Positions 1-64,000 of a DNA stretch of 64,000 nt are shown here, in pieces. Within the stretch, counting starts at the first letter, position 1. Every line of letters starts with the position of its first letter. A model generated the notes under the pieces. The model did not search any database. It was not told where the DNA came from and worked only from the letters and a program-made list of their open reading frames with translations. A program made the translations under genes and the position numbers. The DNA comes from Ferranicluibacter rubi (GTDB lineage: Bacteria; Pseudomonadota; Alphaproteobacteria; Rhizobiales; Rhizobiaceae), in NCBI RefSeq assembly GCF_011603255.1, contig NZ_JAANCM010000001.1, positions 248,001 through 312,000 on the forward strand. Reading direction: 5' to 3'.

Positions 1-47
1 GATTGAAAATCCGCGTGTCGGTGGTTCAAATCCGCCTCCGGGCACCA
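1..47 (+). tRNA. tRNA-Phe (GAA), 3' part
   Basis: The first 47 bases fold as the 3' part of a tRNA. Anticodon loop TTGAAAA with GAA at positions 5-7 is followed by the 3' anticodon strand TCCGC, a five-base variable loop, a T arm with GGTGG/CCGCC around TTCAAAT, the acceptor strand TCCGGGC, discriminator A and an encoded CCA. The anticodon and overall sequence match bacterial tRNA-Phe. The 5' half lies outside the window. The next 79 bases hold nothing recognisable. Confidence 0.93.
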
Positions 48-126
48 TTTCCCCAAAGTTACTCTGCAGTTTTGCGTCGTGGCGGATCACTGATCTCGCT
101 CGTCCAATACGTCCAGCCCAGCCCGT

Positions 127-732
127 TCACCAAGCTCCCACATGCACCGCCCCAGCCTCATCCTCCAGGCACGGGCCCACCACCGCGATCGCCTTCTGCC
201 CTGCGGCAAAAACGGTGCGGGAGGGGAGGTCCATGGTGGGGTTGTCGGGGTGGTCTCCGGTGAGGGTTTTCAGGGCGTGTTCGGAGAGGCCGTAGACGAC
301 GCGGCCGATGCCGGTCCAGTAGATGGCGCCGGCGCACATGGCGCAGGGTTCGGCCGAGGAATACATGGTGCATGTCGCGAGGAAGGGTTCGCGGTAGCGT
401 TTGGAGGCTTCGGTCGCGAGCAGGCGTTCGGCATGGGCGGTGGCGTCGAGGTCGGGGAAGTAGCCGTTTTCCATTTCGATCAACACCTCGCCTTCGGGGC
501 CGGTCAGAAGCGCGCCGAAGGGCATGTTGCCGTGGGTCTGGGCGCGGCGGGCGATGTCGAAGGTTTGTCGCAGGAGGCCGGCGTCGGCTTCGGTGAGAGG
601 CGGGCTTGCAAAGGGCGGGTTGCCTGGGGCTTCGGCGGCCTGCGTGCTGCTCGCCTCACGTAGTCGCGCGGGAACGCGGTCGATTGCGGTCGGGTTCGTC
701 GATGTCTGGTCGGCTGTCGTCTTGTCGCTCAT
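127..732 (-). CDS. Nucleoside/cytidine deaminase family protein
   Basis: This is a 201-residue zinc-dependent deaminase of the cytidine/guanine/tRNA-adenosine deaminase fold. The zinc site is complete: His100-Ala-Glu102 (HAE) and Pro-Cys130-Ala-Met-Cys133 (PCxxC). It probably deaminates a free base or nucleoside in the cytoplasm; the exact substrate cannot be read, though the overall form resembles guanine deaminase-like proteins. Residues 1-45 are a low-complexity, polar extension absent from most relatives. The start at 732 was chosen because AAGGAG lies seven bases upstream; the longer frame to 840 would run into the neighbouring gene. It lies 37 bp downstream of the amidohydrolase gene in the same direction, so a two-gene nucleobase-degradation operon is likely. 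Confidence 0.85.
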   Translation of the reverse strand: MSDKTTADQTSTNPTAIDRVPARLREASSTQAAEAPGNPPFASPPLTEADAGLLRQTFDIARRAQTHGNMPFGALLTGPEGEVLIEMENGYFPDLDATAHAERLLATEASKRYREPFLATCTMYSSAEPCAMCAGAIYWTGIGRVVYGLSEHALKTLTGDHPDNPTMDLPSRTVFAAGQKAIAVVGPCLEDEAGAVHVGAW

Positions 733-769
733 GGCGTGCTCCTTGTTCTCCCGTGGGACGTTTGCGCTT

Positions 770-2029
770 TCAGTGGCGTGAGACTGTCGAGATAGGACGG
801 AAGAGCTGGGGTGGCGGGCGCTCGAAGGTCTGGCGGCCATTCTTCCAGGCGGCCGTGGCCGTTGCCGGGCCGGCGATGGCCTGCGCGGCGGAGGGGGCCG
901 ACAGGAGGACGAGGGTGGCGGGATCGCCGATGGCGGGCGGCAGGGCGTTCAGGCCGAGCAGGCGTTCCGCGTTGACCGTGATCATATCGAAAACGCCTGC
1001 GAGAGCCTGCTCCGTGCCCAGTTGCGCGACATTCGCGTAGAGATTGGCCATGCGCAGCAGCGAGACGTCGCCGAACGGGGTAAACGGGTTCAGCACATTG
1101 TTGGTGGAAATGGTGGTGAGCACGCCGAGGCTTGCGAGGCGGTGGGCCGGCGTGACGCCGCGGGGAACGAGATGCGTCGCGGCGCGGCCGGTGAGGAAGA
1201 GGTCGGTCGCCGGGAGGACGGTGACGGCGATGCCGGCTTCCGCGATCTTCCGGGCGATCTCCGCAAATGCCTCCGGCGGCAGCGCGGACAGTTTCGTGAC
1301 ATGGCCGACGGAGACCCGGCCCTGGTACCCGCGCCGGAGCGTCTCGGCGATGACCGTCGGCAGGTTGGAGCCTTCCGGGTCGAGATCAAAATCCAGATGA
1401 AAATCGACGGACACGCCGTGGCGTTCGGCAAGGTCGAAGATGGCGGCGATATGCGCCTGCGGATCGGGATCGGTATAGGGACAGCCGCCGACGAGATCGG
1501 CGCCGGACCGCAGCGCCGCATCCAGCATCTCCAGCGTGCCCGGATCGTTGGTCAGACCTTCCTGCGCGAAGGCGCAGATCTCGATGTCAATCAGCGCGCA
1601 GTAGTCGGCCCGGAGCTGCTTGATCGCCTCGAACGAGCGGAAGCCGGCGCGTCCGTCGATTTCGACGAAGGTGCGGATGCGGTTCGTGCCGTTGACGATC
1701 GCCTGCTCCACGACATCCGCGGCCCTTGCGTAGACGTCCGCCTGCGTAAAGGCGGCCTTGGCGCGCGAGGTCTCGGCCACGGCTTCGGCCAGCGTACCGG
1801 TGCAGAGCGTGCAACGGCCGATGATGCCGGCCTTGTCGAGATGCAGGTGGGTTTCCACAAGGCCGCGACAGAGGAGATGGCCCTCGGCATCGCGTTCCGG
1901 CGCGTCGCAGACGAAGGATCGCGTTGCGCTTTCGGCGATGCCGGCTATGACGCCGTTTTCGAACGCGATATCGGTTACGCCTTCCCTTCCCTGCAGGCGG
2001 GCATTGCGGATCACGAAATCGATGGTCAT
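770..2029 (-). CDS. Amidohydrolase, cytosine deaminase-like
   Basis: The 419-residue protein belongs to the metal-dependent amidohydrolase superfamily, closest in motif layout to cytosine deaminase (CodA) and related aminohydrolases. Metal ligands His61 and His63 sit in ETHLHLDKA; later come FHLDFD and VGHVTKLS, which supply the other family histidines. It would hydrolyse an amino group or ring amide of a pyrimidine, triazine or similar ring in the cytoplasm. The start at 2029 (MTIDFVI) has GAGG seven bases upstream and fits the family N-terminus; the longer frame to 2089 enters the intergenic palindrome. The neighbour downstream is a second deaminase, supporting a role in nucleobase or heterocycle catabolism. 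Substrate is not determined. Confidence 0.82.
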   Translation of the reverse strand: MTIDFVIRNARLQGREGVTDIAFENGVIAGIAESATRSFVCDAPERDAEGHLLCRGLVETHLHLDKAGIIGRCTLCTGTLAEAVAETSRAKAAFTQADVYARAADVVEQAIVNGTNRIRTFVEIDGRAGFRSFEAIKQLRADYCALIDIEICAFAQEGLTNDPGTLEMLDAALRSGADLVGGCPYTDPDPQAHIAAIFDLAERHGVSVDFHLDFDLDPEGSNLPTVIAETLRRGYQGRVSVGHVTKLSALPPEAFAEIARKIAEAGIAVTVLPATDLFLTGRAATHLVPRGVTPAHRLASLGVLTTISTNNVLNPFTPFGDVSLLRMANLYANVAQLGTEQALAGVFDMITVNAERLLGLNALPPAIGDPATLVLLSAPSAAQAIAGPATATAAWKNGRQTFERPPPQLFRPISTVSRH

Positions 2030-2061
2030 TGTTGCCTCGCGATCGCTCGGGTGCAGACCCC

Positions 2062-2161
2062 ATAGCATTTCTTGTTCAGGCCGATTCACCTGAACAAGAA
2101 ATGCTATAGATTCAAAGTGTAGAGCGACCTTTGCGCGTTCAGATGAACGCGTGGCGCTCTA
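2062..2161. repeat. Composite palindromic intergenic repeat
   Basis: Two nested inverted repeats fill the gap between divergent genes. A perfect 19-bp inverted repeat (2062-2080 with 2089-2107, loop of 8) is followed by TAGAGCG/CGCTCTA arms (2120-2126, 2155-2161) enclosing CGCGTTC-agat-GAACGCG (2134-2151). The layout resembles dispersed rhizobial palindromic elements. It occupies the promoter region of both flanking genes and could fold in either transcript. Confidence 0.75.
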
Positions 2162-2223
2162 GGGATCGGCGAACTTGAAACGGGTTTTCGCGGGAACGCA
2201 AGGCCGGAGATGGCGATGAATCG

Positions 2224-3873
2224 ATGAGCGGGCAGCAGTCCACGGAAACGTTTGGGATGGCGGGCAAGGAACCTGCGCGCGGGCGCGACGGCATGGTCAC
2301 CAGTCCGCATGTTCTGGCAAGCGAAGCCGGTGCACGGGTGTTGCGGGAGGGCGGCAATGCGCTGGAAGCCTGTATCGCGACAGGCGCTGCCATTGCCGTG
2401 CTCTACCCGCACTTCTGCGGTCTTGGCGGCGATGCCGTGTGGATCGTTGCCGATCCCGATGGCCGGCGGACCTGCTTTCTCGGCATCGGGCAGGCGGCGC
2501 GGCAACTGCCCGCGCGAAGCGGAAATGAGGCCGGCATTCCCCTTCGCGGTGCGGGCTCGACGCTGACCAGCGCCTGCGTGGTGGACAGCTGGGGGCATGC
2601 GCATGCCTACTCCGTGCGGCACTGGGGCGGAACGCGAACCTTCGCCAGCCTGCTGGACGATGCCGTCGGCTTTGCGAAGGACGGATTTCCGGTCACGGCG
2701 TCGCAGGCCTTCTGGCTCGACTTCCGCAAGGCGGAGGCCGTGAGCTGGCCGGGTTTTACCGAGGTTTTCATGCCCGGGGGTACTGCTCCGGAGGTTGGTG
2801 CGATCTTTCGCCAGCCGCAGCTTGCCCGCACGCTCGAACGGCTGGCGGAAGATGGGCCGCGTGCCTTCTACGAAGGGCTGCTGGCGCAGGCGATCGCAGA
2901 CGGGTTGCGCGCGGCCGGATCTCCGCTGACAGCAGCGGATCTAGCAGAGACGCGAACGCGGGAAGAGGCACCGGCAAGCCTCGTCTATCGCGGCGTGGAA
3001 CTGCTGGCGCCACCGCCACCGACGCAGGGCGTGACGACGCTCGCCATCATGGGCATTCTCGCGCATTTCGACCTAACCGAACTTGAGGCCGGAAGCGCCG
3101 ATCACTTGCATCTCTGCGTCGAGGCCGTGAAGCAGGCCTTTCTCGACCGGCATGGGATTGCCGATCCCGACGTCAGCGAGCAGCGTGTCGATGCGATTCT
3201 CGACCCCGGCCATCTCGCCGCCCGGGCGCAGGCTATCGATATCGCCCAGGCTCAGGCCTGGCCGCATGTGTTTCGCACCGGCGACACCGTGTTCTTCGGC
3301 GCGACGGATGCCGAGGGGCGCAGCGTCAGCGTGCTCCAGAGCACCTATTTCGACTGGGGAAGCGGTGTGGTCGTGGGCGATACCGGCATTCTCTGGCAAA
3401 ACCGGGGTGCCGCCTTCTCGCTCGATCCCGGCCATCCCAATGTGCTGGCGCCGGGCAAGCGGCCCTTCTACACGCTCAACCCCGGCATGGGCCTGCGCAA
3501 CGGGCGCCCGACGCTCATCTACGGAACGCAAGGGGCCGACGGGCAGCCGCAGACGCTGGCCATGCTTCTCACCCGGCTGATCGATTTCGGCGAAGATCCG
3601 GCACAGGCGCTTGCCGGCCCGCGGTTTCTTCTCGGCAAGACCTTTTCCGACAGCCGCGACAGCCTGAAGCTCGAAGTGGATGCAGGCGAGGCGGTTTTCG
3701 AAACGCTTGCCTCACGCGGCCATTTGCTGTCGCCCCTGCCCGCGCAAAGCCCGATCGCCGGACAGGCGGGCATCATTCGGGTGAACGCGGATGGCACGCT
3801 CGACGGTGCGCATGATCCGCGTGGGGATGGCACCGCCATCGCCGTAAGCGATGATATGTCGCCGGCTAAATAG
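2224..3873 (+). CDS. Gamma-glutamyltransferase family protein
   Basis: This 549-residue N-terminal nucleophile hydrolase is of the gamma-glutamyltransferase (GGT) family. The large-subunit region carries GGNALEACIATGAAIAVLYP and the CGLGGDA signature near residues 50-75. The autoprocessing/catalytic threonine is probably Thr355 in GDTVFFG, which would open the small subunit; a downstream GTQGADGQPQ segment fits the family glycine-rich region. Family members hydrolyse or transfer gamma-glutamyl groups. No signal peptide is visible, unlike the periplasmic glutathione-degrading enzyme, so a cytoplasmic catabolic role is more likely. The start is uncertain: Met1 at 2224 lacks a well-spaced Shine-Dalgarno, and Met12 at 2257 is possible. 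The 3' end overlaps that of convergent cysG by 8 bp. Confidence 0.85.
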   Translation: MSGQQSTETFGMAGKEPARGRDGMVTSPHVLASEAGARVLREGGNALEACIATGAAIAVLYPHFCGLGGDAVWIVADPDGRRTCFLGIGQAARQLPARSGNEAGIPLRGAGSTLTSACVVDSWGHAHAYSVRHWGGTRTFASLLDDAVGFAKDGFPVTASQAFWLDFRKAEAVSWPGFTEVFMPGGTAPEVGAIFRQPQLARTLERLAEDGPRAFYEGLLAQAIADGLRAAGSPLTAADLAETRTREEAPASLVYRGVELLAPPPPTQGVTTLAIMGILAHFDLTELEAGSADHLHLCVEAVKQAFLDRHGIADPDVSEQRVDAILDPGHLAARAQAIDIAQAQAWPHVFRTGDTVFFGATDAEGRSVSVLQSTYFDWGSGVVVGDTGILWQNRGAAFSLDPGHPNVLAPGKRPFYTLNPGMGLRNGRPTLIYGTQGADGQPQTLAMLLTRLIDFGEDPAQALAGPRFLLGKTFSDSRDSLKLEVDAGEAVFETLASRGHLLSPLPAQSPIAGQAGIIRVNADGTLDGAHDPRGDGTAIAVSDDMSPAK

Positions 3874-5428
3874 CGATCCGCTGTGGCTGGAAATCCGCAC
3901 TGTCGTCCGGGGCCACTACATGGCTTTCAGCGGACGCCTTGGGAAAGACGCTGCCGACGCCGATGAGGACCGGATTGTCGTAGCCGATCTCGGAGATGCC
4001 GATGTGCATGGTCGATACCGTGCCATGCCAGCGCCGTTCCTCAGCCCGGCTGATGTTGGAGGCGATGACCACCGGCATGTCACCGGACATGCCCTCGGCC
4101 ATCAGGCGCTCGGCAATGGCAGGGGCCGTGCGGCCGCCCATGTAGAAGACGGTCGTGGTGCGCGGGTCGGCGCAGGCGCGCCAGTCGACATCGGTCGGCA
4201 GGCAGCCCTTGCGCGAATGGCCCGTGATGAAGCGGACGGCGTGGGTGTGGTCGCGGTGGGTCAGGGACACGCCGAGGCGAGAGGCGAGCGCGCTGGCGGC
4301 GGTGATGCCGGGCACGACCTCCACCGGAATGCCGTGCGCCTGCAGGCAGGCGATCTCCTCGCCGGCCCGGCCGAACACCATGGGATCGCCGCTCTTCAGG
4401 CGCACCACGGTCTTGCCGGCCTTGGCAAAGGTGACCATCATCGCGTTGATGTCTTCCTGCTTGCAACTGGTGCGGCCGCCCCGCTTGCCGACCAGCATGC
4501 GCTTGGCCTCACGGCGTGCCAGCTCCAGCACATCGCCGGAGACGAGATCGTCGAACAGGATGACGTCTGCGGCCTGCAGCGCGCGGACGGCTTTCAAGGT
4601 CAGCAGTTCCGCATCGCCCGGGCCGGCGCCGACCAGCGTGACCTTGCCGAAACCGGGTCCACCGCGCGTCTCCTTGCGCCCGGCGGCCAGACGATCGGCT
4701 TCGGCCACGAGGTCCGCGGCACTTTCGGGTGTCGGCACGCTGGTGAAAGCCCGATCGACGAAGCGCTCCCAGAAGGCACGCCGCTCCGGGCCCGGATGCA
4801 GACGCGCACTGACAGCGTCGCGGAGCGACTGGGCCAGCATCGACCAGCCCTTGATGCTCTGCGGCAGCAGCGTCTCGATGCGGCGGCGGATCGCCTGCGC
4901 CAGGATCGGCGCGGCGCCATCGGTGGAGATCGCGACGACGACCGGTGAGCGGTTGACGATGGAGCCGAACTGGAACTGGCAGAACGCCGGCTTGTCGATG
5001 ACGTTGACCGGCACGCCGGCAGCGACCGCGGCCTCGTAAAAGGCGCGCGCCTCGTCTTCCTCCTCGCAATCGGCAATGGCGAGAGCGGCACCGGGCATGA
5101 TGCCTGCGGTCCACGCCTGTGGATGGTGGACGAAGGTGCCACGCGCCCGACCTGCCGCGCTGTCTTCAGCATGAAGCAGGAGCATATCGGCAAAGACGTC
5201 GCAAAGCGTGTCGTCGGGTGCGTAGACGTGAACCTCCGCGCCGCAGGCCGCGAGAAGTTCGGCCTTCCAGCACGCGCCTTCCGTGCCGCCGGCAAGGACG
5301 ACGCGTTTGCCTTCCAGACCCCAGAAGACGGGAAGCTTTGCCAGCGCCTCGACGCGAGGGGTAGACCTTGAGGGCAAACCCTCGCAGGAGACGGTAGCGT
5401 TATTCGGCAGCAGCGATACGCGTTCCAT
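3866..5428 (-). CDS. cysG: Siroheme synthase CysG (dehydrogenase/ferrochelatase plus uroporphyrinogen-III methyltransferase)
   Basis: A 520-residue fusion protein. The N-terminal half (about residues 40-250) is a precorrin-2 dehydrogenase/sirohydrochlorin ferrochelatase with the dinucleotide loop VVLAGGTEGA. The C-terminal half (from about 260) is SAM-dependent uroporphyrinogen-III C-methyltransferase with VTLVGAGPGDAELLTLKA and VVPGITAASALASRLG. Together they make siroheme, the prosthetic group of the nitrite reductase encoded in the same operon. The start at 5428 has GGAG ten bases upstream and overlaps the end of nasA by 29 bp, implying translational coupling. The longer open frame (to 6133) is only a shadow inside nasA. 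It is the last gene of the nitrate assimilation operon. Confidence 0.93.
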   Translation of the reverse strand: MERVSLLPNNATVSCEGLPSRSTPRVEALAKLPVFWGLEGKRVVLAGGTEGACWKAELLAACGAEVHVYAPDDTLCDVFADMLLLHAEDSAAGRARGTFVHHPQAWTAGIMPGAALAIADCEEEDEARAFYEAAVAAGVPVNVIDKPAFCQFQFGSIVNRSPVVVAISTDGAAPILAQAIRRRIETLLPQSIKGWSMLAQSLRDAVSARLHPGPERRAFWERFVDRAFTSVPTPESAADLVAEADRLAAGRKETRGGPGFGKVTLVGAGPGDAELLTLKAVRALQAADVILFDDLVSGDVLELARREAKRMLVGKRGGRTSCKQEDINAMMVTFAKAGKTVVRLKSGDPMVFGRAGEEIACLQAHGIPVEVVPGITAASALASRLGVSLTHRDHTHAVRFITGHSRKGCLPTDVDWRACADPRTTTVFYMGGRTAPAIAERLMAEGMSGDMPVVIASNISRAEERRWHGTVSTMHIGISEIGYDNPVLIGVGSVFPKASAESHVVAPDDSADFQPQRIAI

Positions 5429-8105
5429 TGAGGATCTCCCTGATCTCTGCGCGGCAGGAGCCGCAGTTTGTGCCTGCGTTGAGGGCTTTGCCGATGGCTT
5501 CGACCGTGCAGCATCCGCCGGCCGCCGCGGTGACGATCTGGTTGATGCCGACGTTGAAGCAGGAACAGACCGTGGCGCCGGGATCGACCGCCTCGGCGCC
5601 CGGGCGGCCCGCGACGACCGCAAAGCGGCGCCGCAGATCGGAATGGACGGCGCCGAGTTGGGCAATGGCCCAGTTTCTGGCGACGGCCACGGGGCGCGGG
5701 CTGAGGAAGACGGCGCCGAGCAGCCGCTCGCCATCGAAGAAGGCCAGCCGGATATGGCCGGTGACGGCATCGCGGTAGCCGAGGGGTTCAAGTCCGGGGG
5801 GAATGCCGAGCGTTTCGACACTCCACCCGGTCCAGTCGCGATCCTGCACCCCGCCCTCCTCCCCGAGAGGCAGGGGTGCAGCCGCAAACTCCATCCGCCA
5901 GCCACCGGCAGCCCGGGCAAGAGCGTGATAGGCGAGCGGATGAGAGGAGGATTTGGAGATTTCGGGCTTTTCGACCGAGATGGCAAAGCCGTAGAGCCCG
6001 ACATCGAGCTTGGCGGCAGCGACGGCGACATGCTTGGAGGCGGGCTGACCGGACACGGGATCCACCAGCCCCGGCACCAGCGCATCGATGCGGGCGGCGG
6101 AGGCGAACTGGTCGTTCCAGTGCATGGGCGCAAACAGGTGCCCCGGCTTCTGGCGCGGGGTTACGAGGGCGCGCAGCACCGCCCGTCCCTGCGGGCTTTC
6201 CAGCACCACGAGGTCGGCCGGCGTCAGACCGAGCGCCTTGGCATCGTCGGGGTGGATCTCCACGAAGGGTTCGGCGAAATGCGCGGTCAGGCGCGCTGTC
6301 TTGCCGGTGCGCGTCATCGTGTGCCACTGGTCGCGAATACGGCCGGTATTGAGCGCAAACGGATGTGCCGCTGTCGTCCGTTGATCCCGGGCGGGGATGA
6401 CGGGCACGAAGCGCGCCCGGCCATCCGGATGGTAGAAGCGACCGTCTGCGAAGAAACGGCTGTCGGCCGCATTCGGGGCCGTGCCGGCTGGCTGTGGCCA
6501 CTGGAAGGGCGCGAGCGCGTCGTAGGTATCCACCGTGATATCGGCATGGGCGCCGATGTCGAAATCGCGGTTTCCCTCGTTCTCAAAGGCGGAGAGTGCG
6601 GCGTGCTCGGCAAAGACGGCGGCAGGGCCGGCAAAATCAAAAGCTGTATCAAAGCCCATGCGCCGGGCGACCTCAGCCATCTGCCACCAGTCGGCTTTCG
6701 CCTCGCCCGGTGCGCTCAGAAACGCCCGCTGGCGCGAGATGCGGCGTTCGGAATTGGTGACCGTGCCGTGCTTTTCGCCCCAGCCGAGCGATGGCAGCAG
6801 CACATGGGCGTGCGCCGTCGTATCGGTCTCGGCCATGACGTCGGAGACGACGACGAAGGGACAGGATACCAGCGCCGCCCGTACGAGATCTGCTTCGGGC
6901 ATGGAGACGACGGGGTTGGTCGCCATGATCCAGATCGCCTTCACCCGGCCATCCGCGACGGCGCGGAAGAGATCGACGGCCTTCAGGCCCTGCTTGTCGG
7001 CGATGACAGGCGACTGCCAGAAGCGCTGGACCGTGTCGCGATCCTCCGCACGCTCGATCGCCATATGAGCGGCGAGCATGTTGGCAAGGCCTCCGACCTC
7101 ACGTCCGCCCATGGCATTCGGCTGGCCGGTCAGCGAGAACGGCCCCATGCCGGGCCTGCCGATGCGGCCGGTGGCGAGGTGACAGTTGATGATGGCATTG
7201 ACCTTGTCGCTGCCGGAAGAAGACTGGTTGACCCCTTGGCTGTAGCAGGTGACGACGCGCTCGCTGGCCGCAAACAGCGCGTAGAAGGCTTCGATATCCG
7301 CTGCATCGAGCCCCGTGCTTTCCGCCACGTCGGCGATGCCGAGATCTGCGACGTGGGAGAGGGCCGCATCGAAGCCTTGCGTGTGATCGTCGACGAAAGC
7401 CCGGTCGAGCATGCCTCTCGTGGCAAGATCGGCGAGCAGGCCGCCGAACAAGGCCGTGTCGCCGTCGGGCAGAATCGACAGGTGCAGGTCGGCGATATCG
7501 CTCGTCGCGGTGCGGCGCGGATCGATGACGACCACCTTCATCTGCGGCCGCGCGGCCTTGGCAGTGGCGAGGCGCTGGTAGATGACCGGGTGGCACCAGG
7601 CGAGGTTGGAGCCGGTGAGGACGACGAGATCGGCAAGCTCGATATCCGCATAGGTGCCCGGCACCGTATCCGACCCGAAGGCACGCCGATGGCCGGCAAC
7701 CGAGGAGGACATGCAGAGGCGGGAATTGGTGTCGATGTTCGCCGAGCCGATGAACCCCTTCATCAGTTTGTTGGCGACATAATAGTCCTCGGTCAGGAGC
7801 TGGCCCGAGACATAGAAGGCGACCGAGTCCGGTCCGTGCTGCCGAATGGTGTCAGCGAACGTCGTGGCAACGAGATCCAGCGCCGCATCCCAGGATGCAG
7901 GCGCGCCTGATATGTGCGGCGTGAGCAGGCGACCGTCGAGATCGATGGTTTCGGCGAGCGCCGAGCCCTTGGAGCAGAGCCGGCCGAAGTTCGCCGGATG
8001 ATCGGGATCGCCCCGCACCGAAACCGCACCGGTCTCCTCGACGCGAGCGATGACGCCGCAGCCGACACCGCAATAGGGACAGGTGGTCTTGGTTTCTACG
8101 GGCAT
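5400..8105 (-). CDS. nasA: Assimilatory nitrate reductase, large catalytic subunit
   Basis: A 901-residue molybdopterin oxidoreductase that reduces nitrate to nitrite in the cytoplasm. The N-terminal [4Fe-4S] site is Cys9, Cys12, Cys16 and Cys44 (CPYCGVGC then RLCSKG). Molybdopterin-dinucleotide-binding domains follow to about residue 730. The C-terminal about 75 residues form a BFD-like [2Fe-2S] domain with CSCFNVG, GCC and NCGSC cysteines, typical of NasA-type enzymes that receive electrons directly. The start at 8105 places CPYCG close to the N-terminus as in the family and has GGGA upstream. An inverted repeat is embedded in the coding sequence near residues 741-754. The gene is separated from nirD by a 204-bp gap holding a palindromic repeat. 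Confidence 0.94.
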   Translation of the reverse strand: MPVETKTTCPYCGVGCGVIARVEETGAVSVRGDPDHPANFGRLCSKGSALAETIDLDGRLLTPHISGAPASWDAALDLVATTFADTIRQHGPDSVAFYVSGQLLTEDYYVANKLMKGFIGSANIDTNSRLCMSSSVAGHRRAFGSDTVPGTYADIELADLVVLTGSNLAWCHPVIYQRLATAKAARPQMKVVVIDPRRTATSDIADLHLSILPDGDTALFGGLLADLATRGMLDRAFVDDHTQGFDAALSHVADLGIADVAESTGLDAADIEAFYALFAASERVVTCYSQGVNQSSSGSDKVNAIINCHLATGRIGRPGMGPFSLTGQPNAMGGREVGGLANMLAAHMAIERAEDRDTVQRFWQSPVIADKQGLKAVDLFRAVADGRVKAIWIMATNPVVSMPEADLVRAALVSCPFVVVSDVMAETDTTAHAHVLLPSLGWGEKHGTVTNSERRISRQRAFLSAPGEAKADWWQMAEVARRMGFDTAFDFAGPAAVFAEHAALSAFENEGNRDFDIGAHADITVDTYDALAPFQWPQPAGTAPNAADSRFFADGRFYHPDGRARFVPVIPARDQRTTAAHPFALNTGRIRDQWHTMTRTGKTARLTAHFAEPFVEIHPDDAKALGLTPADLVVLESPQGRAVLRALVTPRQKPGHLFAPMHWNDQFASAARIDALVPGLVDPVSGQPASKHVAVAAAKLDVGLYGFAISVEKPEISKSSSHPLAYHALARAAGGWRMEFAAAPLPLGEEGGVQDRDWTGWSVETLGIPPGLEPLGYRDAVTGHIRLAFFDGERLLGAVFLSPRPVAVARNWAIAQLGAVHSDLRRRFAVVAGRPGAEAVDPGATVCSCFNVGINQIVTAAAGGCCTVEAIGKALNAGTNCGSCRAEIREILNGTRIAAAE
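5844..5881. repeat. Inverted repeat inside nasA coding sequence
   Basis: A perfect 9-bp inverted repeat (CTGCACCCC at 5844-5852, GGGGTGCAG at 5873-5881) surrounds a 20-base loop rich in CCTC/GAGG. It lies in frame within nasA and encodes PLPLGEEGGVQDRD-type residues in the presumed linker between the molybdopterin domain and the BFD-like domain. The base pattern resembles the intergenic palindromes nearby, so it may be a repeat element tolerated inside a gene. Confidence 0.55.
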
Positions 8106-8136
8106 CGATATTTCCCAAGGTTGACGCGAGGGGTAG

Positions 8137-8296
8137 CCCCTCATCCGGCTGCCGCCACCTTCTCCCCGCAAGCGGGGAGAAGGGATTTGTGGCACGGGCT
8201 CAGACTCGATCATGAGCCTTCGAGATAGAAGCAAGCGCTTGCCGCATGTCCCTTCTCCCCGCCTGCGGGGAGAAGGTCCCGGCAGGGAATGAGGGG
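8137..8296. repeat. Paired REP-like palindromes between nirD and nasA
   Basis: Outer arms CCCCTCAT (8137-8144) and ATGAGGGG (8289-8296) enclose two strong palindromes of the same family: CCTTCTCCCCGC-aa-GCGGGGAGAAGG (8158-8183) and CCTTCTCCCCGC-ct-GCGGGGAGAAGG (8251-8276). The two units lie in opposite orientation. A related element occurs at 57073-57226. Inside an operon, such hairpins could stabilise the upstream nirBD message or lower downstream nasA expression. Confidence 0.85.
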
Positions 8297-8309
8297 CTGA
8301 TACCGGCCC

Positions 8310-8708
8310 CTATTCCGCCGCGACCAGGAGACTGAGAGTATCGACCGCGATCGACAGGAGGCCGTCGCGGTTGCGGATGGGGATGGTGCGAACCTCGCCT
8401 TCGTCGGCACCCTGCGCCTGACCGGTTTCGAGCGAGATCACCATGTTGTGCAGCGGGCACGTGACAGATGTGCCGTGGACGATGCCCTGCGATAGGGGGC
8501 CGGCCTTGTGGGGGCAGCGGTCCTCCATCGCAAAGACCTGATCGTCCGCCGTGCGGAAGACGGCGATGCGGCCCTGGGGCGTACGGACGCAGCGGGCACC
8601 GCGCAGGGGAATGTCGTGAATCGTGCCGATATCGACCCAGTTGACGCCCAAACCAGCCTCGAAACCGGCCGCATCGCTTTCCCGGATGTTCTTCGTTTCC
8701 ATCGCCAT
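8310..8708 (-). CDS. nirD: Nitrite reductase [NAD(P)H] small subunit
   Basis: This 132-residue Rieske-type protein is the small subunit partnering NirB. The [2Fe-2S] ligands are in CPHKAGPL and CPLHNM (CxH and CxxH). It acts in the cytoplasm as part of the nitrite-to-ammonia reductase. Its ATG at 8708 overlaps the nirB stop by one base (TGATG), so the pair is translationally coupled. A second in-frame ATG at 8702 (METKN) has better spacing from GGAG and may be the true start. The longer open frame reaching 8906 is a shadow in nirB. Confidence 0.92.
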   Translation of the reverse strand: MAMETKNIRESDAAGFEAGLGVNWVDIGTIHDIPLRGARCVRTPQGRIAVFRTADDQVFAMEDRCPHKAGPLSQGIVHGTSVTCPLHNMVISLETGQAQGADEGEVRTIPIRNRDGLLSIAVDTLSLLVAAE

Positions 8709-11155
8709 CACTCCGCCGCTTCCGCCATGCCGACGACGGCCATGGGTTTGAACTCGTGCTTGTCCTTGCCGGAAACGCGCTCCGACCAGGGATCGACCTG
8801 TGCGAATGTCTGGGAGAAGACGAAGCGGTCGAAATAGCCCTTGCGCTTTTCCGCGTCGCCCATGATCTGGCGGCGGATTTCGTCCAGCCCGACGCGCTTT
8901 GCCCATTTGTAGATGCGCTCGAGGTAGCGGCCCTGCTCGCGGTACATCTGCGCCAGCGCCACGATGTGTTCGAGGGCTTCGTCTTCGGTGGCGACGAGGC
9001 CCAGCACTTCGGTGCCCTTGATGTCGAGGCCGGCAGCGCCTGCAAAATGGATCTCGTAGCCACTATCGACGCAGATGACGCCGATGTCCTTGCAGGTCGC
9101 TTCCGCGCAGTTGCGCGGACAGCCGGACACGGCGAGCTTCAGCTTGGCCGGTGTCCAGGAGCCCCACATGAACTTCTCCAGCCGGATTCCGAACCCGGTC
9201 GAATCCTGCGTGCCGAAGCGGCACCAGTCCGTGCCCACGCAGGTCTTCACGGTACGAAGACCTTTGGCATAGGCCTGCCCCGAGACGAAGCCGGCCTTGC
9301 CGAGATCCGCCCAGACGGCCGGCAGGTCTTCCTTGTGGATGCCTAGAAGGTCGATGCGCTGCCCGCCGGTCACCTTGACCATGGGGATCTCGAACTTGTC
9401 GACCACGTCGGCGATGGCGCGCAGTTCGCCAGCATTGGTGACCCCGCCCCACATTCTGGGAACGACGGAATAGGTGCCGTCCTTCTGGATGTTGGCGTGG
9501 ACGCGTTCGTTGATGAAGCGCGACTGGTAGTCGTCGGCATACTCATCCGGCCAGTCGCAGACGAGATAGTAGTTGAGCGCCGGCCGGCACTTGGCGCAGC
9601 CGCAGGAGGTCTTCCACTCCAGTTCCTGCATGACGGCCGGAATGGTCTTGAGCCCCTTGGCGACGATCAGGCGGCGCACGTCGTCGTGGCCGAGATCGGT
9701 GCACTTGCACATGGGCTGGACGGCCGCCGGGTTGTAGCTGTCGCCGAGCGTCAGCACCATCAGCTGCTCGACGAGGCCGGTGCAGGAGCCGCAGGAGGCG
9801 GAGGCCTTGGTATGGGCGCGCACGTCGTCGAGCGACGTCAGGCCCTTGGCGTTGATCGTGCCGACGATCTTGCTCTTACAGACGCCGTTGCAGCCGCAGA
9901 TTTCCGCATCATCCGGCAAGGCTGCAACGGCCGCCGTAGGGTCCAGCGGGCTGCCCCCCTGATAGGCCTGGCCGAAAATAAGGGTATCGCGCATCTCGGA
10001 GATGTCGGTTCCCCGTTTGATCATGTCGAAGAACCAGGCGCCGTCGGCCGTTTCTCCGTAGAGAACGGCACCGACGATGCGATTGTCCTTCAGCACGAGG
10101 CGCTTGTAGACGCCGGCGGTGGCGTCGCGCAGCACGATCTCCTCGCGGTCCTCGCCTTCGGCGAAGTCGCCGGCCGAGAACAGGTTGATGCCGGTGACCT
10201 TGAGCTTGGTGTTGACGACGGAGCCCCGATACTCGGACGCGCCGCCGATCAGCCGATCCGCGAGTGTCTTCGCGCTTTCGTAGAGCGGTGCGACGAGGCC
10301 GTAGCAGACGCCGCGGTGCTCGGCGCATTCGCCGAGCGCGTAGATCGAGCCGTCCGACGTCATCATGCCGTCGTCCACCACGATGCCGCGATTGGTGACG
10401 ACGCCTGCATCCTTGGCGAGCTGGGCTGCCGGGCGGATGCCGACGGCCATCACGACGATGGTGCCTTCGATCACCCGGCCGTCTTCAAGCTCGATGCCCT
10501 CGACCTTGTCCTCGCCGACGATGCGCTTGGTGTTCGCCTTGGTGATGATCTCGATGCCGCGATCGTTCAGGGCCTTTTCAAGCAGGTAGGCCGCCGGCGG
10601 ATCGAGCTGGCGCTCCATGATGGTGGGCATGATGTGGATGACGGTGACATCCATGCCCTGGCGCTTGAGACCGTAGGCGGCCTCAAGCCCGAGCAGGCCG
10701 GCGCCGATGACGATGGCACGACCGCCGCGCTTGGTGGCATCGAGCATCTTCTCGACATCGTCCAGATCGCGATAGGCCAGCACGCCGGGCAGCGTGTGTC
10801 CCGGCACGGGGATGATGAAGGGCAGCGAGCCAGTCGCGATGACCAGCTTGTCGTAGCTCTCGGTGACGCCGTTCGCCGAGGTCACGGTCTTGGCGGTGCG
10901 GTCAATGCCGGTGACCTTCGCGCCCTTGTGCAGCGTCACGCCGTGGCGGGCGTACCAGTCGTCGCCATGGATGACGATGTCTTCGTAGAGCTTCTCGCCG
11001 GAGAGGACCGGCGACAGCATGATGCGGTCGTAGTTGACGCGCGGCTCGGCGTTGAAGATCACGACGTCGTAGAGGCCGGGGGCCTGTTCGAAGAGTTCTT
11101 CCAGCATGCGGCCGGGCGCCATGCCGTTGCCGATGATGACCAGTTTCTGTTTCAT
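8708..11155 (-). CDS. nirB: Nitrite reductase [NAD(P)H] large subunit
   Basis: An 815-residue flavo-siroheme enzyme reducing nitrite to ammonium. The N-terminal FAD/NAD(P)H-binding pyridine-nucleotide oxidoreductase region (VIIGNGMAPGRM; IVIGAGLLGLEAA) spans about residues 1-330. BFD-like [2Fe-2S] cysteines follow (CGCNGVCKS, CGSCTG and a second CGCAKC set, about 415-530). The C-terminal siroheme/[4Fe-4S] domain carries CVGTDWC and SGCPRNCAEATCKD. The ATG at 11155 has GGAGAGG upstream. It lies 13 bp downstream of nrtC in the same operon, and cysG at the operon end supplies siroheme. Length is normal for NasB/NirB proteins. Confidence 0.95.
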   Translation of the reverse strand: MKQKLVIIGNGMAPGRMLEELFEQAPGLYDVVIFNAEPRVNYDRIMLSPVLSGEKLYEDIVIHGDDWYARHGVTLHKGAKVTGIDRTAKTVTSANGVTESYDKLVIATGSLPFIIPVPGHTLPGVLAYRDLDDVEKMLDATKRGGRAIVIGAGLLGLEAAYGLKRQGMDVTVIHIMPTIMERQLDPPAAYLLEKALNDRGIEIITKANTKRIVGEDKVEGIELEDGRVIEGTIVVMAVGIRPAAQLAKDAGVVTNRGIVVDDGMMTSDGSIYALGECAEHRGVCYGLVAPLYESAKTLADRLIGGASEYRGSVVNTKLKVTGINLFSAGDFAEGEDREEIVLRDATAGVYKRLVLKDNRIVGAVLYGETADGAWFFDMIKRGTDISEMRDTLIFGQAYQGGSPLDPTAAVAALPDDAEICGCNGVCKSKIVGTINAKGLTSLDDVRAHTKASASCGSCTGLVEQLMVLTLGDSYNPAAVQPMCKCTDLGHDDVRRLIVAKGLKTIPAVMQELEWKTSCGCAKCRPALNYYLVCDWPDEYADDYQSRFINERVHANIQKDGTYSVVPRMWGGVTNAGELRAIADVVDKFEIPMVKVTGGQRIDLLGIHKEDLPAVWADLGKAGFVSGQAYAKGLRTVKTCVGTDWCRFGTQDSTGFGIRLEKFMWGSWTPAKLKLAVSGCPRNCAEATCKDIGVICVDSGYEIHFAGAAGLDIKGTEVLGLVATEDEALEHIVALAQMYREQGRYLERIYKWAKRVGLDEIRRQIMGDAEKRKGYFDRFVFSQTFAQVDPWSERVSGKDKHEFKPMAVVGMAEAAE

Positions 11156-11168
11156 GTCATCCTCTCCT

Positions 11169-11966
11169 TCAAGCGGCTTCCACGAGGCGGTGGCGCTCGT
11201 AGAGGAATTTCAGGACGGCTTCCCGGCACTTCAGGTAGCTGCGGTCGGTGGCCAGCTCGATGCGGTTGCGCGGGCGGGCGATCGGCACGTCGAGGATCTC
11301 GCCGATGCGGGCCGCCGGGCCGTTGGTCATCATGACGATGCGGTCGGAGAGCAGCACGGCCTCGTCCACGTCGTGCGTGATCATCAGCACGGTGTTGCCG
11401 AGTTTCGCATGGATCTGCATGACCTGATCCTGCAGGTGGGCGCGGGTGAGCGCATCGAGCGCGCCGAAGGGCTCGTCGAGCAACAGCACCTTCGGCTCCA
11501 TGGCGAGCGCACGGGCGATGCCGACACGCTGCTTCATACCGCCGGAGACTTCGGACGGCTTCTTGTCCTTCGCATGGGTCATCTGCACAAGATCGAGATT
11601 GCGCATGACCCAGTCATGGCGTTCCGCCTTCGACTTCTTGCGGGAGAAGACCTTGTCGACGGCAAGCGACACGTTTTCGTAGACGGTGAGCCAGGGAAGA
11701 AGCGAGTGGTTCTGGAAGACCACCGCGCGCTCCGGGCCGGGCTCGGAGACTTCCTTATTTTCGAGCAGCACCGCACCGCTGGTGACTTTGGTCAGGCCGG
11801 CGACGAGGTTGAGCAGCGTGGACTTGCCACAGCCGGAATGACCGATGATCGAGATGAACTCGCCCTTTTCGACGCCGAGCGAGACCTGCTTGAGGACTTC
11901 GGAGACCTGGCCGTTGCGCTCGAACGACTTGTCGACCAGTTCGATGGAGAGATAGCTTTTTGCCAT
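11169..11966 (-). CDS. nrtC: Nitrate ABC transporter ATP-binding protein
   Basis: A 265-residue ABC ATPase of the nitrate/taurine/sulfonate class. Walker A is GHSGCGKST, the signature is SGGMKQRVGIARAL, Walker B is VLLLDEPFGALD, and the H-loop is ITHDVDEA. Unlike the cyanobacterial NrtC, it has no fused NrtA-like regulatory domain. The start at 11966 (MAKSYLSIEL) has AAGGAGG upstream; the longer frame runs into nrtB. It lies 14 bp after nrtB and is predicted to power nitrate import with NrtA and NrtB. Confidence 0.92.
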   Translation of the reverse strand: MAKSYLSIELVDKSFERNGQVSEVLKQVSLGVEKGEFISIIGHSGCGKSTLLNLVAGLTKVTSGAVLLENKEVSEPGPERAVVFQNHSLLPWLTVYENVSLAVDKVFSRKKSKAERHDWVMRNLDLVQMTHAKDKKPSEVSGGMKQRVGIARALAMEPKVLLLDEPFGALDALTRAHLQDQVMQIHAKLGNTVLMITHDVDEAVLLSDRIVMMTNGPAARIGEILDVPIARPRNRIELATDRSYLKCREAVLKFLYERHRLVEAA

Positions 11967-11980
11967 GGGAACGTCCTCCT

Positions 11981-12871
11981 TCAGGCCGTTGCGGTGCCGC
12001 GGGTGACCAGGCGGCCGATGAATGCGATGAAGCGATCGAGGAAGAAGCCGACGACGCCGACGTAGATAAGGGCGACGATGATGTCGCTGATGAGCGACGA
12101 ATTCCACGCATCCCAGATGAAGAAGCCGATGCCGACGCCGCCGATGAGCATCTCTGCCGCGACGATGGCGAGCCACGACAGGCCGATGCCGATGCGCAGG
12201 CCCGTGAAGATGTAGGGAGCGGCGGCCGGCAACATGATCTTGGCGAAATATTCGAACTGGTTAAGGCGCAGCACCTTGGCGACGTTCTGGTAGTCCTGCG
12301 GGATATTGCGGATACCGACGGCGGTGTTGATGATGACCGGCCAGACCGCGGTGATGAAGATGACGAAGATCGCCGAGGGATTGCCGTCCCGGAAGGCGGC
12401 GAGCGATAGCGGCAACCAGGCAAGCGGCGGCACGGTGCGCAGGATCTGGAAGATCGGGTCGAGACCCTTCATGGCCCACTGGCTTTGCCCGACGAGCACG
12501 CCCATGGCGATGCCGACGACGGCGGCGATGGCATAGCCGACCGCCACGCGCTGAAGGCTGGCCATGATGTGCCAGGCCATGCCCTGATCGGTGCCCTGAC
12601 CGATGTAGAAGGGGTGGACGATGAGATCCCAGCTCTCGGCCATCACCCGGGTCGGAGATGGCAGGCTCGATGTCGGGGAGGAACAGATGAGCTCCCAGGC
12701 GGCCAGCAGCACGAGCAGCGTGACGAGCGGCGGCACGAGATCACCTGCAATGGCCGAGAGGCGCCGCATGAGCTGCGATGGGGCCGGACGCTTGGCCGGC
12801 GCGGAGAAGGTGACGACCTGGGCGCTCGGCTTTGCCTTGGCGGGGGCCGTGTTCAGATTGGTGACGGACAT
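11981..12871 (-). CDS. nrtB: Nitrate ABC transporter permease
   Basis: A 296-residue inner-membrane permease of the nitrate/bicarbonate/taurine class. About six membrane segments follow a polar N-terminus of roughly 35 residues. The EAA-type loop is seen as AAAPYIFTGLRIGIGLSW near residue 220. The start at 12871 (MSVTNLNTAP) has CAGGAG seven bases upstream. It sits between the binding protein and the ATPase genes of the same transporter. Confidence 0.92.
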   Translation of the reverse strand: MSVTNLNTAPAKAKPSAQVVTFSAPAKRPAPSQLMRRLSAIAGDLVPPLVTLLVLLAAWELICSSPTSSLPSPTRVMAESWDLIVHPFYIGQGTDQGMAWHIMASLQRVAVGYAIAAVVGIAMGVLVGQSQWAMKGLDPIFQILRTVPPLAWLPLSLAAFRDGNPSAIFVIFITAVWPVIINTAVGIRNIPQDYQNVAKVLRLNQFEYFAKIMLPAAAPYIFTGLRIGIGLSWLAIVAAEMLIGGVGIGFFIWDAWNSSLISDIIVALIYVGVVGFFLDRFIAFIGRLVTRGTATA

Positions 12872-12932
12872 GCCGGTCTCCTGAGAATGAGGGTTGCAGC
12901 CGACGCCACCAGCGCCGGCCCATCGGGTCCGG

Positions 12933-14225
12933 TCAGGCGAAGCGCTTGATCGACAGGCTCTGCAGGTAGGCTTCCGGGTTTGCCGGGTCGAAGGTCTTGC
13001 CGTCGAAGAAGGTCTCGAGCCCACGCGATGTGGAGGCGGGCACGTCGGTGATGCCGAGATCCTTGGCGGCGGCGCGCCAGATGTCCTCGCGGTTGACCTT
13101 GGAGATCAGCGCCTTGATGTCGGTGTCCGGTGCATATTTGCCCCAGCGCATATCCTCGGTCAGGAACCAGGCGTCATGGCTCTGGTAAGGGTAGGAAGCG
13201 TGGTCGGCCCAGAACTTCATGAGGTGCGGGCTCTGGTCGACCACCTTGCCGTTGCCGTAGTCGTACTGACCCTTCAGGCGGCCGACGATGTCCTTGGCCG
13301 GCACGTTGAACCAGGCACGCTTGCCGATGATGGCGGCCAGCTCGTCCTTGTTGGCCATGTCGTCGCACCATTGCTGGGCTTCCATGATGGCCATGGTCAG
13401 CGCCTTGGCGGCATTCGGGTTGGCTTCGACCCAGTCGCTGCGCATCGCGAAGGATTTTTCGGGGTGCTTGTCCCAGATCTCGGCCGTGTTGACCGCGGTG
13501 TAGCCGATGCCCTGGTTGACCAGCTGCGCATTCCACGGCTCGCCGACGCAGAAACAGTCCATGGTGCCGACCTTCATGTTGGCGACCATCTGCGGCGGGG
13601 GAACGACGATGGTTTCGACATCCGTATCCGGATCGATGCCGCCAGCGGCCAGCCAGTAGCGGATCCAGAGATCGTGCGTTCCGCCGGGGAAGGTCATTGC
13701 GACCTTGGCAGCCGTGCCCTCGGCCTTCTTCTTGGCGAAAACTTCCTTCAGCACGCCCGAGTCGATGCCGACCTTCAAATCCGCATAGGCCGAGCCGACG
13801 GAGATCGCCTGGGCATCGAGGTTGAGCCGGGCGAGGATGGACATGGGCAGCGGCTGGTTGTTCTGGGTCACCTTGCCGGCCGAGATGAGGTAGGGCATGG
13901 GGGTGAGGATATGCGCGCCGTCGATGCCGTTGCCGGCCGAGCCGAGCACCAGATTGTCGCGCGTTGTGCCCCAGGACGCCTGCTTGACGACATTCACCTC
14001 GGTCATGCCGTGCTTGTCGAAGAAGCCCTTTTCCTTGGCGATGATCAGTGGCGAGCTGTCCGTCAGCGCGATGAAGCCGAGCGTTGCCTTGGTGGTTTCC
14101 GGCCCTGCGCCTTGCGCAAAGGCGCCACTGGGGAAAGCAGCCTTCATGGCCGTGAGGAGCGCTGCGGTGGCCGTGGTCTTGAGGATCGAGCGGCGGCTCA
14201 GGGACGGGGTCGGAATGCGGGTCAT
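12933..14225 (-). CDS. nrtA: Nitrate ABC transporter substrate-binding protein
   Basis: A 430-residue periplasmic nitrate-binding protein. A Tat-type signal is visible (SRRSILKTTA followed by a hydrophobic Ala/Leu stretch ending near FAQGAG), so it is probably exported folded. Family motifs include WIRYWLAAGGIDPD and CFCVGEPWNAQL, part of the anion site in NrtA/CmpA proteins. The start at 14225 has GAGGATAT upstream. It is the first structural gene after the sigma54 promoter and structured leader. It is the same length as NasS (430 residues) and clearly paralogous, but NasS has no signal peptide. Confidence 0.93.
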   Translation of the reverse strand: MTRIPTPSLSRRSILKTTATAALLTAMKAAFPSGAFAQGAGPETTKATLGFIALTDSSPLIIAKEKGFFDKHGMTEVNVVKQASWGTTRDNLVLGSAGNGIDGAHILTPMPYLISAGKVTQNNQPLPMSILARLNLDAQAISVGSAYADLKVGIDSGVLKEVFAKKKAEGTAAKVAMTFPGGTHDLWIRYWLAAGGIDPDTDVETIVVPPPQMVANMKVGTMDCFCVGEPWNAQLVNQGIGYTAVNTAEIWDKHPEKSFAMRSDWVEANPNAAKALTMAIMEAQQWCDDMANKDELAAIIGKRAWFNVPAKDIVGRLKGQYDYGNGKVVDQSPHLMKFWADHASYPYQSHDAWFLTEDMRWGKYAPDTDIKALISKVNREDIWRAAAKDLGITDVPASTSRGLETFFDGKTFDPANPEAYLQSLSIKRFA

Positions 14226-14274
14226 CGAAGGATATCCTCTGGTGAAACGGGCGGAAGCGGGGAAATTTCGGCAC

Positions 14275-14393
14275 AAAAAAACGCCGCTCGGAAAATGCAT
14301 CTCAAGGAGCCTGAAGCTCCGGAGCAAAAACCTTGCGACGTCGGTGTCATTGGGTGAGCGCGTCTTGCGCTCTTTCGCTTCAATCGCCGTTGA
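14275..14393 (-). promoter_or_regulatory. nrtA leader RNA with tandem hairpins and U7 tract (candidate NasT antitermination site)
   Basis: On the transcribed strand, downstream of the sigma54 promoter, the leader holds: a small hairpin TCAA-CGGCGA-TTGA (14393-14380); a strong hairpin GAGCGC-AAGAC-GCGCTC (14372-14356); a third hairpin GGAGC-TTCAG-GCTCC (14320-14306); and GAGCGGCGT running into seven U residues (14289-14275). The 3' half of the second hairpin can instead pair with GAGCGGCGT (eight pairs, one bulge), giving a mutually exclusive structure next to the U tract. ANTAR proteins such as NasT bind paired hairpins in nas leaders and prevent termination. By hand folding, only the first loop has six bases and neither exactly shows the A1/G4 loop consensus. 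Confidence 0.6.
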
Positions 14394-14410
14394 CTGAGCA
14401 GTGTCTTACA

Positions 14411-14426
14411 AGCAAGTGGCGTGCCA
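14411..14426 (-). promoter_or_regulatory. Sigma54 (RpoN) promoter of the nrt-nir-nas operon
   Basis: TGGCACGCCACTTGCT on the minus strand matches the -24/-12 consensus TGGCAC-N5-TTGC exactly. GG (14425-14424) and GC (14413-14412) are separated by ten bases. Transcription would start near 14400, leaving a leader of about 175 nt before the nrtA ATG at 14225. This fits nitrogen-starvation control through NtrC. Confidence 0.88.
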
Positions 14427-14535
14427 AGTGCTGGAAACCTGATCAACAGATTGTTTCAAATAGAAAATCATGATCGTGCTTGAAATATAACCAATCTGCT
14501 CTTTGCTTATCTTCTAGCCACATGCCTGCAACGCA

Positions 14536-14553
14536 GCGAAATGCATGCATCGC
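14536..14553. promoter_or_regulatory. Candidate enhancer-binding palindrome upstream of the sigma54 promoter
   Basis: GCGAAATGCATGCATCGC contains a TGCATGCA core with flanking GCG/CGC. It lies about 110-130 bp upstream of the -24 element, the usual distance for NtrC enhancer sites, with AT-rich DNA in between. The match to the NtrC consensus is only partial, so this is an inference from position and symmetry. The rest of 14427-14571 shows no other clear signal. Confidence 0.3.
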
Positions 14554-14571
14554 AAAACGGCATCGTCACCA

Positions 14572-15864
14572 TCAGGCGTCGTCGCTGAAGGAGCCCGCAA
14601 CCCGCTCGTAGCGGACGGGAAAGGCGGCGACATAATCCGGGATGGCCTGAGGATCGAAGGTGAAGCCATCCATGAAGCGGTCGCCGAAGGATGTCCCTTC
14701 CGCCCTGAGATCGGCATCGGCGGGGCCTGTACCCAAAGCGGCGCGATAGAGATCGGGCCGGTAGGCCGAGAGGGCCTTTTCCGCCAGCGCCGGCGACCAC
14801 TCGGCCTGCCCCCAGCGGAGCATTTGGCTATAGGTCCAGAGCGCGTGGCTCGGCCGGGGATAGTTCGCAAAGCCGCCATGGAAGGTGAAGTAATCCGGGA
14901 TCACCCGACGCTCGCCGGTATCATCGAGGCTGAACTCGCCGGCGAGCACCCGGCGGATGATATCGACCGGAGCGGCGATGTAGTTCGGCTGCGCGAGAAG
15001 CGCTGCGAGTTCGTCGTGGTTTTCGCCCCTGTCGCACCACCGGGCGGCGGCATCCAGCGCGACCAGCAGGCGGGACACGGTTTCGGGATGGCTCTCCGCC
15101 CAGTCCGGCCGCATGCCGATGACCTTTTCGGGCGCCGACGGCCAGATGTCCTGTTTGGCGGCGACGATGCGGCCGACGCCGCGTTCAGACGCCACCATAT
15201 TCCAGGGCGCCCCGACGCAGAAGCCGTCGATGGCGCCTGCGGCCAGCGCATCGGAGGTCAACGGCGGGGGAACGACGACGAGCTTCACGTCGAGGTCCGG
15301 ATCGATGCCGCCGGCGGCGAGCCAGTAGCGGAACTCGTAATTGTGAGACGAGAACGGATAGGTCATTCCGAAGGTGGGCGGCGCCTCGCCGGCATCCCGC
15401 ATCCCGTCGAGAACGCGGCGGAGCACCCTTGCATGCGCGAGCGCATCGGCGCCTTCCGGCGCGCCTGCGTCGCGCATGCGGGCAAAGAGCCGGGTCGAGA
15501 GCGTTATGGCATTGCCGCCGCGCCCCAGCGAAAACGGCGTGATCGTCGGCGACGGATTGGAGCCGAGCCCCAGCATGGAGGCAACGGGCATCGGCGAGAG
15601 CATATGGGCAATGTCGAACTGGCGAAATGCCAGGCGGTCCCGCACATTGGCCCAGGACACGTCCCGCACGAGGTCGAGCGCCAGTCCCTCGCGGGCCGCG
15701 AAACCAAATTCGGCCGCCGCAATCAGCACGGAAGCATCGACAAGCGGAATGAAGCCGGCCCTGAGGACGCGTGCACCCTCGCTCTTCGCACCGCGTGCCG
15801 GTGCCGCAAGGGCAGCGCCGGGCGCCGCAGACGCTGCGCCGGGGGAGATCAGCGTTGTCGTCAT
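14572..15864 (-). CDS. nasS: Cytoplasmic nitrate/nitrite sensor NasS
   Basis: A 430-residue NrtA-like binding protein without a signal peptide. The N-terminal about 30 residues are an Ala/Pro-rich tail, then VLRAGFIPLVDASVLIAAAEFGFAAREGL. The anion-site region FRYWLAAGGIDPD and GFCVGAPWNMV parallels NrtA. NasS proteins sense nitrate or nitrite in the cytoplasm and hold NasT inactive when the ligand is absent. It lies 43 bp downstream of nasT in the same direction and directly upstream of the operon promoter. The ATG at 15864 has GGAGG nine bases upstream. Confidence 0.9.
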   Translation of the reverse strand: MTTTLISPGAASAAPGAALAAPARGAKSEGARVLRAGFIPLVDASVLIAAAEFGFAAREGLALDLVRDVSWANVRDRLAFRQFDIAHMLSPMPVASMLGLGSNPSPTITPFSLGRGGNAITLSTRLFARMRDAGAPEGADALAHARVLRRVLDGMRDAGEAPPTFGMTYPFSSHNYEFRYWLAAGGIDPDLDVKLVVVPPPLTSDALAAGAIDGFCVGAPWNMVASERGVGRIVAAKQDIWPSAPEKVIGMRPDWAESHPETVSRLLVALDAAARWCDRGENHDELAALLAQPNYIAAPVDIIRRVLAGEFSLDDTGERRVIPDYFTFHGGFANYPRPSHALWTYSQMLRWGQAEWSPALAEKALSAYRPDLYRAALGTGPADADLRAEGTSFGDRFMDGFTFDPQAIPDYVAAFPVRYERVAGSFSDDA

Positions 15865-15907
15865 GGGCGTATCCTCCGGTCTGTGGGGCGGCAGCGGAAC
15901 GCAGCGA

Positions 15908-16495
15908 TCATGTCAGCAGACCCGCCGCCGTCACGACGCTTTGCGCGATATCGGCGATCTTCTTCTTCTCGTTCATGGCGGTCTGCCGCAACAGGGTGAA
16001 CGCCTCCTCCTCGGAGAGACCGCGCATCTTCATCATGATGCCCTTGGCGCGTTCCACGACCTTGCGCTCCTCGAGCGCGGATCTCGCTTCCGCTAGTTCC
16101 CGCTGCAGCCTGGAGAACGCGTTGAACCGGCTGACGGCCATGTCGAGGATCGGCTTCACCCGCTCCTTGCGCAGCCCATCGACGATATAGGCGGAAACGC
16201 CGGCATCGACGGCCGCCTCGATCGAGGCCGTATCCGAACGATCGACGAACATGGCGATCGGGCGGCTGACGGTGCGGGTCAGCTGGAAGAGATGCTCCAT
16301 CATGTCCCGGTTCGGATTTTCGAGGTCGATGATGATGACATCCGGCTTCAGCGTCTCGATAATCCGGGCAACGCCGTTGACCTCGTGGATCACCGTGACC
16401 TTGAGATGCCCGGCCTCGCGCAGGCCCTCCTCGATGATCGAGGACCGGATGGCATTTTCATCGATGACGAGGATCGTGAGATCGGCGTGGCGCAT
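15908..16495 (-). CDS. nasT: ANTAR-domain response regulator NasT (transcription antiterminator)
   Basis: A 195-residue protein with a receiver-like N-terminal domain (LTILVIDEN; IIIDLENPNRD) and a C-terminal ANTAR RNA-binding domain (about residues 130-190, AKGIMMKMRGLSEEEAFTLLR). NasT proteins bind leader RNA hairpins and allow RNA polymerase to read through a terminator when NasS releases them. The matching structured leader lies upstream of nrtA. The start at 16495 (MRHADLTIL) fits the domain border, though the Shine-Dalgarno (AGGCG) is close and weak. The 271-bp gap to divergent kup shows no convincing promoter by eye. Confidence 0.9.
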   Translation of the reverse strand: MRHADLTILVIDENAIRSSIIEEGLREAGHLKVTVIHEVNGVARIIETLKPDVIIIDLENPNRDMMEHLFQLTRTVSRPIAMFVDRSDTASIEAAVDAGVSAYIVDGLRKERVKPILDMAVSRFNAFSRLQRELAEARSALEERKVVERAKGIMMKMRGLSEEEAFTLLRQTAMNEKKKIADIAQSVVTAAGLLT

Positions 16496-16766
16496 TCGCC
16501 TATTCTTGTGCAGCGCAACAGAATGCGCAAGCGCTCCTGTGCCAAGATTTCGGGATGCCGACGGGCGGCGCGTCTTCGGGCTTGCTCGCGACCGGACAAT
16601 AATTGTAACGGTGTGTTCGAAACGGCAGGGATACAGTGTCCGCCTGGGCTCGCAGGCGCCGTGACAGACGGCGCTTGGCGCCTCGAGACGGACGTATCGA
16701 GCGAGCTGTTTCGCGCACGCAACGTGTCTTGCCCGGTGCGAGACGTGAAGGAAAGTCTGGCATTCC

Positions 16767-18668
16767 ATGACCGCATCCGCCGGCCCTGCCCAGCAGGACA
16801 CCGCAGGCACGAAGAAATTTCTCGTCCTGCTCATGGGATCCATCGGCGTCGTCTATGGCGACATCGGAACCAGCCCGCTCTATGCGTTTCGCGAAGCGCT
16901 CCGCCCATTCTCGCATGACGGCATCAGCCATAACGAGGTCATCGGCCTCATCTCGCTGATGGTCTGGACGCTGACGATCATCGTCACCTTCAAATATGTC
17001 CTCTTTCTCCTGCGCGCCGACAATGACGGCGAAGGCGGCACGCTGTCGCTTCTCGCCCTTCTGATGAAGAAGACGGGCCGCTACATGCCGGTGCTGTTCT
17101 TCGCGGGCATCATCGGCGCCGCCCTGTTCATCGGGGATGCCATGATCACGCCGGCGCTGTCGGTGATGTCCGCCGTCGAGGGGCTGAAGCTCGTGACACC
17201 GGCGCTGAGCGGCTACGTCCTACCGATCTCAGCCGCGATGATGGTCGGCCTCTTCGCCGTACAGTCGCGCGGCACGGCTGCCGTCTCCAACTTCTTCGGG
17301 CCGATCACGGTTCTCTGGTTCCTGGCCATGGCCTGGGGCGGCCTCCTGCATATCGGCGACGACTACACGATCCTCGAAGCGCTCAATCCGATCAACGCCG
17401 TCTGGTTCATCACCCATGCCGGCTTCGTCGGGCTCATCGTGCTCGGCGCGGTGTTCCTCACCGTCACCGGGGCCGAAGCGCTCTATGCCGATCTCGGCCA
17501 TTTCGGCCGCAAGCCGATCCAGGTCGCGTGGTTCATCCTCGTCTTCCCGTCGCTGGCGCTGAACTATCTCGGCCAGGGCGCCTTCGTGCTGGCGCATCCG
17601 GAGGCAGCGGAAAACCCGTTCTATCTGATGTATCCCGACTGGGCGCTGCTGCCGATCGTGCTTCTGGCCACGGCTGCCACCATCATCGCCAGCCAGGCCG
17701 TCATCACCGGCGCCTTCTCGCTCGCGCGTCAGGCCGTTCATCTCGGGTTCCTCCCGCGCCTTCAGATCACCTTCACCTCCGAGACGAATACGGGGCAGAT
17801 CTACGTTCCCGCCGTCAACACGCTGCTCTTCGTCGGGGTTCTCGTGCTCATCTTCACCTTCGGGGATTCGGAGTCGCTGGCGACCGCCTATGGTATCTCG
17901 GTCACCGGCGCGATGGTGGTGACGACGCTGATGGCGTTCCAGTTCCTGCGCTCGGTGTGGAAATGGAGCGCCGTTGCCGCCGGCGCCGTTCTCCTGCCGC
18001 TGCTGCTTCTCGAAACGGTCTTCCTCGCCGCCAACCTCCTCAAGATCCATGATGGCGGCTGGGTGCCCGTCCTACTGGCGGCCACCATCATGGTCATCAT
18101 GTGGACATGGCGGAAGGGCTCGATGATCCTGCGCGAGAAGACTGCGCGCAACGACATCCCGCTCGAAACCTTCATCCGGTCGATCGAGAAGAAGTCCGAT
18201 CACGCCCCGGTCGCCGTTCCCGGCACGGCCGTGTTCCTGACCAGCGTGCCCGACAAGACGCCGGCGGTGCTGCTGCACAATATCAAGCACAACCACGTCC
18301 TGCACGAGCAGAACGTCATCCTGACGGTTCGCACCGCCGACACGCCCTATGTGCCGCCTGCGTCCCGCATCGAACTCGTCCGGATTTCCGATCGCTTCCT
18401 CCGCATCCAGATCACATTCGGATTCATGGACGACCAGAACGTGTCCAAGGCGCTGGGTCTCTGCAAGAAGGCAGGCTTCAAGTTCGAGATCATGCAAACG
18501 TCGTTTTATGTCGGACGGCGCAACCTGATCAGCGACCCGAACTCCGGTCTGCCCAAGTGGCAGGATCGCCTCTACATCGCGCTCGCCGGCATCGGCATCG
18601 ACCCTTCCGACTACTTCCGCCTGCCGGCAAACCGGGTGGTGGAGCTCGGCGAACAGGTAACGATCTGA
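16767..18668 (+). CDS. kup: Potassium transport system protein Kup
   Basis: A 633-residue KUP/HAK/KT family K+ uptake protein. The N-terminal signature [21 protein letters not shown] is followed by about twelve membrane helices to about residue 430 and a soluble C-terminal domain, as in E. coli Kup. It imports K+ with protons across the inner membrane. The ATG at 16767 has GAAGGAAAG upstream with rather long spacing. It is transcribed away from nasT and stands alone; the next gene starts 548 bp downstream. Confidence 0.93.
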
Positions 18669-19216
18669 TCGCGGAGCATGCGTACCGCGCCCCACGCTCG
18701 ATCCTGTATCCCGCATTGCAGCATTTGGCCCTGGGAAGGCCTCTATCCTATGGCATTGCGGGAGGCCTTCTGCTAACCACCGCCGCGTAGAGGCTTGGCA
18801 TGGGGGCGGATTCCCGGGCCATACGCATGAGGCCCCTGTCGGTCGGCACCATCCAGCAGGCCTTAAAACCTGCACATTTTCAGGTCATCCACCGCCTGTT
18901 TGAAGTACATTCATCCTCCATTCATGCAAGGAAGGTCTTTCTTCTTTTATGGTCGGTAGAAAACAAAATGAATCACTCGACAAACGTGCCCGCTTGTTGC
19001 TGTACTCATCAAGGCGCTGGCTGTTGCGCCGTAAAGTTGAAAATTTAGACGCATATATCCACGATATTTGTTTTAGTTATACCTCACATACACAGAGTCA
19101 TTGTGTCCGAGTCCCGAGGCAGGGACTGCCATCCAGGAGAAGTTCTGATTGATTTTTCGGGACCCAAGTGCAATCAGCAAGTCACACCGCAGACAGTTCA
19201 GAGCGTTCGATAAAAG
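18669..19216. other. AT-richer intergenic region upstream of rkpA
   Basis: This 548-bp stretch has no convincing gene. From about 18870 it is clearly richer in A/T than its surroundings. It holds an inverted repeat after kup (18736-18769), and CTGATTG/CAATCAG arms (19145-19151, 19171-19177) 40-70 bp before the rkpA ATG, possibly a regulator site. Short open frames here have unnatural composition. In Sinorhizobium rkpU lies upstream of rkpA; it is not present here. Confidence 0.6.
18736..18769 (+). terminator. Possible kup terminator hairpin
   Basis: AAGGCCTC (18736-18743) and GAGGCCTT (18762-18769) pair perfectly over a 18-base loop, 67 bp after the kup stop. No T tract follows, so an intrinsic terminator is not certain; it may only be a transcript-end hairpin. 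Confidence 0.35.
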
Positions 19217-22200
19217 ATGACAGCAGAAATCATAGGGCGCGCCTGCGTCGCTCCGGGAGCTGATTCGCCTCAAGCGCTTTTCCGGCTTCTGCGGCAGGGC
19301 AAATGTGCGGTAACGCAGATTCCATCGGATCGGTGGGACCTTGCTCGCTTCTGGCATCCCGAGATGGGCAACCCCGGCAAGACCTATTCGTTTGCCGCTG
19401 GGGTGATCGACGACATCTATGGTTTCGATCCCGCCGCCTTCGGCATGTCGCAGCGCGAAGCCATGTATATGGATCCGCAGCAGCGCGTTCTCTTGCAACT
19501 GGCATGGCGCGCGGTCGAAGACGCCAACATCTCGCTGACCTCGCTCCAGGGCGAAAATGTCGGCGTCTATGTCGGCGCGTCGAGCCTCGACCATGCGAAC
19601 CTCACGGTCGAAGACCCGGCGGCTGCCGGCCCCTACTTCATGACCGGCAATACGCTGTCCGTCATTTCAAACCGGATCTCCCACATCTTCGGGCTCAGCG
19701 GCCCGTCCATGACCATCGATACGGCCTGTTCGTCCTCCATCGTCGCGCTCGATCAGGCGATGCGGGCGCTGAATGCCGGAGAGATCGACACCGCCATCGT
19801 CGGCGGCATCAATATTCTCGCTCATCCCCTGCCATTCGTCGGCTTTGCGCAGGCGCGCATGCTGTCGCCCGAAGGCCTGTGCCGCGCCTATGACAATGAC
19901 GGCGCTGGCTATGTGCGTGCAGAAGGCGGCGTCGTGTTCGTCCTGCGCCGCTCCGATCGGGCCCGGCAGGAAAAGGATCGCAGCTACGCGCGTATCGTCG
20001 CGACGGGCACCAACTCGGCCGGCCGCACGAACGGCATTTCGCTGCCGTCGCGCGAGTCCCAGGCAGCCCTGCTGCGGTCGATCTACGAAGGCAACAATAT
20101 CGACGCCAACCAGGTCGCCTTCGTCGAAGGCCATGGGACCGGCACCAAGGTCGGCGACCCGGCGGAAGTCTGGTCGATCGGCACGGTCATCGGCACCAAC
20201 CGGCGCGCGCCGGTACCGATCGGCTCCATCAAGTCGAATATCGGGCACACCGAGCCCGCCTCCGGCCTCTTCGGCATGCTGAAGGCCGTCATGGCGCTCG
20301 AGAACAATTATCTCCCGGCATCGCTGCATTTCGATACGCCGAACGAAAACATCGACTTCGACGGATTGAACGTGCGCGTCACGGCGAACCCGATCGAGCT
20401 TCTGCGCGGCAAGCGCGCGCGCCTCGCCGGCATCAACTCCTTCGGCTTCGGCGGCGCCAATGCGCATGTCGTGATTTCCGATCCCGAGCCCGTATCCGAA
20501 GACCGCCAGCGCAACGCGGCTTCCGGTCATATGTTCATGGCGAGCGCCCATACGGCGAGCAGCCTCGAAGAGCTTCTGCGCGCCTACAAGTCGTCCTTCG
20601 CCAAGGCCTCCCGCGAGGAAGCCCGTGCCATCATCGCCGCGTCCGGTGCCAACCGCACGGCCATGCGCCACCGCTTTGCGGCACGCAGCGAGAACCCCGA
20701 AGACATCATCCGCGCTATTTCGAGCCATATCGAAGCTCCGGCGTCCGATCTCGGCGAGACCGGCGAAGCCGTGACGCGGGATGCGAAGGTCGCCTTCGTG
20801 TTTTCCGGAAACGGCTCGCAGTGGGCCGGCATGGGTGCGGACGCCTTCCGCGAAAACCTGCATTTCCGCCAGTGCTTCACCTCGATCAGCGCTCTGTTCA
20901 AGTTCCACGCGGACCTCGATCTCGCAGCGCTGCTGACCGATCCGGACCTTGCCCATAAGCTGGCCGACACCAAGATCGCCCAGCCGCTGCTCTTTGCGGT
21001 GCAGGCAGCCCTGTCGGATTCGCTGGTTGCCATGGGAATCAAGCCGACGGCCGTTTTCGGCCATTCCGTCGGCGAAATCGCTGCAGCCTATGCGGCCGGC
21101 GCCCTGTCGCTGGTCGATGCGGTGGCGATCGTCGCAAAACGCTCGCTGCATCAGGACCTGCTGGCCGGCAAAGGCACCATGGCCGCCGTCATGCTCGGCG
21201 ACGAAGCCGCTCAGGCCTTCGCAGAGAAGCACGGCATCGCCAATGTCTGCGTCGCCGCCGTCAATGCCCGCAACTCCGTGACCATCTCGGGGCCCGTGGC
21301 CGAAGTGACCGCGTTCCGGGATGCCGCCCGCAAGGCGAAGATCCCGGTCCAGATCCTCGACATCAACTACCCGTTCCACCACCCGATCATCGACCAGGCC
21401 AAAAAAGCCTTCATGGGCGATATTCCGGACCTGGCGCCGCGCACCACCGAGATCGCCTATCTCTCCACCGTCACCGGCGAGCGCCTCGACGGGTCTCAGC
21501 TGGATGTCGACTACTGGTGGAAGAACGTGCGCGAGCCGGTTCGCTTCCAGGCCGCGACGGAAGCGGCCATCGCGCTCGGCTGCACGCTGTTCCTCGAAAT
21601 CTCGCCACGCCCGATCCTGTCGTCCTACGTCAAGGAAACGATCAAGGCGGCGACCGCGCCGGGCATCGTGGTGCCCACCTTGCTGAAGGAAGTTGCGGCC
21701 AAGGGGATCGACCCGGTGTCGCGCGCCATGGCCCGCGCCATCGCGCATGGTGCCGACTGCAATCCGGCACGCCTCTTCGGCAAGCGGAATGCGTCCGTGC
21801 GCCTGCCGCTGCTGCCGTTCGAGCCGACCGAACTCCGGCCGGCCGTCACCAGCGATAGCGCCGACCTCTTCGGCCGCGGCTCCCGCGTTCCCTATACGCT
21901 TGCCGGCTGGCGCGCCGATCTGAACGGTGGCAGCTGGAAGAACCATATCGACGGACATCTCTTTCCGGATCTCGCCGAACACGTCGTCGATGGAAAGTCC
22001 ATCCTGCCGGGCAGCGGCTTCATCGAGATCGCGATCTCCGCGGCGCAGCAGTTCTATGGCACCAGCGAGGTCGAGATCACCAATCTTGAAATCGTACGCC
22101 CGCTGGAACTCGGCGACACCAGGATCATGGAGCTCTCGACGCTTCTGTCACCGGAAACCGGCGACATCGAAATCCGCTCGCGCGAGCGCCTGACGGAAGA

Positions 22201-25200
22201 CGACTGGGCGGTGCATGCGGTTGCCCGCTGCCGCAAGCCGATCGCGCGCAACGACCACATCCGGCCTGACTTCAAGGGTCTCGAAAAGACGGAAACCGTT
22301 CTTGCGGCGAAGGCCTACGAGACAGCGCGGCAGTTCGGACTGGATTACGGTCCGAGATTCCAGCTGCTGTCGAAAGCCGTCGCGTTCGGCGAACGGTTCA
22401 TCGATGTCGAGCTGAAGACGCCGTCCGAGGCGGGACACCCCTTCGTGTCCTACAGCCTCAATCCGATCTCCGTCGATGCGACCTTCCACGGCATGGTGGC
22501 GCTGTTTGGCCGGTTTACCGGCGAAGCTGGCGGCGCACCCTATATCCCCGTTCGGTTCGGCTCGGTTCGGCTTGCAGCCTCGGGCCAGGTGATCAAGCGG
22601 GCGATCGCCGAGGTGGAGCGTGTCAGCGCGAACTCCATCAAGGCCAAGTTCCGCTTTTACGGCGAGGACGGCAAGCTCGTCGCCGCATTCGACGACTGCC
22701 GCTTCCGCCGGACCTATCTGCGCCAGCACAAGACGCTGGACATGCTGTCCTACCACTACGAGGCCGTGCCCTCCGATACACTGGCAGCCATGCGGCCCGC
22801 GCAGCCGAAACCACTGCCGGCTGTCCTCCTGCCGGCCGATGGCGGCGACGGGATCGACAACACGACGCTGCTCTTCAACGCGGCCATCTACCGGGCCTGC
22901 CACGAAATCGCGCTGAAGCTCGCGCGCGGCGGCAACCAGGTAGACATGCGGCTTCTGCCCGGCGATGTCGGCTTCCGCTGCTTCCTCAGCAACTGCCTCG
23001 TCGTTCTCGGAGATGCAGGCCTTGCAGAGCATACCGACAATCGCTGGACAGTGGCGGCGGACTTCGCGCTGCCTCCGGTCAGCGAAATCCTGAAGGAACT
23101 CTACGCCGAAAATGCCGCACGCGCCGTCGAGGCCGTGCTGATCAACGATGCCTACACGGAAGCGCTCGATCGCCTGTCGGCGCTCTATGCTACGGAACTC
23201 TCCGGCCAGGGCGGCGAAGACACCGTCGTTCAGACGACGAGCTTCATCAGCGAGGCCACGCTCGATCATCAGGCCGTCCACTCGCTGGCCACCCGCCAGC
23301 GGACCGACATGGTGTACGCGGCACTGGAGCAGGCTCTCTCGTCGGCCGAAAACGGCCTTCGCATCATCGAGCTTGGCACCGTGTCGGCCAGTTTCACGCG
23401 GCGCCTTGCGGCTCTTGCCGTGCGCCATGGCGCAAGCCTTGCCGTGATCGAGCCGCGCGACAATGCGCAACGCAACCTTGAAATCGCGTTCGAAGACGAT
23501 GCGCGCGTCTCCGTCCTGAAGAAGGACGCGTTCACGTCGGTCAAGACAGTCGATATCGTCGTCAGTGCCTCCGAGATGCTGTTTGCCCTGGCGGACGAAG
23601 ATCCGTCGCTTCGTGGCATTCTCGGTCACGCCCTGCGCCCGGGCGGCGCCTTCATCGCCGTGACGACAGCGCCGACCGTGTTCAGCGATTTCGCCTATGG
23701 CCTGACGGACGGATGGTTTGCCCGAAGCCAGTCGCCGGAATTCCCGATCGGTCGGTTTGCAACCGCACCGCAGTGGGAAAAATGTCTTTCCGACCTGAGG
23801 CTCGCTGATATCGTCGTCGATGATCGCGAAGGGGCCTATGGCGCGCTGATCGCGCTTGAGGCGAGAGCCGGCCGATCTGCGCTCGACGCAGCCTCGCCAG
23901 ACGTTTCGGCACCCGTATCGCACCACCCAATCCTTGTGCTCGGGACAGCGGCTGCGACCGCCGCCTTGCCGGCATCCATTTCCGACTGTGCGATCGTGCC
24001 CGTGACGCTCACGGGCGAAGAGACCGACAAGGTGCAGCTCCTCGAAGCGTTCAAGGCGCTTCATGGGCGCGCCATCCGGGCGGTCTACCTGTCGCCTGCG
24101 CCGTCGGCGGACACGCTCGAGGATTCCGAGCATTTGCAGACCATCGTCCTGTCGCTCAGTGCCTTCGGCGAAGCCGTCCGCGCGCATCATGCGGATCGTG
24201 AACCCACGGGCGACGAGCGTCCGCACCTGGCACTGGTTGCTCCGGGCGGATCGCCGGTCGCCGCAACGTCTGCGCTGAACAGCGGCGTCTGGACCTTCTG
24301 CCGCGTTCTCCAGAACGAATACGACCTGATCGATCTTCACGCGGTCGACGCGCCCGCTGCGACCCCGTCTGAAGTCGAGACAGTGCTCGCTCTTGCGGCA
24401 GCGCTGATCGAGAGTGAACACGAGAACCGCGAATGGGCCGTCATCGACGGTCATGCGCAGGAGATCCGTGCCGTTCCCGGCCCGGTCGAAGGCACCCTTC
24501 GCCAGACGCAGTCGTTCGAGGCTGCAACCATCCGCCAGCGTGTGGCCTCGCAGGTCGGCAGCATCGCGTGGGAAGCCACCAGCCTGCCGGAACCCGGCCC
24601 GACGGATGTCGTCGTCGAAGTCGCGGCCACCGGTCTCAACTTCCGTGACGTGATGTGGGCCATGGGCCTTCTTCCGGAAGAGGCCCTGGAGGACGGATTT
24701 GCCGGTGCGACCATCGGCATGGAGCTTTCCGGCCATGTGGTCGCGCTCGGCAGTGACATCACGGACCTTGCCATCGGCGATCCCGTCATGGCCATGGCCT
24801 CGGCCGCCTTTTCGACGCATGCCGTGGTCGCGCGCGCCGGCATCGCCCGGTTGCCGGAAACGGTCAGCCCGGTTGCCGCCGCGACGGTTCCCGTCGCCTT
24901 CCTCACGGCCTATTATGCGATGATCGAACTCGGCCGCATCCGCGCCGGCGAGACCATCCTCATCCATGGCGCGGCCGGCGGTGTCGGTCTTGCAGCGCTG
25001 CAGGTGGCAAAGCATGCCGGTGCCAAGGTGATCGCCACCGCCGGCACCCGCGAAAAACGTCACTTCCTGACGATGCTGGGTGCCGATCACGTCTTCGATT
25101 CGCGTTCGCTGTCCTTCGTGGAGGACATTCGCGCCGTGACCCGTGGCGAGGGCGTCGATCTCGTTCTGAACTCGCTCTTTGCCGAGGCGATGGAGCAGAG

Positions 25201-26749
25201 CCTGTCGCTGGTCAAACCCTTCGGCCGGTTCCTGGAACTCGGCAAGCGCGACTACTTTGCCGACAGCAAGATCGGGCTTCGCCCGTTCCGCCGGAACATC
25301 AGCTATTTCGGCATCGATGCCGACCAGCTGCTTGTCAACCAGCCGGACCTGACCAAGCGGATCTTCGCCGAGGTCGGGCAGCTGTTCGAAGAGGGCAAGT
25401 TCGTGCCGCTGCCCTATCGTGCCTTCGCGCATGACGAGATCGGCAATGCCTTCCGCCTCATGCAGAATGCCGGGCATATCGGCAAGATCGTCGTGCTTCC
25501 GCCTGTTGCCGGCCGGGATTCCGTTTCGGCAGCCGCTGGCGCGCGGATGACGGTGTCCGGCGACGGCGTGCATCTGGTCGTCGGCGGTATCGGCGGCTTC
25601 GGCCTTGCCGCCGCTAATTGGCTCGTGGAAAAGGGTGCCCGCCGGATCGCGCTCACCACCCGTCGCGGTGTGGCCGATGCGGACACGCTGGATGCGATTC
25701 AGCGCTGGGACGCCAAGGGCGTCGTTGCCAGCGTTCACGCCTGCGATATCACCAATGTCGATGCGACGGCTGCGATGCTCGCAACGCTGCGGCGCGAAGG
25801 CCCGCTGAAGGGCATCATTCATGCCGCCATGGTGCTTGACGATGCGCTGATCTCCAATCTCGACCGGGCGCGCAACCGCCCCGTCATCGACACCAAGGCG
25901 AAGGGCGCTGCCGTGCTCGACAGCCTGACGCGGAAGGACGATCTCGACCTCTTCCTGTTGTTCTCGTCGGCAACGACCTTGGTCGGCAATCCTGGCCAGG
26001 GCAATTACGTCGCGGCCAACGGCTATCTCGAGGGACTGGCGCGGGCGCGGCGGGCAGCGGGGCTGAAGGGTCTCGCCATCGGCTTCGGCGCGATCGCCGA
26101 TACCGGCTATTTGGCGCAGAATACCGAGGTCAACGACATCCTGTCGAAGCGCATCGGCAAGACCGCGCTGAAAGCGCAGGCGGCGCTCGACCAGGTGGAA
26201 GCCTATATCGTTGCCGACCCCGGCACGGTGAATGCCGCGACCGCCATGGTTGCCGAGTTCGACTGGGCGGCCGCGCGCAATCTGCCGGTCGTTCGCCAGC
26301 CCCTGTTCGAGGTGGTGATGCGCACCGCCGACCAGCACACCGGCAGCAGCGACGGCAGCACGCTCGATCTCGTCGCTATGATCGAGGGCAAATCGCCGCA
26401 GGAGGGCGAAGATCTGCTTTATGAGCTTGTGGCCAACGAAATCGCCGCAATTCTGCGGGTTTCCAAGGATACGATCTCCCGGAACAAGGTCTTGAAGGAA
26501 ATCGGGCTGGACAGTCTGATGGCCGTTGAACTCGGCATCAGCTTCCAGCAGAATACGGGATTTGACATGCCGCTCTCGGGCGTCGCCGACAATACGACCG
26601 TTGGGGACGTTGCGCACAAGCTGTACGAAAAGGTCAGCAAGCGCGACCAGGGAAGCGACGAGGAAGAGCCGCCGACGGAAGACAAGATCCTGAGCGAACT
26701 GACCCAGCGCCATAAGGCGACGTCTCCGGAGAAAGCTGCAAGCCAATGA
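19217..26749 (+). CDS. rkpA: RkpA: multidomain fatty acid/polyketide synthase for capsule production
   Basis: A 2510-residue modular synthase. Domains in order: ketosynthase (1-430; Cys171 in DTACSSS, His306, His344); acyltransferase (about 515-820; Ser617 in GHSVGE); dehydratase (about 895-1170; His922 in HVVDGKSILPG, partner Asp in ISVDATFH); a methyltransferase-like segment (about 1340-1550, IIELGTVSAS) that looks degenerate; enoylreductase (about 1775-2090, HGAAGGVGLAALQ); ketoreductase (about 2115-2300, VVGGIGGFGLA and GNYVAANGY); and acyl carrier protein (Ser2433 in GLDSLMAVE). No thioesterase is present, so the acyl chain must be taken by another enzyme. Sinorhizobium rkpA is required for K-antigen capsule. 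The ATG has little Shine-Dalgarno. It overlaps rkpG by four bases (ATGA). Confidence 0.93.
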   Translation: MTAEIIGRACVAPGADSPQALFRLLRQGKCAVTQIPSDRWDLARFWHPEMGNPGKTYSFAAGVIDDIYGFDPAAFGMSQREAMYMDPQQRVLLQLAWRAVEDANISLTSLQGENVGVYVGASSLDHANLTVEDPAAAGPYFMTGNTLSVISNRISHIFGLSGPSMTIDTACSSSIVALDQAMRALNAGEIDTAIVGGINILAHPLPFVGFAQARMLSPEGLCRAYDNDGAGYVRAEGGVVFVLRRSDRARQEKDRSYARIVATGTNSAGRTNGISLPSRESQAALLRSIYEGNNIDANQVAFVEGHGTGTKVGDPAEVWSIGTVIGTNRRAPVPIGSIKSNIGHTEPASGLFGMLKAVMALENNYLPASLHFDTPNENIDFDGLNVRVTANPIELLRGKRARLAGINSFGFGGANAHVVISDPEPVSEDRQRNAASGHMFMASAHTASSLEELLRAYKSSFAKASREEARAIIAASGANRTAMRHRFAARSENPEDIIRAISSHIEAPASDLGETGEAVTRDAKVAFVFSGNGSQWAGMGADAFRENLHFRQCFTSISALFKFHADLDLAALLTDPDLAHKLADTKIAQPLLFAVQAALSDSLVAMGIKPTAVFGHSVGEIAAAYAAGALSLVDAVAIVAKRSLHQDLLAGKGTMAAVMLGDEAAQAFAEKHGIANVCVAAVNARNSVTISGPVAEVTAFRDAARKAKIPVQILDINYPFHHPIIDQAKKAFMGDIPDLAPRTTEIAYLSTVTGERLDGSQLDVDYWWKNVREPVRFQAATEAAIALGCTLFLEISPRPILSSYVKETIKAATAPGIVVPTLLKEVAAKGIDPVSRAMARAIAHGADCNPARLFGKRNASVRLPLLPFEPTELRPAVTSDSADLFGRGSRVPYTLAGWRADLNGGSWKNHIDGHLFPDLAEHVVDGKSILPGSGFIEIAISAAQQFYGTSEVEITNLEIVRPLELGDTRIMELSTLLSPETGDIEIRSRERLTEDDWAVHAVARCRKPIARNDHIRPDFKGLEKTETVLAAKAYETARQFGLDYGPRFQLLSKAVAFGERFIDVELKTPSEAGHPFVSYSLNPISVDATFHGMVALFGRFTGEAGGAPYIPVRFGSVRLAASGQVIKRAIAEVERVSANSIKAKFRFYGEDGKLVAAFDDCRFRRTYLRQHKTLDMLSYHYEAVPSDTLAAMRPAQPKPLPAVLLPADGGDGIDNTTLLFNAAIYRACHEIALKLARGGNQVDMRLLPGDVGFRCFLSNCLVVLGDAGLAEHTDNRWTVAADFALPPVSEILKELYAENAARAVEAVLINDAYTEALDRLSALYATELSGQGGEDTVVQTTSFISEATLDHQAVHSLATRQRTDMVYAALEQALSSAENGLRIIELGTVSASFTRRLAALAVRHGASLAVIEPRDNAQRNLEIAFEDDARVSVLKKDAFTSVKTVDIVVSASEMLFALADEDPSLRGILGHALRPGGAFIAVTTAPTVFSDFAYGLTDGWFARSQSPEFPIGRFATAPQWEKCLSDLRLADIVVDDREGAYGALIALEARAGRSALDAASPDVSAPVSHHPILVLGTAAATAALPASISDCAIVPVTLTGEETDKVQLLEAFKALHGRAIRAVYLSPAPSADTLEDSEHLQTIVLSLSAFGEAVRAHHADREPTGDERPHLALVAPGGSPVAATSALNSGVWTFCRVLQNEYDLIDLHAVDAPAATPSEVETVLALAAALIESEHENREWAVIDGHAQEIRAVPGPVEGTLRQTQSFEAATIRQRVASQVGSIAWEATSLPEPGPTDVVVEVAATGLNFRDVMWAMGLLPEEALEDGFAGATIGMELSGHVVALGSDITDLAIGDPVMAMASAAFSTHAVVARAGIARLPETVSPVAAATVPVAFLTAYYAMIELGRIRAGETILIHGAAGGVGLAALQVAKHAGAKVIATAGTREKRHFLTMLGADHVFDSRSLSFVEDIRAVTRGEGVDLVLNSLFAEAMEQSLSLVKPFGRFLELGKRDYFADSKIGLRPFRRNISYFGIDADQLLVNQPDLTKRIFAEVGQLFEEGKFVPLPYRAFAHDEIGNAFRLMQNAGHIGKIVVLPPVAGRDSVSAAAGARMTVSGDGVHLVVGGIGGFGLAAANWLVEKGARRIALTTRRGVADADTLDAIQRWDAKGVVASVHACDITNVDATAAMLATLRREGPLKGIIHAAMVLDDALISNLDRARNRPVIDTKAKGAAVLDSLTRKDDLDLFLLFSSATTLVGNPGQGNYVAANGYLEGLARARRAAGLKGLAIGFGAIADTGYLAQNTEVNDILSKRIGKTALKAQAALDQVEAYIVADPGTVNAATAMVAEFDWAAARNLPVVRQPLFEVVMRTADQHTGSSDGSTLDLVAMIEGKSPQEGEDLLYELVANEIAAILRVSKDTISRNKVLKEIGLDSLMAVELGISFQQNTGFDMPLSGVADNTTVGDVAHKLYEKVSKRDQGSDEEEPPTEDKILSELTQRHKATSPEKAASQ

Positions 26750-28158
26750 GCGACGACCGGCAACCTGCCGCATCGAAGATGAACAGCAGCATCCGGGAGA
26801 ACCTGCTCGACCGGATGCGCAACACGCATCAGTCGTCCGAGCGCAACCGGATGGCCCGCTCCGAACGCGAGGTTCCGACACCGGTGCGCCGGACGCAGAT
26901 GCGGTTCGAGGACCTGCCGGAGTACAAGCAGGTGCAGACGCAGGAGGCGGCGAGCGCGCAGCTCGGTATCGACAATCCCTTCTACCGTGCCCATGCGACG
27001 GCGGCCGGCGCGACGACCATCATCAATGGTCGCGAGCTGATCAACTTCGCCTCCTACGACTATCTCGGCCTGAACCGTCACCCGCATGTGCTGGAGAAGG
27101 CGAACGAGGCGATCGGCACCTATGGCATTTCGGCGTCGGCCAGCCGCCTCGTGGCCGGCGAGCGCCCGGTGCATGGCGAGCTGGAAGAGCGGATCGCCCG
27201 CTTTTACGGCGTGGATGCTGCGGTTTGCTTCGTTAGCGGTTACCTGACCAATGTCGCGGCGATCAGCTGCCTGCTCGGCCCGAAGGATCTCGTCGTCCAT
27301 GACGAGTTCATCCACAACAGCGCCCTTGCCGGCATCAAGCTTTCGGGCGCCACGCGTCGTCTGTTCAAGCACAACGACGCCCAGGACCTCGAAACGGTGC
27401 TGCGGACGGTGTCCGGCGATTACCGGCGCATCCTGGTGGTCGTCGAAGGCATCTATTCGATGGATGGCGACGTGGCGAACCTGCCGGCCATCCTCAAGCT
27501 CAAGGCGGAATACGGCTTCTGGCTGATGGTGGACGAGGCGCACTCCCTCGGCATTCTCGGCCGTCGCGGTCGCGGTACGTTCGAGCATTACGGCATCGAC
27601 CCGAAAGAGGTCGATATCTGGATGGGCACGCTGTCGAAGACGACGGCAAGCTGTGGCGGCTATATCGCCGGCAACGCGGCGCTCGCGTCCGTTCTCAAGG
27701 CAACGGCGGGCGGTTTCGTCTACAGCGTTGGCCTCGCACCGGCGCTGACGGCCGCGGCCATCGGCAGCCTCGATATTCTGGAGAGCGAACCGCAGCGTGC
27801 CGCAGCCCTCCGGCGCAACGGAACGCTGTTCCTGAAGCTTGCGCAGGAAGCCGGTCTCGACACCGGGCTCAGCGCCGGTTTCTCCGTCGTACCGGTTCTC
27901 GTCGGCGACAGCCTGCGGGCGGTGCAGCTTTCGAACGACCTCCTGGCGGCCGGCGTCAATGCGCTTCCGATCATTCACCCTGCCGTGCCCGAAGGCCTGG
28001 CGCGCCTGCGCTTCTTCATCACCAGCGAGCATACCGAAGAGCAGATCCGCAAGACGGTGGCGCTGACGGCGGAGAAGCTCAAAGACCTGACCGACCGCAA
28101 TTTCGGGCTGGCTTCCATCGACATCCAGCAGATGATGAAACTGCTGGCGGCCCGGTGA
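26746..28158 (+). CDS. rkpG: RkpG: alpha-oxoamine synthase-fold acyltransferase
   Basis: A 470-residue PLP enzyme of the alpha-oxoamine synthase family (8-amino-7-oxononanoate synthase, KBL, serine palmitoyltransferase). About 85 residues of charged N-terminal extension precede the core. The PLP lysine is Lys298 in GTLSKTTASCGGY, and DEAHSLGILG supplies the family Asp/His. The family condenses an acyl thioester with an amino acid, releasing CO2. The start codon overlaps the rkpA stop (ATGA), strongly linking it to the RkpA acyl-ACP product. The rkpG name follows the rkp-1 gene order of Sinorhizobium. The amino acid substrate (Ser, Gly or Ala) cannot be read. Confidence 0.9.
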   Translation: MSDDRQPAASKMNSSIRENLLDRMRNTHQSSERNRMARSEREVPTPVRRTQMRFEDLPEYKQVQTQEAASAQLGIDNPFYRAHATAAGATTIINGRELINFASYDYLGLNRHPHVLEKANEAIGTYGISASASRLVAGERPVHGELEERIARFYGVDAAVCFVSGYLTNVAAISCLLGPKDLVVHDEFIHNSALAGIKLSGATRRLFKHNDAQDLETVLRTVSGDYRRILVVVEGIYSMDGDVANLPAILKLKAEYGFWLMVDEAHSLGILGRRGRGTFEHYGIDPKEVDIWMGTLSKTTASCGGYIAGNAALASVLKATAGGFVYSVGLAPALTAAAIGSLDILESEPQRAAALRRNGTLFLKLAQEAGLDTGLSAGFSVVPVLVGDSLRAVQLSNDLLAAGVNALPIIHPAVPEGLARLRFFITSEHTEEQIRKTVALTAEKLKDLTDRNFGLASIDIQQMMKLLAAR

Positions 28159-28210
28159 AACGGGCGCGACGGTCTTCGGTGACGCACGCGTCCAGACCGC
28201 TGGGCGTCGC

Positions 28211-29014
28211 ATGACACATGTGGTCATCACCGGTGGATCGAGCGGTATCGGCCTCGCCGTCGCACGGATCTATGTTCATCGCGGCTATCGCGTTTCTCTC
28301 ATCGCGCGCGGCATGGCGGCGCTCGAAGCGGCGCAAATCGCACTGCGCGAGGGAAACGAAGGGCGCGTTCACATCGCCGCGGCGGATGTTGCGAATGCGG
28401 ACACCGTGGGCGCGGCGATCCGTGCCTGCGAAGCGGAAGCCGGTCCCTGCGACATCCTGATCTGCTCGGCCGGCATTGTGGAGCCCTCCCCTTTCGAAAA
28501 CCAGACGGAGGCCGACTTCGATCGCCAGATCGCCGTCAACCTCTCCGGCTCCGTCCATGCGGTTCGTGCCGTCTATGCGCAGATGTGCGCACGCGGACGG
28601 GGGCGTATCATGCTCGTCTCATCCGGCGCGGGGCTGATCGGCATTCCCGGATATGCCGCCTATTGCGCATCGAAATTCGCGCTGCGGGGTTTTGCCGAGG
28701 CCTTGCGATCGGAAGCAAAGCCGAAGGGTGTCACGGTCTCCATCTGCTTCCCGCCCGACACCCAGACACCACAACTGGAGCGGGAACGCGCAGCACGTCC
28801 GGCGGAAGCCGAGGTGATCATGGGTCAGGTCAAGCCCTGGAGCGCCGAGCAGGTGGCGACCCACATGGTGCTGGCACTCGATCGCGGGCGCTTCGACATC
28901 TATTTCGGGCTGACGCTTCTCGCGCTCGGGAGGCTCGCTCCGCTCGTGCGCCCCCTCATCGACTGGCACTTCGACCGGCAGATTCGCCGCCTACAGAGAG
29001 TAACGGAACCGTGA
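28211..29014 (+). CDS. rkpH: RkpH: short-chain dehydrogenase/reductase
   Basis: A 267-residue SDR enzyme. The nucleotide loop is TGGSSGIG near the N-terminus, NNAG-equivalent CSAG follows, and the catalytic pair is Tyr151 and Lys155 in YCASK. The overall form, with a hydrophobic C-terminal segment (LLALGRLAPLVRPLIDW), resembles 3-ketosphinganine reductases, which reduce the product of a serine palmitoyltransferase-like enzyme. It lies 52 bp after rkpG, consistent with reducing the ketone that RkpG makes. Assignment to rkpH rests on gene order and family. Confidence 0.88.
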   Translation: MTHVVITGGSSGIGLAVARIYVHRGYRVSLIARGMAALEAAQIALREGNEGRVHIAAADVANADTVGAAIRACEAEAGPCDILICSAGIVEPSPFENQTEADFDRQIAVNLSGSVHAVRAVYAQMCARGRGRIMLVSSGAGLIGIPGYAAYCASKFALRGFAEALRSEAKPKGVTVSICFPPDTQTPQLERERAARPAEAEVIMGQVKPWSAEQVATHMVLALDRGRFDIYFGLTLLALGRLAPLVRPLIDWHFDRQIRRLQRVTEP

Positions 29015-29097
29015 CAACGCTTGTCACCCATCGTGATTGCCTCTAGAACTCGGGCGCGACGTGACGGCGCTCACGCCGCGATATTGAAGGGTTTCGT

Positions 29098-30702
29098 TTG
29101 CCGTCGACATCGCTCCAGCTTCACGATCATCCGGTCTCGTTGATCCTCGTCTGCTTCACGCTCTCGTTCCTCGTTGCGTGGTTCACCGACAGGTTCGCTC
29201 TGCCCGCGCGCGAGCGCCGCCGCAACATGCCGGCAAACAGGACTGTGTGGCACGGGCTGCGTGACGGCATAGCCCGCATGCCGGTCGTCGCCATCATCTA
29301 TGCGTTCTTCTTCGCCATCTCCTGGCGCCCGCTGTATGGTGCCGCTGGTTGCATGAGCTTCTTCATCATCTTCACCGCGATCTCGCGCGCCAAGTTCCGG
29401 TTCATCCGCGAACCCCTGGTGTTTTCCGACATCGCGCTGGTGGCGGATGTCTTCAAATACAAGTCGATCTTCTATGCGAACTCCCTGAACATCGTCTTTT
29501 GGTTCGTCGCTTTCGGCTATGTCTTCGGCGTGTCCGGCCTCTACATGTATTTCGAGCCGAACGTGCTCCCGAACCATGCCGAGCCGTTCTATGTCGTGGT
29601 GATGGTCATCGCCGCCGCCCTGCCCTGGATCTCGCTCTTCTGGGGCCCGGTCAACACGCCGACGGCGGACCTCGTGCAGCGGCTCGTCGGCAAGCCCGAT
29701 GCCAAGGTCAGCACCGTCCGTTTCGGCACCTTCTCCTCCGTCGTGTTCCATTTCATCATCTGGCTCGGCGTCCGCCGGGAGAAGATCGTCAACGAGCTTT
29801 CCGGCGCCTTCTTCGCCGCCGTCAACGACCTCATCGGGCATGATGCGGAGAACAAGGCGCCGCTCGTCGTCGTCTGGCAGTCGGAGTCCTTCCTCGACAT
29901 GCGCCATTACGGCGTCAACTCCATTCGCCTTCCGACCATCGACCGGTTGCAGAAGCTCTCTACGCAGTGGGGACGCATCGCGACGGTGTTCGAGGGTGGG
30001 TATACGCTGCGCACCGAATTTGCCGTTCTGAGCGGGCTGCAGCCCGACGATATTCATGTGGATGCCAGCTACCCCTATCTCCGGGCACGGCACTACACTG
30101 ACGTCGTGTGGCCGACGAAGCTCAAGAAGGCAGGCTGGCGGACGCACTTCATTCACCCCTATGACCGCACGTTTTTCCTCCGCCACAAGGCGATGCCGCT
30201 GCTCGGCTTCGAGGAGATGACGATGCTGGACGCGTTCGATCACGATCCGGCGCGCGACGGGCCCTATGTCTCCGATACCGCGCTGACGCGCAAGGTGATT
30301 GAGGCAGTGGACAAGCAAAAGGACGACAAGGGCAGCTTCATCTTCGTCGCCTCCATGGCCAATCACGGCCCGTGGGAGCCCGGCCGCGTTCCCGGCTATA
30401 GCGATCCCGTCAGTATCTATCTGGAGATCCTGCAGCAGTCGGACAGGGCGCTCGGCCAGCTGGTCGATCATCTGAACAAGCTCGACCGGCCGGTCTGGCT
30501 CGTGTTCTACGGCGACCATGCGCCGCTGCTGAAATCCTTCGCCGACCCCTTCCCGGACCCGCGCACCGATTATTTCATCACGCCGCTGGCGGCGGCCCGC
30601 ACGCTGCAGCAGGGGCCCGTGTTCCCGCGCAACGAAGAGCCCTGGAACCTGCTGAAGGCCATGCTGAAGCATGCGAACCTTCACAAGGACGAGCTGGACT
30701 AG
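29098..30702 (+). CDS. rkpI: RkpI: membrane sulfatase/LTA-synthase-like capsule protein
   Basis: A 534-residue inner-membrane protein. About five hydrophobic segments lie within residues 1-235; then comes an extracytoplasmic alkaline phosphatase/sulfatase-fold domain (VVVWQSESFLD; FEGGYTLRTEFAVLSG with the likely catalytic Thr; SMANHGPWEPG; FYGDHAPLL). Relatives transfer phosphoglycerol or phosphoethanolamine from lipids, so RkpI probably modifies the capsule polymer or its lipid. The start appears to be TTG at 29098 with AAGGG eight bases upstream; no upstream ATG is usable, and the next ATG would remove the first membrane helix. Same direction as rkpJ, six bases upstream of it. Confidence 0.87.
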   Translation: MPSTSLQLHDHPVSLILVCFTLSFLVAWFTDRFALPARERRRNMPANRTVWHGLRDGIARMPVVAIIYAFFFAISWRPLYGAAGCMSFFIIFTAISRAKFRFIREPLVFSDIALVADVFKYKSIFYANSLNIVFWFVAFGYVFGVSGLYMYFEPNVLPNHAEPFYVVVMVIAAALPWISLFWGPVNTPTADLVQRLVGKPDAKVSTVRFGTFSSVVFHFIIWLGVRREKIVNELSGAFFAAVNDLIGHDAENKAPLVVVWQSESFLDMRHYGVNSIRLPTIDRLQKLSTQWGRIATVFEGGYTLRTEFAVLSGLQPDDIHVDASYPYLRARHYTDVVWPTKLKKAGWRTHFIHPYDRTFFLRHKAMPLLGFEEMTMLDAFDHDPARDGPYVSDTALTRKVIEAVDKQKDDKGSFIFVASMANHGPWEPGRVPGYSDPVSIYLEILQQSDRALGQLVDHLNKLDRPVWLVFYGDHAPLLKSFADPFPDPRTDYFITPLAAARTLQQGPVFPRNEEPWNLLKAMLKHANLHKDELD

Positions 30703-30708
30703 GCGGCG

Positions 30709-32010
30709 ATGACCCTCGGCGGCACGCACGCATTTGGCACGGCACAGCGGGTGTTCCTGTTTCTCGAAGGACCGTCGTCGCCGCTCTTCATGAAGATCGC
30801 CGACCGGCTGGAAGCTCAGGGGCATGCCTGCCTGCGGGTGAACCTCAATATCGGCGACCGGATCTTCTGGCGCCGGCGCGGCGGATACGCGTTTCGGGGG
30901 CGCCCGGAGGCGTGGGCTGGCTGGATTGCCGATTTTCTGACGCGCCACCGCGTGACCGACCTCGTCCTTCTGGGCGAGGAACGCCCCTACCACCGGGTCG
31001 CGACGGAGGCTGCGAAGCGGCTCTCGATCGACATCTACGTCATCGAGATGGGATACCTGCGACCGGACTGGCTGACGCTCGAGCGTGACGGCATGTCCAC
31101 CAACTCGCACTTTCCGGATGATCCCGACCACATCCTGCGGGCAGCCCGTGACGTGCCCGAACCCGACTGGACGCGGAGGTATTCCCAGACGTTTCTGGCG
31201 GAAGCCGCCTACGACCTGCTCTACAATCTGCCAAATGCGTTTCTGTGGTTCCTCTACCCGCATTATCGCCGCCACGCGCTCTACCATCCGCTGCTGGAAT
31301 ATGGAGGGTGGATCCTCAGGCTCGTGCAGGAGAAACGGCGCCTACGGGAAGCGCAGGCGACGATCTCGGCTCTCGAAGCGGGACACGGCCCCCTGTTCAT
31401 CTTTCCCCTGCAACTGCAGACGGATTTCCAGCTTCGGGTGCATTCGCCCTATCACGACCAGCAGCAGGCGATCGACGAGGTCCTGACGTCGTTTTCGCGT
31501 TTTGCCGCACCTGACGCGCGGCTCGCGGTGAAGATCCATCCGCTCGACAACGGCCTTGTCGACTGGGCCGGAACGGTCGCGCGAAAGGCTGCGGCCCTCG
31601 GGCTCGGTTCACGCGTCTCGTTTCTCGATGGCGGGGATCTCGCCGCGCTGATCGGGCTCAGCGCCGGCATCGTGACCGTCAACTCCACCGTCGGGCTGCA
31701 TGCGCTGCAGCAACGCAAGCCGGTGAAGGTACTGGGCGTCGCGATGTTCGACATCGACAGGCTGACGGATCAACAGCCGCTCGATGCCTTCTGGCGCACG
31801 CCGCGCCTGCCGGATGCCGATGTCTGCACGGCCTTCTTCCGGCTCGTCGCGGCCGCCATTCAGGTTCGGGGAAATTTCTACTCGAAGGCCGGGACGGATG
31901 CCGGTGCGGAGGCGATTGCCGCACGTCTTCTCGCGCGCGATGTCAACGAGCCCGATGCCTTCATCGATCCGCCGCCGCGCAAGCGCCCGGTCAAACGACC
32001 GCGACCTTAA
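30709..32010 (+). CDS. rkpJ: RkpJ: KpsS-like capsule polysaccharide protein
   Basis: A 433-residue cytoplasmic or peripheral protein of the capsule polysaccharide synthesis/export family. The N-terminus VFLFLEGPSSPLFMKIADRLEAQGH matches the KpsS-type signature, and a later VTVNSTVGLHALQQRKPVKVLG segment matches the GT-B-like C-terminal domain. KpsS/KpsC proteins are Kdo transferases building the linker on a lipid anchor in group 2 capsules. It starts six bases after rkpI. Its stop lies three bases from that of convergent kpsF. Confidence 0.88.
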   Translation: MTLGGTHAFGTAQRVFLFLEGPSSPLFMKIADRLEAQGHACLRVNLNIGDRIFWRRRGGYAFRGRPEAWAGWIADFLTRHRVTDLVLLGEERPYHRVATEAAKRLSIDIYVIEMGYLRPDWLTLERDGMSTNSHFPDDPDHILRAARDVPEPDWTRRYSQTFLAEAAYDLLYNLPNAFLWFLYPHYRRHALYHPLLEYGGWILRLVQEKRRLREAQATISALEAGHGPLFIFPLQLQTDFQLRVHSPYHDQQQAIDEVLTSFSRFAAPDARLAVKIHPLDNGLVDWAGTVARKAAALGLGSRVSFLDGGDLAALIGLSAGIVTVNSTVGLHALQQRKPVKVLGVAMFDIDRLTDQQPLDAFWRTPRLPDADVCTAFFRLVAAAIQVRGNFYSKAGTDAGAEAIAARLLARDVNEPDAFIDPPPRKRPVKRPRP

Positions 32011-32013
32011 CCG

Positions 32014-33024
32014 TCACGCGACGCCGGCGCGCAAGAGGTCGTGAATGTGCAGGATGCCAACCGGCGTCTCGGTTTCATCGACCAGGAAAAGCACCGTTAC
32101 CTTGCTCGACTGCATGACCTGCATGGCAGCGCTTGCCAGCAGCTGCGGCGAGATCACGCGCGGCTTGACCGACATGATCGCCTCGACCGTCTGTTGCAGG
32201 AGACCGTCCGACATATGGCGGCGCAAGTCGCCATCGGTGATGACGCCCGCAAGTTTGCCGTCCTTGCCAACGACGCCGACGACGCCGAAGCCCTTGGAGG
32301 ACATCTCGATCAGCGCCTGCCCCATCTGCGCGCCGAGCGGCAGAAGCGGCATGGCATCGCTGCGATGTGCGAGTTCGCCGACGAGCAGAAGCTGCGCCCC
32401 AAGCTTGCCGCCGGGATGGAAGGTCTTGAAATCCTCGGCCGAAAAGCCGCGGCGCTCCAGAAGTGCTATCGCCAGCGCATCGCCGACAGCGAGTTGAAGA
32501 AGCGCCGAGGTGGTCGGCGCCAGTCCGTGGGGGCAGGCTTCATTGACCTTGGGAATGACGATCGGCACGGTGGAATGGCGGGCGAGCAGGCTGTCGCGGT
32601 TCGAGGTCAGCGAGATCACCGGCACCTTGAAGCGCTGGGCATAGGCCAGCATGTTGCCGAGCTCGACCGTTTCGCCCGACCACGACAGCAGGATGAGCAG
32701 ATCGTCCGAGGTGATCATGCCGAGATCGCCGTGGCTGGCTTCCGTCGGATGCACGAAATAGGCTGACGTTCCCGTGGACGCCATGGTGGCCGCGATCTTG
32801 CGGCCGATATGGCCGCTCTTGCCGACGCCGGAGACGACGACACGGCCATTGCGATCGGCAATCAGCGTCACGGCATCGGCCAGATTGCGCGCGAAGACCG
32901 CATCATTGGCAAAGCTGGTGGCGAGCGCATTGACGCCGTCAACCGTGGTGGCAAGCGAGCGTCCGATGGAGTCGAGAATCGCGCTGTCCTCAGTCAGGCT
33001 GGCATCGATCGATCTAAGGCTCAT
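32014..33024 (-). CDS. kpsF: Arabinose-5-phosphate isomerase KpsF/KdsD family
   Basis: A 336-residue protein with an N-terminal SIS sugar isomerase domain (VVVSGVGKSGHIGRKIAATMASTGT; LSWSGET) and two C-terminal CBS domains (about 210-330). It converts ribulose 5-phosphate to arabinose 5-phosphate, the first step to Kdo needed for lipopolysaccharide and for Kdo-type capsule. The ATG at 33024 has GGGAGAG upstream. It faces the rkp genes and ends three bases from rkpJ; in Sinorhizobium a kpsF copy also closes the rkp-1 region. Whether this is the housekeeping copy cannot be seen from one window. Confidence 0.9.
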   Translation of the reverse strand: MSLRSIDASLTEDSAILDSIGRSLATTVDGVNALATSFANDAVFARNLADAVTLIADRNGRVVVSGVGKSGHIGRKIAATMASTGTSAYFVHPTEASHGDLGMITSDDLLILLSWSGETVELGNMLAYAQRFKVPVISLTSNRDSLLARHSTVPIVIPKVNEACPHGLAPTTSALLQLAVGDALAIALLERRGFSAEDFKTFHPGGKLGAQLLLVGELAHRSDAMPLLPLGAQMGQALIEMSSKGFGVVGVVGKDGKLAGVITDGDLRRHMSDGLLQQTVEAIMSVKPRVISPQLLASAAMQVMQSSKVTVLFLVDETETPVGILHIHDLLRAGVA

Positions 33025-33160
33025 TGTATCTCTCCCGGCAATCTCAACGCGGGTTACTCCCTGCGCGGGGAAAGATCAACGCGTAAACCTCAACGTACCA
33101 AGTCAGCCATATCGCTGCGTCCCGGTAAAAGCGCCTCTGTGCGGCGCCGTGCAAAAAAGC

Positions 33161-33628
33161 TCAGCTGACGCGCTGGACCACCGTTTCGTCCGGCAGCGCC
33201 ACGCGGTGCTTTTCGGGGTTGGCGATAAAATCTTCGAGCGTCATCGAATCCAGGATATCGGCCATCGCATCCCGGACGATGGTCATCGAGCGGCGCACTT
33301 CGCAGGTTTCGGGATCGTTGCAATCGTCGCAGACCTCGTAGGCCGTGCGGCTGGCACAGCGGATCGGCGCCAGCGGGCCGTCCAGCGTGCGCACCACCTG
33401 CCCGATGCGAATCTGGGCTGCGGGACGCGACAGCGAATAGCCGCCGCCCGGCCCCTTCTTCGACTTCAGGAAGCCGGCATTGCGCAGTTCGAGCAGGATC
33501 GCGTCGAGAAACTTCTTCGGAATATTGTTGCGGGTCGCAATTTCGGTGATGAACGCCGTCTCACCCGGATCCAGATGCGCCAGATCAACCAACGCCTTCA
33601 ATCCGTACTTACCCTTTTTCGTCAACAT
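33161..33628 (-). CDS. Rrf2 family transcriptional regulator with cysteine cluster
   Basis: A 155-residue Rrf2-family repressor/activator. The N-terminal winged helix starts MLTKKGKYGLKALVDLAHL and contains the recognition region IPKKFLDAILLELRNAGFL and the GPGGGYSL wing. Four cysteines cluster in CASRTAYEVCDDCNDPETC (about residues 95-113), as in Fe-S-binding members such as IscR, NsrR and RirA, though the spacing differs from each. It may sense iron-sulfur status, redox or cysteine. The start at 33628 fits the family; the longer frame adds an unlikely 93 residues. Confidence 0.88.
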   Translation of the reverse strand: MLTKKGKYGLKALVDLAHLDPGETAFITEIATRNNIPKKFLDAILLELRNAGFLKSKKGPGGGYSLSRPAAQIRIGQVVRTLDGPLAPIRCASRTAYEVCDDCNDPETCEVRRSMTIVRDAMADILDSMTLEDFIANPEKHRVALPDETVVQRVS

Positions 33629-33788
33629 TCCGCGTGCTCGTCCTGAGAGGCCTACACCCGACAATTCAGGCGTGCTGCCGCGCCACACTATCACGTTTGG
33701 CGCATTCCAGACATAGGCAGCGCACCCCGGAGCGAGGTTTTTACCGGGAAAGCAGCAAGAATATGGATCGAGGGCATGGCAGCCAGTA

Positions 33789-34031
33789 TCAGGCGGCCAT
33801 TTCAGCCAGTCGGCCGGGCCGTGCGCGAGCACCCGCGAGATGAGCGACGACCGCATGGCGTGCAGCGTCTGCGGTGGCGAAGCGCTGCGCGTCGAGTTCC
33901 CAGACATGGTACTTCACGGCGACGAACTTCAGCGTGCCGGCATCGGGTACGACCACGCCAACAGCTTCGCCGTTGATCTCAATGACCTGCCGGTTGGCGG
34001 TCGCATTCGCGTTGATGGTGTTCTTTTCCAT
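33789..34031 (-). CDS. Conserved-looking small protein, function unknown
   Basis: An 80-residue soluble protein with no signal peptide or membrane segment. The core is NRQVIEINGEAVGVVVPDAGTLKFVAVKYHVWELDAQRFATA-like, and the tail is Ala/Arg-rich. It has a strong Shine-Dalgarno (AAGGAG seven to nine bases before the ATG), supporting a real gene. I do not recognise the family. It sits 160 bp upstream of the Rrf2 regulator on the same strand and may be cotranscribed with it. Confidence 0.65.
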   Translation of the reverse strand: MEKNTINANATANRQVIEINGEAVGVVVPDAGTLKFVAVKYHVWELDAQRFATADAARHAVVAHLAGARARPGRLAEMAA

Positions 34032-34474
34032 AGTGAACGCTCCTTCCGCGCCAAAGGCGGGAGTGTCTGTCAGTTTCGCAAGTCTTGATGGTTTATGCCG
34101 GGGTCACATTCGCGAAAGCGAACACATCCACCGATCTGCCACTGCTTTACGACACAGGGAACGAGAGCCGCGGAGGGAAGCGGTACGGTCAATGTCGAAC
34201 ATGCACTCTCCTCTGGCTCTACCCGTTCCAAACGGGCCTTCTGGAAACATACCGCCGACCGTGGTCTCTGCGGATGATTTGAAACTAATGCAGTCTATAC
34301 CGGAAGTCAATTACAAAATCATGTCTGACGCAATCTCATTCCAAAATAACTCTCAAAGGCGCCGTTATCGATAGTCTCATTCCATATTCCGCCATTATTC
34401 GGAAATCTATGCTGATTCGATCGTGTCTGCGGGAACGTCCAACGGGCACGACGAATCTAGTGTGTTCTTCGCAC
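34032..34474. other. Intergenic region with no gene seen
   Basis: About 440 bp between the 80-residue protein and the secDF terminator. It is moderately A/T-rich around 34270-34420. Short frames here lack a Shine-Dalgarno and normal composition. Promoters for the minus-strand small gene are expected here but none is clear by eye. Confidence 0.5.
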
Positions 34475-34503
34475 GAAAAAAGGGCGGCCCGATGGGCCGC
34501 CCT
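34475..34503 (-). terminator. Intrinsic terminator after secDF
   Basis: A perfect 10-bp stem AGGGCGGCCC/GGGCCGCCCT with a three-base loop is followed on the minus strand by about seven T residues. It lies 76 bp past the secDF stop and is a textbook intrinsic terminator for that transcript. Confidence 0.9.
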
Positions 34504-34545
34504 GTGAAATTTTCATGACGTTTCGTTGTCGGGCGGACGGCCCGG

Positions 34546-34569
34546 AGCCGCAGCGATCCCGCTGCGGCT
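34546..34569. repeat. Hairpin just after the secDF stop
   Basis: AGCCGCAGC (34546-34554) and GCTGCGGCT (34561-34569) form a perfect 9-bp stem over a six-base loop, ten bases beyond the secDF stop codon and before the intrinsic terminator. No T tract follows. It may protect the transcript end. Confidence 0.55.
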
Positions 34570-34578
34570 GGAAATGCC

Positions 34579-37113
34579 TCAGCCCTTGACCGGCTCTCCC
34601 GGGAGGCCCGCCGCGCGGGCCGTTTCCCGGTCCTTCCACCAGCGGCTGAGGAACAGCAGGATCGGGCCGCCGATATAGATCGACGACGTGGTCGCGACGA
34701 TGACGCCGAAGATCATCGGCCAGGCGAAGCTCTTCACCGCGTCGCCGCCCCAGATGGCCATGGGAACCAGCGAGAAGGCCGTCGCCATGGAGGTGAAGAT
34801 GCATCGCGCGAGAACCTGGTTGATCGACATGTCGATCAGCTCGGAGAAAGGCATCGACTTGTACTTGCGCAGGTTTTCTCGCATGCGGTCGTAGACCACG
34901 ACCTTGTCGTTGACGGAGTAGCCGATCATCGTCAGCACCGCGGCGATGGCCGTGAGGTTGAAGTCGATCCCCGTCAGCGCGAAGAAGCCGATGGTCTTGG
35001 TGATGTCGAGCAGCAGAACCGCAATGGCGCCCACGGCAAAGTGCCATTCGAACCGCCACCAGATGTAGATCAGGATCGCGAGCATGGCGAGCGACACGGC
35101 GAGGAAGCCGGAACGTGCAAGCTCCGCACTGATCGTCGGACCCACCACTTCCGTACGCTCGAACGAGGCATCCGGAATGGAGCTCGCGACGGCGCCCTTG
35201 ATGGCGTTCAATGCGACCGTTTGTTCCTGCTCGCCGCCCGGCTGACGCTGAACGCGGATGAGAACCGAGGTGCCCTGGCCGAATTCCTGCAGCGCGACTT
35301 CGCCAAGGTTCAGGCCTTCGAGGTTTTCGCGCAGCTTGGGCAGGTCGAGCGTCGTCTTCGACGTGGTCTCCACCTGAATACCGCCGACGAAATCGATCCC
35401 GTAGTTCAGGCCCGGCGTGAAGAACAGGATGATGGAGCTGATCGACAGGAAGGCCGACGTCGCGATGGCGATGTAGCGGCCGCGCATGAAGGAGAAGTGC
35501 GGCAGATGCCGGACCTTGCCGAACAGCCACGGGATGTCGAGCTTCTTCATCTTCCGGCGTACAACCACTTCGCGCATCATCAGGCGGACGACGGTGATGG
35601 AGGTGAACATGGAGATGACGATGCCGAGCATCATGGTGACGGCGAAGCCACGGACCGGGCCGGAGCCGAAGGCAAACAGCAGCACGGTGCCCGCAAGCGT
35701 CGTGACGTTGCTGTCGATGATGGTGGCATAGGCCTTGTTGAAGCCGACATCGAGCGCCTTCATGGCGCCGGCACCGGCTGCGGTCTCTTCCCGGATACGG
35801 GCGTTGATGAGGATGTTGGCGTCGACCGCCATGCCGATGCCGAGAATGATACCGGCAATACCGGGCAGCGTCAGCGTGGAGCCGAGCATGCCGAGCACGC
35901 CGATCGTCAGGATCGTGTGCAGCAGCAGGCCGATATTGGCGATCATGCCCCAGGAGCCGTAGAGCACGAGCATGAGCGTGACGACGAGGATGAAGCCGGC
36001 GATGCCGGTGAAGATGCCCATGCGGATCGAGTCGGAGCCAAGGTTCGGGCCGACGGAGCGTTCCTCGATGATGGTGAGCGGCGCCGGCAGAGCGCCCGAG
36101 CGCAGGAGTGCGGAGAGAACGGTGGCTTCCTGGGCGGTGAAGTTGCCCGAGATCTGGCCCTGCCCGCCAAGGATCGGCTCGCGGATGACGGGTGCCGTCA
36201 GCACCTTGCCGTCGAGCACGATGGCGAAGGGCTTACCGACATTGTCGCGAGTGATTTCGGCGAACTGGCGTGCGCCCTGTGCGTCGAAGGAGAAGGAGAC
36301 GATCGGCTCGTTGGTCTGCTGGTTGAAGCCAGCCTTGGCGTCGGCAAGACGCTCGCCGGAAATGGCGACGCGGGTCTCGACGGCATATTTCGCCGGATCG
36401 TTGGCGCCGACGAGGATATCGACGCCGCGCGGCGCGACACCGTTCGGATCGACCGTCTGGTCGACCATGTGGAAGCTCATCTGGGCGGTGGAGCCGAGAA
36501 GCTGACGCAGGCGCGTCGGGTCCTGCAGACCCGGCAGCTGGACGAGGATGCGGTCCGAGCCGACGCGCTGGATGAGCGGTTCGGCGACGCCGACCTGGTC
36601 GACGCGGCGACGGATGATCTCGAGGCTCTGATCGACGGCAGCCGTCATGCGCTCGTCGAGGCCGGCCTGGGTCAGGCGCACGGTAATGGCGGCGTCAGTG
36701 CTGGTGACGTCGATATCGGAAGACGACGTGCCGAAGCCGAGCGGGCTTGCGGGAGCGGCGAGCGCGTTGATCTTCGGAGCCACGCGGCCGCGGGCGTCCA
36801 CATCGGCGATCGTGACGACGATGGCGTCGCCGGCGATGCGGGCGGAGGAGACGGGCACGCGCTCGGTGCGCAGCACGCCGCGAATGTCATCCAGAAGCGT
36901 GTTCAGCCGGGCCTGCCGCAGGCCGGCGGCATCGACTTCGAGCACGAGATGAGAGCCGCCCTTGAGGTCGAGACCGAGGGTGACCGGCTTGACCGGGAGA
37001 TAGGCGGCATAACGCTGCTGCGTTTCCACCGAGAGAACGTTGGGAAGCGCCGCGATGATCCCGAAGAGGGTAATCGCGACATAGGCCAGAATGGCCCATT
37101 TCGATGTGCGCAT
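34579..37113 (-). CDS. secDF: Protein translocase SecDF fusion
   Basis: An 844-residue fused SecD-SecF of the RND superfamily, with about twelve membrane helices. The SecD part has an N-terminal helix, a large periplasmic domain (about 25-340, PVTLGLDLKGGSHLVLEVD; SDRILVQLPGLQDPTRL), then helices with GMAVDANILINARIREE. The SecF part starts near residue 535 (FTPGLNYGIDFVGGIQVE) and includes GYSVNDKVVVYDRMREN. It uses the proton gradient to help proteins complete export through SecYEG. SecDF fusion is usual in Rhizobiales. The ATG at 37113 has GGAA upstream. Confidence 0.95.
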   Translation of the reverse strand: MRTSKWAILAYVAITLFGIIAALPNVLSVETQQRYAAYLPVKPVTLGLDLKGGSHLVLEVDAAGLRQARLNTLLDDIRGVLRTERVPVSSARIAGDAIVVTIADVDARGRVAPKINALAAPASPLGFGTSSSDIDVTSTDAAITVRLTQAGLDERMTAAVDQSLEIIRRRVDQVGVAEPLIQRVGSDRILVQLPGLQDPTRLRQLLGSTAQMSFHMVDQTVDPNGVAPRGVDILVGANDPAKYAVETRVAISGERLADAKAGFNQQTNEPIVSFSFDAQGARQFAEITRDNVGKPFAIVLDGKVLTAPVIREPILGGQGQISGNFTAQEATVLSALLRSGALPAPLTIIEERSVGPNLGSDSIRMGIFTGIAGFILVVTLMLVLYGSWGMIANIGLLLHTILTIGVLGMLGSTLTLPGIAGIILGIGMAVDANILINARIREETAAGAGAMKALDVGFNKAYATIIDSNVTTLAGTVLLFAFGSGPVRGFAVTMMLGIVISMFTSITVVRLMMREVVVRRKMKKLDIPWLFGKVRHLPHFSFMRGRYIAIATSAFLSISSIILFFTPGLNYGIDFVGGIQVETTSKTTLDLPKLRENLEGLNLGEVALQEFGQGTSVLIRVQRQPGGEQEQTVALNAIKGAVASSIPDASFERTEVVGPTISAELARSGFLAVSLAMLAILIYIWWRFEWHFAVGAIAVLLLDITKTIGFFALTGIDFNLTAIAAVLTMIGYSVNDKVVVYDRMRENLRKYKSMPFSELIDMSINQVLARCIFTSMATAFSLVPMAIWGGDAVKSFAWPMIFGVIVATTSSIYIGGPILLFLSRWWKDRETARAAGLPGEPVKG

Positions 37114-37202
37114 GAAGGGTTTCCAATATCGTCCGCCCTGAACCCCTGATGGGTGCGGCGGGTCGTGAAGGCAAAGGGTATGACGCGCAAGGGGCCGGCG
37201 CG

Positions 37203-37688
37203 TCAGCGGCCGAACGACGCCCGAACCGGTGGCGCCCGGGCCTCGGCGGCCTCGGAGACACCGCCGTCAAGACGATGGCTGCGGCCTGAAGGGGCGCTAA
37301 CGGTGACCGGATGGAGAAGCGCTGGTGTGCGGAAGACCGGGAGGAAGAACGGGTCGGGACCGCCGGGAACGGGCTTTGCGTCCACGCGCTCGGCGGTGAA
37401 CCGGATGTCTGCCGGCTGCGCCGCCCGCAAAGCCTGACGGGAGAGCGCGGTATCGGCCGCGCGGCCATCCCTGTTCTCACGGTCGGAGACGTCGCCCGGT
37501 CGCAAGGATGCGCCGGTTCCCGACGCGACGATCTGGGCAGATGCGACGAGCGGCATCGCGAGCACGGCGGCAAACAGCCAGAACAGCGCCAGAAGCCTGG
37601 TCGAGGCTCCCCACACTGCCCGGCGCCATTCCTGGCGGCCCTGTCGCCATAGCTGGCGGCGGCTTGTTCTGCCGATCCCGTCGTTCAC
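37203..37688 (-). CDS. Hypothetical secreted or membrane-anchored protein
   Basis: A 161-residue frame beginning with GTG at 37688, with AAGGA seven to eight bases upstream. After a basic N-terminus (about 28 residues) there is a clear hydrophobic segment LLALFWLFAAVLAMPLVASAQ that looks like a signal peptide. The rest is polar and low in complexity with no known domain. I do not recognise it. It is upstream of secDF in the same direction. An overlapping frame carrying the 9-residue repeats at its start is an alternative, so the gene model is uncertain. Confidence 0.42.
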   Translation of the reverse strand: MNDGIGRTSRRQLWRQGRQEWRRAVWGASTRLLALFWLFAAVLAMPLVASAQIVASGTGASLRPGDVSDRENRDGRAADTALSRQALRAAQPADIRFTAERVDAKPVPGGPDPFFLPVFRTPALLHPVTVSAPSGRSHRLDGGVSEAAEARAPPVRASFGR

Positions 37689-37707
37689 GGGCCTGTCCTT
37701 CCCTGCG

Positions 37708-37788
37708 GGTCGCGTCCCGGCGCTTGTTCAACGTGGTCGCGTCCCGGCGCTCCGTTGATTTGGTCGCGTTGCGGCGCTCCGTCGATGC
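37708..37788. repeat. Three tandem 27-bp direct repeats
   Basis: GGTCGCGTCCCGGCGCT begins at 37708 and recurs at 37735; a third copy at 37762 reads GGTCGCGTTGCGGCGCT. The period is exactly 27 bp, a multiple of three. Read on the minus strand in one frame it gives nine-residue units of the ERRDATxxx type. It lies just upstream of the GTG of the hypothetical secreted protein. Confidence 0.85.
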
Positions 37789-37876
37789 GGGCCTTACAAC
37801 CATTCCCGGCAACCAAAGTCAAATCACGCTCTATCCGCAGAGATGGCCGGAAGGCCAAGGCACGACGTTTGCCGCC

Positions 37877-38755
37877 TCAGCCGGCACTGCGCAAGAGCGG
37901 GCAAACCAGCCCGGTCGGGCCACCTTCGCACGGCACGCAGAGCGCGTCGCCCTCGAAGGTTTGAACCGTACAGCCAGCTGTCTCGAGCGCGGCCTGCGTT
38001 TTCGGATAGCCTGACAGCATCACCAGTTCGCCCGGCTTCAGCGCGAGAACCTGGAGACTGCCGCCATTGCTGGCATGGAACTCGTCGGCGGGAGCCTCGA
38101 CGAGGCTGATGCCCCACTCCTGCAGGATCTGGTAGAGCGCGACGGGAAGAAGCGGCGCGAAGACCAGCGCCAGATCGCGCCTCAAGGGGCTGACGATCGA
38201 GGACAGGTGGAAGCAGGCATCGTCGCCATTCCAGAGCGGCACGTCGTAGCTGAGGGCATCGACGCCTTGTGCGGCAAGAATCGTCGCTAGCTGGGCAATG
38301 CCTTCGTCATTGGTGCGCAATCCGCGGCCGATGAGCAACGTTTCCGCATCCAGCCAGACGACATCGCCGCCCTCGACCGTGCCAAAACCGTCGATGCGGC
38401 CGAGAATCGGAATGCCCGCCTTCTTGCAGGCGGCTTCGTGCAGCGCGACTTCCTTGCGCCGCTCCGCCTTGCCCGGCCGCAGGAGGACCGCGCCATGTGG
38501 CGTCATCAACAGCGGATCCTGCGTGAACATCGCATCGGCGAGACCGTCGCCTCTGTCCTCGATCCAGAGGATTTCGGCACCGGATTGCTCCACGAAGTTT
38601 GCAAAGTCGCCATATTGACGGATGGCTTTTTCAGCGTCGAAAGCCGCACCATAATGCCACGTGGCGGCGTCGGCATCGATGAGGCTTTTCGCCGGGCGGC
38701 GCATGAGGACGCGCTTGAGGGGGGCCGACATATCCCGAACGCCGAATTCCGCCAT
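37877..38755 (-). CDS. Arginine deiminase/amidinotransferase-fold protein, catalytic Cys apparently absent
   Basis: A 292-residue protein of the guanidino-group-modifying superfamily (arginine deiminase, dimethylarginine dimethylaminohydrolase, amidinotransferases). The TQDPLLMTPHGAVLL, GTVEGGDVVWLD (Glu-x-Gly-Asp) and DDACFHLSSI (catalytic His) segments are present. The C-terminal motif, usually GGPTCLT with the nucleophilic Cys, reads GGPTGLVCP with Gly282 at that position; Cys273, Cys276 and Cys285 lie nearby. It may be a non-catalytic relative, or use another Cys. The ATG at 38755 has AGGAG upstream. It appears to be a single-gene transcript. Confidence 0.8.
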   Translation of the reverse strand: MAEFGVRDMSAPLKRVLMRRPAKSLIDADAATWHYGAAFDAEKAIRQYGDFANFVEQSGAEILWIEDRGDGLADAMFTQDPLLMTPHGAVLLRPGKAERRKEVALHEAACKKAGIPILGRIDGFGTVEGGDVVWLDAETLLIGRGLRTNDEGIAQLATILAAQGVDALSYDVPLWNGDDACFHLSSIVSPLRRDLALVFAPLLPVALYQILQEWGISLVEAPADEFHASNGGSLQVLALKPGELVMLSGYPKTQAALETAGCTVQTFEGDALCVPCEGGPTGLVCPLLRSAG

Positions 38756-39374
38756 GGTGTCTCCTGTCTGGGCACAGCACCCGACAGCGCGGCATGCATC
38801 ATATAGCGCATCATAGGCAGGATATGGACGGCAGCAAGGCCGACGAAAAAGGGCCGCAGGACGGGACGATCCTGCGGCTCAAAATCGGGACAGTCTATCA
38901 GGCGACACCGCAAGCACGGTGTCGATGGCTGACCATAGCCGACGGCCCTCAGCATCGGCTTAAGCGGTTCGGGACAATTTTACGGATCGTGGTATTTCCA
39001 TCCCTTGGTCTTTCGCTTCTACAGCGCCGTGCGTCATATATGACGCACTCAGGTTCGCTGTAGCACTTTGTATCTTCTGCATAATTTTATCCTGAAATCG
39101 ATTTCGATTTAAGGAATTATGCAGTAGGCTGCAGCTTCGCTCAAGATTGCGACGATATCTCTTGCCACATGCCGGCGGGCATACGGCATCCAGCATGTCC
39201 GCACCCATGCGGATCCCGATCCGCCCGCCGGCATTCCCCTCCCTCCTCATCATCAACGGCTGGCACGCGTCGTCAGCGACGGGATCATTTTCCCCTTGCC
39301 TCGGTTCATATGTCAGGCGACATGCGTTACGACCGCGCCGGTCGTTTCGGCGGATGGCGAGAAGGATGGTAGCG
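38756..39374. other. Intergenic region dominated by palindromic repeats
   Basis: This 619-bp gap between divergent genes holds the composite palindromic element at 39019-39124. The remainder (38756-39018 and 39125-39374) shows no gene with a ribosome site or normal composition. Promoters for both flanking genes should lie here but are not evident. Confidence 0.55.
39019..39124. repeat. Composite palindromic intergenic repeat
   Basis: Outer arms CTACAGCG/CGCTGTAG (39019-39026, 39056-39063) enclose the perfect 20-bp palindrome GTGCGTCATATATGACGCAC (39029-39048). Next to it, CTGCATAATT/AATTATGCAG arms (39077-39086, 39115-39124) enclose GAAATCGATTTC (39094-39105). This nested double-palindrome layout parallels the element at 2062-2161, although the sequences differ. 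Confidence 0.8.
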
Positions 39375-39689
39375 ATGAAAACGGCGGCAGAATGCCAATC
39401 GATGGCGGATATCCGGACGGAGATCGATCGGCTTGACGAGACCCTCATGCAGCTTCTGGCAGAACGCTGGAGCTATATCGGCAGGGCGGGCGAGATCAAG
39501 ACGAAAGCCGGCCTTCCCGCCGACATCCCAAGCCGCGTCGATGAGGTCCGCGCCAATGTCCGCCGCCACGCCGCCGATCTCGGCCTCGATCCTGCATTCT
39601 ACGATGCGATCTGGGCACAGCTGATCCGCCACAGCATTGTGCGGGAGGAAGAAATTCTCGCGCCGCAGGGGCCCCATTCAGGGACCTGA
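39375..39689 (+). CDS. Chorismate mutase, AroQ (type II) class
   Basis: A 104-residue all-helical chorismate mutase. The pattern MADIRTEIDRLDETLMQLLAERWSYIGRAGEIK covers the first helix with the family Arg and Lys positions, and ILHS-like IRHSIVREEEIL closes the domain. It converts chorismate to prephenate for phenylalanine and tyrosine. The start at 39375 (MKTAAE) has AAGG nine bases upstream; ATG at 39366 is a possible alternative. It converges on the aminotransferase gene. Confidence 0.9.
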   Translation: MKTAAECQSMADIRTEIDRLDETLMQLLAERWSYIGRAGEIKTKAGLPADIPSRVDEVRANVRRHAADLGLDPAFYDAIWAQLIRHSIVREEEILAPQGPHSGT

Positions 39690-39722
39690 CACAACCTCAA
39701 GCCCCTTCGGTGCATTCCGGGA

Positions 39723-40931
39723 TCAGAGCGCGGCGATATAGCTCGCGAGCCTGTCGGCTGCGGTGCGGATGTGGAGCGGATCACGTAGGAAACAGGCGCG
39801 CATGAAGCCCGCCCCGCCTGCACCGAACGCCGTGCCGGGTGCGAGGCCAACCAACGTCCGATCGACGATATCGAGCGCTGCCGCACGGACATCCGTGATG
39901 CCGTCGATCTTCAGGAAGGCATAGATGGCGCCATCCGGGCGCAGCGTTTCCACGCGGTTCGTCGCGATCAGCGCATCGCACAGAATATCGCGCGACATCG
40001 TTGCCTTGACGACGTTCTGGCGAGCGAATTCGTCGCCGTGATCGAGGGCGGCGCAGGCGCCGGCCTGGATGAAAGGTGCAACGCCGGAGGTGGAATACTG
40101 GATGAGGTTCTCGAGCGCCTGACCGATCTCTGCCGGAGCGACGATCCACCCTGCCCGCCAGCCGGTCATCGACCAGTTCTTGGAAAACGAGTTGACAAAA
40201 ATGATCCGGTCTTCGTCGTCCATCACGTCGAGGAAGGACGGCGCGCGGGCATCGGCGTAGAAGTAGAGCGCGTAGATTTCGTCGGCGATGATCCACAGCC
40301 CATGGCGGCGGGCGAGATCGAGAAGGGCGACGAGATCGGACTGCGTTGCCGTCCAGCCGGTCGGGTTCGACGGCGTGTTGACGAAGATCGCTTTGGTGCG
40401 CGGCGTGATCGCCGCCTCGATGCGACCGAGATCCAGCTGCCACTTGCCGTCCGTGAACGACAGGGGCACGCCGATGGCGCAGGCACCCGAAAGCTCGGCC
40501 GAGGCCGCGAAATTCGGCCAGGCCGGTGTGAGATAGAGAAGCTCGTCGCCCGGAGACGCCACGGCCTCGACCGAGAGCTTGATCGACTGCATGCCGGACC
40601 CGGTGACGAAGACATTGTCCATGCTGAGCGTCTTGTTGAAGTGCCGGTCATAATAGCGGACGATCGCCTGACGCAGCTCGGGGATGCCGCGCTGCCAGGT
40701 ATAAAAGGTCTCGCCCGCCGTCAGGGATGCCCGTGCCGCCTGCGAGATGAAGTCCGGCGTCGGCAGATCGCCCTCGCCCACCCAGAGCGGAATGAGCCCT
40801 TCGCGACCGCGCGCATAGTTCACGACCTCGACAATGCCGCTCTGCGGTGCGGCGAGCGCCCGGGCGCTGAGGCCGGTTGCGGCGGCGGTTGAACCGCGGG
40901 AAGACTGGGGAAGCGACGAGAATGACGACAT
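39723..40931 (-). CDS. Class I/II pyridoxal-phosphate aminotransferase
   Basis: A 402-residue fold-type I aminotransferase resembling aspartate/aromatic aminotransferases. The PLP lysine is Lys251 in NSFSKNWSMTGWRAGW; VNTPSNPTGW and DEIYALYFY are the other cofactor-binding segments, and RACFLR near the C-terminus holds the substrate-carboxylate Arg. The substrate is not clear. The start at 40931 (MSSFSS) lacks a strong Shine-Dalgarno, and the first 25 residues are Ser/Ala-rich, so a slightly shorter protein is possible. Confidence 0.88.
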   Translation of the reverse strand: MSSFSSLPQSSRGSTAAATGLSARALAAPQSGIVEVVNYARGREGLIPLWVGEGDLPTPDFISQAARASLTAGETFYTWQRGIPELRQAIVRYYDRHFNKTLSMDNVFVTGSGMQSIKLSVEAVASPGDELLYLTPAWPNFAASAELSGACAIGVPLSFTDGKWQLDLGRIEAAITPRTKAIFVNTPSNPTGWTATQSDLVALLDLARRHGLWIIADEIYALYFYADARAPSFLDVMDDEDRIIFVNSFSKNWSMTGWRAGWIVAPAEIGQALENLIQYSTSGVAPFIQAGACAALDHGDEFARQNVVKATMSRDILCDALIATNRVETLRPDGAIYAFLKIDGITDVRAAALDIVDRTLVGLAPGTAFGAGGAGFMRACFLRDPLHIRTAADRLASYIAAL

Positions 40932-41038
40932 GGCTGGCTGCGGTCCGGTTGACGACGACCCGGACGTCCTAGACCCTTTCGACCGGACGATCACGCGATA
41001 ATCGCTGGCCGTCCGATCGATTTTCGTGATGGATCGGC

Positions 41039-41476
41039 TTAAACGCGCGGTGCGCGCAGCAGGTCGCGGATTTCGGTCAGCAGCTGGACGTCTGCCGGCG
41101 GCGGAGCCTGCTCTTCCTTGCCCTCGCGCTTGTCGCGCTCGACGGAGGCGCGCAGCCTGTTCACGCCCTTGATCATCATGAAAATGATCCAGGCGAGGAT
41201 AAGGAAGTTGATGAAAACGGTGATGAAATTGCCGTAGGCGAAGATGGCGCCCTGCTCGCGCGCCTGCGCCAGCGTCGTCGCCGTCACATTGCCGCTGAGG
41301 ACGAGGAAATAGTTGGAGAAATCGAAGCCGCCGCCCGTCAGCGCGCCGACGACCGGCATGACGAGGTCGTTGACGACGCTGTCGACGATCTTGCTGAAGG
41401 CCGCGCCGATGATGACACCGACGGCCAGATCCATCACGTTGCCGCGGGCGATAAATTGCTTGAACTCGTTCAACAT
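41039..41476 (-). CDS. mscL: Large-conductance mechanosensitive channel MscL
   Basis: A 145-residue MscL protein. The N-terminus [27 protein letters not shown] is the conserved amphipathic helix and first membrane segment, a second segment is near residues 75-100, and a charged cytoplasmic helix ends the protein. It forms a pentamer that opens under osmotic downshock. The ATG at 41476 has AAAGGAG upstream. Transcribed away from the sensor kinase gene. Confidence 0.96.
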
Positions 41477-41689
41477 CCCAACTCTCCTTTGACGTGCACC
41501 GGACGCTCCGGACCCCGATACACAACCTATCGTCCTCTTCGCGAAAGAAAAGCCGTAACCGCACGCTTTCGTGATCCCTGTCTTTCGATCCGAGCCGGGC
41601 TTCGACTTAAGACGAAAGCCAAGGCAATTCTCTTGGGCGTGCCTTTGGCCTATGCTTGAGAAGAGGGACGCAAGCAGAGGGAGGGACCC

Positions 41690-44600
41690 ATGCTATCCGG
41701 CACGGTCGTCTTCGCGGCCGCATTCACCTATCTGCTGCTTCTTTTTGCCGTTGCCACCTATGGCGACCGCAAGGCGGCGTCCAGTGGTCTTGCCGCCCGT
41801 GGCCGGCCCCTCGTCTATGCCTTCAGCCTGGCGATCTACTGCACCAGCTGGACCTATTTCGGCGGCATCGGCCTTGCGGCAGAGCGGGGGCTGGAATTCA
41901 CCGGCATCTATATCGGCCCGATCCTCATGTTTACCGTAGGCCTGCCGATCATCCGCCGCATCACCACGCTGGCCAAATCGCAGAAGCTGACATCGGTCGC
42001 CGATTTCATGGCGGCGCGCTACGGCAAGAACCCCACGGTCGCCGGCATCGTCGCGCTGATTTCGCTGGTCGGCGCCATTCCCTACATCGCCTTGCAGCTA
42101 AAAGCCGTGTCGAGCTCCATGGCCGTGCTGGTCGACACGCGGCCCTACGGGCTCGACAGCGGAACGACGTTCATCGATCTGCCGCTGCTCGTCACGCTGT
42201 TTCTCGCCTGCTTTGCCATCGTCTTCGGCACCCGCCATACGGATGCGACGGAGCATCAGGACGGGCTGATCCTCGCCATCGCCATGGAATCCGTCGTCAA
42301 GCTCGTGGCGCTGGTCACCGTCGGGCTTTATGTCGTCTTCTTCCTGTTCGATGGCCCGGCCGACATGCTGGCCCGCGCCCGGGAAAACAGCGCCGTCATG
42401 GAGGCCCTGACCTACAGCACGCCGATGGCGCGGTGGATCGTGCTCACCCTCCTCTCGGCCATCGCCATCATCATGCTGCCGCGGCAGTTCCATGTGACGG
42501 TGGTGGAGAACCGGACGCCGGGCGAGCTGCGGATGGCGGGCATCCTGTTTCCGCTCTATCTCGTCGGCATCAATCTCTTCGTCCTGCCGGTTGCCATCGC
42601 GGGCATGCTGACGTTCCAGGGGAACGGCGTTGCCGATCTCTACCTCCTGACGCTGCCGCTGTCGCACGATCTGCCGGTTCTCACGCTCGTCGCCTTCATC
42701 GGCGGTTTTTCGGCCGCCACCGCCATGGTCATCGTCGCCTCCGTCGCGCTGTCGATCATGCTGTCGAACGACATCGTCATGCCGATCTTCCTGCGGCGTA
42801 ACCTGACCGGGCGCGGGCGCTCCAAGGATGTCGGCGCCACGCTGCTCAACGTTCGCCGGACGGCGATCTTCGCCGTGCTGCTGCTCGGCTACGGCTATTA
42901 TCGCGCGGCCGACATGAGCGCCGGTCTCGCCTCACTCGGCCTTCTGTCTTTTGCGGCGATCGCCCAGATGGCGCCGGCCATGTTCGGCGGGCTTGTCTGG
43001 CGGCAGGCGAATGCGCGCGGCGCCATTGCCGGCATGACCATCGGTTTCTTCGTCTGGGCCTACCTGCTCTTCCTGCCGAGCCTTGGCGGTCCCGACAATT
43101 CGCAGGTCGCAGCGACCATTCTCGGCTTCCTGTTTCCCTTTGCCGAGATGTTCACCGCGCAGACCGCCGATCCGCTGGTCAACGCCACGGCGCTCAGCCT
43201 GCTCTTCAACACGACCGCCTATGTGCTCTTCTCGCTGTCGCGGTCGCCGAAGCCGCTGGAGCGGCTGCAAGCGGGGTTCTTCATCCACCGGGCGTCGCGC
43301 ACGGAACGCGCCTTTCGCGGTCGCAAGACCAAGATCACCGTGCTCGACCTGAAAAGCACCATCGCGCGCTATCTCGGCGAGGAGCGCATGCAGCGGTCGT
43401 TCGAGACCTATGCGAAGAAGAGCGGGCGGCGGCTCGAAGACGGGCAGCCGGCCGACATGGCGCTCATCCATTTCTCCGAACAGATCCTCGGCAGCGCCAT
43501 CGGCTCGTCCTCGGCCCGCCTCGTGCTGTCGCTCGTCCTGCAAAGGCTTGACGATACCTCGCCGGACACCGCTATCCTGCTCGATCAGGCCAGCGAAGCG
43601 CTGCAATACAATCAAGACATGCTGCAAACGGCGCTCTCGCAGATGGATCAGGGCATTGCCGTCTTCGACAGTTCCAACCACCTGATCATCTGGAACCGAC
43701 GTTTCCGCCAGCTGCTCGATCTGCCGGAGGCTTCGGGCCAGGTTGGCTTTCCGCTGTCGGAGATCGTCGCGATCCTGACGCAGCGGGGAGACCGGGTGCG
43801 CGATGGCGAGCCGGCTTTGCTGACGAGCTTTCTGGTCCTCGACAAGCCGTTTCAACTGGTCCTTTCGGGCGGCGAGCGGATCATCGAGGTGCGCAGCAAT
43901 GCGATGCCGGACAAGGGGCTGGTGACCACCTATACCGACATCACCCAGCGCGTGGCCGCCGACATGGCGCTGCTGCAGGCCAACGAAACGCTGGAAGCGC
44001 GCGTCGCCGAGCGCACCGCGGAACTGACGCGGGTGAACCGCGAGGTGGCGGAAGCGCGCGCGGCGGCCGAAGAGGCCAACAACGGCAAGACGCGCTTCTT
44101 CGCCGCGGCAGGCCACGACATCCTGCAGCCGCTGAACGCCGCGCGGCTCTATTCCTCCTCACTGGTCGAGCGGCTGGGCGCCTCCGAAAACCGGCTTCTC
44201 GTCCAGAACATCGATTCCTCGCTGGAGTCCGTCGAAGCTATTCTCGGTGCCGTGCTCGATATTTCCCGGCTCGACACGGGCGCGATGAAGGCGCGACTGC
44301 AGACCGTGCCGCTCGACGACTTCCTCCGGCGGATCGAGACGGATTTTGCACCCGTGGCCAAGGCGAAGGGACTGACGCTCACCGTCATGCCGACTTCGCT
44401 CAGCGTTCGCACCGACCCGAACCTCCTGCGCCGGCTGGTGCAGAACCTCGTGTCGAACGCCGTGAAATATACGCCGAGCGGTCGCGTGCTGGTGGGTGTG
44501 CGGAGGCGTGGTGCGGAGGCGGTGATCGAGGTCATCGATTCCGGCATCGGCATTCCCGCCTCGAAATTCCGCACGGTGTTCAAGGAGTTCGCGCGACTGG

Positions 44601-45187
44601 AGGAAGGCGCGCGGACGGCCTCCGGCCTCGGACTGGGCCTCTCGATCGTGGACCGCATCTCGCGCGTCCTGCATCACGGCGTCGATCTGCAGTCGGTTCC
44701 CGGCAAGGGCACGCGGTTCCGGGTAACGCTGCCGATCGAGGCGGGCGCGGTGCGGCCAGTGGGGGCCGTTGCGGATATCGCGGCCTCCGGTCCTGCCGCG
44801 CCGATGAACGGGCTGGCCGTGCTCTGCATCGACAATGAGCCACGGATCCTCGAAGGCATGCGCAGCCTTCTGGAAAACTGGGGATGCCGTGTAATGACCG
44901 CAGCTTCGGCAGATGCGTGGCTGTCGGGCGATATCGGCGACATGCCGGATACGATCATCGCTGACTACCATCTCGATCACGCGACGGGGATCGACGCCAT
45001 CCGTGACATCCGGGCTGCCTGCGGTCACAAGGTGCCGGCGCTCCTGATCACCGCGGACCGGTCGGTCGAGGTGCGCGCTGCGGCCGAGCGCGACGGGATT
45101 GCGCTACAGAACAAGCCGGTGCGGCCCGCCGCGCTACGGGCGTGGCTGACGCGCTCGGCAGCGATGCCGAAGGCGGCGGCCGAATGA
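41690..45187 (+). CDS. Sodium:solute symporter-fused hybrid histidine kinase (CrbS/MxtR-like)
   Basis: A 1165-residue inner-membrane sensor. Residues 1-540 form a sodium:solute symporter (SLC5-like) domain with about thirteen helices; 560-625 match the STAC linker region; a PAS-like domain is near 645-740; a HisKA with His809 in [15 protein letters not shown]; a HATPase with [11 protein letters not shown] and DSGIGIP; and a C-terminal receiver with Asp1092. This architecture is that of CrbS/MxtR kinases, which control acetate use and related pathways with a LuxR-type regulator. A LuxR-type regulator gene lies convergently next door. The ATG has GGGAGGG upstream. Confidence 0.9.
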
Positions 45188-45228
45188 TTACGCTGCGGCT
45201 GCGTGGTTACGCCGCGACGGCGTAGTGA

Positions 45229-45876
45229 CTACGCCGCGACGGCAGTGACCTTGCCGAGCTGGATGACGGCCTGCGTGCGGCTATCGACGTTGAGCTTCAG
45301 GAGAATGGCCGAGACATGCGCCTTGATGGTCGCCTCGGACACGCTGAGCTCATAGGCGATCTGTTTGTTGAGCAGCCCTTCCGCCAGCATGGCCAGCACA
45401 CGGGACTGCTGCGGTGTCAGCGTGTTCAGCCGCTGGATCAGGTCGGCCACATCGGGCTCGTGGCTCATGCCGCGCCGGAAACCGTCCGGCGTGTAGAGAT
45501 TGCCGGCGATCACCGTATCGATCGCGCCGCGGATATCCTCGATACCCGCCGATTTCGACAGAAAGCCGCAAGCGCCGAGATCGATCGCCCGGGTGATGGT
45601 GGCGGGCTCGTCATGGGCGGAGACGATGAGGATCGGCAGCGAGGGAAATTCGGTGCGCAGGACCATTAGGCCGGAAAAGCCGCTGACGCCGGGCATGGTG
45701 AGGTCGAGCATCAGGAGATCGGCATCCGGGTGGCACTCGGCCGCCTCGCGCACGGCACCGAAGTCGCCGGCCTCGACGATATCGGGTGCGCCCGGCATGG
45801 CGGCAAGCGCCTGACGCATCGCCCCGCGAAAAAGCGGGTGGTCGTCTGCAACGATGATGGTCATTCCCACTGCCAT
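45229..45876 (-). CDS. LuxR/NarL-type response regulator (CrbR/ErdR-like)
   Basis: A 215-residue regulator with a receiver domain (DDHPLF acid pair; Asp58 in MLDLTMPG; Lys in LSKSAG) and a C-terminal LuxR helix-turn-helix (LTPQQSRVLAMLAEGLLNKQIAYELSVSEATIKAHVSAIL). It is the likely partner of the convergent symporter-kinase, as in CrbS-CrbR pairs. The ATG at 45876 has GGAGGGGG upstream; ATG at 45864 is less well placed. The two genes end 41 bp apart. Confidence 0.9.
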   Translation of the reverse strand: MAVGMTIIVADDHPLFRGAMRQALAAMPGAPDIVEAGDFGAVREAAECHPDADLLMLDLTMPGVSGFSGLMVLRTEFPSLPILIVSAHDEPATITRAIDLGACGFLSKSAGIEDIRGAIDTVIAGNLYTPDGFRRGMSHEPDVADLIQRLNTLTPQQSRVLAMLAEGLLNKQIAYELSVSEATIKAHVSAILLKLNVDSRTQAVIQLGKVTAVAA

Positions 45877-45961
45877 GATGCCCCCTCCTCGAGCGACCGG
45901 CCGTCAGGTCCTCCAACCCGCCAGCCGGCTTCATGTCCTATCGTTCCGGAGATTGTCCGGA

Positions 45962-46429
45962 TCACGTCTTGCGGAGATCACCCTCGGGCTCGGTCGCCGG
46001 CGGGGTTTTCTCCTCCCCCTGCCACTCGCGCCCGAAGTCTCTGGCGATCCCCATGAAGCTGCGCATCATTCTATCCATAATGCCCATGGTCTGGTCAATC
46101 TCTTCCTGCGTCGGCAGTCGCGGGGAAAAGCCGGCCGGCGCGTCTGTCACGACTTTTTCCAGCGCTTCCACGCGCTTTTCGAGAAGATCGAGTTCCAGAT
46201 CATAGGCCGTCCGCTCATCGGCGGCCATGCGGCAGACGAGATCGCCGGCCTTTTCCTGACAGAGCGTGACCTCGCCCGTCTGCGTGTCCAGGCGGGCGAT
46301 GCCGGTGTCGGTCTTCTGCATGCTGTAGCGGCCGGGCGCCGGCTCCTGCGCAAGGGCCGGTGCGATGCCCGCCAGCATCGCGAGGACGGCAAGGGACAAG
46401 CTCTGCGGTGGAAGGCGACGGTTCAGCAT
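45962..46429 (-). CDS. Hypothetical periplasmic protein
   Basis: A 155-residue protein with a Sec signal peptide (SLSLAVLAMLAGIAPALAQE). The mature part has RYSMQKTDTGIARLDTQTGEVTLCQEKAGDLVCRMAADE, resembling a small beta-strand module with two cysteines, then a predicted coiled coil (LELDLLEKRVEALEKVV) and a Met-rich helix. Function is unknown. The ATG at 46429 has GGGAG about twelve bases upstream. Its real-gene status is supported by the signal peptide and composition. Confidence 0.72.
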   Translation of the reverse strand: MLNRRLPPQSLSLAVLAMLAGIAPALAQEPAPGRYSMQKTDTGIARLDTQTGEVTLCQEKAGDLVCRMAADERTAYDLELDLLEKRVEALEKVVTDAPAGFSPRLPTQEEIDQTMGIMDRMMRSFMGIARDFGREWQGEEKTPPATEPEGDLRKT

Positions 46430-46637
46430 GGCGGCAAATCTCCCTTGAGCCGTTGTTGGTCGAGCGCATCTGTGACACGCATGTTACACGAGTGGTGGAC
46501 TTTTACGGCGCTTTGCGGCAAGTCCACGGCATCAGGGCCTGTCCGGTCTGTCCGGGCCGGCACCGTCGATCCAGCGTCGCGGACCATCGAGCCGCCGTGC
46601 GCCATGGCACGAACCAGAGAGACGAGGAGCGAGCATC

Positions 46638-46985
46638 ATGTCCGGCATCATCTACAAAATCGTGCCATCGTCCCTGTGGCGAAACGCGCAGGCAGCCGGA
46701 ACGTTCGAGGGCGCGCCGGTCGATCTTGCCGATGGCTTCATTCATTTCTCCACGGCCGAACAGGTGCAGGAAACCGCGCGGCGGCACTTTGCCGGGCAGG
46801 ACGATCTGCTGCTGGTCGGCATCGACGGCGAGGCGCTGGGCGAGGCGCTCGTCTATGAGACATCGCGCGGCGGGGCGCTGTTTCCCCATCTTTACGGCCC
46901 GCTTCCCCTGACGGCCGTGATCTCCGAGCAGCCCTTGCCGCTGTCGTCGGATGGCACCCACGTTTTTCCGGAGTTTCGCGCATGA
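46638..46985 (+). CDS. DUF952 family protein
   Basis: A 115-residue protein with the DUF952 pattern: IIYKIVPSSLWRNAQAAG, DGFIHFSTAEQVQETARRHF and LVYETSRGGALFPHLYGPLPLTAV. The fold is related to ADP-ribosyltransferase-like or Tpt1-like folds, but its reaction is not known. The ATG has GAGGAGCG upstream. It overlaps pyrD by four bases (ATGA), so the two are translationally coupled, an arrangement seen in related rhizobia. Confidence 0.88.
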   Translation: MSGIIYKIVPSSLWRNAQAAGTFEGAPVDLADGFIHFSTAEQVQETARRHFAGQDDLLLVGIDGEALGEALVYETSRGGALFPHLYGPLPLTAVISEQPLPLSSDGTHVFPEFRA

Positions 46986-48067
46986 GGCTCAATCTGGAAG
47001 CGCTGGCGCGACGCGCGCTGTTTCTCGCCGATCCGGAGACGGCCCATGGGCTCTCCATCAAGGCCCTGCGGTCCGGCCTGGTGCCGTCTCATGCGGCTCC
47101 GGCCGATCCGCGGCTGCGTCAGTCGGTGGCCGGCATCAGTTTTCCCAACCCGGTCGGCATGGCCGCCGGCTACGACAAGAATGCCGAGGTGCCGGAAGCG
47201 CTGCTGCGCCTCGGTTTCGGCTTCACGGAAATCGGCACCGTGACGCCGCGCCCGCAGGCAGGCAACGACCGGCCGCGCATCTTCCGACTGGTTCGCGACG
47301 AGGCCGTCATCAACCGGCTGGGCTTCAACAATGAGGGCCATGCCGCAGCGCTGGAGCGCCTGAAGGCTTGCCGGGCCGATCCGCTGATCGGCGTCAATAT
47401 CGGTGCCAACAAGGACAGCACCGATCGGGTGAACGACTATGTGCTCGGCATTCGCTGCTTTGCGCCCGTTGCCCGCTACTTCACCGCCAACATCTCCTCT
47501 CCCAACACGCCCGGCCTGCGCGACCTGCAGGCGCGGGGAAGCCTGTCGGCGCTGCTGACCGCCGTACTGGAGGCGCGGGACATCGAGGTGCGCAAGTTGA
47601 AACGCAAGTTGCCGGTGTTCCTGAAGATCGCACCGGACCTCAGCGACGAGGGCATGGACGATATCGCCGCGGAAGCGCTCGCCCATCCGCTCGACGGGTT
47701 GATCATCTCCAACACGACGCTCTCGCGCGCCGGGCTGAGCGAGGGGCCCCAAGCGGCGGAGGCCGGCGGCCTCTCCGGCAAGCCGCTCTTCGATCCCTCG
47801 ACCGTCGTGCTCGCGAAAATGCGCCAGCGCGTCGGGCCCAACCTGCCGATCATCGGCGTCGGCGGCATTCATTCGGCCGAGACAGCTGCCGAGAAGATCC
47901 GGGCCGGGGCCGATCTGGTCCAGCTCTATTCCGGCATGATCTATGAAGGACCTGCCCTGCCCGGCCGGATCGTACGCGGCCTGTCGCGCATCTGCGACCG
48001 CGAGGGCCTGGCCTCGATCCGCGACATCCGGGATTCGCGAACCGATTACTGGGCCGCGAAGGTCTGA
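46982..48067 (+). CDS. pyrD: Dihydroorotate dehydrogenase (quinone), class 2
   Basis: A 361-residue FMN enzyme of pyrimidine synthesis, oxidising dihydroorotate to orotate with membrane quinone. The N-terminal amphipathic extension and FPNPVGMAAGYDKNAEV mark class 2, and the catalytic Ser is in NISSPNTPGLRDLQ. FMN phosphate-binding GVGGIHSAETA follows near the C-terminus. The last 22 bp overlap the 3' end of the convergent MATE gene. Confidence 0.95.
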   Translation: MRLNLEALARRALFLADPETAHGLSIKALRSGLVPSHAAPADPRLRQSVAGISFPNPVGMAAGYDKNAEVPEALLRLGFGFTEIGTVTPRPQAGNDRPRIFRLVRDEAVINRLGFNNEGHAAALERLKACRADPLIGVNIGANKDSTDRVNDYVLGIRCFAPVARYFTANISSPNTPGLRDLQARGSLSALLTAVLEARDIEVRKLKRKLPVFLKIAPDLSDEGMDDIAAEALAHPLDGLIISNTTLSRAGLSEGPQAAEAGGLSGKPLFDPSTVVLAKMRQRVGPNLPIIGVGGIHSAETAAEKIRAGADLVQLYSGMIYEGPALPGRIVRGLSRICDREGLASIRDIRDSRTDYWAAKV

Positions 48068-49416
48068 GCCGACCGCCGGGGCACGCGCGACAGAAGCAGC
48101 AAGCCCCGGCAGAGCAGGAATAGGTTCAGCGCCGCCCAGAGGCCGTGATTGCCGAAAACCGGCACGAGGGCGCAGAGCGCCGCGATGTAGATCGCGAATG
48201 CCGCCAGCATCATGTTTCTCATGTCGCGCGACCAGGTCGCACCGATGAAGACGCCATCCATGAGGAAGGCAAGCGCACCGGTCATCGCGGTCAGCGCCGC
48301 CCAGGGCGTGTAGTCATAAGCGATGGCGCGCACATCCGGCGCCGTGGTCAGAAGATCGACGAGGTCGTTTCCGAACAGGAAGAAGCCGAGCGTGGTCAGC
48401 GCGGCGAGCCCGAAGCACCAGAGGGCCGTCATCTTCAGCGCACGCTCGAAGGCAGGGCGGTACCCTGCGCCAATGGCGCGGCCGATCAGCTGCTCGGCCG
48501 CATTGGCAAGGCCGTCGAGGTAATAGCCGGCCACGAGGAAGATCGTCATCAGCACGGCATTGGCCGCAAGCGTGACCGGGCCGAAAGCCGTGCCGACCCG
48601 CGTCATCACCAGAAAGACCGCGAGAAGCACGAAGGACCGGATCATGATGTCGCGGTTGAGCGCGAAGAGGCGCGTCAGACCGGCGCGCTCGGCGATCCCG
48701 CGCCATGCTGGCCGTGCCGTTGGGTCGAAGCGGGAGACGACGAGCGCGAAGCCGACGAGGGCACCCACCACCTCGCCGGTCAGCGTGGCGATGGCGACGC
48801 CCGCCACGCCCCAGCCGATATAGAGCCCGAGTGTGATCGACAGGACGATGTTGACGCCGTTGATCAGCGTCTGCAGCAGGAGGCCGAGCGTCGCCTGGCC
48901 CCGACCGAGCACGTAGCCGAGGATGGCGTAATTGGCGAGGGACGCGGGCGCGGCGAGGATGCGCCAGAGGAAATAGGTGCGCGTGACCTCGGCCACGGCA
49001 TCGCCTGGATCGAGCAGCTTCAGCCCCGCCCAGAGGAGGAGCGGCGACACAGCGATGGTCGCGACGCCGGCCGTCAGCGCGATGATCATCGAGCGCCAGA
49101 ACACCGTCTGCTCCTCGCGCTGGTCGCCGCGGCCATAGGCCTGCGCCACGAGCCCGGTCGTTGCCGAGCGGAGAAAATTGAACGTGACGAAGATGAGGTC
49201 GAAGACCACGGCCCCGACGGCAAGGCCCGCGAGTAGCGTGGCGTCGCCAAGCCGCCCGACCACCGCGGTATCGACAAGGCCGAGAAGCGGCGTCGTGAGG
49301 AAGCCGAGCGTCATGGGGACAGCGATGGAGAGAATAAGCCGGTTGGTGACGTGGAAGGCACCCGCCCCTTGCCGGTCGAGGCCGCTCACGTCACGATCGA
49401 TGCTACCTGCCTGCAT
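48046..49416 (-). CDS. MATE family multidrug efflux transporter
   Basis: A 456-residue inner-membrane exporter with about twelve helices in two related halves, most similar in style to the DinF branch (MTLGFLTTPLLGLVDTAVVGRLGD; QTLINGVNIVLSITLGLYIGWGVAGVAIATL). It would export cationic or toxic compounds in exchange for Na+ or H+. The start at 49416 (MQAGSID) has GGGAG upstream; ATG at 49437 is an alternative. The gene ends inside the last codons of pyrD. Confidence 0.92.
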   Translation of the reverse strand: MQAGSIDRDVSGLDRQGAGAFHVTNRLILSIAVPMTLGFLTTPLLGLVDTAVVGRLGDATLLAGLAVGAVVFDLIFVTFNFLRSATTGLVAQAYGRGDQREEQTVFWRSMIIALTAGVATIAVSPLLLWAGLKLLDPGDAVAEVTRTYFLWRILAAPASLANYAILGYVLGRGQATLGLLLQTLINGVNIVLSITLGLYIGWGVAGVAIATLTGEVVGALVGFALVVSRFDPTARPAWRGIAERAGLTRLFALNRDIMIRSFVLLAVFLVMTRVGTAFGPVTLAANAVLMTIFLVAGYYLDGLANAAEQLIGRAIGAGYRPAFERALKMTALWCFGLAALTTLGFFLFGNDLVDLLTTAPDVRAIAYDYTPWAALTAMTGALAFLMDGVFIGATWSRDMRNMMLAAFAIYIAALCALVPVFGNHGLWAALNLFLLCRGLLLLSRVPRRSAQTFAAQ

Positions 49417-49459
49417 ATGCTCGTCTCCCGACGTCATGCAGCGGCGTTTCCTCGGCCTC

Positions 49460-49966
49460 TCAGGTGCCCGAGGAGAGCACCATCGCCCAATAGGGCCGGT
49501 TGCCGGAGGCGGGGTTGCGCATGACGGCAACGCCGAGACCTGAATAGCCGGGTCCGAGCATGTTTTCGAGATGTTTCGGCGAGTTCAGCCAGGCAAGATA
49601 GGCCTTTTGCGCATCGGCCTGACCGACCGCGATGTTCTCGGCCGCCGGCAAGGCCACCGACTGGCTTTTCATACGACCGCCGAAGCTGTCAGTAATGCCG
49701 ATCAAATGCGCCATCTTGCCCGCCTTCGCCATACGGCCGGCCTGGGAAAGGGCGGCGCTGGCCGCGGCCGGATCACGCGACAGGGGGCTCAGGCCACGCT
49801 CCTTGCGCAGACCGTTGATCAGGCCGAGCGTCGCTTCGGTCTGGTCGCTGCCGTCTCCGGGCGGCGCCAGCACCGAGGTGGTGCTGCAGCCGGCAAGACC
49901 GGCCAGCGTGAGGATGGCCGCCGTCTTCAGGAGCGTGCGGCGGTTCTGCGCGGAGGAAACGGGCAT
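49460..49966 (-). CDS. CAP-domain (SCP/PR1-like) lipoprotein
   Basis: A 168-residue protein with an N-terminal lipoprotein signal (RRTLLKTAAILTLAGLAGC; lipobox LAGC). The CAP domain shows LGLINGLRKERGLSPLSRDP, AENIAVG and WLNSPKHLENMLGPGYSGLGVAV. Bacterial CAP proteins are extracytoplasmic; their activity is mostly unknown. It follows the DUF6460 gene with a TAACATG junction, so coupled translation is likely. An RR pair near the N-terminus may also permit Tat export. Confidence 0.87.
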   Translation of the reverse strand: MPVSSAQNRRTLLKTAAILTLAGLAGCSTTSVLAPPGDGSDQTEATLGLINGLRKERGLSPLSRDPAAASAALSQAGRMAKAGKMAHLIGITDSFGGRMKSQSVALPAAENIAVGQADAQKAYLAWLNSPKHLENMLGPGYSGLGVAVMRNPASGNRPYWAMVLSSGT

Positions 49967-49967
49967 G

Positions 49968-50234
49968 TTATCGGCGGAAACTCAGGAGCCTGAGGACGAT
50001 GAAGATCGGAACGACAACAGCGGCGCCGATCAGAAGGTACTCGCCGACATCGCCGAGCGCATCGAAACCGGTGTACCAGAGCTCGACGAAGAAATCGCGG
50101 ATGCTGCGGAAGATGCCATAGGGCGTCCAGCCGAAAACGGTCATGAGGAAGCCGACGATCAGCGACAGGACCAGAAGCTTTACGATCACCCGGCCGGGCG
50201 TATCGCCAAGAAACCTGTTCACACCATCCGCCAT
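49968..50234 (-). CDS. Small membrane protein, DUF6460-like
   Basis: An 88-residue protein with two membrane segments (VIVKLLVLSLIVGFLMTVFGW and YLLIGAAVVVPIFIVLRLL) joined by an aromatic loop. It matches the small alphaproteobacterial proteins I know as DUF6460; function unknown. The ATG at 50234 has GGGAGACGG upstream. Its stop sits three bases from the CAP lipoprotein ATG. Confidence 0.82.
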   Translation of the reverse strand: MADGVNRFLGDTPGRVIVKLLVLSLIVGFLMTVFGWTPYGIFRSIRDFFVELWYTGFDALGDVGEYLLIGAAVVVPIFIVLRLLSFRR

Positions 50235-50441
50235 GTCTATCCGTCTCCCTGGGCTGTCTCACGCGTATCTGCGCCGGGCTCAAACGTCCCTGCCCAGCAT
50301 GTAGCGGTCACGGACTTCTGTCGCAAGGATTGTGGGCGGAATCGCGGCGCATCCGAGCAACCCTGCGAATTCGCTTTTCACGCATCCAGCGACCGCCTAT
50401 GTCATCGCTCGCCATCCGGCATCCGGCGCAGGAGCTCCGTC

Positions 50442-51401
50442 ATGAACCCGCATCAACTGTCCTCCGGCGACCTCATCGCCGACCGGCGCGCCGAATATGC
50501 CCAGATGCTGGCGGCGAGCGGCGATCATGCGGAAGCGGCGGACCTGATGCGGCAGGCGCTGGAGTTGGTGCCCGACTGGGCGGCCGGCTGGTTTCGCCTT
50601 GCCGACCACGAGGAGAAGGCTGGAGAACGCGAAGCGGCCGTGGCCTCGCTTGCCCGAGTGCTCGAGCTCAATCCCGAGGACATTTTCGGCGCCCGCCTGA
50701 AGCGCGCCGTCCTCGGTGCCGGTGAGGTGCCCGGACAGGCGCCCACCGCCTATGTCGCGCGGCTGTTCGACGACTATGCGGACCGGTTCGATGCGGCTTT
50801 GGTGGAGCGGTTGGCATACACGGTGCCCGGGCGGCTGGCGGGGATGGTGGAGCGCTTTACGGGCGGCGCGACACTTGAGCACGCCATCGACCTCGGCTGC
50901 GGCACAGGCCTCTTCGGCGCGGAAATCCGGCATCGGGTGGGCACGCTGGAGGGCTATGATCTCTCGTCCAACATGCTGGCGAAAGCGGCCGAGAAGCATC
51001 TTTACGATCACCTCGGGGAAGCCGATCTTTCCAAGGCGCTTGTCGCCTCCGGTCTGATCGCTCCGGATCGCCCCGAATATCGCGCAGATCTTGCGGCAGC
51101 GGCCGACGTCCTGATGTATCTCGGTGATCTCGTGGCAGTCTTTGCCATCGTCCCGCATCTGTTGCAGGCGAAAGGGCTCTTCGCGTTCTCCGTCGAGGAC
51201 GCGGAGGACGGCGCGGGAAACAGCTCCGCCGAGGGTTTCATTCTGCGCCCGTCGCTGCGCTATGCGCATACGGAGACCTATGTCCGCAGTCTCTGCGAAA
51301 CGGCCGGGCTCGAGGTGCTTGAGGTGACGCGTGCGACCATTCGCAAAGATGGCGCGCATGACGTCGCCGGCATTCTGTTTCTTTCGCGCAAGAGCCTCTG
51401 A
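50442..51401 (+). CDS. TPR-containing SAM-dependent methyltransferase
   Basis: A 319-residue protein. Residues 1-80 hold two TPR-like helical pairs (AEYAQMLAASGDHAEAADLMRQALELVPDWAAGWF). A class I methyltransferase domain follows, with the SAM loop IDLGCGTGLFG near residue 150 and YDLSSNMLAKA after it. The target is unknown. The ATG at 50442 has GGAG seven bases upstream, so the much longer open frame from 49632 is rejected. Confidence 0.88.
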   Translation: MNPHQLSSGDLIADRRAEYAQMLAASGDHAEAADLMRQALELVPDWAAGWFRLADHEEKAGEREAAVASLARVLELNPEDIFGARLKRAVLGAGEVPGQAPTAYVARLFDDYADRFDAALVERLAYTVPGRLAGMVERFTGGATLEHAIDLGCGTGLFGAEIRHRVGTLEGYDLSSNMLAKAAEKHLYDHLGEADLSKALVASGLIAPDRPEYRADLAAAADVLMYLGDLVAVFAIVPHLLQAKGLFAFSVEDAEDGAGNSSAEGFILRPSLRYAHTETYVRSLCETAGLEVLEVTRATIRKDGAHDVAGILFLSRKSL

Positions 51402-51463
51402 ACGACGCTTTATTGCGAAGATGAAATAGGTCAGCATTCCTTACGTATTCGCCTTGCAAAGCA

Positions 51464-51496
51464 CCTGGAAACGCCGATGATATCGGTGTTTCCAGG
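51464..51496. terminator. Strong hairpin after the methyltransferase gene
   Basis: CCTGGAAAC (51464-51472) and GTTTCCAGG (51488-51496) pair perfectly, and CCGAT/ATCGG extends the stem inside, giving a near-continuous 15-bp hairpin. It is 63 bp past the stop of the methyltransferase gene. No T tract follows in either direction, so it may stop transcription poorly or act as a regulatory site before the YitT-like gene. Confidence 0.5.
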
Positions 51497-51600
51497 GCAT
51501 GCGGCCGCGTGCGCTGACGTCTTGAACAACCGCATCTTCTGACCCTCTCGGGCACCACGCCCGTCGATACCAACCTCAACGCTTTTTCGGAGCGAATGCC

Positions 51601-52233
51601 ATGTCCCTGATTTCGGCCCTCGGCTTCTGGAACACCAATGCGGCGCGCCATACGCCGATCGAGGATGTGCAGGGTGTCTTCACCGGCAGTGTCGTCTCGG
51701 CGCTCGGGCTCTATATTCTGGCCAGTGCAGGGCTTCTCACGGGCAGCACTGCAGGCGTCGCCTTCCTCTTGCATTATGCCTTGGACGTGAACTTCGGCCT
51801 TGCCTTCTTCCTGCTCAACCTGCCGTTCTTCTATCTCTCGCTCAAGCAGCTGGGATGGGCCTTCACCATCAAGACCTTTATCGCCATCGGCCTGACATCC
51901 GTCATCGCCGACATGCAGTCGCGCTTCTTTGTGATTTCGAGCATCCATCCAGCCTGGGCGGCCCTTCTGGGCGGCCTGCTGCTCGGCTATGGCCTGCTGG
52001 CGCTCTATCGCCACCGCGCCAGCCTCGGCGGCGTCGGTATTCTCGGGATCTATCTGCAGGAACGTTTCGGCATCCGCGCCGGTCTCGTGCAGCTTGTCAT
52101 CGATCTCTGCGTGCTCACCGCAGCCTTCTTCGTCACGCTTCCCTCGGTCGTCTTCTACTCGGTCCTCGGCGCCGTGGCGCTCAACCTCTTCGTGACGATC
52201 AACCATCGGTCCGATCGCTACATCGCCCTCTAG
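51601..52233 (+). CDS. YitT family membrane protein (copy 1)
   Basis: A 210-residue inner-membrane protein with about five or six helices, of the YitT/DUF161 family. Signature stretches are TGSTAGVAFLLHYAL, LPFFYLSLKQLGWAFTIKTF and LYRHRASLGGVGILGIYLQERFGIRAG. The role of the family is uncertain. The ATG has GGAGCGAA upstream. A paralog with matching motifs lies 750 bp downstream; the C-termini NHRSDRYIAL and NHRKDRYIAF are nearly identical. Confidence 0.88.
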   Translation: MSLISALGFWNTNAARHTPIEDVQGVFTGSVVSALGLYILASAGLLTGSTAGVAFLLHYALDVNFGLAFFLLNLPFFYLSLKQLGWAFTIKTFIAIGLTSVIADMQSRFFVISSIHPAWAALLGGLLLGYGLLALYRHRASLGGVGILGIYLQERFGIRAGLVQLVIDLCVLTAAFFVTLPSVVFYSVLGAVALNLFVTINHRSDRYIAL

Positions 52234-52265
52234 TCAGCCGACACCGAACCGTCATCCTGCGGGCG

Positions 52266-52565
52266 TCACTTCATCGTGTTGAAGCCTTCGATCCAGGCCT
52301 CGCGCTTTGCGCGGCTCGACGCTGCATAAGGGCAGGACCGGAGCGCCATACCTTCGAAGGCGGCATTCCGTCCCTCGCATCGCAGACGCGCCGCCTCTTC
52401 CGGCGTCAGCGCCGGCTCAGCCTCGCGGAGGTCGTCGGACGATGGCGGCATCTCCCGTTTCAACCTCGCTTCGATGCTGCGCAACGTGGCAAGGACCGGT
52501 GCTGTCGCATCGATGGTCCGTGCGGTGGTGTTCTCTCCTCTTTGTCCCGGCACGATGAAGGTCAT
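52266..52565 (-). CDS. rmf: Rmf-like ribosome modulation factor family protein
   Basis: A 99-residue protein whose C-terminal third matches ribosome modulation factor: GRNAAFEGMALRSCPY and REAWIEGF align with the G-x-x-A-x-x-x-G-x5-CPY and W-x-x-G pattern of E. coli Rmf. The N-terminal 65 residues are an extra helical, charged region. Rmf-type proteins bind ribosomes in stationary phase or stress. The ATG has AGGAG upstream. It lies 62 bp downstream of the 69-residue protein gene on the same strand, and probably shares its EcfG-type promoter. Confidence 0.72.
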   Translation of the reverse strand: MTFIVPGQRGENTTARTIDATAPVLATLRSIEARLKREMPPSSDDLREAEPALTPEEAARLRCEGRNAAFEGMALRSCPYAASSRAKREAWIEGFNTMK

Positions 52566-52627
52566 TTGCGGTCTCCTACTCCTGTTGATCCTCTTCTATC
52601 ATCGAAATATGAAATACATTTTTCGCT

Positions 52628-52837
52628 TCATGGGCCCGGCCGGACGCCTGTCTGGGGTGCCGCCTCGTCCATTGCCTTGCGGACAGTCTCGTGGATGTCG
52701 TGATCCTTGTCATCCTCGTGGTGCGCCGCATTGCCACCGTCCTTGCGTTCCAGCTCGCGGTCGATCGTTGCGCGGTCGCCTTCGGCGGGTTCCTGAAGGA
52801 TCTTGTTGTCGGTCGGTGCCGTATCTTTCTCGTCCAT
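52628..52837 (-). CDS. Small acidic hydrophilic protein, probably stress-related
   Basis: A 69-residue, very hydrophilic protein rich in Asp, Glu and His (MDEKDTAPTDNKILQE; HHEDDKDHDIHETVRKAMDE). There is no signal peptide or membrane segment. I do not recognise a family. The ATG at 52837 has AAGGA eight to nine bases upstream. A match to the EcfG-type stress promoter lies 50 bp upstream, and an Rmf-like gene follows, pointing to general stress response membership. Confidence 0.68.
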   Translation of the reverse strand: MDEKDTAPTDNKILQEPAEGDRATIDRELERKDGGNAAHHEDDKDHDIHETVRKAMDEAAPQTGVRPGP

Positions 52838-52886
52838 GATGTCGTCCTTTCGTTTTTGCGAAGACTGACTTCTATCAACGAGAGGA

Positions 52887-52911
52887 AACGAGCAGCCACA
52901 TCGATGGTTCC
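52887..52911 (-). promoter_or_regulatory. EcfG (RpoE2)-type general stress promoter
   Basis: On the minus strand GGAAC (52911-52907), 16 bases, then CGTT (52890-52887) match the alphaproteobacterial EcfG consensus GGAAC-N16/17-CGTT exactly. Transcription would start about 40 bp before the 69-residue protein gene and could continue into the Rmf-like gene. Confidence 0.75.
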
Positions 52912-52985
52912 TTGAATGGCTCCACACCTTTCCGTTTCCGCTGCAAAGCCGTATGCCTCTCCTTGATCAAACAAAGAGGCAGGAC

Positions 52986-53624
52986 ATGACGGCAGTCAGA
53001 GGAGCGTTCACGGCGCTGATCCATTCTCGGGCGGAGCGGCATTCGCTGCTGGAGGATGCGCAGGGCATCGTGGCCGGCAGCATGCTGGCCGTGCTCGGCG
53101 TTGCGCTGCTGCAGGGCGCCGGTCTGTTCACCGGCGGCACGGCCGGCGCGGCGTTTCTGCTGCACTATGCGACCGGACTATCCTTCGGCGCCTGCTTCTT
53201 CGCGATCAACCTGCCGTTTGCCTATCTCGCCTATCGCCGGCTGGGCATGGGTTTCACGTTGAAGACCTTTGCGGCGATCGCGCTGACGGCGCTCCTGTCC
53301 GAGATCGTGCCGGCGCAGCTCGGTCTTGCCAGCGTCGATCCGCTCGTGGGTGGCCTGTTCGGCGGGCTGGCGATCGGGGCGGGCATGCTGGCGCTGTTCC
53401 GGCACCGGGCCAGCCTTGGCGGCATCGGCATCCTCGCGGTCTACATTCAGGATCGCTTTGGTTTCCGGGCAGGACTCGTGCAGCTCGGCTTCGATGCCGT
53501 GATCCTCGCCTTCGCCGTTTTTCTGGCCAGCCCCTTCATCATCCTCTGCTCCGTCCTCGGCGCGCTGGTGCTCAACCTCACCATCGCCGTGAACCATCGC
53601 AAGGACCGCTACATCGCGTTCTGA
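52986..53624 (+). CDS. YitT family membrane protein (copy 2)
   Basis: A 212-residue paralog of the YitT-like protein at 51601. It keeps LEDAQGIVAGSMLAVLG, FTGGTAGAAFLLHYATG, LFRHRASLGGIGILAVYIQDRFGFRAGLVQLGFDAVIL-type motifs and the C-terminal NHRKDRYIAF. The ATG at 52986 (MTAVRG) has GAGGCAGG upstream; the frame could start at 52953 but without a ribosome site. Copy 1, the two small stress genes and copy 2 form one cluster. Confidence 0.87.
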   Translation: MTAVRGAFTALIHSRAERHSLLEDAQGIVAGSMLAVLGVALLQGAGLFTGGTAGAAFLLHYATGLSFGACFFAINLPFAYLAYRRLGMGFTLKTFAAIALTALLSEIVPAQLGLASVDPLVGGLFGGLAIGAGMLALFRHRASLGGIGILAVYIQDRFGFRAGLVQLGFDAVILAFAVFLASPFIILCSVLGALVLNLTIAVNHRKDRYIAF

Positions 53625-53708
53625 CGGCGCAAGCCGCGCGTCGATTTGGCAAGGCTTGCGTGCCCTGGCGTCTGGAAACAACAGGGGCTGCGTTCTACAT
53701 TCGTACCC

Positions 53709-56306
53709 GTGAAACAGATCCCGTCCGTTCAGCCCGCATCGCCGGCCTTCGCCCTGCCCGAACCGTTCCTGCGCTGGTTCTCGCGCAAGGGCTGGCAGCC
53801 GCGTGCACATCAGCTCGATCTGCTCGCGCGGATCCGCGGGGATGAGAGCATGTTGCTGATCGCGCCGACCGGGGCCGGTAAGACGCTTGCAGGCTTTCTG
53901 CCCTCGCTGGTGTCGCTCACCGAGCGCGGCCGGATACCGCCCGGCACGGGGTTTCACGGCATCCACACGCTCTACATCTCGCCGCTGAAGGCGCTGGCCG
54001 TCGATATCGAGCGCAACCTGATGATGCCCGTCGGCGAGATGGGGCTGCCGATCCGGGTGGAGAACCGCACCGGTGATACCCCGCAATCCAAGCGCCAGCG
54101 CCAGAAGCTCGATCCGCCGGATATTCTCCTGACGACGCCGGAGCAAGTGGCGCTGCTGATCGCCAACGGCGAGGCCGAGCGCTTCTTCAAGAATCTGGAA
54201 TATGTCATCTTCGACGAGCTGCACTCGCTGGTTACGTCCAAGCGCGGCCATCTGCTGGCGCTCGGGCTTGCGCGGCTGAGGCGGCTTGCGCCCGGACTGA
54301 AGACGATTGGTCTTTCCGCGACGGTCACCGACCCCATGGACCTTCAGCGCTGGCTGGTGCCGCAAGCGCCGGATCAGGAGCAGGCTGCTGGCCTCATCAC
54401 GGTTTCGGGCGGAGCAAAGCCCGACATTTCCATTCTCGCGAGCGAGGTTCGCGTGCCCTGGTCCGGGCATACGGCGAGCTATGCCATGCCGGAGGTCTAC
54501 GAGGCGATCAAGCGGCACCGCACCGCCCTCCTTTTCGTCAACACGCGCAATCAGGCTGAGCGGCTGTTCCAGGCGCTCTGGACCATCAACGACGACAACC
54601 TGCCGATTGCCCTGCATCACGGCTCTCTCGATGTCGGCCAGCGGCGCAAGGTGGAGGCGGCCATGGCGGAAAACCGCCTGCGTGCCGTGGTCGCCACATC
54701 GACGCTCGATCTCGGCATCGACTGGGGCGATGTGGATCTCGTCATCCATGTCGGCGCACCGAAGGGGGCGAGCCGCCTCGCCCAGCGCATCGGCCGCTCC
54801 AACCACCGCATGGATGAGCCGAGCCAGGCGATCCTCGTGCCGGCGAACCGTTTCGAAGTGATGGAGTGCCAGGCGGCGCTCGATGCCAATTATCTCGGGG
54901 CGCAGGACACGCCGCCGGTCGGCCGGGGTGCGCTCGACGTGCTTGCCCAGCATGTGCTCGGTATGGCCTGCGCCGCCCCGTTCGATCCGCTGGAACTTTA
55001 CGATGAGATTACCAGCGCCTCGCCCTATGCCGAGCTGACATGGGAAACCTTCGAGCGCATCGTCGATTTCGTGGCGACAGGTGGATATGCGCTGCGCACC
55101 TACGAGCGCTATGCCCGCATCCGCAAGACAGAGGACGGACTGTGGCGCGTGTCGAACGGCAAGGTCGCGCAGCAGTACCGGCTGAACATCGGCACCATCA
55201 TCGAATCGCCGACGCTGAACGTGCGGCTCGTCGGCAAGATGGCCAGCAAGGCGCGCATGGGGCGCGGCGGCCTGTCACTCGGCAAGGTGGAGGAGTTCTT
55301 CCTGGAGATGCTGTCGCCGGGCGATACGTTTCTGTTCGGCGGCAAGGTCATCCGCTTCGAGGGCATCCATGAGAACGAGTGTCTGGTGACGCAGGGGTAC
55401 AAGCTCGACCCGAAGATCCCTTCCTATGCCGGCGGCAAGTTCCCGCTCTCGACCTATCTTGCAGCCCAGGTTCGCCGGATGCTCGCCGACCCGGAAGCAC
55501 ATGCCAACCTGCCGGAGCAGGTGCGCGACTGGCTGGCGATCCAGCGTGACCTGTCCATGCTGCCGCGCGAGGACGAGCTGCTGATCGAGACGTTCCCCTA
55601 TGGCAACCGCCACTTCATGGTCGCCTATGCCTTCGAGGGGCGGCTTGCCCATCAGACGCTCGGCATGCTGCTGACGCGCCGGCTCGACCGAGCGGGGCTG
55701 AACCCGATGGGCTTCGTCGCCACGGATTATTCGCTGGCCATCTGGTGCATGGAGGACATGACGCAGGCGTTCGAAGCCGGCCACCCGTCGCTAGCCGAGC
55801 TTTTCGACGAGGACATGCTGGGCGACGATCTTGAGGCGTGGCTGGACGAGAGCTATCTCCTGAAACGCACCTTCCGCAACTGCGCCATCATCGCTGGACT
55901 TATCGAACCGCGCCATCCCGGCAAAGAGAAGACCGGCCGGCAGGTCACGGTTTCCAGCGACCTGATCTACGACGTGCTGCGCAGCCACGAGCCGGACCAT
56001 ATCCTGCTGGAGGCAACGCGCAACGATGCGGCAACAGGGCTTTTGGATATCGGCCGGCTTGGCGATATGCTGGTGCGAATCAAGAGCCACATCGTCCACC
56101 GGCCGCTCGAAAAGGTTTCGCCGCTCGCCGTCCCGATCATGCTGGAAATCGGCCGGGAATCCGTGCCGGGCCAGGCGCCGGACGCGCTGCTGGCGGAAGC
56201 CGCCGACGAGCTGATCTTCGAAGCGATGGGCGAACACGCCGACATGCCGGCTCTTTCGAAAGACTCTGACAAGCCGGTGGATCGACCGGTGGGAATGACG
56301 CGCTGA
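53709..56306 (+). CDS. Ligase-associated DNA damage response DEXH-box helicase
   Basis: An 865-residue superfamily 2 helicase of the Lhr-like class. Walker A is APTGAGKT near residue 52, the DEXH box is DELH near 168, motif III is GLSATV, and helicase C has ATSTLDLGIDWGDVDLVIHVGAPKG and QRIGRSNHR. A winged-helix and Lhr C-terminal region follow. These enzymes are usually encoded with PdeM, a ligase and an exonuclease; here only PdeM is adjacent. The start is taken as GTG at 53709 (VKQIPSVQ) because it fits the usual N-terminus; TTG at 53646 is possible. Neither has a strong Shine-Dalgarno. Confidence 0.88.
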   Translation: MKQIPSVQPASPAFALPEPFLRWFSRKGWQPRAHQLDLLARIRGDESMLLIAPTGAGKTLAGFLPSLVSLTERGRIPPGTGFHGIHTLYISPLKALAVDIERNLMMPVGEMGLPIRVENRTGDTPQSKRQRQKLDPPDILLTTPEQVALLIANGEAERFFKNLEYVIFDELHSLVTSKRGHLLALGLARLRRLAPGLKTIGLSATVTDPMDLQRWLVPQAPDQEQAAGLITVSGGAKPDISILASEVRVPWSGHTASYAMPEVYEAIKRHRTALLFVNTRNQAERLFQALWTINDDNLPIALHHGSLDVGQRRKVEAAMAENRLRAVVATSTLDLGIDWGDVDLVIHVGAPKGASRLAQRIGRSNHRMDEPSQAILVPANRFEVMECQAALDANYLGAQDTPPVGRGALDVLAQHVLGMACAAPFDPLELYDEITSASPYAELTWETFERIVDFVATGGYALRTYERYARIRKTEDGLWRVSNGKVAQQYRLNIGTIIESPTLNVRLVGKMASKARMGRGGLSLGKVEEFFLEMLSPGDTFLFGGKVIRFEGIHENECLVTQGYKLDPKIPSYAGGKFPLSTYLAAQVRRMLADPEAHANLPEQVRDWLAIQRDLSMLPREDELLIETFPYGNRHFMVAYAFEGRLAHQTLGMLLTRRLDRAGLNPMGFVATDYSLAIWCMEDMTQAFEAGHPSLAELFDEDMLGDDLEAWLDESYLLKRTFRNCAIIAGLIEPRHPGKEKTGRQVTVSSDLIYDVLRSHEPDHILLEATRNDAATGLLDIGRLGDMLVRIKSHIVHRPLEKVSPLAVPIMLEIGRESVPGQAPDALLAEAADELIFEAMGEHADMPALSKDSDKPVDRPVGMTR

Positions 56307-57034
56307 TGCACCGCCTCTACCATGCCAGCCGCACCGCGGCCGATGCCTACCCTGCCCTCTCCGAGCGCATCGCCATCAACGGCGTCGCCGCCGTCTGCGA
56401 TCCGCTTGGCGGCCTTCACCTGCCGGATCACGACGTGCTCGTCGTCTCCGATCTGCACCTCGAAAAAGGCTCGGCCTTCGCCCGGCGCGGCATGATGCTG
56501 CCGCCTTACGACACGCTTTCGACGCTGAAGATCCTGCAGGCTATCATCGCCCGCCACAACCCGAAGACCGTCATCAGCCTTGGCGACAATTTCCATGATC
56601 GCGTCGGCTCCGCTTTGATGCCGGAGATGTTTCGTCAGATGATCGTCGACATGGCGCGCGGGCGCGAATGGATCTGGATCAACGGCAACCACGACCCGGA
56701 CGGTGCCGCGACCCTGCCGGGCACATCCCTCGACGAATTGCGGCTTAACGGCCTCACATTCCGGCACGAGCCGAGCCTAGAGGCGATCCCAGGCGAAATC
56801 GCCGGCCACCTTCACCCCGCCGCCATCGTCCGCCGCCGCGAGAAATCCGTGCGCCGCGCCTGTTTCGCCACCGACGGCACACGCCTCGTCATGCCCGCCT
56901 TCGGCGTCACCACCGGCGGCATGGACCTCGCCCACCCCAACATATGCCGCCTGTTCGACCAGTCGAGACTGACCGCCCATATGCTCGGTCGGGATCGGAT
57001 CTATTCGGTGCGGTTTGCGAATTTGCGGGGGTGA
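56306..57034 (+). CDS. pdeM: Ligase-associated DNA damage response endonuclease PdeM
   Basis: A 242-residue calcineurin-like metallophosphoesterase. Metal-site motifs are VVSDLHLEKGSAFARRG, SLGDNFHD, NGNHD and GHLHP. PdeM proteins act with the DEXH helicase in DNA repair. The ATG overlaps the helicase stop by one base (TGATG), so the two proteins are translationally coupled. Confidence 0.9.
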   Translation: MHRLYHASRTAADAYPALSERIAINGVAAVCDPLGGLHLPDHDVLVVSDLHLEKGSAFARRGMMLPPYDTLSTLKILQAIIARHNPKTVISLGDNFHDRVGSALMPEMFRQMIVDMARGREWIWINGNHDPDGAATLPGTSLDELRLNGLTFRHEPSLEAIPGEIAGHLHPAAIVRRREKSVRRACFATDGTRLVMPAFGVTTGGMDLAHPNICRLFDQSRLTAHMLGRDRIYSVRFANLRG

Positions 57035-57072
57035 GTGGGGTGTGTGGTCGGCGGGTGTAGCGGGTGTGGCCG

Positions 57073-57226
57073 CCCCTCATCCGGCTGCCGCCACCTTCTC
57101 CCCGCGAGCGGGGCGAAGGGACACTTGGCGCCCTTTGGGCTTACCAATAAGAGTCAGATCGAGGGCCGCCACAAATCTCTTCTCCCCGTCAAAACGGGGA
57201 GAAGATGCCGGCAGGCAGATGAGGGG
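57073..57226. repeat. Paired REP-like palindromes
   Basis: Outer arms CCCCTCATC (57073-57081) and GATGAGGGG (57218-57226) enclose ACCTTCTCCCCGC-ga-GCGGGGCGAAGG (near 57093-57118) and CTTCTCCCCGT-caaa-ACGGGGAGAAG (57179-57204). It is the same family and layout as the element at 8137-8296, with some base differences. It lies between the ends of convergent pdeM and the RAM-domain gene. Confidence 0.85.
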
Positions 57227-57244
57227 CCGCTCGGAGGTAGCAAT

Positions 57245-57481
57245 CTAAAACGCGTTGAACGTCAGCGTGGTCAGCGAACGGGTGATGCCGGGGACGGTGG
57301 CGAGGTGGTCGTTGATGAACTTGCCGATGTCCTGGCCTTCTTCGATGTAGACCTTGATGATCAGGTCGTAGTCGCCGGAGGTGGAATACATTTCCGAGAC
57401 GATTTCCTTGCGGTAGATCGCGTCGGCGACCTCGTAGGTCTTGCCGGGGGCGCATTGGAGCTGGACGAAGATCGGCTTCAT
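57245..57481 (-). CDS. Stand-alone Lrp/AsnC ligand-binding (RAM) domain protein
   Basis: A 78-residue protein consisting only of the RAM/ACT-like effector domain of Lrp/AsnC regulators (MKPIFVQLQCAPGKTYEVADAI; TSGDYDLIIKVYIEE; ITRSLTTLTF). There is no DNA-binding domain. Such short proteins form ring oligomers, may bind amino acids, and could modulate full-length Lrp proteins. The ATG at 57481 has GAGGACC upstream. Confidence 0.9.
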   Translation of the reverse strand: MKPIFVQLQCAPGKTYEVADAIYRKEIVSEMYSTSGDYDLIIKVYIEEGQDIGKFINDHLATVPGITRSLTTLTFNAF

Positions 57482-57575
57482 GACGGTTGGTCCTCATATG
57501 TTTCTGCACGACATAGGGCAGAATCGCGGTCTGTGGAACCGTGGCGTTCTGGAAGGTGACGGGACTTTTCCTTCC

Positions 57576-57626
57576 GTCGCGTCGGAAGGCGACGCCTTTC
57601 TCCCTAGTCGCGTCGGAAGGCGACGC
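57576..57626. repeat. Two direct copies of a hairpin-forming 20-mer at the end of the TIGR02186 gene
   Basis: GTCGCGTCGGAAGGCGACGC occurs at 57576-57595 and again at 57607-57626. Each copy folds as GCGTCG-ccttc-CGACGC on the minus strand. The second copy encodes the last residues of the TIGR02186 protein (VAFRRD); the first lies just beyond its stop. Confidence 0.8.
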
Positions 57627-58404
57627 TGGCGGCCCAGCCGGTGATGACGGCGAGGAGGACGGCGAAGAGGCCGTAGAAGAAGGGGTGCTTGTGGGCGGCC
57701 TCGGTGATGGCGGCTTCGAGGCCGGTCTTGATGACCCGGAGCGGCAGGGCCTTGGCGGCCACGAACACGCCATCGCGGAAGAGATAGGCGCGCACGACAT
57801 GGACGCCGTTGGGCACGTCGGCCGGCAGGCGCACGGAGGCCTTGAAGAGGCTGGCGGAGATGAACTGCACCCCACCGGGATCGCGCTGGTAGACGCCGCT
57901 CGTTTCACGCAGGCGCCGGAAGGCGCTGCGAAACTCGGTGACGCTGCTGCCGTCGCCGATATAGCCGATCGGGCTGAGCGTCATGTGCGCGACGCCGATG
58001 CCCATATTGTTCATCTCGTTGGCAGGGGCGATGGCATCGATGTCGCGCGTGCTCGACAGGGAATAGGATTCCGGCACGAGTTCGAACGTCATCGACTGGG
58101 TGTTGACCCAGATGCCGAACACGCGGCGCTTCTTGCGCACGGTGGCACTTTCCTTCGGGCCTTCCAGCGACACGACGATGTTGTATTTGCCCTGCGCCAG
58201 AAGGTCGGGCGCAAAGCCGTCGATCGCGCCGAAAATCGTGAGGTCGGCGCCGCGGAAGTCGGAGGTGATGGCGATTTCGTCGGTGGAGATACCGATGTCG
58301 AGCTTTTCGGTGAACTCGTCCACGCGGCTCTGGGCGGCGGCGGAAGCCGCGAGAGCGAGAACCACGAGGAGGCTTGCGAGAAGGCTGGGTACAAGACGGG
58401 GCAT
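57604..58404 (-). CDS. TIGR02186 family membrane-anchored protein
   Basis: A 266-residue protein with an N-terminal signal peptide (LLASLLVVLALAASAAAQ) and a C-terminal membrane helix (FFYGLFAVLLAVITGWAASVAF), so the body is periplasmic. Family motifs include DEIAITSDFRGADLTIFGAIDG, RVFGIWVNTQSMTFELVPESY and LFRASVRLPADVPNGVHVV-type segments. Function is unknown, but it is nearly always beside a TauE/SafE permease. The ATG overlaps the permease stop by one base. Confidence 0.88.
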   Translation of the reverse strand: MPRLVPSLLASLLVVLALAASAAAQSRVDEFTEKLDIGISTDEIAITSDFRGADLTIFGAIDGFAPDLLAQGKYNIVVSLEGPKESATVRKKRRVFGIWVNTQSMTFELVPESYSLSSTRDIDAIAPANEMNNMGIGVAHMTLSPIGYIGDGSSVTEFRSAFRRLRETSGVYQRDPGGVQFISASLFKASVRLPADVPNGVHVVRAYLFRDGVFVAAKALPLRVIKTGLEAAITEAAHKHPFFYGLFAVLLAVITGWAASVAFRRD

Positions 58405-59330
58405 CAGAAGCCGGACCCCGACGAGATGACCGAATAGATGTCGGCCGGCGGCAGCACGAGTTCGACCGCGAGCCGGATGCCGACGGCCAGCACCAGCAGA
58501 GCCAGCAGCGCCCGCAATTGCTCGCCGCGCAGCTTCTGGCCGACGCGCACGCCATATTGGGCCCCGATGACGCCGGCGATCATCAGCACGAAGGCAAGGA
58601 CGATATCAACGGTGTAGTTGGCCGTCGCCTGGACGATGACAGTGTAGGCGGAGACGAAGATGATCTGGAACAGCGATGTTCCCACGACGACATTGGTGGG
58701 GATACGCAGGAGATAGATCATGGCGGGCACCATGATGAAGCCGCCCCCGACCCCCATGACGGAGGTAAGGATGCCGATGCAGAAGCCGAGTCCTGCGACC
58801 GGGATGATGCTGAGATAGATCTTCGACTTCTTGAACCGCACCTTGAGGGGCAGGCGGTGGATCCAGCCGTGGTGGCCGGGACGGCGCAACGGCATGGTCT
58901 CGTTGCGCTTGGCACGTCGCAACGCGCTGATGCTTTCGGCCAGCATCAGCGAGCCGACGGAGCCGAGCAGCAGCACATAGGCAAGCGAAATCACCAGATC
59001 GAGCTGGCCGATGCGGCGCAGGGCGGCAAAGATCCAGATGCCGAGCGTCGCGCCCGCCAAGCCCCCAAGCAGCAGAACGGTGCCGAGCTTGATATCGATG
59101 GTGCCGCGGCGGAAATGGGTGATGGCGCCGGAGATGGAGGAAGCGACGACCTGGTTGGCGCCCGTGGCGACGGCGACGACCGGCGGGATGTTGTAGAAGA
59201 TCAGCAGCGGCGTGATGAGGAACCCGCCACCGACGCCGAACATGCCGGAGAGAAAGCCGACGGCCGCCCCCATGCCGAGGATGATCAGCACGTTCACCGA
59301 CAGTTCCGCAATGGGCAGGTAGATCGTCAC
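58404..59330 (-). CDS. TauE/SafE family sulfite/anion permease
   Basis: A 308-residue inner-membrane protein with about eight helices in two halves. Repeated signatures FLSGMFGVGGGFLITPLLI and TSVMGVGGGFIMVPAMIYLL mark the family, which exports sulfite, sulfoacetate or similar anions. It is translationally coupled to the TIGR02186 gene downstream. Substrate cannot be read. The 195-bp region upstream to podJ shows no clear promoter. Confidence 0.9.
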   Translation of the reverse strand: MTIYLPIAELSVNVLIILGMGAAVGFLSGMFGVGGGFLITPLLIFYNIPPVVAVATGANQVVASSISGAITHFRRGTIDIKLGTVLLLGGLAGATLGIWIFAALRRIGQLDLVISLAYVLLLGSVGSLMLAESISALRRAKRNETMPLRRPGHHGWIHRLPLKVRFKKSKIYLSIIPVAGLGFCIGILTSVMGVGGGFIMVPAMIYLLRIPTNVVVGTSLFQIIFVSAYTVIVQATANYTVDIVLAFVLMIAGVIGAQYGVRVGQKLRGEQLRALLALLVLAVGIRLAVELVLPPADIYSVISSGSGF

Positions 59331-59525
59331 GGCCGGACCTCAAACGTCGAACAGAGCGGCGCATCTGACGGACGCTCTCAAACGAAGGCAGCGCGAACCG
59401 CAGGAGACCGCGCCATTTGCCTCAGTATGCACCGGGCTGCTGCATAATGTCTAAACGACGTCCGGCTTTTTAGAACTTTGGCCCCGGACGCAGCGGAACG
59501 CGCGTCCGATTGCGTCACGCTGAGA

Positions 59526-62500
59526 TCAGCCGTTGCGCTTCAGCAGTTCCTTGACGAGGGCGTCGGTGATGCGGCCGTTCGGCTCCTGGCCGATCGAGGT
59601 CTGGAAGGCCTTGATGGCGTTGACGGTCTTGGCGCCGAGCGCGCCATCCGGCGTACCTGCATCGAAGCCGTTATTGTTGAGGATGGCCTGAATGTTGCGG
59701 ACGGCCTTCTTCATGTCGACCGAGGACGTCTTGGTGCCCTTGCCGACCCAGGTGTCCGGAACCGTCGTGTCGTTGCCTTTCGGATCGAGCGTTGCCGGCT
59801 TCCAGGCGGCGACCTTGGCCTTGGCGGCCGTCAGCTGGTCCGGAGACAGTTCCTTTTCCACCTGATCGCGCTTCTGGGCCGCATCCGTATCGCCATCGGC
59901 TGCCGCGACCGAGAACCACTTGTAGGATTCCGAGAGGTCCTTCGCGACGCCGTTACCGCGGGCATAGAGAATGGCGAGGTTGAACTGGCTGTCGCGCAGG
60001 CCGAGGTCTGCAGCCTTCGCAAACCACATGCTGGCGAGCGTGAAGTCCGGATTGGCGCCGCTGCCGCTGGCCAGCATGACCGCGAGGTTGTGCATGGCAT
60101 TGGCATTGCCGCTCTCGGCCGCCTGCTGGTAGAGCGCACGGGCCCGGGCGGGATCGCGCGGAACGCCGGTGCCCTTTTCATAGAGGCTGCCGAGGCGATA
60201 CTGCGCGGGAACCACGCCGGCATCCGCCGCGCGCTGGTACCATTCGGCAGCCTTTGCGAAGTCGGCCTTGACGCCGCGGCCTTCGGTATAGACCGCGCCG
60301 ATTTCGAAGTAGGCCTTGGGATCGCCGGCACGGGCCGCATCGGCAAGCGCTGCCGGCACGATTTCAGCCGGCACCTCGACGGGAGCTACGGACGCCGGTG
60401 CCTCTGCCACGGATGCCTGCGCAACGGGTGTTTCGGCCAGTGCATTCTCCGCTGCCGGTGCTGTCGCCTCTGGCTGCGAGACCGCGGCACTTTCGCTACC
60501 GGTCGCCTCGCCTTGCGGCTGCAGCGAGCTCAACGGTGCAACGCCTTCGTCCGACGCCTGTGGCGCGGGTTCGCTGGTGGGCGCAGCCAAGGCCGGCGCC
60601 GCGTCCGAGGGGATTTCCGATGCGGCGTCTGCGGGGGCCGTTTCCATCGCGGCCGGCGTTTCGATGGTCGTGACGGGTGCCGCCGCCTGCTCGTGCTTCA
60701 TCAGCGTGCTGACGAGCGGATAGGAGAGGATGGCGAGGAGGACCGCGCCGACGGCCATGAGGATCGGGCGGCGATGACGGGCAAGGGCACTCGGGGCGGC
60801 ACCCGGACGGGCCGCTATACGGTTGCCGGTGTCCACTTCCTGCGCTGCTTGCTGGGCTGCACGGCGGGCTGCCGCGATGAAATCGGACTTGTCGCCGTCT
60901 CCCGAAACAGCCGGATATGCCGCCTGTCCGGCGCGGACGCGCTCGAGGATCCGCTTGACATCGGGCGTGCCGGAGCCCGGCTCCAGCAGCTGGTTGGCGG
61001 CGTCCGGATTGATGGTTTCCAACGCATCGATCGACGGCGTCGGCTCGACGAACTGGCGCTCCACGGGTGCTGCCTGCTTGCCGCGCTTGGCCGAAAAGCG
61101 GCTGGTGAGGCCGGAGAGAAGGCCGGTGCGGGCGGCGGCGGCATCGACCGGCGCCGATGTTGCGGGCTCGCGGCGTTCGGCGTCGGCGGCATGCGGCGCA
61201 TCGATGCCGATGTTCTCGGCGACCCGGTGGTCGCGTTCCCCAGGCATCGCGACGGTGGCGCGCATGTTGCGCGTCACGTCGTCATAGCTGCTACCGACCT
61301 CTTCGCGCTCCAGAAAGGCAGGCGTTTCGGCACGCGGCATCGGTGCCGCCGTATCGCGGCGGCCGAAGGCGGGGGCGGGCTCGTCGCGGAGCATGTCATC
61401 ACGGAGCATGGGCGCGGAAGCCCGCTCCTCGATGCGCTCCAGCTTGTCGGCGATGTGCACGAGCGTTTCGTGCAGCGCCTCGAAGGTGCGGGCGGTGCGC
61501 TCGTCGCTCGAGCGGCTGAGATCTTCCAGCGTCTTCAGGTCGTCGGCGAGCGCCGAGATGGCGGCGATATCGGCAATGGCCGGGGATGCCGACTGCGTCA
61601 TGCCGTTGCGCGTATAGGCTTCCATCACGGCTTCGGCGGCCTGGCGGGCGGCTTCGATGATGTATTCGTCGCTGGAGGCGAGATAATCCTCCAGGGCGTT
61701 CATGCGGCCCTCGACTTCAGCGGGCACGGCGGCTGCGACCTCGCGCGGCTCGCTGATGAGGAAGGAGAGATTGGCGATCTGGTCCTGCAGGCTGCGCAGC
61801 ACCTGGCCATCGTCATAAGGTGCGGCATGGGTCTCATCGAGACGCTGGGCGATGCCCGACAGCTGGTCTTCGAGGCGCAGGAAGCGATCGTCGACCAGCG
61901 GTGCGGGGCTGTCGAGGCCATCGATACGGCGGGCGAGATCGTCGAAACGGCGGGCCAGCGTGTCGCTCACATCACCGGTATCGAGTGCATCGATCTTGGC
62001 GGAGATTTCGGCGAGGTGACCGCTGAGATCGGGCTGCGGGGACGCGCGCTCGGCACGTTCCATCATGGCAGAGAGATGATCGAGGCGCTCTTCGAGGCGG
62101 GCGGCGGCTTCGGCGTTGACCAGATCTTCCACGCGCGCGGACAGCGCTTCGATGCGGGAAGCGAGACCATTGTCGGCGGGAAAGGCGAGATCGTCGATCT
62201 GGCGCGACAGGTCGACGAGCCGGCTTTCGACGCGGGTGACGCCCGGGCTGTCGGACGTGGACGCCGTGCGGCCGCTCGCAACGATGGCGCGGCTGATCTC
62301 GTCCAGACGCGCATCGAGATCGGCGAACTGCTCCTGGAAACGGCGGTCGTCCGGCTGCATATGGCGGCCGATCAGGTCGATGGCCTGTGCCACGGCCACG
62401 AGCTTGTCCTCCAGCGCATAGAGCGCCGGGCCATTGTTCATGGTGCCGAGCTGCGACTTGATCTCGTCGAGGCGATAGGCCAGCGCAACGAGTTCGTCGT

Positions 62501-63374
62501 CGCGGGCGGCATCGAACACGTTCAGCCGGTCCTCGACGCCGGTCCAGCGGCTCTCCATACGGCGCACGCTTTCCTCGCGTGCGAGACCGTCGATCATGGC
62601 GCGCATCTCGTCGAGATCGGCGCGCAGGGCATCGCTGTCGGAGGTCGTCGGCTGGCGGCCGAGATCGGCCAGCGAGAGCGAGAGACGCTGCAGGTCCTGA
62701 CGGATATCGTGTGCGAGCGCATCGCCCTGCGTGGCGGCGGCGGCGATGCCGTGCATCTCGCTGCGCAGCGACGACATTTCGCGGGAAAGCCCCTGCTCGA
62801 TATCGCGCTTCAGGTCCTGGCGAAGGCCGACCAGAGCCGTGGCGATGTCGCGAACGGCGACATCCGACATGGCGGCGGGTGCAGCCTGCGGAACGGGACG
62901 GGATACGGCGCGCACCGGCTCGGCCGCGATCCGTGCGGAACGATCATCGTCCAGCAAACGGCGCGGAGGCTGGCGATCGTCATAGGCAGGCATGACGTAG
63001 CGGTCGGGCGAACGGGAGACGGCGGGGGCCGGTGCCGTGGCTGGCGTGGAGGGCGCGCGCGTCTGGATCTGATGGCGCTCGGTCGCCTTTTCCAGACGGG
63101 TGGCGCTCAGCGCGCGCTGGCGCTGCAGGATTTCGGAAATGGCATCGGCACGGGAAACCGGGCGTTCGGCAATGGCGGGACGTGGCTCCACTCTTGCCGC
63201 TTCCGGCGGACGGGCCTCGCGCTTGGCGGGCGCGATCAGGCCTTCGATCCGGGCTTCCAGGCCTTCGATCGTGCGGTTGAGTGCTTCCAGCGAGGAGCGC
63301 TCGCCGTGCCGACCGTCAAGACGCTCGTCGGCCGGCATGCCCATCCGGGGAGGAGTTGATCGCGATCCGTTCAT
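59526..63374 (-). CDS. podJ: PodJ-like polarity protein with coiled coil, Sel1 repeats and peptidoglycan-binding domain
   Basis: A 1282-residue protein. Residues 1-about 700 are cytoplasmic and contain long heptad-rich coiled coils (many LEERLDHLSAMMERAE-type segments). A single membrane helix lies near 867-889 (ILMAVGAVLLAILSYPLVSTLM). A Pro/Ala/Glu-rich periplasmic linker leads to four or so Sel1 repeats (about 1015-1160, AYFEIGAVYTEGRGV) and a C-terminal peptidoglycan-binding domain (about 1215-1280, NIQAILNNNGFDAGTPDG). This is the PodJ layout; Agrobacterium PodJ marks the old pole and controls polar growth. The start at 63374 (MNGSRST) is preferred to 63401, which lacks a usable ribosome site. 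Confidence 0.85.
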   Translation of the reverse strand: MNGSRSTPPRMGMPADERLDGRHGERSSLEALNRTIEGLEARIEGLIAPAKREARPPEAARVEPRPAIAERPVSRADAISEILQRQRALSATRLEKATERHQIQTRAPSTPATAPAPAVSRSPDRYVMPAYDDRQPPRRLLDDDRSARIAAEPVRAVSRPVPQAAPAAMSDVAVRDIATALVGLRQDLKRDIEQGLSREMSSLRSEMHGIAAAATQGDALAHDIRQDLQRLSLSLADLGRQPTTSDSDALRADLDEMRAMIDGLAREESVRRMESRWTGVEDRLNVFDAARDDELVALAYRLDEIKSQLGTMNNGPALYALEDKLVAVAQAIDLIGRHMQPDDRRFQEQFADLDARLDEISRAIVASGRTASTSDSPGVTRVESRLVDLSRQIDDLAFPADNGLASRIEALSARVEDLVNAEAAARLEERLDHLSAMMERAERASPQPDLSGHLAEISAKIDALDTGDVSDTLARRFDDLARRIDGLDSPAPLVDDRFLRLEDQLSGIAQRLDETHAAPYDDGQVLRSLQDQIANLSFLISEPREVAAAVPAEVEGRMNALEDYLASSDEYIIEAARQAAEAVMEAYTRNGMTQSASPAIADIAAISALADDLKTLEDLSRSSDERTARTFEALHETLVHIADKLERIEERASAPMLRDDMLRDEPAPAFGRRDTAAPMPRAETPAFLEREEVGSSYDDVTRNMRATVAMPGERDHRVAENIGIDAPHAADAERREPATSAPVDAAAARTGLLSGLTSRFSAKRGKQAAPVERQFVEPTPSIDALETINPDAANQLLEPGSGTPDVKRILERVRAGQAAYPAVSGDGDKSDFIAAARRAAQQAAQEVDTGNRIAARPGAAPSALARHRRPILMAVGAVLLAILSYPLVSTLMKHEQAAAPVTTIETPAAMETAPADAASEIPSDAAPALAAPTSEPAPQASDEGVAPLSSLQPQGEATGSESAAVSQPEATAPAAENALAETPVAQASVAEAPASVAPVEVPAEIVPAALADAARAGDPKAYFEIGAVYTEGRGVKADFAKAAEWYQRAADAGVVPAQYRLGSLYEKGTGVPRDPARARALYQQAAESGNANAMHNLAVMLASGSGANPDFTLASMWFAKAADLGLRDSQFNLAILYARGNGVAKDLSESYKWFSVAAADGDTDAAQKRDQVEKELSPDQLTAAKAKVAAWKPATLDPKGNDTTVPDTWVGKGTKTSSVDMKKAVRNIQAILNNNGFDAGTPDGALGAKTVNAIKAFQTSIGQEPNGRITDALVKELLKRNG

Positions 63375-63510
63375 GTTTGCTTTCGCCTCTTCGCCTGGCA
63401 TTCCCCGAACACGACTGAAGGATCAGGCCCCTTGAGCCGGTGGACAAGGCTGCGGACGACTCGGAACGGAACAAGCAGCATTGACCTCTCGCGCCACTTT
63501 CCCGGAACGT

Positions 63511-63549
63511 GGTAAACAAGCCGTTAACCTGTGGGAGGATTTCGGATTC
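63511..63549 (-). promoter_or_regulatory. Candidate CtrA box and GANTC site upstream of podJ
   Basis: On the minus strand GGTTAACGGCTTGTTTACC (63529-63511) contains TTAA-N7-TTTAC, one mismatch from the CtrA consensus TTAA-N7-TTAAC, about 140-155 bp before the podJ start. A GATTC (GANTC, CcrM methylation) site lies at 63545-63549. Together they fit cell-cycle control of a polarity gene. The rest of 63375-63718 shows only the inverted repeat near the acyl-CoA dehydrogenase gene. Confidence 0.42.
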
Positions 63550-63633
63550 GGCCTTCGAAAATCCCGGACGACGCCACGCCTTAGGGTGCCGTTCACGCCA
63601 GATTGTTCGGGCAAAATACCGCGAACCTGAATT

Positions 63634-63655
63634 TTGACGTTTACGCGCACGTCAG
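63634..63655 (+). promoter_or_regulatory. Inverted repeat operator candidate upstream of the acyl-CoA dehydrogenase gene
   Basis: TTGACGT (63634-63640) and ACGTCAG (63649-63655) form an inverted repeat with one end mismatch around an eight-base spacer. TTGACG may also serve as a -35 element with TTTAATA-like bases about 17 bp downstream. The symmetry recalls MerR-type LiuR sites that control acyl-CoA and branched-chain amino acid degradation genes in Proteobacteria, recalled and not checked here. Confidence 0.4.
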
Positions 63656-63718
63656 TTTTTAATAGAGTGCCCTCATGAATGGCCTTATGAGGTTAGGCCG
63701 CAGGGAGGAAGACAGTCG

Positions 63719-64000
63719 ATGCCCATCTACAAGGCTCCGGTCGAGGATACGCTTTTCATTCTTAACGACGTGCTCGGCATCGAGCGCTACAACAATATTC
63801 CCGGTTTCTCGGACGTGACGCCCGACATGCTGGACGCCATCGTCGGCGAAGCTGCAAAGCTTGCCGAGGAAGTGCTTTTCCCGCTGAACCTCTCCGGCGA
63901 CCAGGAAGGCTGCGTGCGCCACCCGGACGGCTCGGTCACGACGCCCAAGGGTTTCAAGGAAGCCTATGAGCTCTACCGCGAAAGCGGCTGGCTCGGCCTT
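63719..64000 (+). CDS. Acyl-CoA dehydrogenase, N-terminal part
   Basis: The frame starts at ATG 63719 with GGGAGGAAG nine bases upstream and runs 94 codons to the window end without a stop. The start MPIYKAPVEDTLFILNDVL and later AEEVLFPLNLSGDQEGC and YRESGWLGL are typical of the longer acyl-CoA dehydrogenases (AidB/FadE-like group with an extra N-terminal helix). It would oxidise an acyl-CoA in fatty acid beta-oxidation. The gene is truncated by the window edge, so active-site residues are not visible. Confidence 0.85.
   Translation, partial: MPIYKAPVEDTLFILNDVLGIERYNNIPGFSDVTPDMLDAIVGEAAKLAEEVLFPLNLSGDQEGCVRHPDGSVTTPKGFKEAYELYRESGWLGL

Follow-up and report, generated by a model that had tools for sequence, protein, structure and literature searches.

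The window analysed here, a 64,000-nucleotide stretch of the Ferranicluibacter rubi genome, carries on its minus strand nasT and nasS, a 346-base gap, and then nrtA, nrtB and an nrtC/D-type ATPase gene, the last two matching TIGR01183 and TIGR01184, respectively, above cut-offs (Table 1). NrtA is 99% identical to its homolog from Rhizobium sp. PP-CC-3A-592 and 95% identical to that of Leaf371. The putative nasS is named from its position adjoining nasT and from 34% identity to NrtA (tblastn, NrtA as query). The leader considered here, also on the minus strand, is bounded by a sigma-54 box and the nrtA start codon and is downstream of nasT and nasS, which thus stand beside the operon as is expected of a NasS-NasT leader. 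Besides nasT, one ANTAR gene was found in the genome; it (L002, contig C39 of G000) adjoins a binding-protein-like gene resembling AmiC, and the two look like an AmiC-AmiR pair, a name given by resemblance.

Table 1. Features of the nrtA leader and neighbouring genes in the window
Feature	Position	Strand	Evidence
nasT, receiver and ANTAR antiterminator protein, 195 aa	15908..16495	(-)	Pfam PF00072 and PF03861, above cut-offs
nasS, nitrate/nitrite sensor, NMT1_2 (NrtA-like) fold (putative)	14572..15864	(-)	Pfam PF13379
Sigma-54 -24/-12 box, TGGCACG-CCAC-TTGC	14412..14426	(-)	single exact match in window, 0.02 expected
P1 hairpin, loop AACGGC at 14391-14386 (A1, G4)	14376..14400	(-)	minimum-energy fold; RNAalifold
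Spacer hairpin, GAGCGC[AAGAC]GCGCUC	14356..14372	(-)	folding z, covariation
P2 hairpin (antiterminator), loop ACCGAC at 14345-14340 (A1, G4)	14336..14349	(-)	GAC[A..G..]GUC in 79/82 leaders
Terminator 5' arm, GACGUCGC, overlaps P2 loop and 3' stem	14335..14342	(-)	covariation helix 3
Terminator 3' arm, GCGGCGUU	14280..14287	(-)	RNAalifold, covariation count, window fold
U7 tract of intrinsic terminator	14275..14281	(-)	sequence; T-run in rows of A1
nrtA, nitrate-binding protein of ABC importer, first gene behind the switch	12933..14225	(-)	Pfam PF13379

Sigma-54 promoters follow the consensus TGGCACG-N4-TTGC, with GG at -24 and GC at -12. A box matching the consensus in at least 9 of 11 bases and lying 160-250 bases ahead of the start codon was present at 90 of 114 loci with a close nrtA and was exact in 77, compared with 11 of 2280 shuffled upstream regions. 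No box in this range was found at the other 24 loci, which include the 12 Bradyrhizobium loci, Aureimonas, Methylopila, Ancylobacter and others, so not every nrtA is built like that of the window. Judged from the position of the box, transcription would start near 14401. The activator NtrC recognizes the palindrome TGCAC-N7-GTGCA; scored against this palindrome, 48 of 82 upstream regions reach 8-9 out of 10 compared with 10 of 82 shuffled regions, and the window scores only 7.

The 90 loci with a box yielded 82 distinct leaders, from which 51 representatives of less than 88% identity were drawn; 48 of these form alignment A1, in which the window stands for L003 and from which the diverged L058, L110 and L111 were left out. 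The folding energy of the window leader is -47.3 kcal/mol, compared with -39.8 kcal/mol for shuffled sequences (z -2.15; 3 of 200 shuffles were as low). This agrees with an earlier reading of the sequence alone (the original prediction), which had placed three hairpins and a U7 tract in the nrtA leader, and which had included neither the exact sigma-54 box nor the hairpin that we call P2. The first hairpin, P1, is CAGUC[AACGGC]GAUUG plus an outer extension. Its six-base loop has A at position 1 and G at position 4 (A1/G4) in 82 of 82 leaders, in eight versions; the search pattern already demanded A1/G4, so that paired percentages are partly given by construction, which double changes are not. 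P2, which is GAC[ACCGAC]GUC in the window, has ten loop versions among the 79 leaders that possess it, with positions 1 and 4 alone invariant. Two of the three exceptions are Methylobacterium leaders (L110, L111), where by eye P2 and the terminator appear to be spelled differently and to lie at a shorter distance, and both were found by the short-form model introduced below.

P2 shares its 3' half with the 5' arm of an intrinsic terminator, in which GACGUCGC pairs with GCGGCGUU ahead of the U tract. RNAalifold, given the 48 leaders and no structure, draws P1 with its loop together with the pairing of the two terminator arms; P2 is missing from the drawing because it competes with the terminator and a nested fold must omit one of them. 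The original prediction had held that the loops do not follow the A1/G4 rule exactly, and that either the fold was misread or the target is a variant. The loops of P1 (in the minimum-energy fold) and P2 both obey the rule. The ACCGAC loop escaped notice because P2 shares bases with the terminator, and the apparent breach of the rule probably arose from reading the middle hairpin as the second recognition hairpin. The fold had therefore been misread, and the target is indeed a variant, by virtue of a spacer helix between P1 and P2 rather than of a departure from the loop rule.

Covariance across nrtA leaders had been proposed as a check on this fold, and the stems of P1, the terminator and the middle hairpin, which had been taken for the second one, do covary. 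In the 48 leaders, double changes occur at 18 of the 30 pairs of the named structure, and none of 500 shuffles attains even one of the five measures used; when partners are slid by 1-3 columns, pairing falls from 85.5% to 39-43%. P1 has double changes at six of nine pairs. Helix 3, which contains the terminator arms, has 99.8% of cells paired and double changes at three of ten pairs; the arms themselves are near-invariant, with compensated changes of C-G to A-U in one leader and of A-U to G-C in another. The GAC/GUC stem of P2 never varies in the 48 aligned leaders, and there is thus no covariation support for P2 in that set. Among the 35 sequences of alignment A2, which comprises short-form NasT leaders and narK leaders, the P2 stem does covary, with A-U in place of G-C at one pair in 17 sequences. 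A2 keeps 35 of the 42 short-form sequences after removal of near duplicates and a few more; its P2 stems had been pre-selected for three pairs, which partly fixes the paired percentages but not the double changes.

On its own P2 is weak (-2.2 kcal/mol), and the terminator form of the window leader is more stable, at -47.0 kcal/mol, than the form in which P1 and P2 are enforced (-38.6 kcal/mol). These computed energies are what would be expected of a protein-dependent antiterminator, and are also compatible with a P2 of no importance. By eye, the apical loop of the terminator often reads CCUCC or CUCCC (L010, L019, L022 and others), neither of which occurs in the window; in read-through RNA such a loop could pair with a purine-rich ribosome site preceding nrtA.

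The middle hairpin lies between P1 and P2. Over 79 leaders its mean folding z is -2.1, with values below -1 in 64, and it has double changes at six of seven pairs; 72% of its cells are paired, the alignment being partly out of register. Its sequence varies widely among relatives and its loop is not conserved. The distance from the P1 loop to the P2 loop is 45-49 nt in 72 of the 79 leaders and 51-56 nt in the other seven; between the stems, measured from the longest contiguous P1 stem, there are 21-41 nt. Six leaders (L009, L028, L030, L032, L034 and L050) form a subgroup with loop spacing of 54-56 nt, and in several of them the spacer helix may be lengthened by an additional outer stem, GAUG/CAUC (by eye). 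P1 of the window extends to 14376, the spacer hairpin covers 14372-14356 and P2 starts at 14349, leaving 26 nt between P1 and P2. Since only 9 of these (3 + 6) stay unpaired when the spacer is folded, the spacer may allow a long insert to keep a workable geometry. An A1/G4 hexaloop between P1 and P2 is absent from 64 of the 79 long-form leaders, and 6 of the 15 leaders having one belong to the genus of the window. There, a further A1/G4 hexaloop, GCG[AAAGAG]CGC, overlaps the middle hairpin in six of seven genomes (L003-L008), lying at 14378-14367 on the minus strand of the window.

In the original prediction, the switching strand was the 3' half of the middle hairpin (14356-14363), which would pair alternatively with 14289-14281 just before the U tract. 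Five contiguous pairs can form in the window, the GCG[AAAGAG]CGC loop overlaps the middle hairpin in most genomes of the genus, and in L037 and L038 the scanner described below can pair an arm of that element with the region of the terminator. Across the 48 leaders, however, 57.8% of cells are paired in this switch, hardly above the 55.9% of shuffles (55 of 500 reach it) and far from the level of helix 3, and the middle hairpin changes its sequence widely whereas the terminator arm hardly changes. Double changes show no excess in this pairing, a count that covers only the register of five contiguous pairs in the 48 leaders. We therefore regard this switch as highly improbable. The core of the original prediction, a NasT target combined with a terminator/antiterminator switch, is strongly supported by the hexaloops, the overlap between P2 and the terminator, covariation, and the adjacent nasT and nasS.

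NasT was detected in 64 genomes of a class sample and in 88 of an order sample, the two samples overlapping, and 80 NasT regions were taken, 75 from other families and 5 from the family of the window. They were examined with a scanner that demands a long ungapped terminator stem and that recovers 69 of the 82 known leaders and 0 of 1640 shuffled ones. Places scoring at least 42 points were found in 35 of the 80 regions, the 45 regions without one being no evidence of absence given the stem demanded; no block-shuffled region reached 40 points. Loop spacing is 18-29 nt in 26 of the 37 places, with linkers of 0-10 nt, and 41-73 nt in the remaining 11, where the insert can fold. Counted by region, a short pair (18-29 nt) is found in 25 and a long form only in 10; L150, one of the 11 long places, also has a short pair. 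Both P1-P2 spacings thus occur among NasT leaders. Genome G133, of the same family as the window, has the long form before nrtA (L033, 47 nt) and the short form beside nasT (L184, 19 nt), the latter preceding an open frame for a NarK-like transporter, named by resemblance. Only one NasT was found in G133 among the best 16 and the best 8 of 38 candidates, which suggests that a single NasT may serve leaders of either spacing. Within that family the long form is not universal, three further members (L169, L170 and L207) having the short form.

The short-form model does not recognize the window leader (12.8 bits, E 0.43), scoring it below seven other places in the window. When other NasT targets were sought in the genome, model R1 returned only the window leader, with the next candidate at E 6.6 (among the best 150 of 4910 first-look candidates), and the best place for short-form model R2 had E 0.05 and lay inside open reading frames (among the best 150 of 6318 first-look candidates). 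Over 387 genomes of the class, R1 found eight marginal places besides that of the window, with E between 1e-4 and 0.01. Three of the eight genomes (G035, G504 and G555) are in the NasT list, and G035 alone has its place next to nasT.

A recognizable sigma-54 box with room before P1 is present in 15 of the 25 short-form leaders, and the intervening stretch is predicted to form another hairpin (mean z -1.8). The loop of this hairpin lies 32-40 nt behind the start of the box (32-37 nt in 13 of 15), compared with 34-37 nt for the P1 loop in the relatives of the window. Its distance to the P2 loop is 42-47 nt in 10 of the 15 (38-57 nt over all). By a strict test, the upstream hairpin has an A1/G4 hexaloop in 5 of the 25 short-form leaders, compared with 0.66 expected, and the first and last loops are 45-57 nt apart. 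These positions, rather than a tree, suggest that the leaders share a three-hairpin scaffold and that the hairpin partnering P2 varies from lineage to lineage. They also bear on whether the middle hairpin of the long form is a third working part, either a hairpin at which polymerase pauses long enough for NasT to bind or the descendant of a third NasT-binding hairpin. Its covariation, its folding better than shuffles and the short-form leaders with three A1/G4 hexaloops in a row are consistent with such a role; its unconserved loop and the rarity of an A1/G4 hexaloop between P1 and P2 in long-form leaders argue against it, and we consider it possible but somewhat doubtful.

At the gathering threshold no Rfam family matched anywhere in the window. 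At a relaxed threshold the leader (14335-14425, minus strand) matched RF03032, the narK RNA, with 29.0 bits and E 0.0005 to 0.0009, below the gathering score of 43.2, and with a 21-nt insert in the spacer-hairpin stretch; no match is listed for the genome of the window in a phylum search at E 0.001. The RF03032 consensus starts with GGCACAGCUCUUGCU, which reads as a sigma-54 box (GGCAC...UUGCU), followed by a hairpin with the loop AACGGC and then by CGACAAAGACGUCGC, which can be folded as CGAC[AAAGAC]GUCG. The parts thus come in the same order as in the window, with CGACAAAGACGUCGC in the place of P2, a stretch that the Rfam structure line draws unpaired. We took 30 of 43 narK RNA places (L208-L237). 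A script found a P1-type A1/G4 hairpin in 28 of the 30, although the loop that it picked in one of them, L216, is spurious; a P2-type A1/G4 hairpin with at least three pairs is present in 26 and a terminator using the P2 arm in 24. The exceptions include L213, with G at position 1 of the P2 loop, and L222, L236 and L237, with a mismatch in the P2 stem. From its sequence, RF03032 appears to be a sigma-54 promoter joined to the P1 and P2 hairpins of a NasT/ANTAR target.

The distribution of RF03032 points the same way. At E 0.001 it matches 25 of 377 genomes of the phylum, 19 of them over the cut-off. NasT is detected at E no greater than 1e-15 in 24 of these 25 genomes compared with 107 of the 352 others (Fisher p 4e-11), events that are not independent because 20 of the 25 genomes come from one family; the majority of NasT genomes lack an RF03032 match. 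All 25 genomes with a match yielded an ANTAR gene. At least one RF03032 RNA lies within 8 kb of an ANTAR gene in 24 of the 25, G1024 being the exception, and 10-221 bases behind the gene in 9 of those 24. In G910 (L229, L238), the one genome of the 25 without such a NasT match, a narK RNA lies 174 bases behind an ANTAR gene in an open frame of 451 residues, longer than NasT; this gene is possibly of the NasR (NIT-ANTAR) type, and the narK RNA type may serve both NasT and NasR-type regulators.

The narK RNA was reportedly published as an orphan motif, and a link to ANTAR proteins is not stated in titles or beginnings of abstracts among the literature matches listed. A Bradyrhizobium NasT paper predicts NasT hairpins in narK leaders (PMC6759348). 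That Rfam lists this related RNA as a cis-regulator with no partner named, together with strong conservation, a terminator and nitrate genes, would suit a riboswitch that binds nitrate or nitrite without any protein. The invariant loop residues are nevertheless those of ANTAR targets, an ANTAR gene was found in each of the 25 genomes with RF03032 matches, and by eye the alignment of 48 leaders contains no conserved junction beyond the hairpins described, which makes a riboswitch extremely unlikely.

Many alphaproteobacterial NasT leaders could be built of three hairpins in tandem, set at a constant distance from a sigma-54 promoter, with NasT using the last, the antiterminator, and one of the other two. 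The middle hairpin would carry the A1/G4 loop in many of them; in the nrtA leaders of the window and its relatives the first would do so, the middle one having decayed to a spacer, and NasT would bridge loops 45-49 nt apart across a helix. Leaders with all three loops would be intermediates, a single protein may recognize either spacing within the same cell, and the narK RNA would be the short form of the same composite rather than a riboswitch. We offer this scheme tentatively, as a proposal with a little less than an even chance of being correct.

ANTAR dual-hairpin RNAs, the targets of EutV, NasR and AmiR, are alike to the window leader, as far as the parts of Ramesh et al. (2012, PMC3369931) used here describe them, in having two hexaloop hairpins with A1/G4, in the use of the 3' half of P2 as the 5' arm of an intrinsic terminator, and in lying upstream of nitrogen genes with an ANTAR gene present. 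They differ in the linker: a conserved extra hairpin splits P1 from P2 in the window, whereas Enterococcus faecalis eut leaders have 5-12 nt (PMC3369931), and an excerpt on actinobacteria accepts 2-25 nt (PMC8164766). The 26 nt of the window falls outside both ranges. In the same account of EutV targets, natural linkers are 5-12 nt and one of 14 nt drastically cut induction (PMC3369931), an obstacle that the long form must overcome.

With NasS-NasT control, as given in the passages drawn on here for Paracoccus denitrificans (PMC3795266, PMC5424462) and Bradyrhizobium diazoefficiens (PMC6759348), the window shares nasT and nasS adjoining a nitrate operon and a structured leader; unlike in the published systems, nrtA, which belongs to an ABC importer, comes first in the operon. 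Those passages do not give the P1/spacer/P2 layout or the comparative evidence presented here. According to them, P. denitrificans NasT binds nasA leader RNA in vitro (PMC3795266), and two hairpins, HI and HII, lie 137 and 91 bp upstream of nasA (PMC5424462). Their published spacing of 46 bp is near the loop spacing of the relatives of the window. Mutation of HI severely lowers expression, whereas mutation of HII hardly changed expression on nitrate and doubled the level on ammonium (PMC5424462). The HII result, as reported there, does not fit HII being only an antiterminator P2.

The promoter, hairpins, P2/terminator overlap, covariation and gene neighbourhood computed here make it very probable that the leader is a NasT-controlled transcription attenuator before nrtA, with NasT binding, the nitrate response, termination and the role of the spacer as its predicted parts. 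Sigma-54 RNA polymerase would start near 14401, presumably under nitrogen limitation. With nitrate absent, NasS would hold NasT, and the nascent RNA would fold GACGUCGC onto GCGGCGUU and terminate in the U tract. With nitrate or nitrite present, NasS would release NasT, a dimer of which would bind the AACGGC loop of P1 and the ACCGAC loop of P2 and keep P2 closed. The terminator arm would thereby be withheld, and polymerase would read into nrtA and the genes behind it. The spacer hairpin may keep the geometry workable in spite of the long insert between P1 and P2.

By its sequence, the element belongs to the familiar class of ANTAR antitermination leaders and varies it by a conserved structural feature, the spacer helix between P1 and P2. 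ANTAR recognition has been taken to need two close hairpins, and a layout split by a helix is a natural test of how a dimer may span RNA. The orphan Rfam motif RF03032 becomes a testable NasT target, and for rhizobia the leader offers a defined candidate for a nitrate switch, open to mutation one base at a time.
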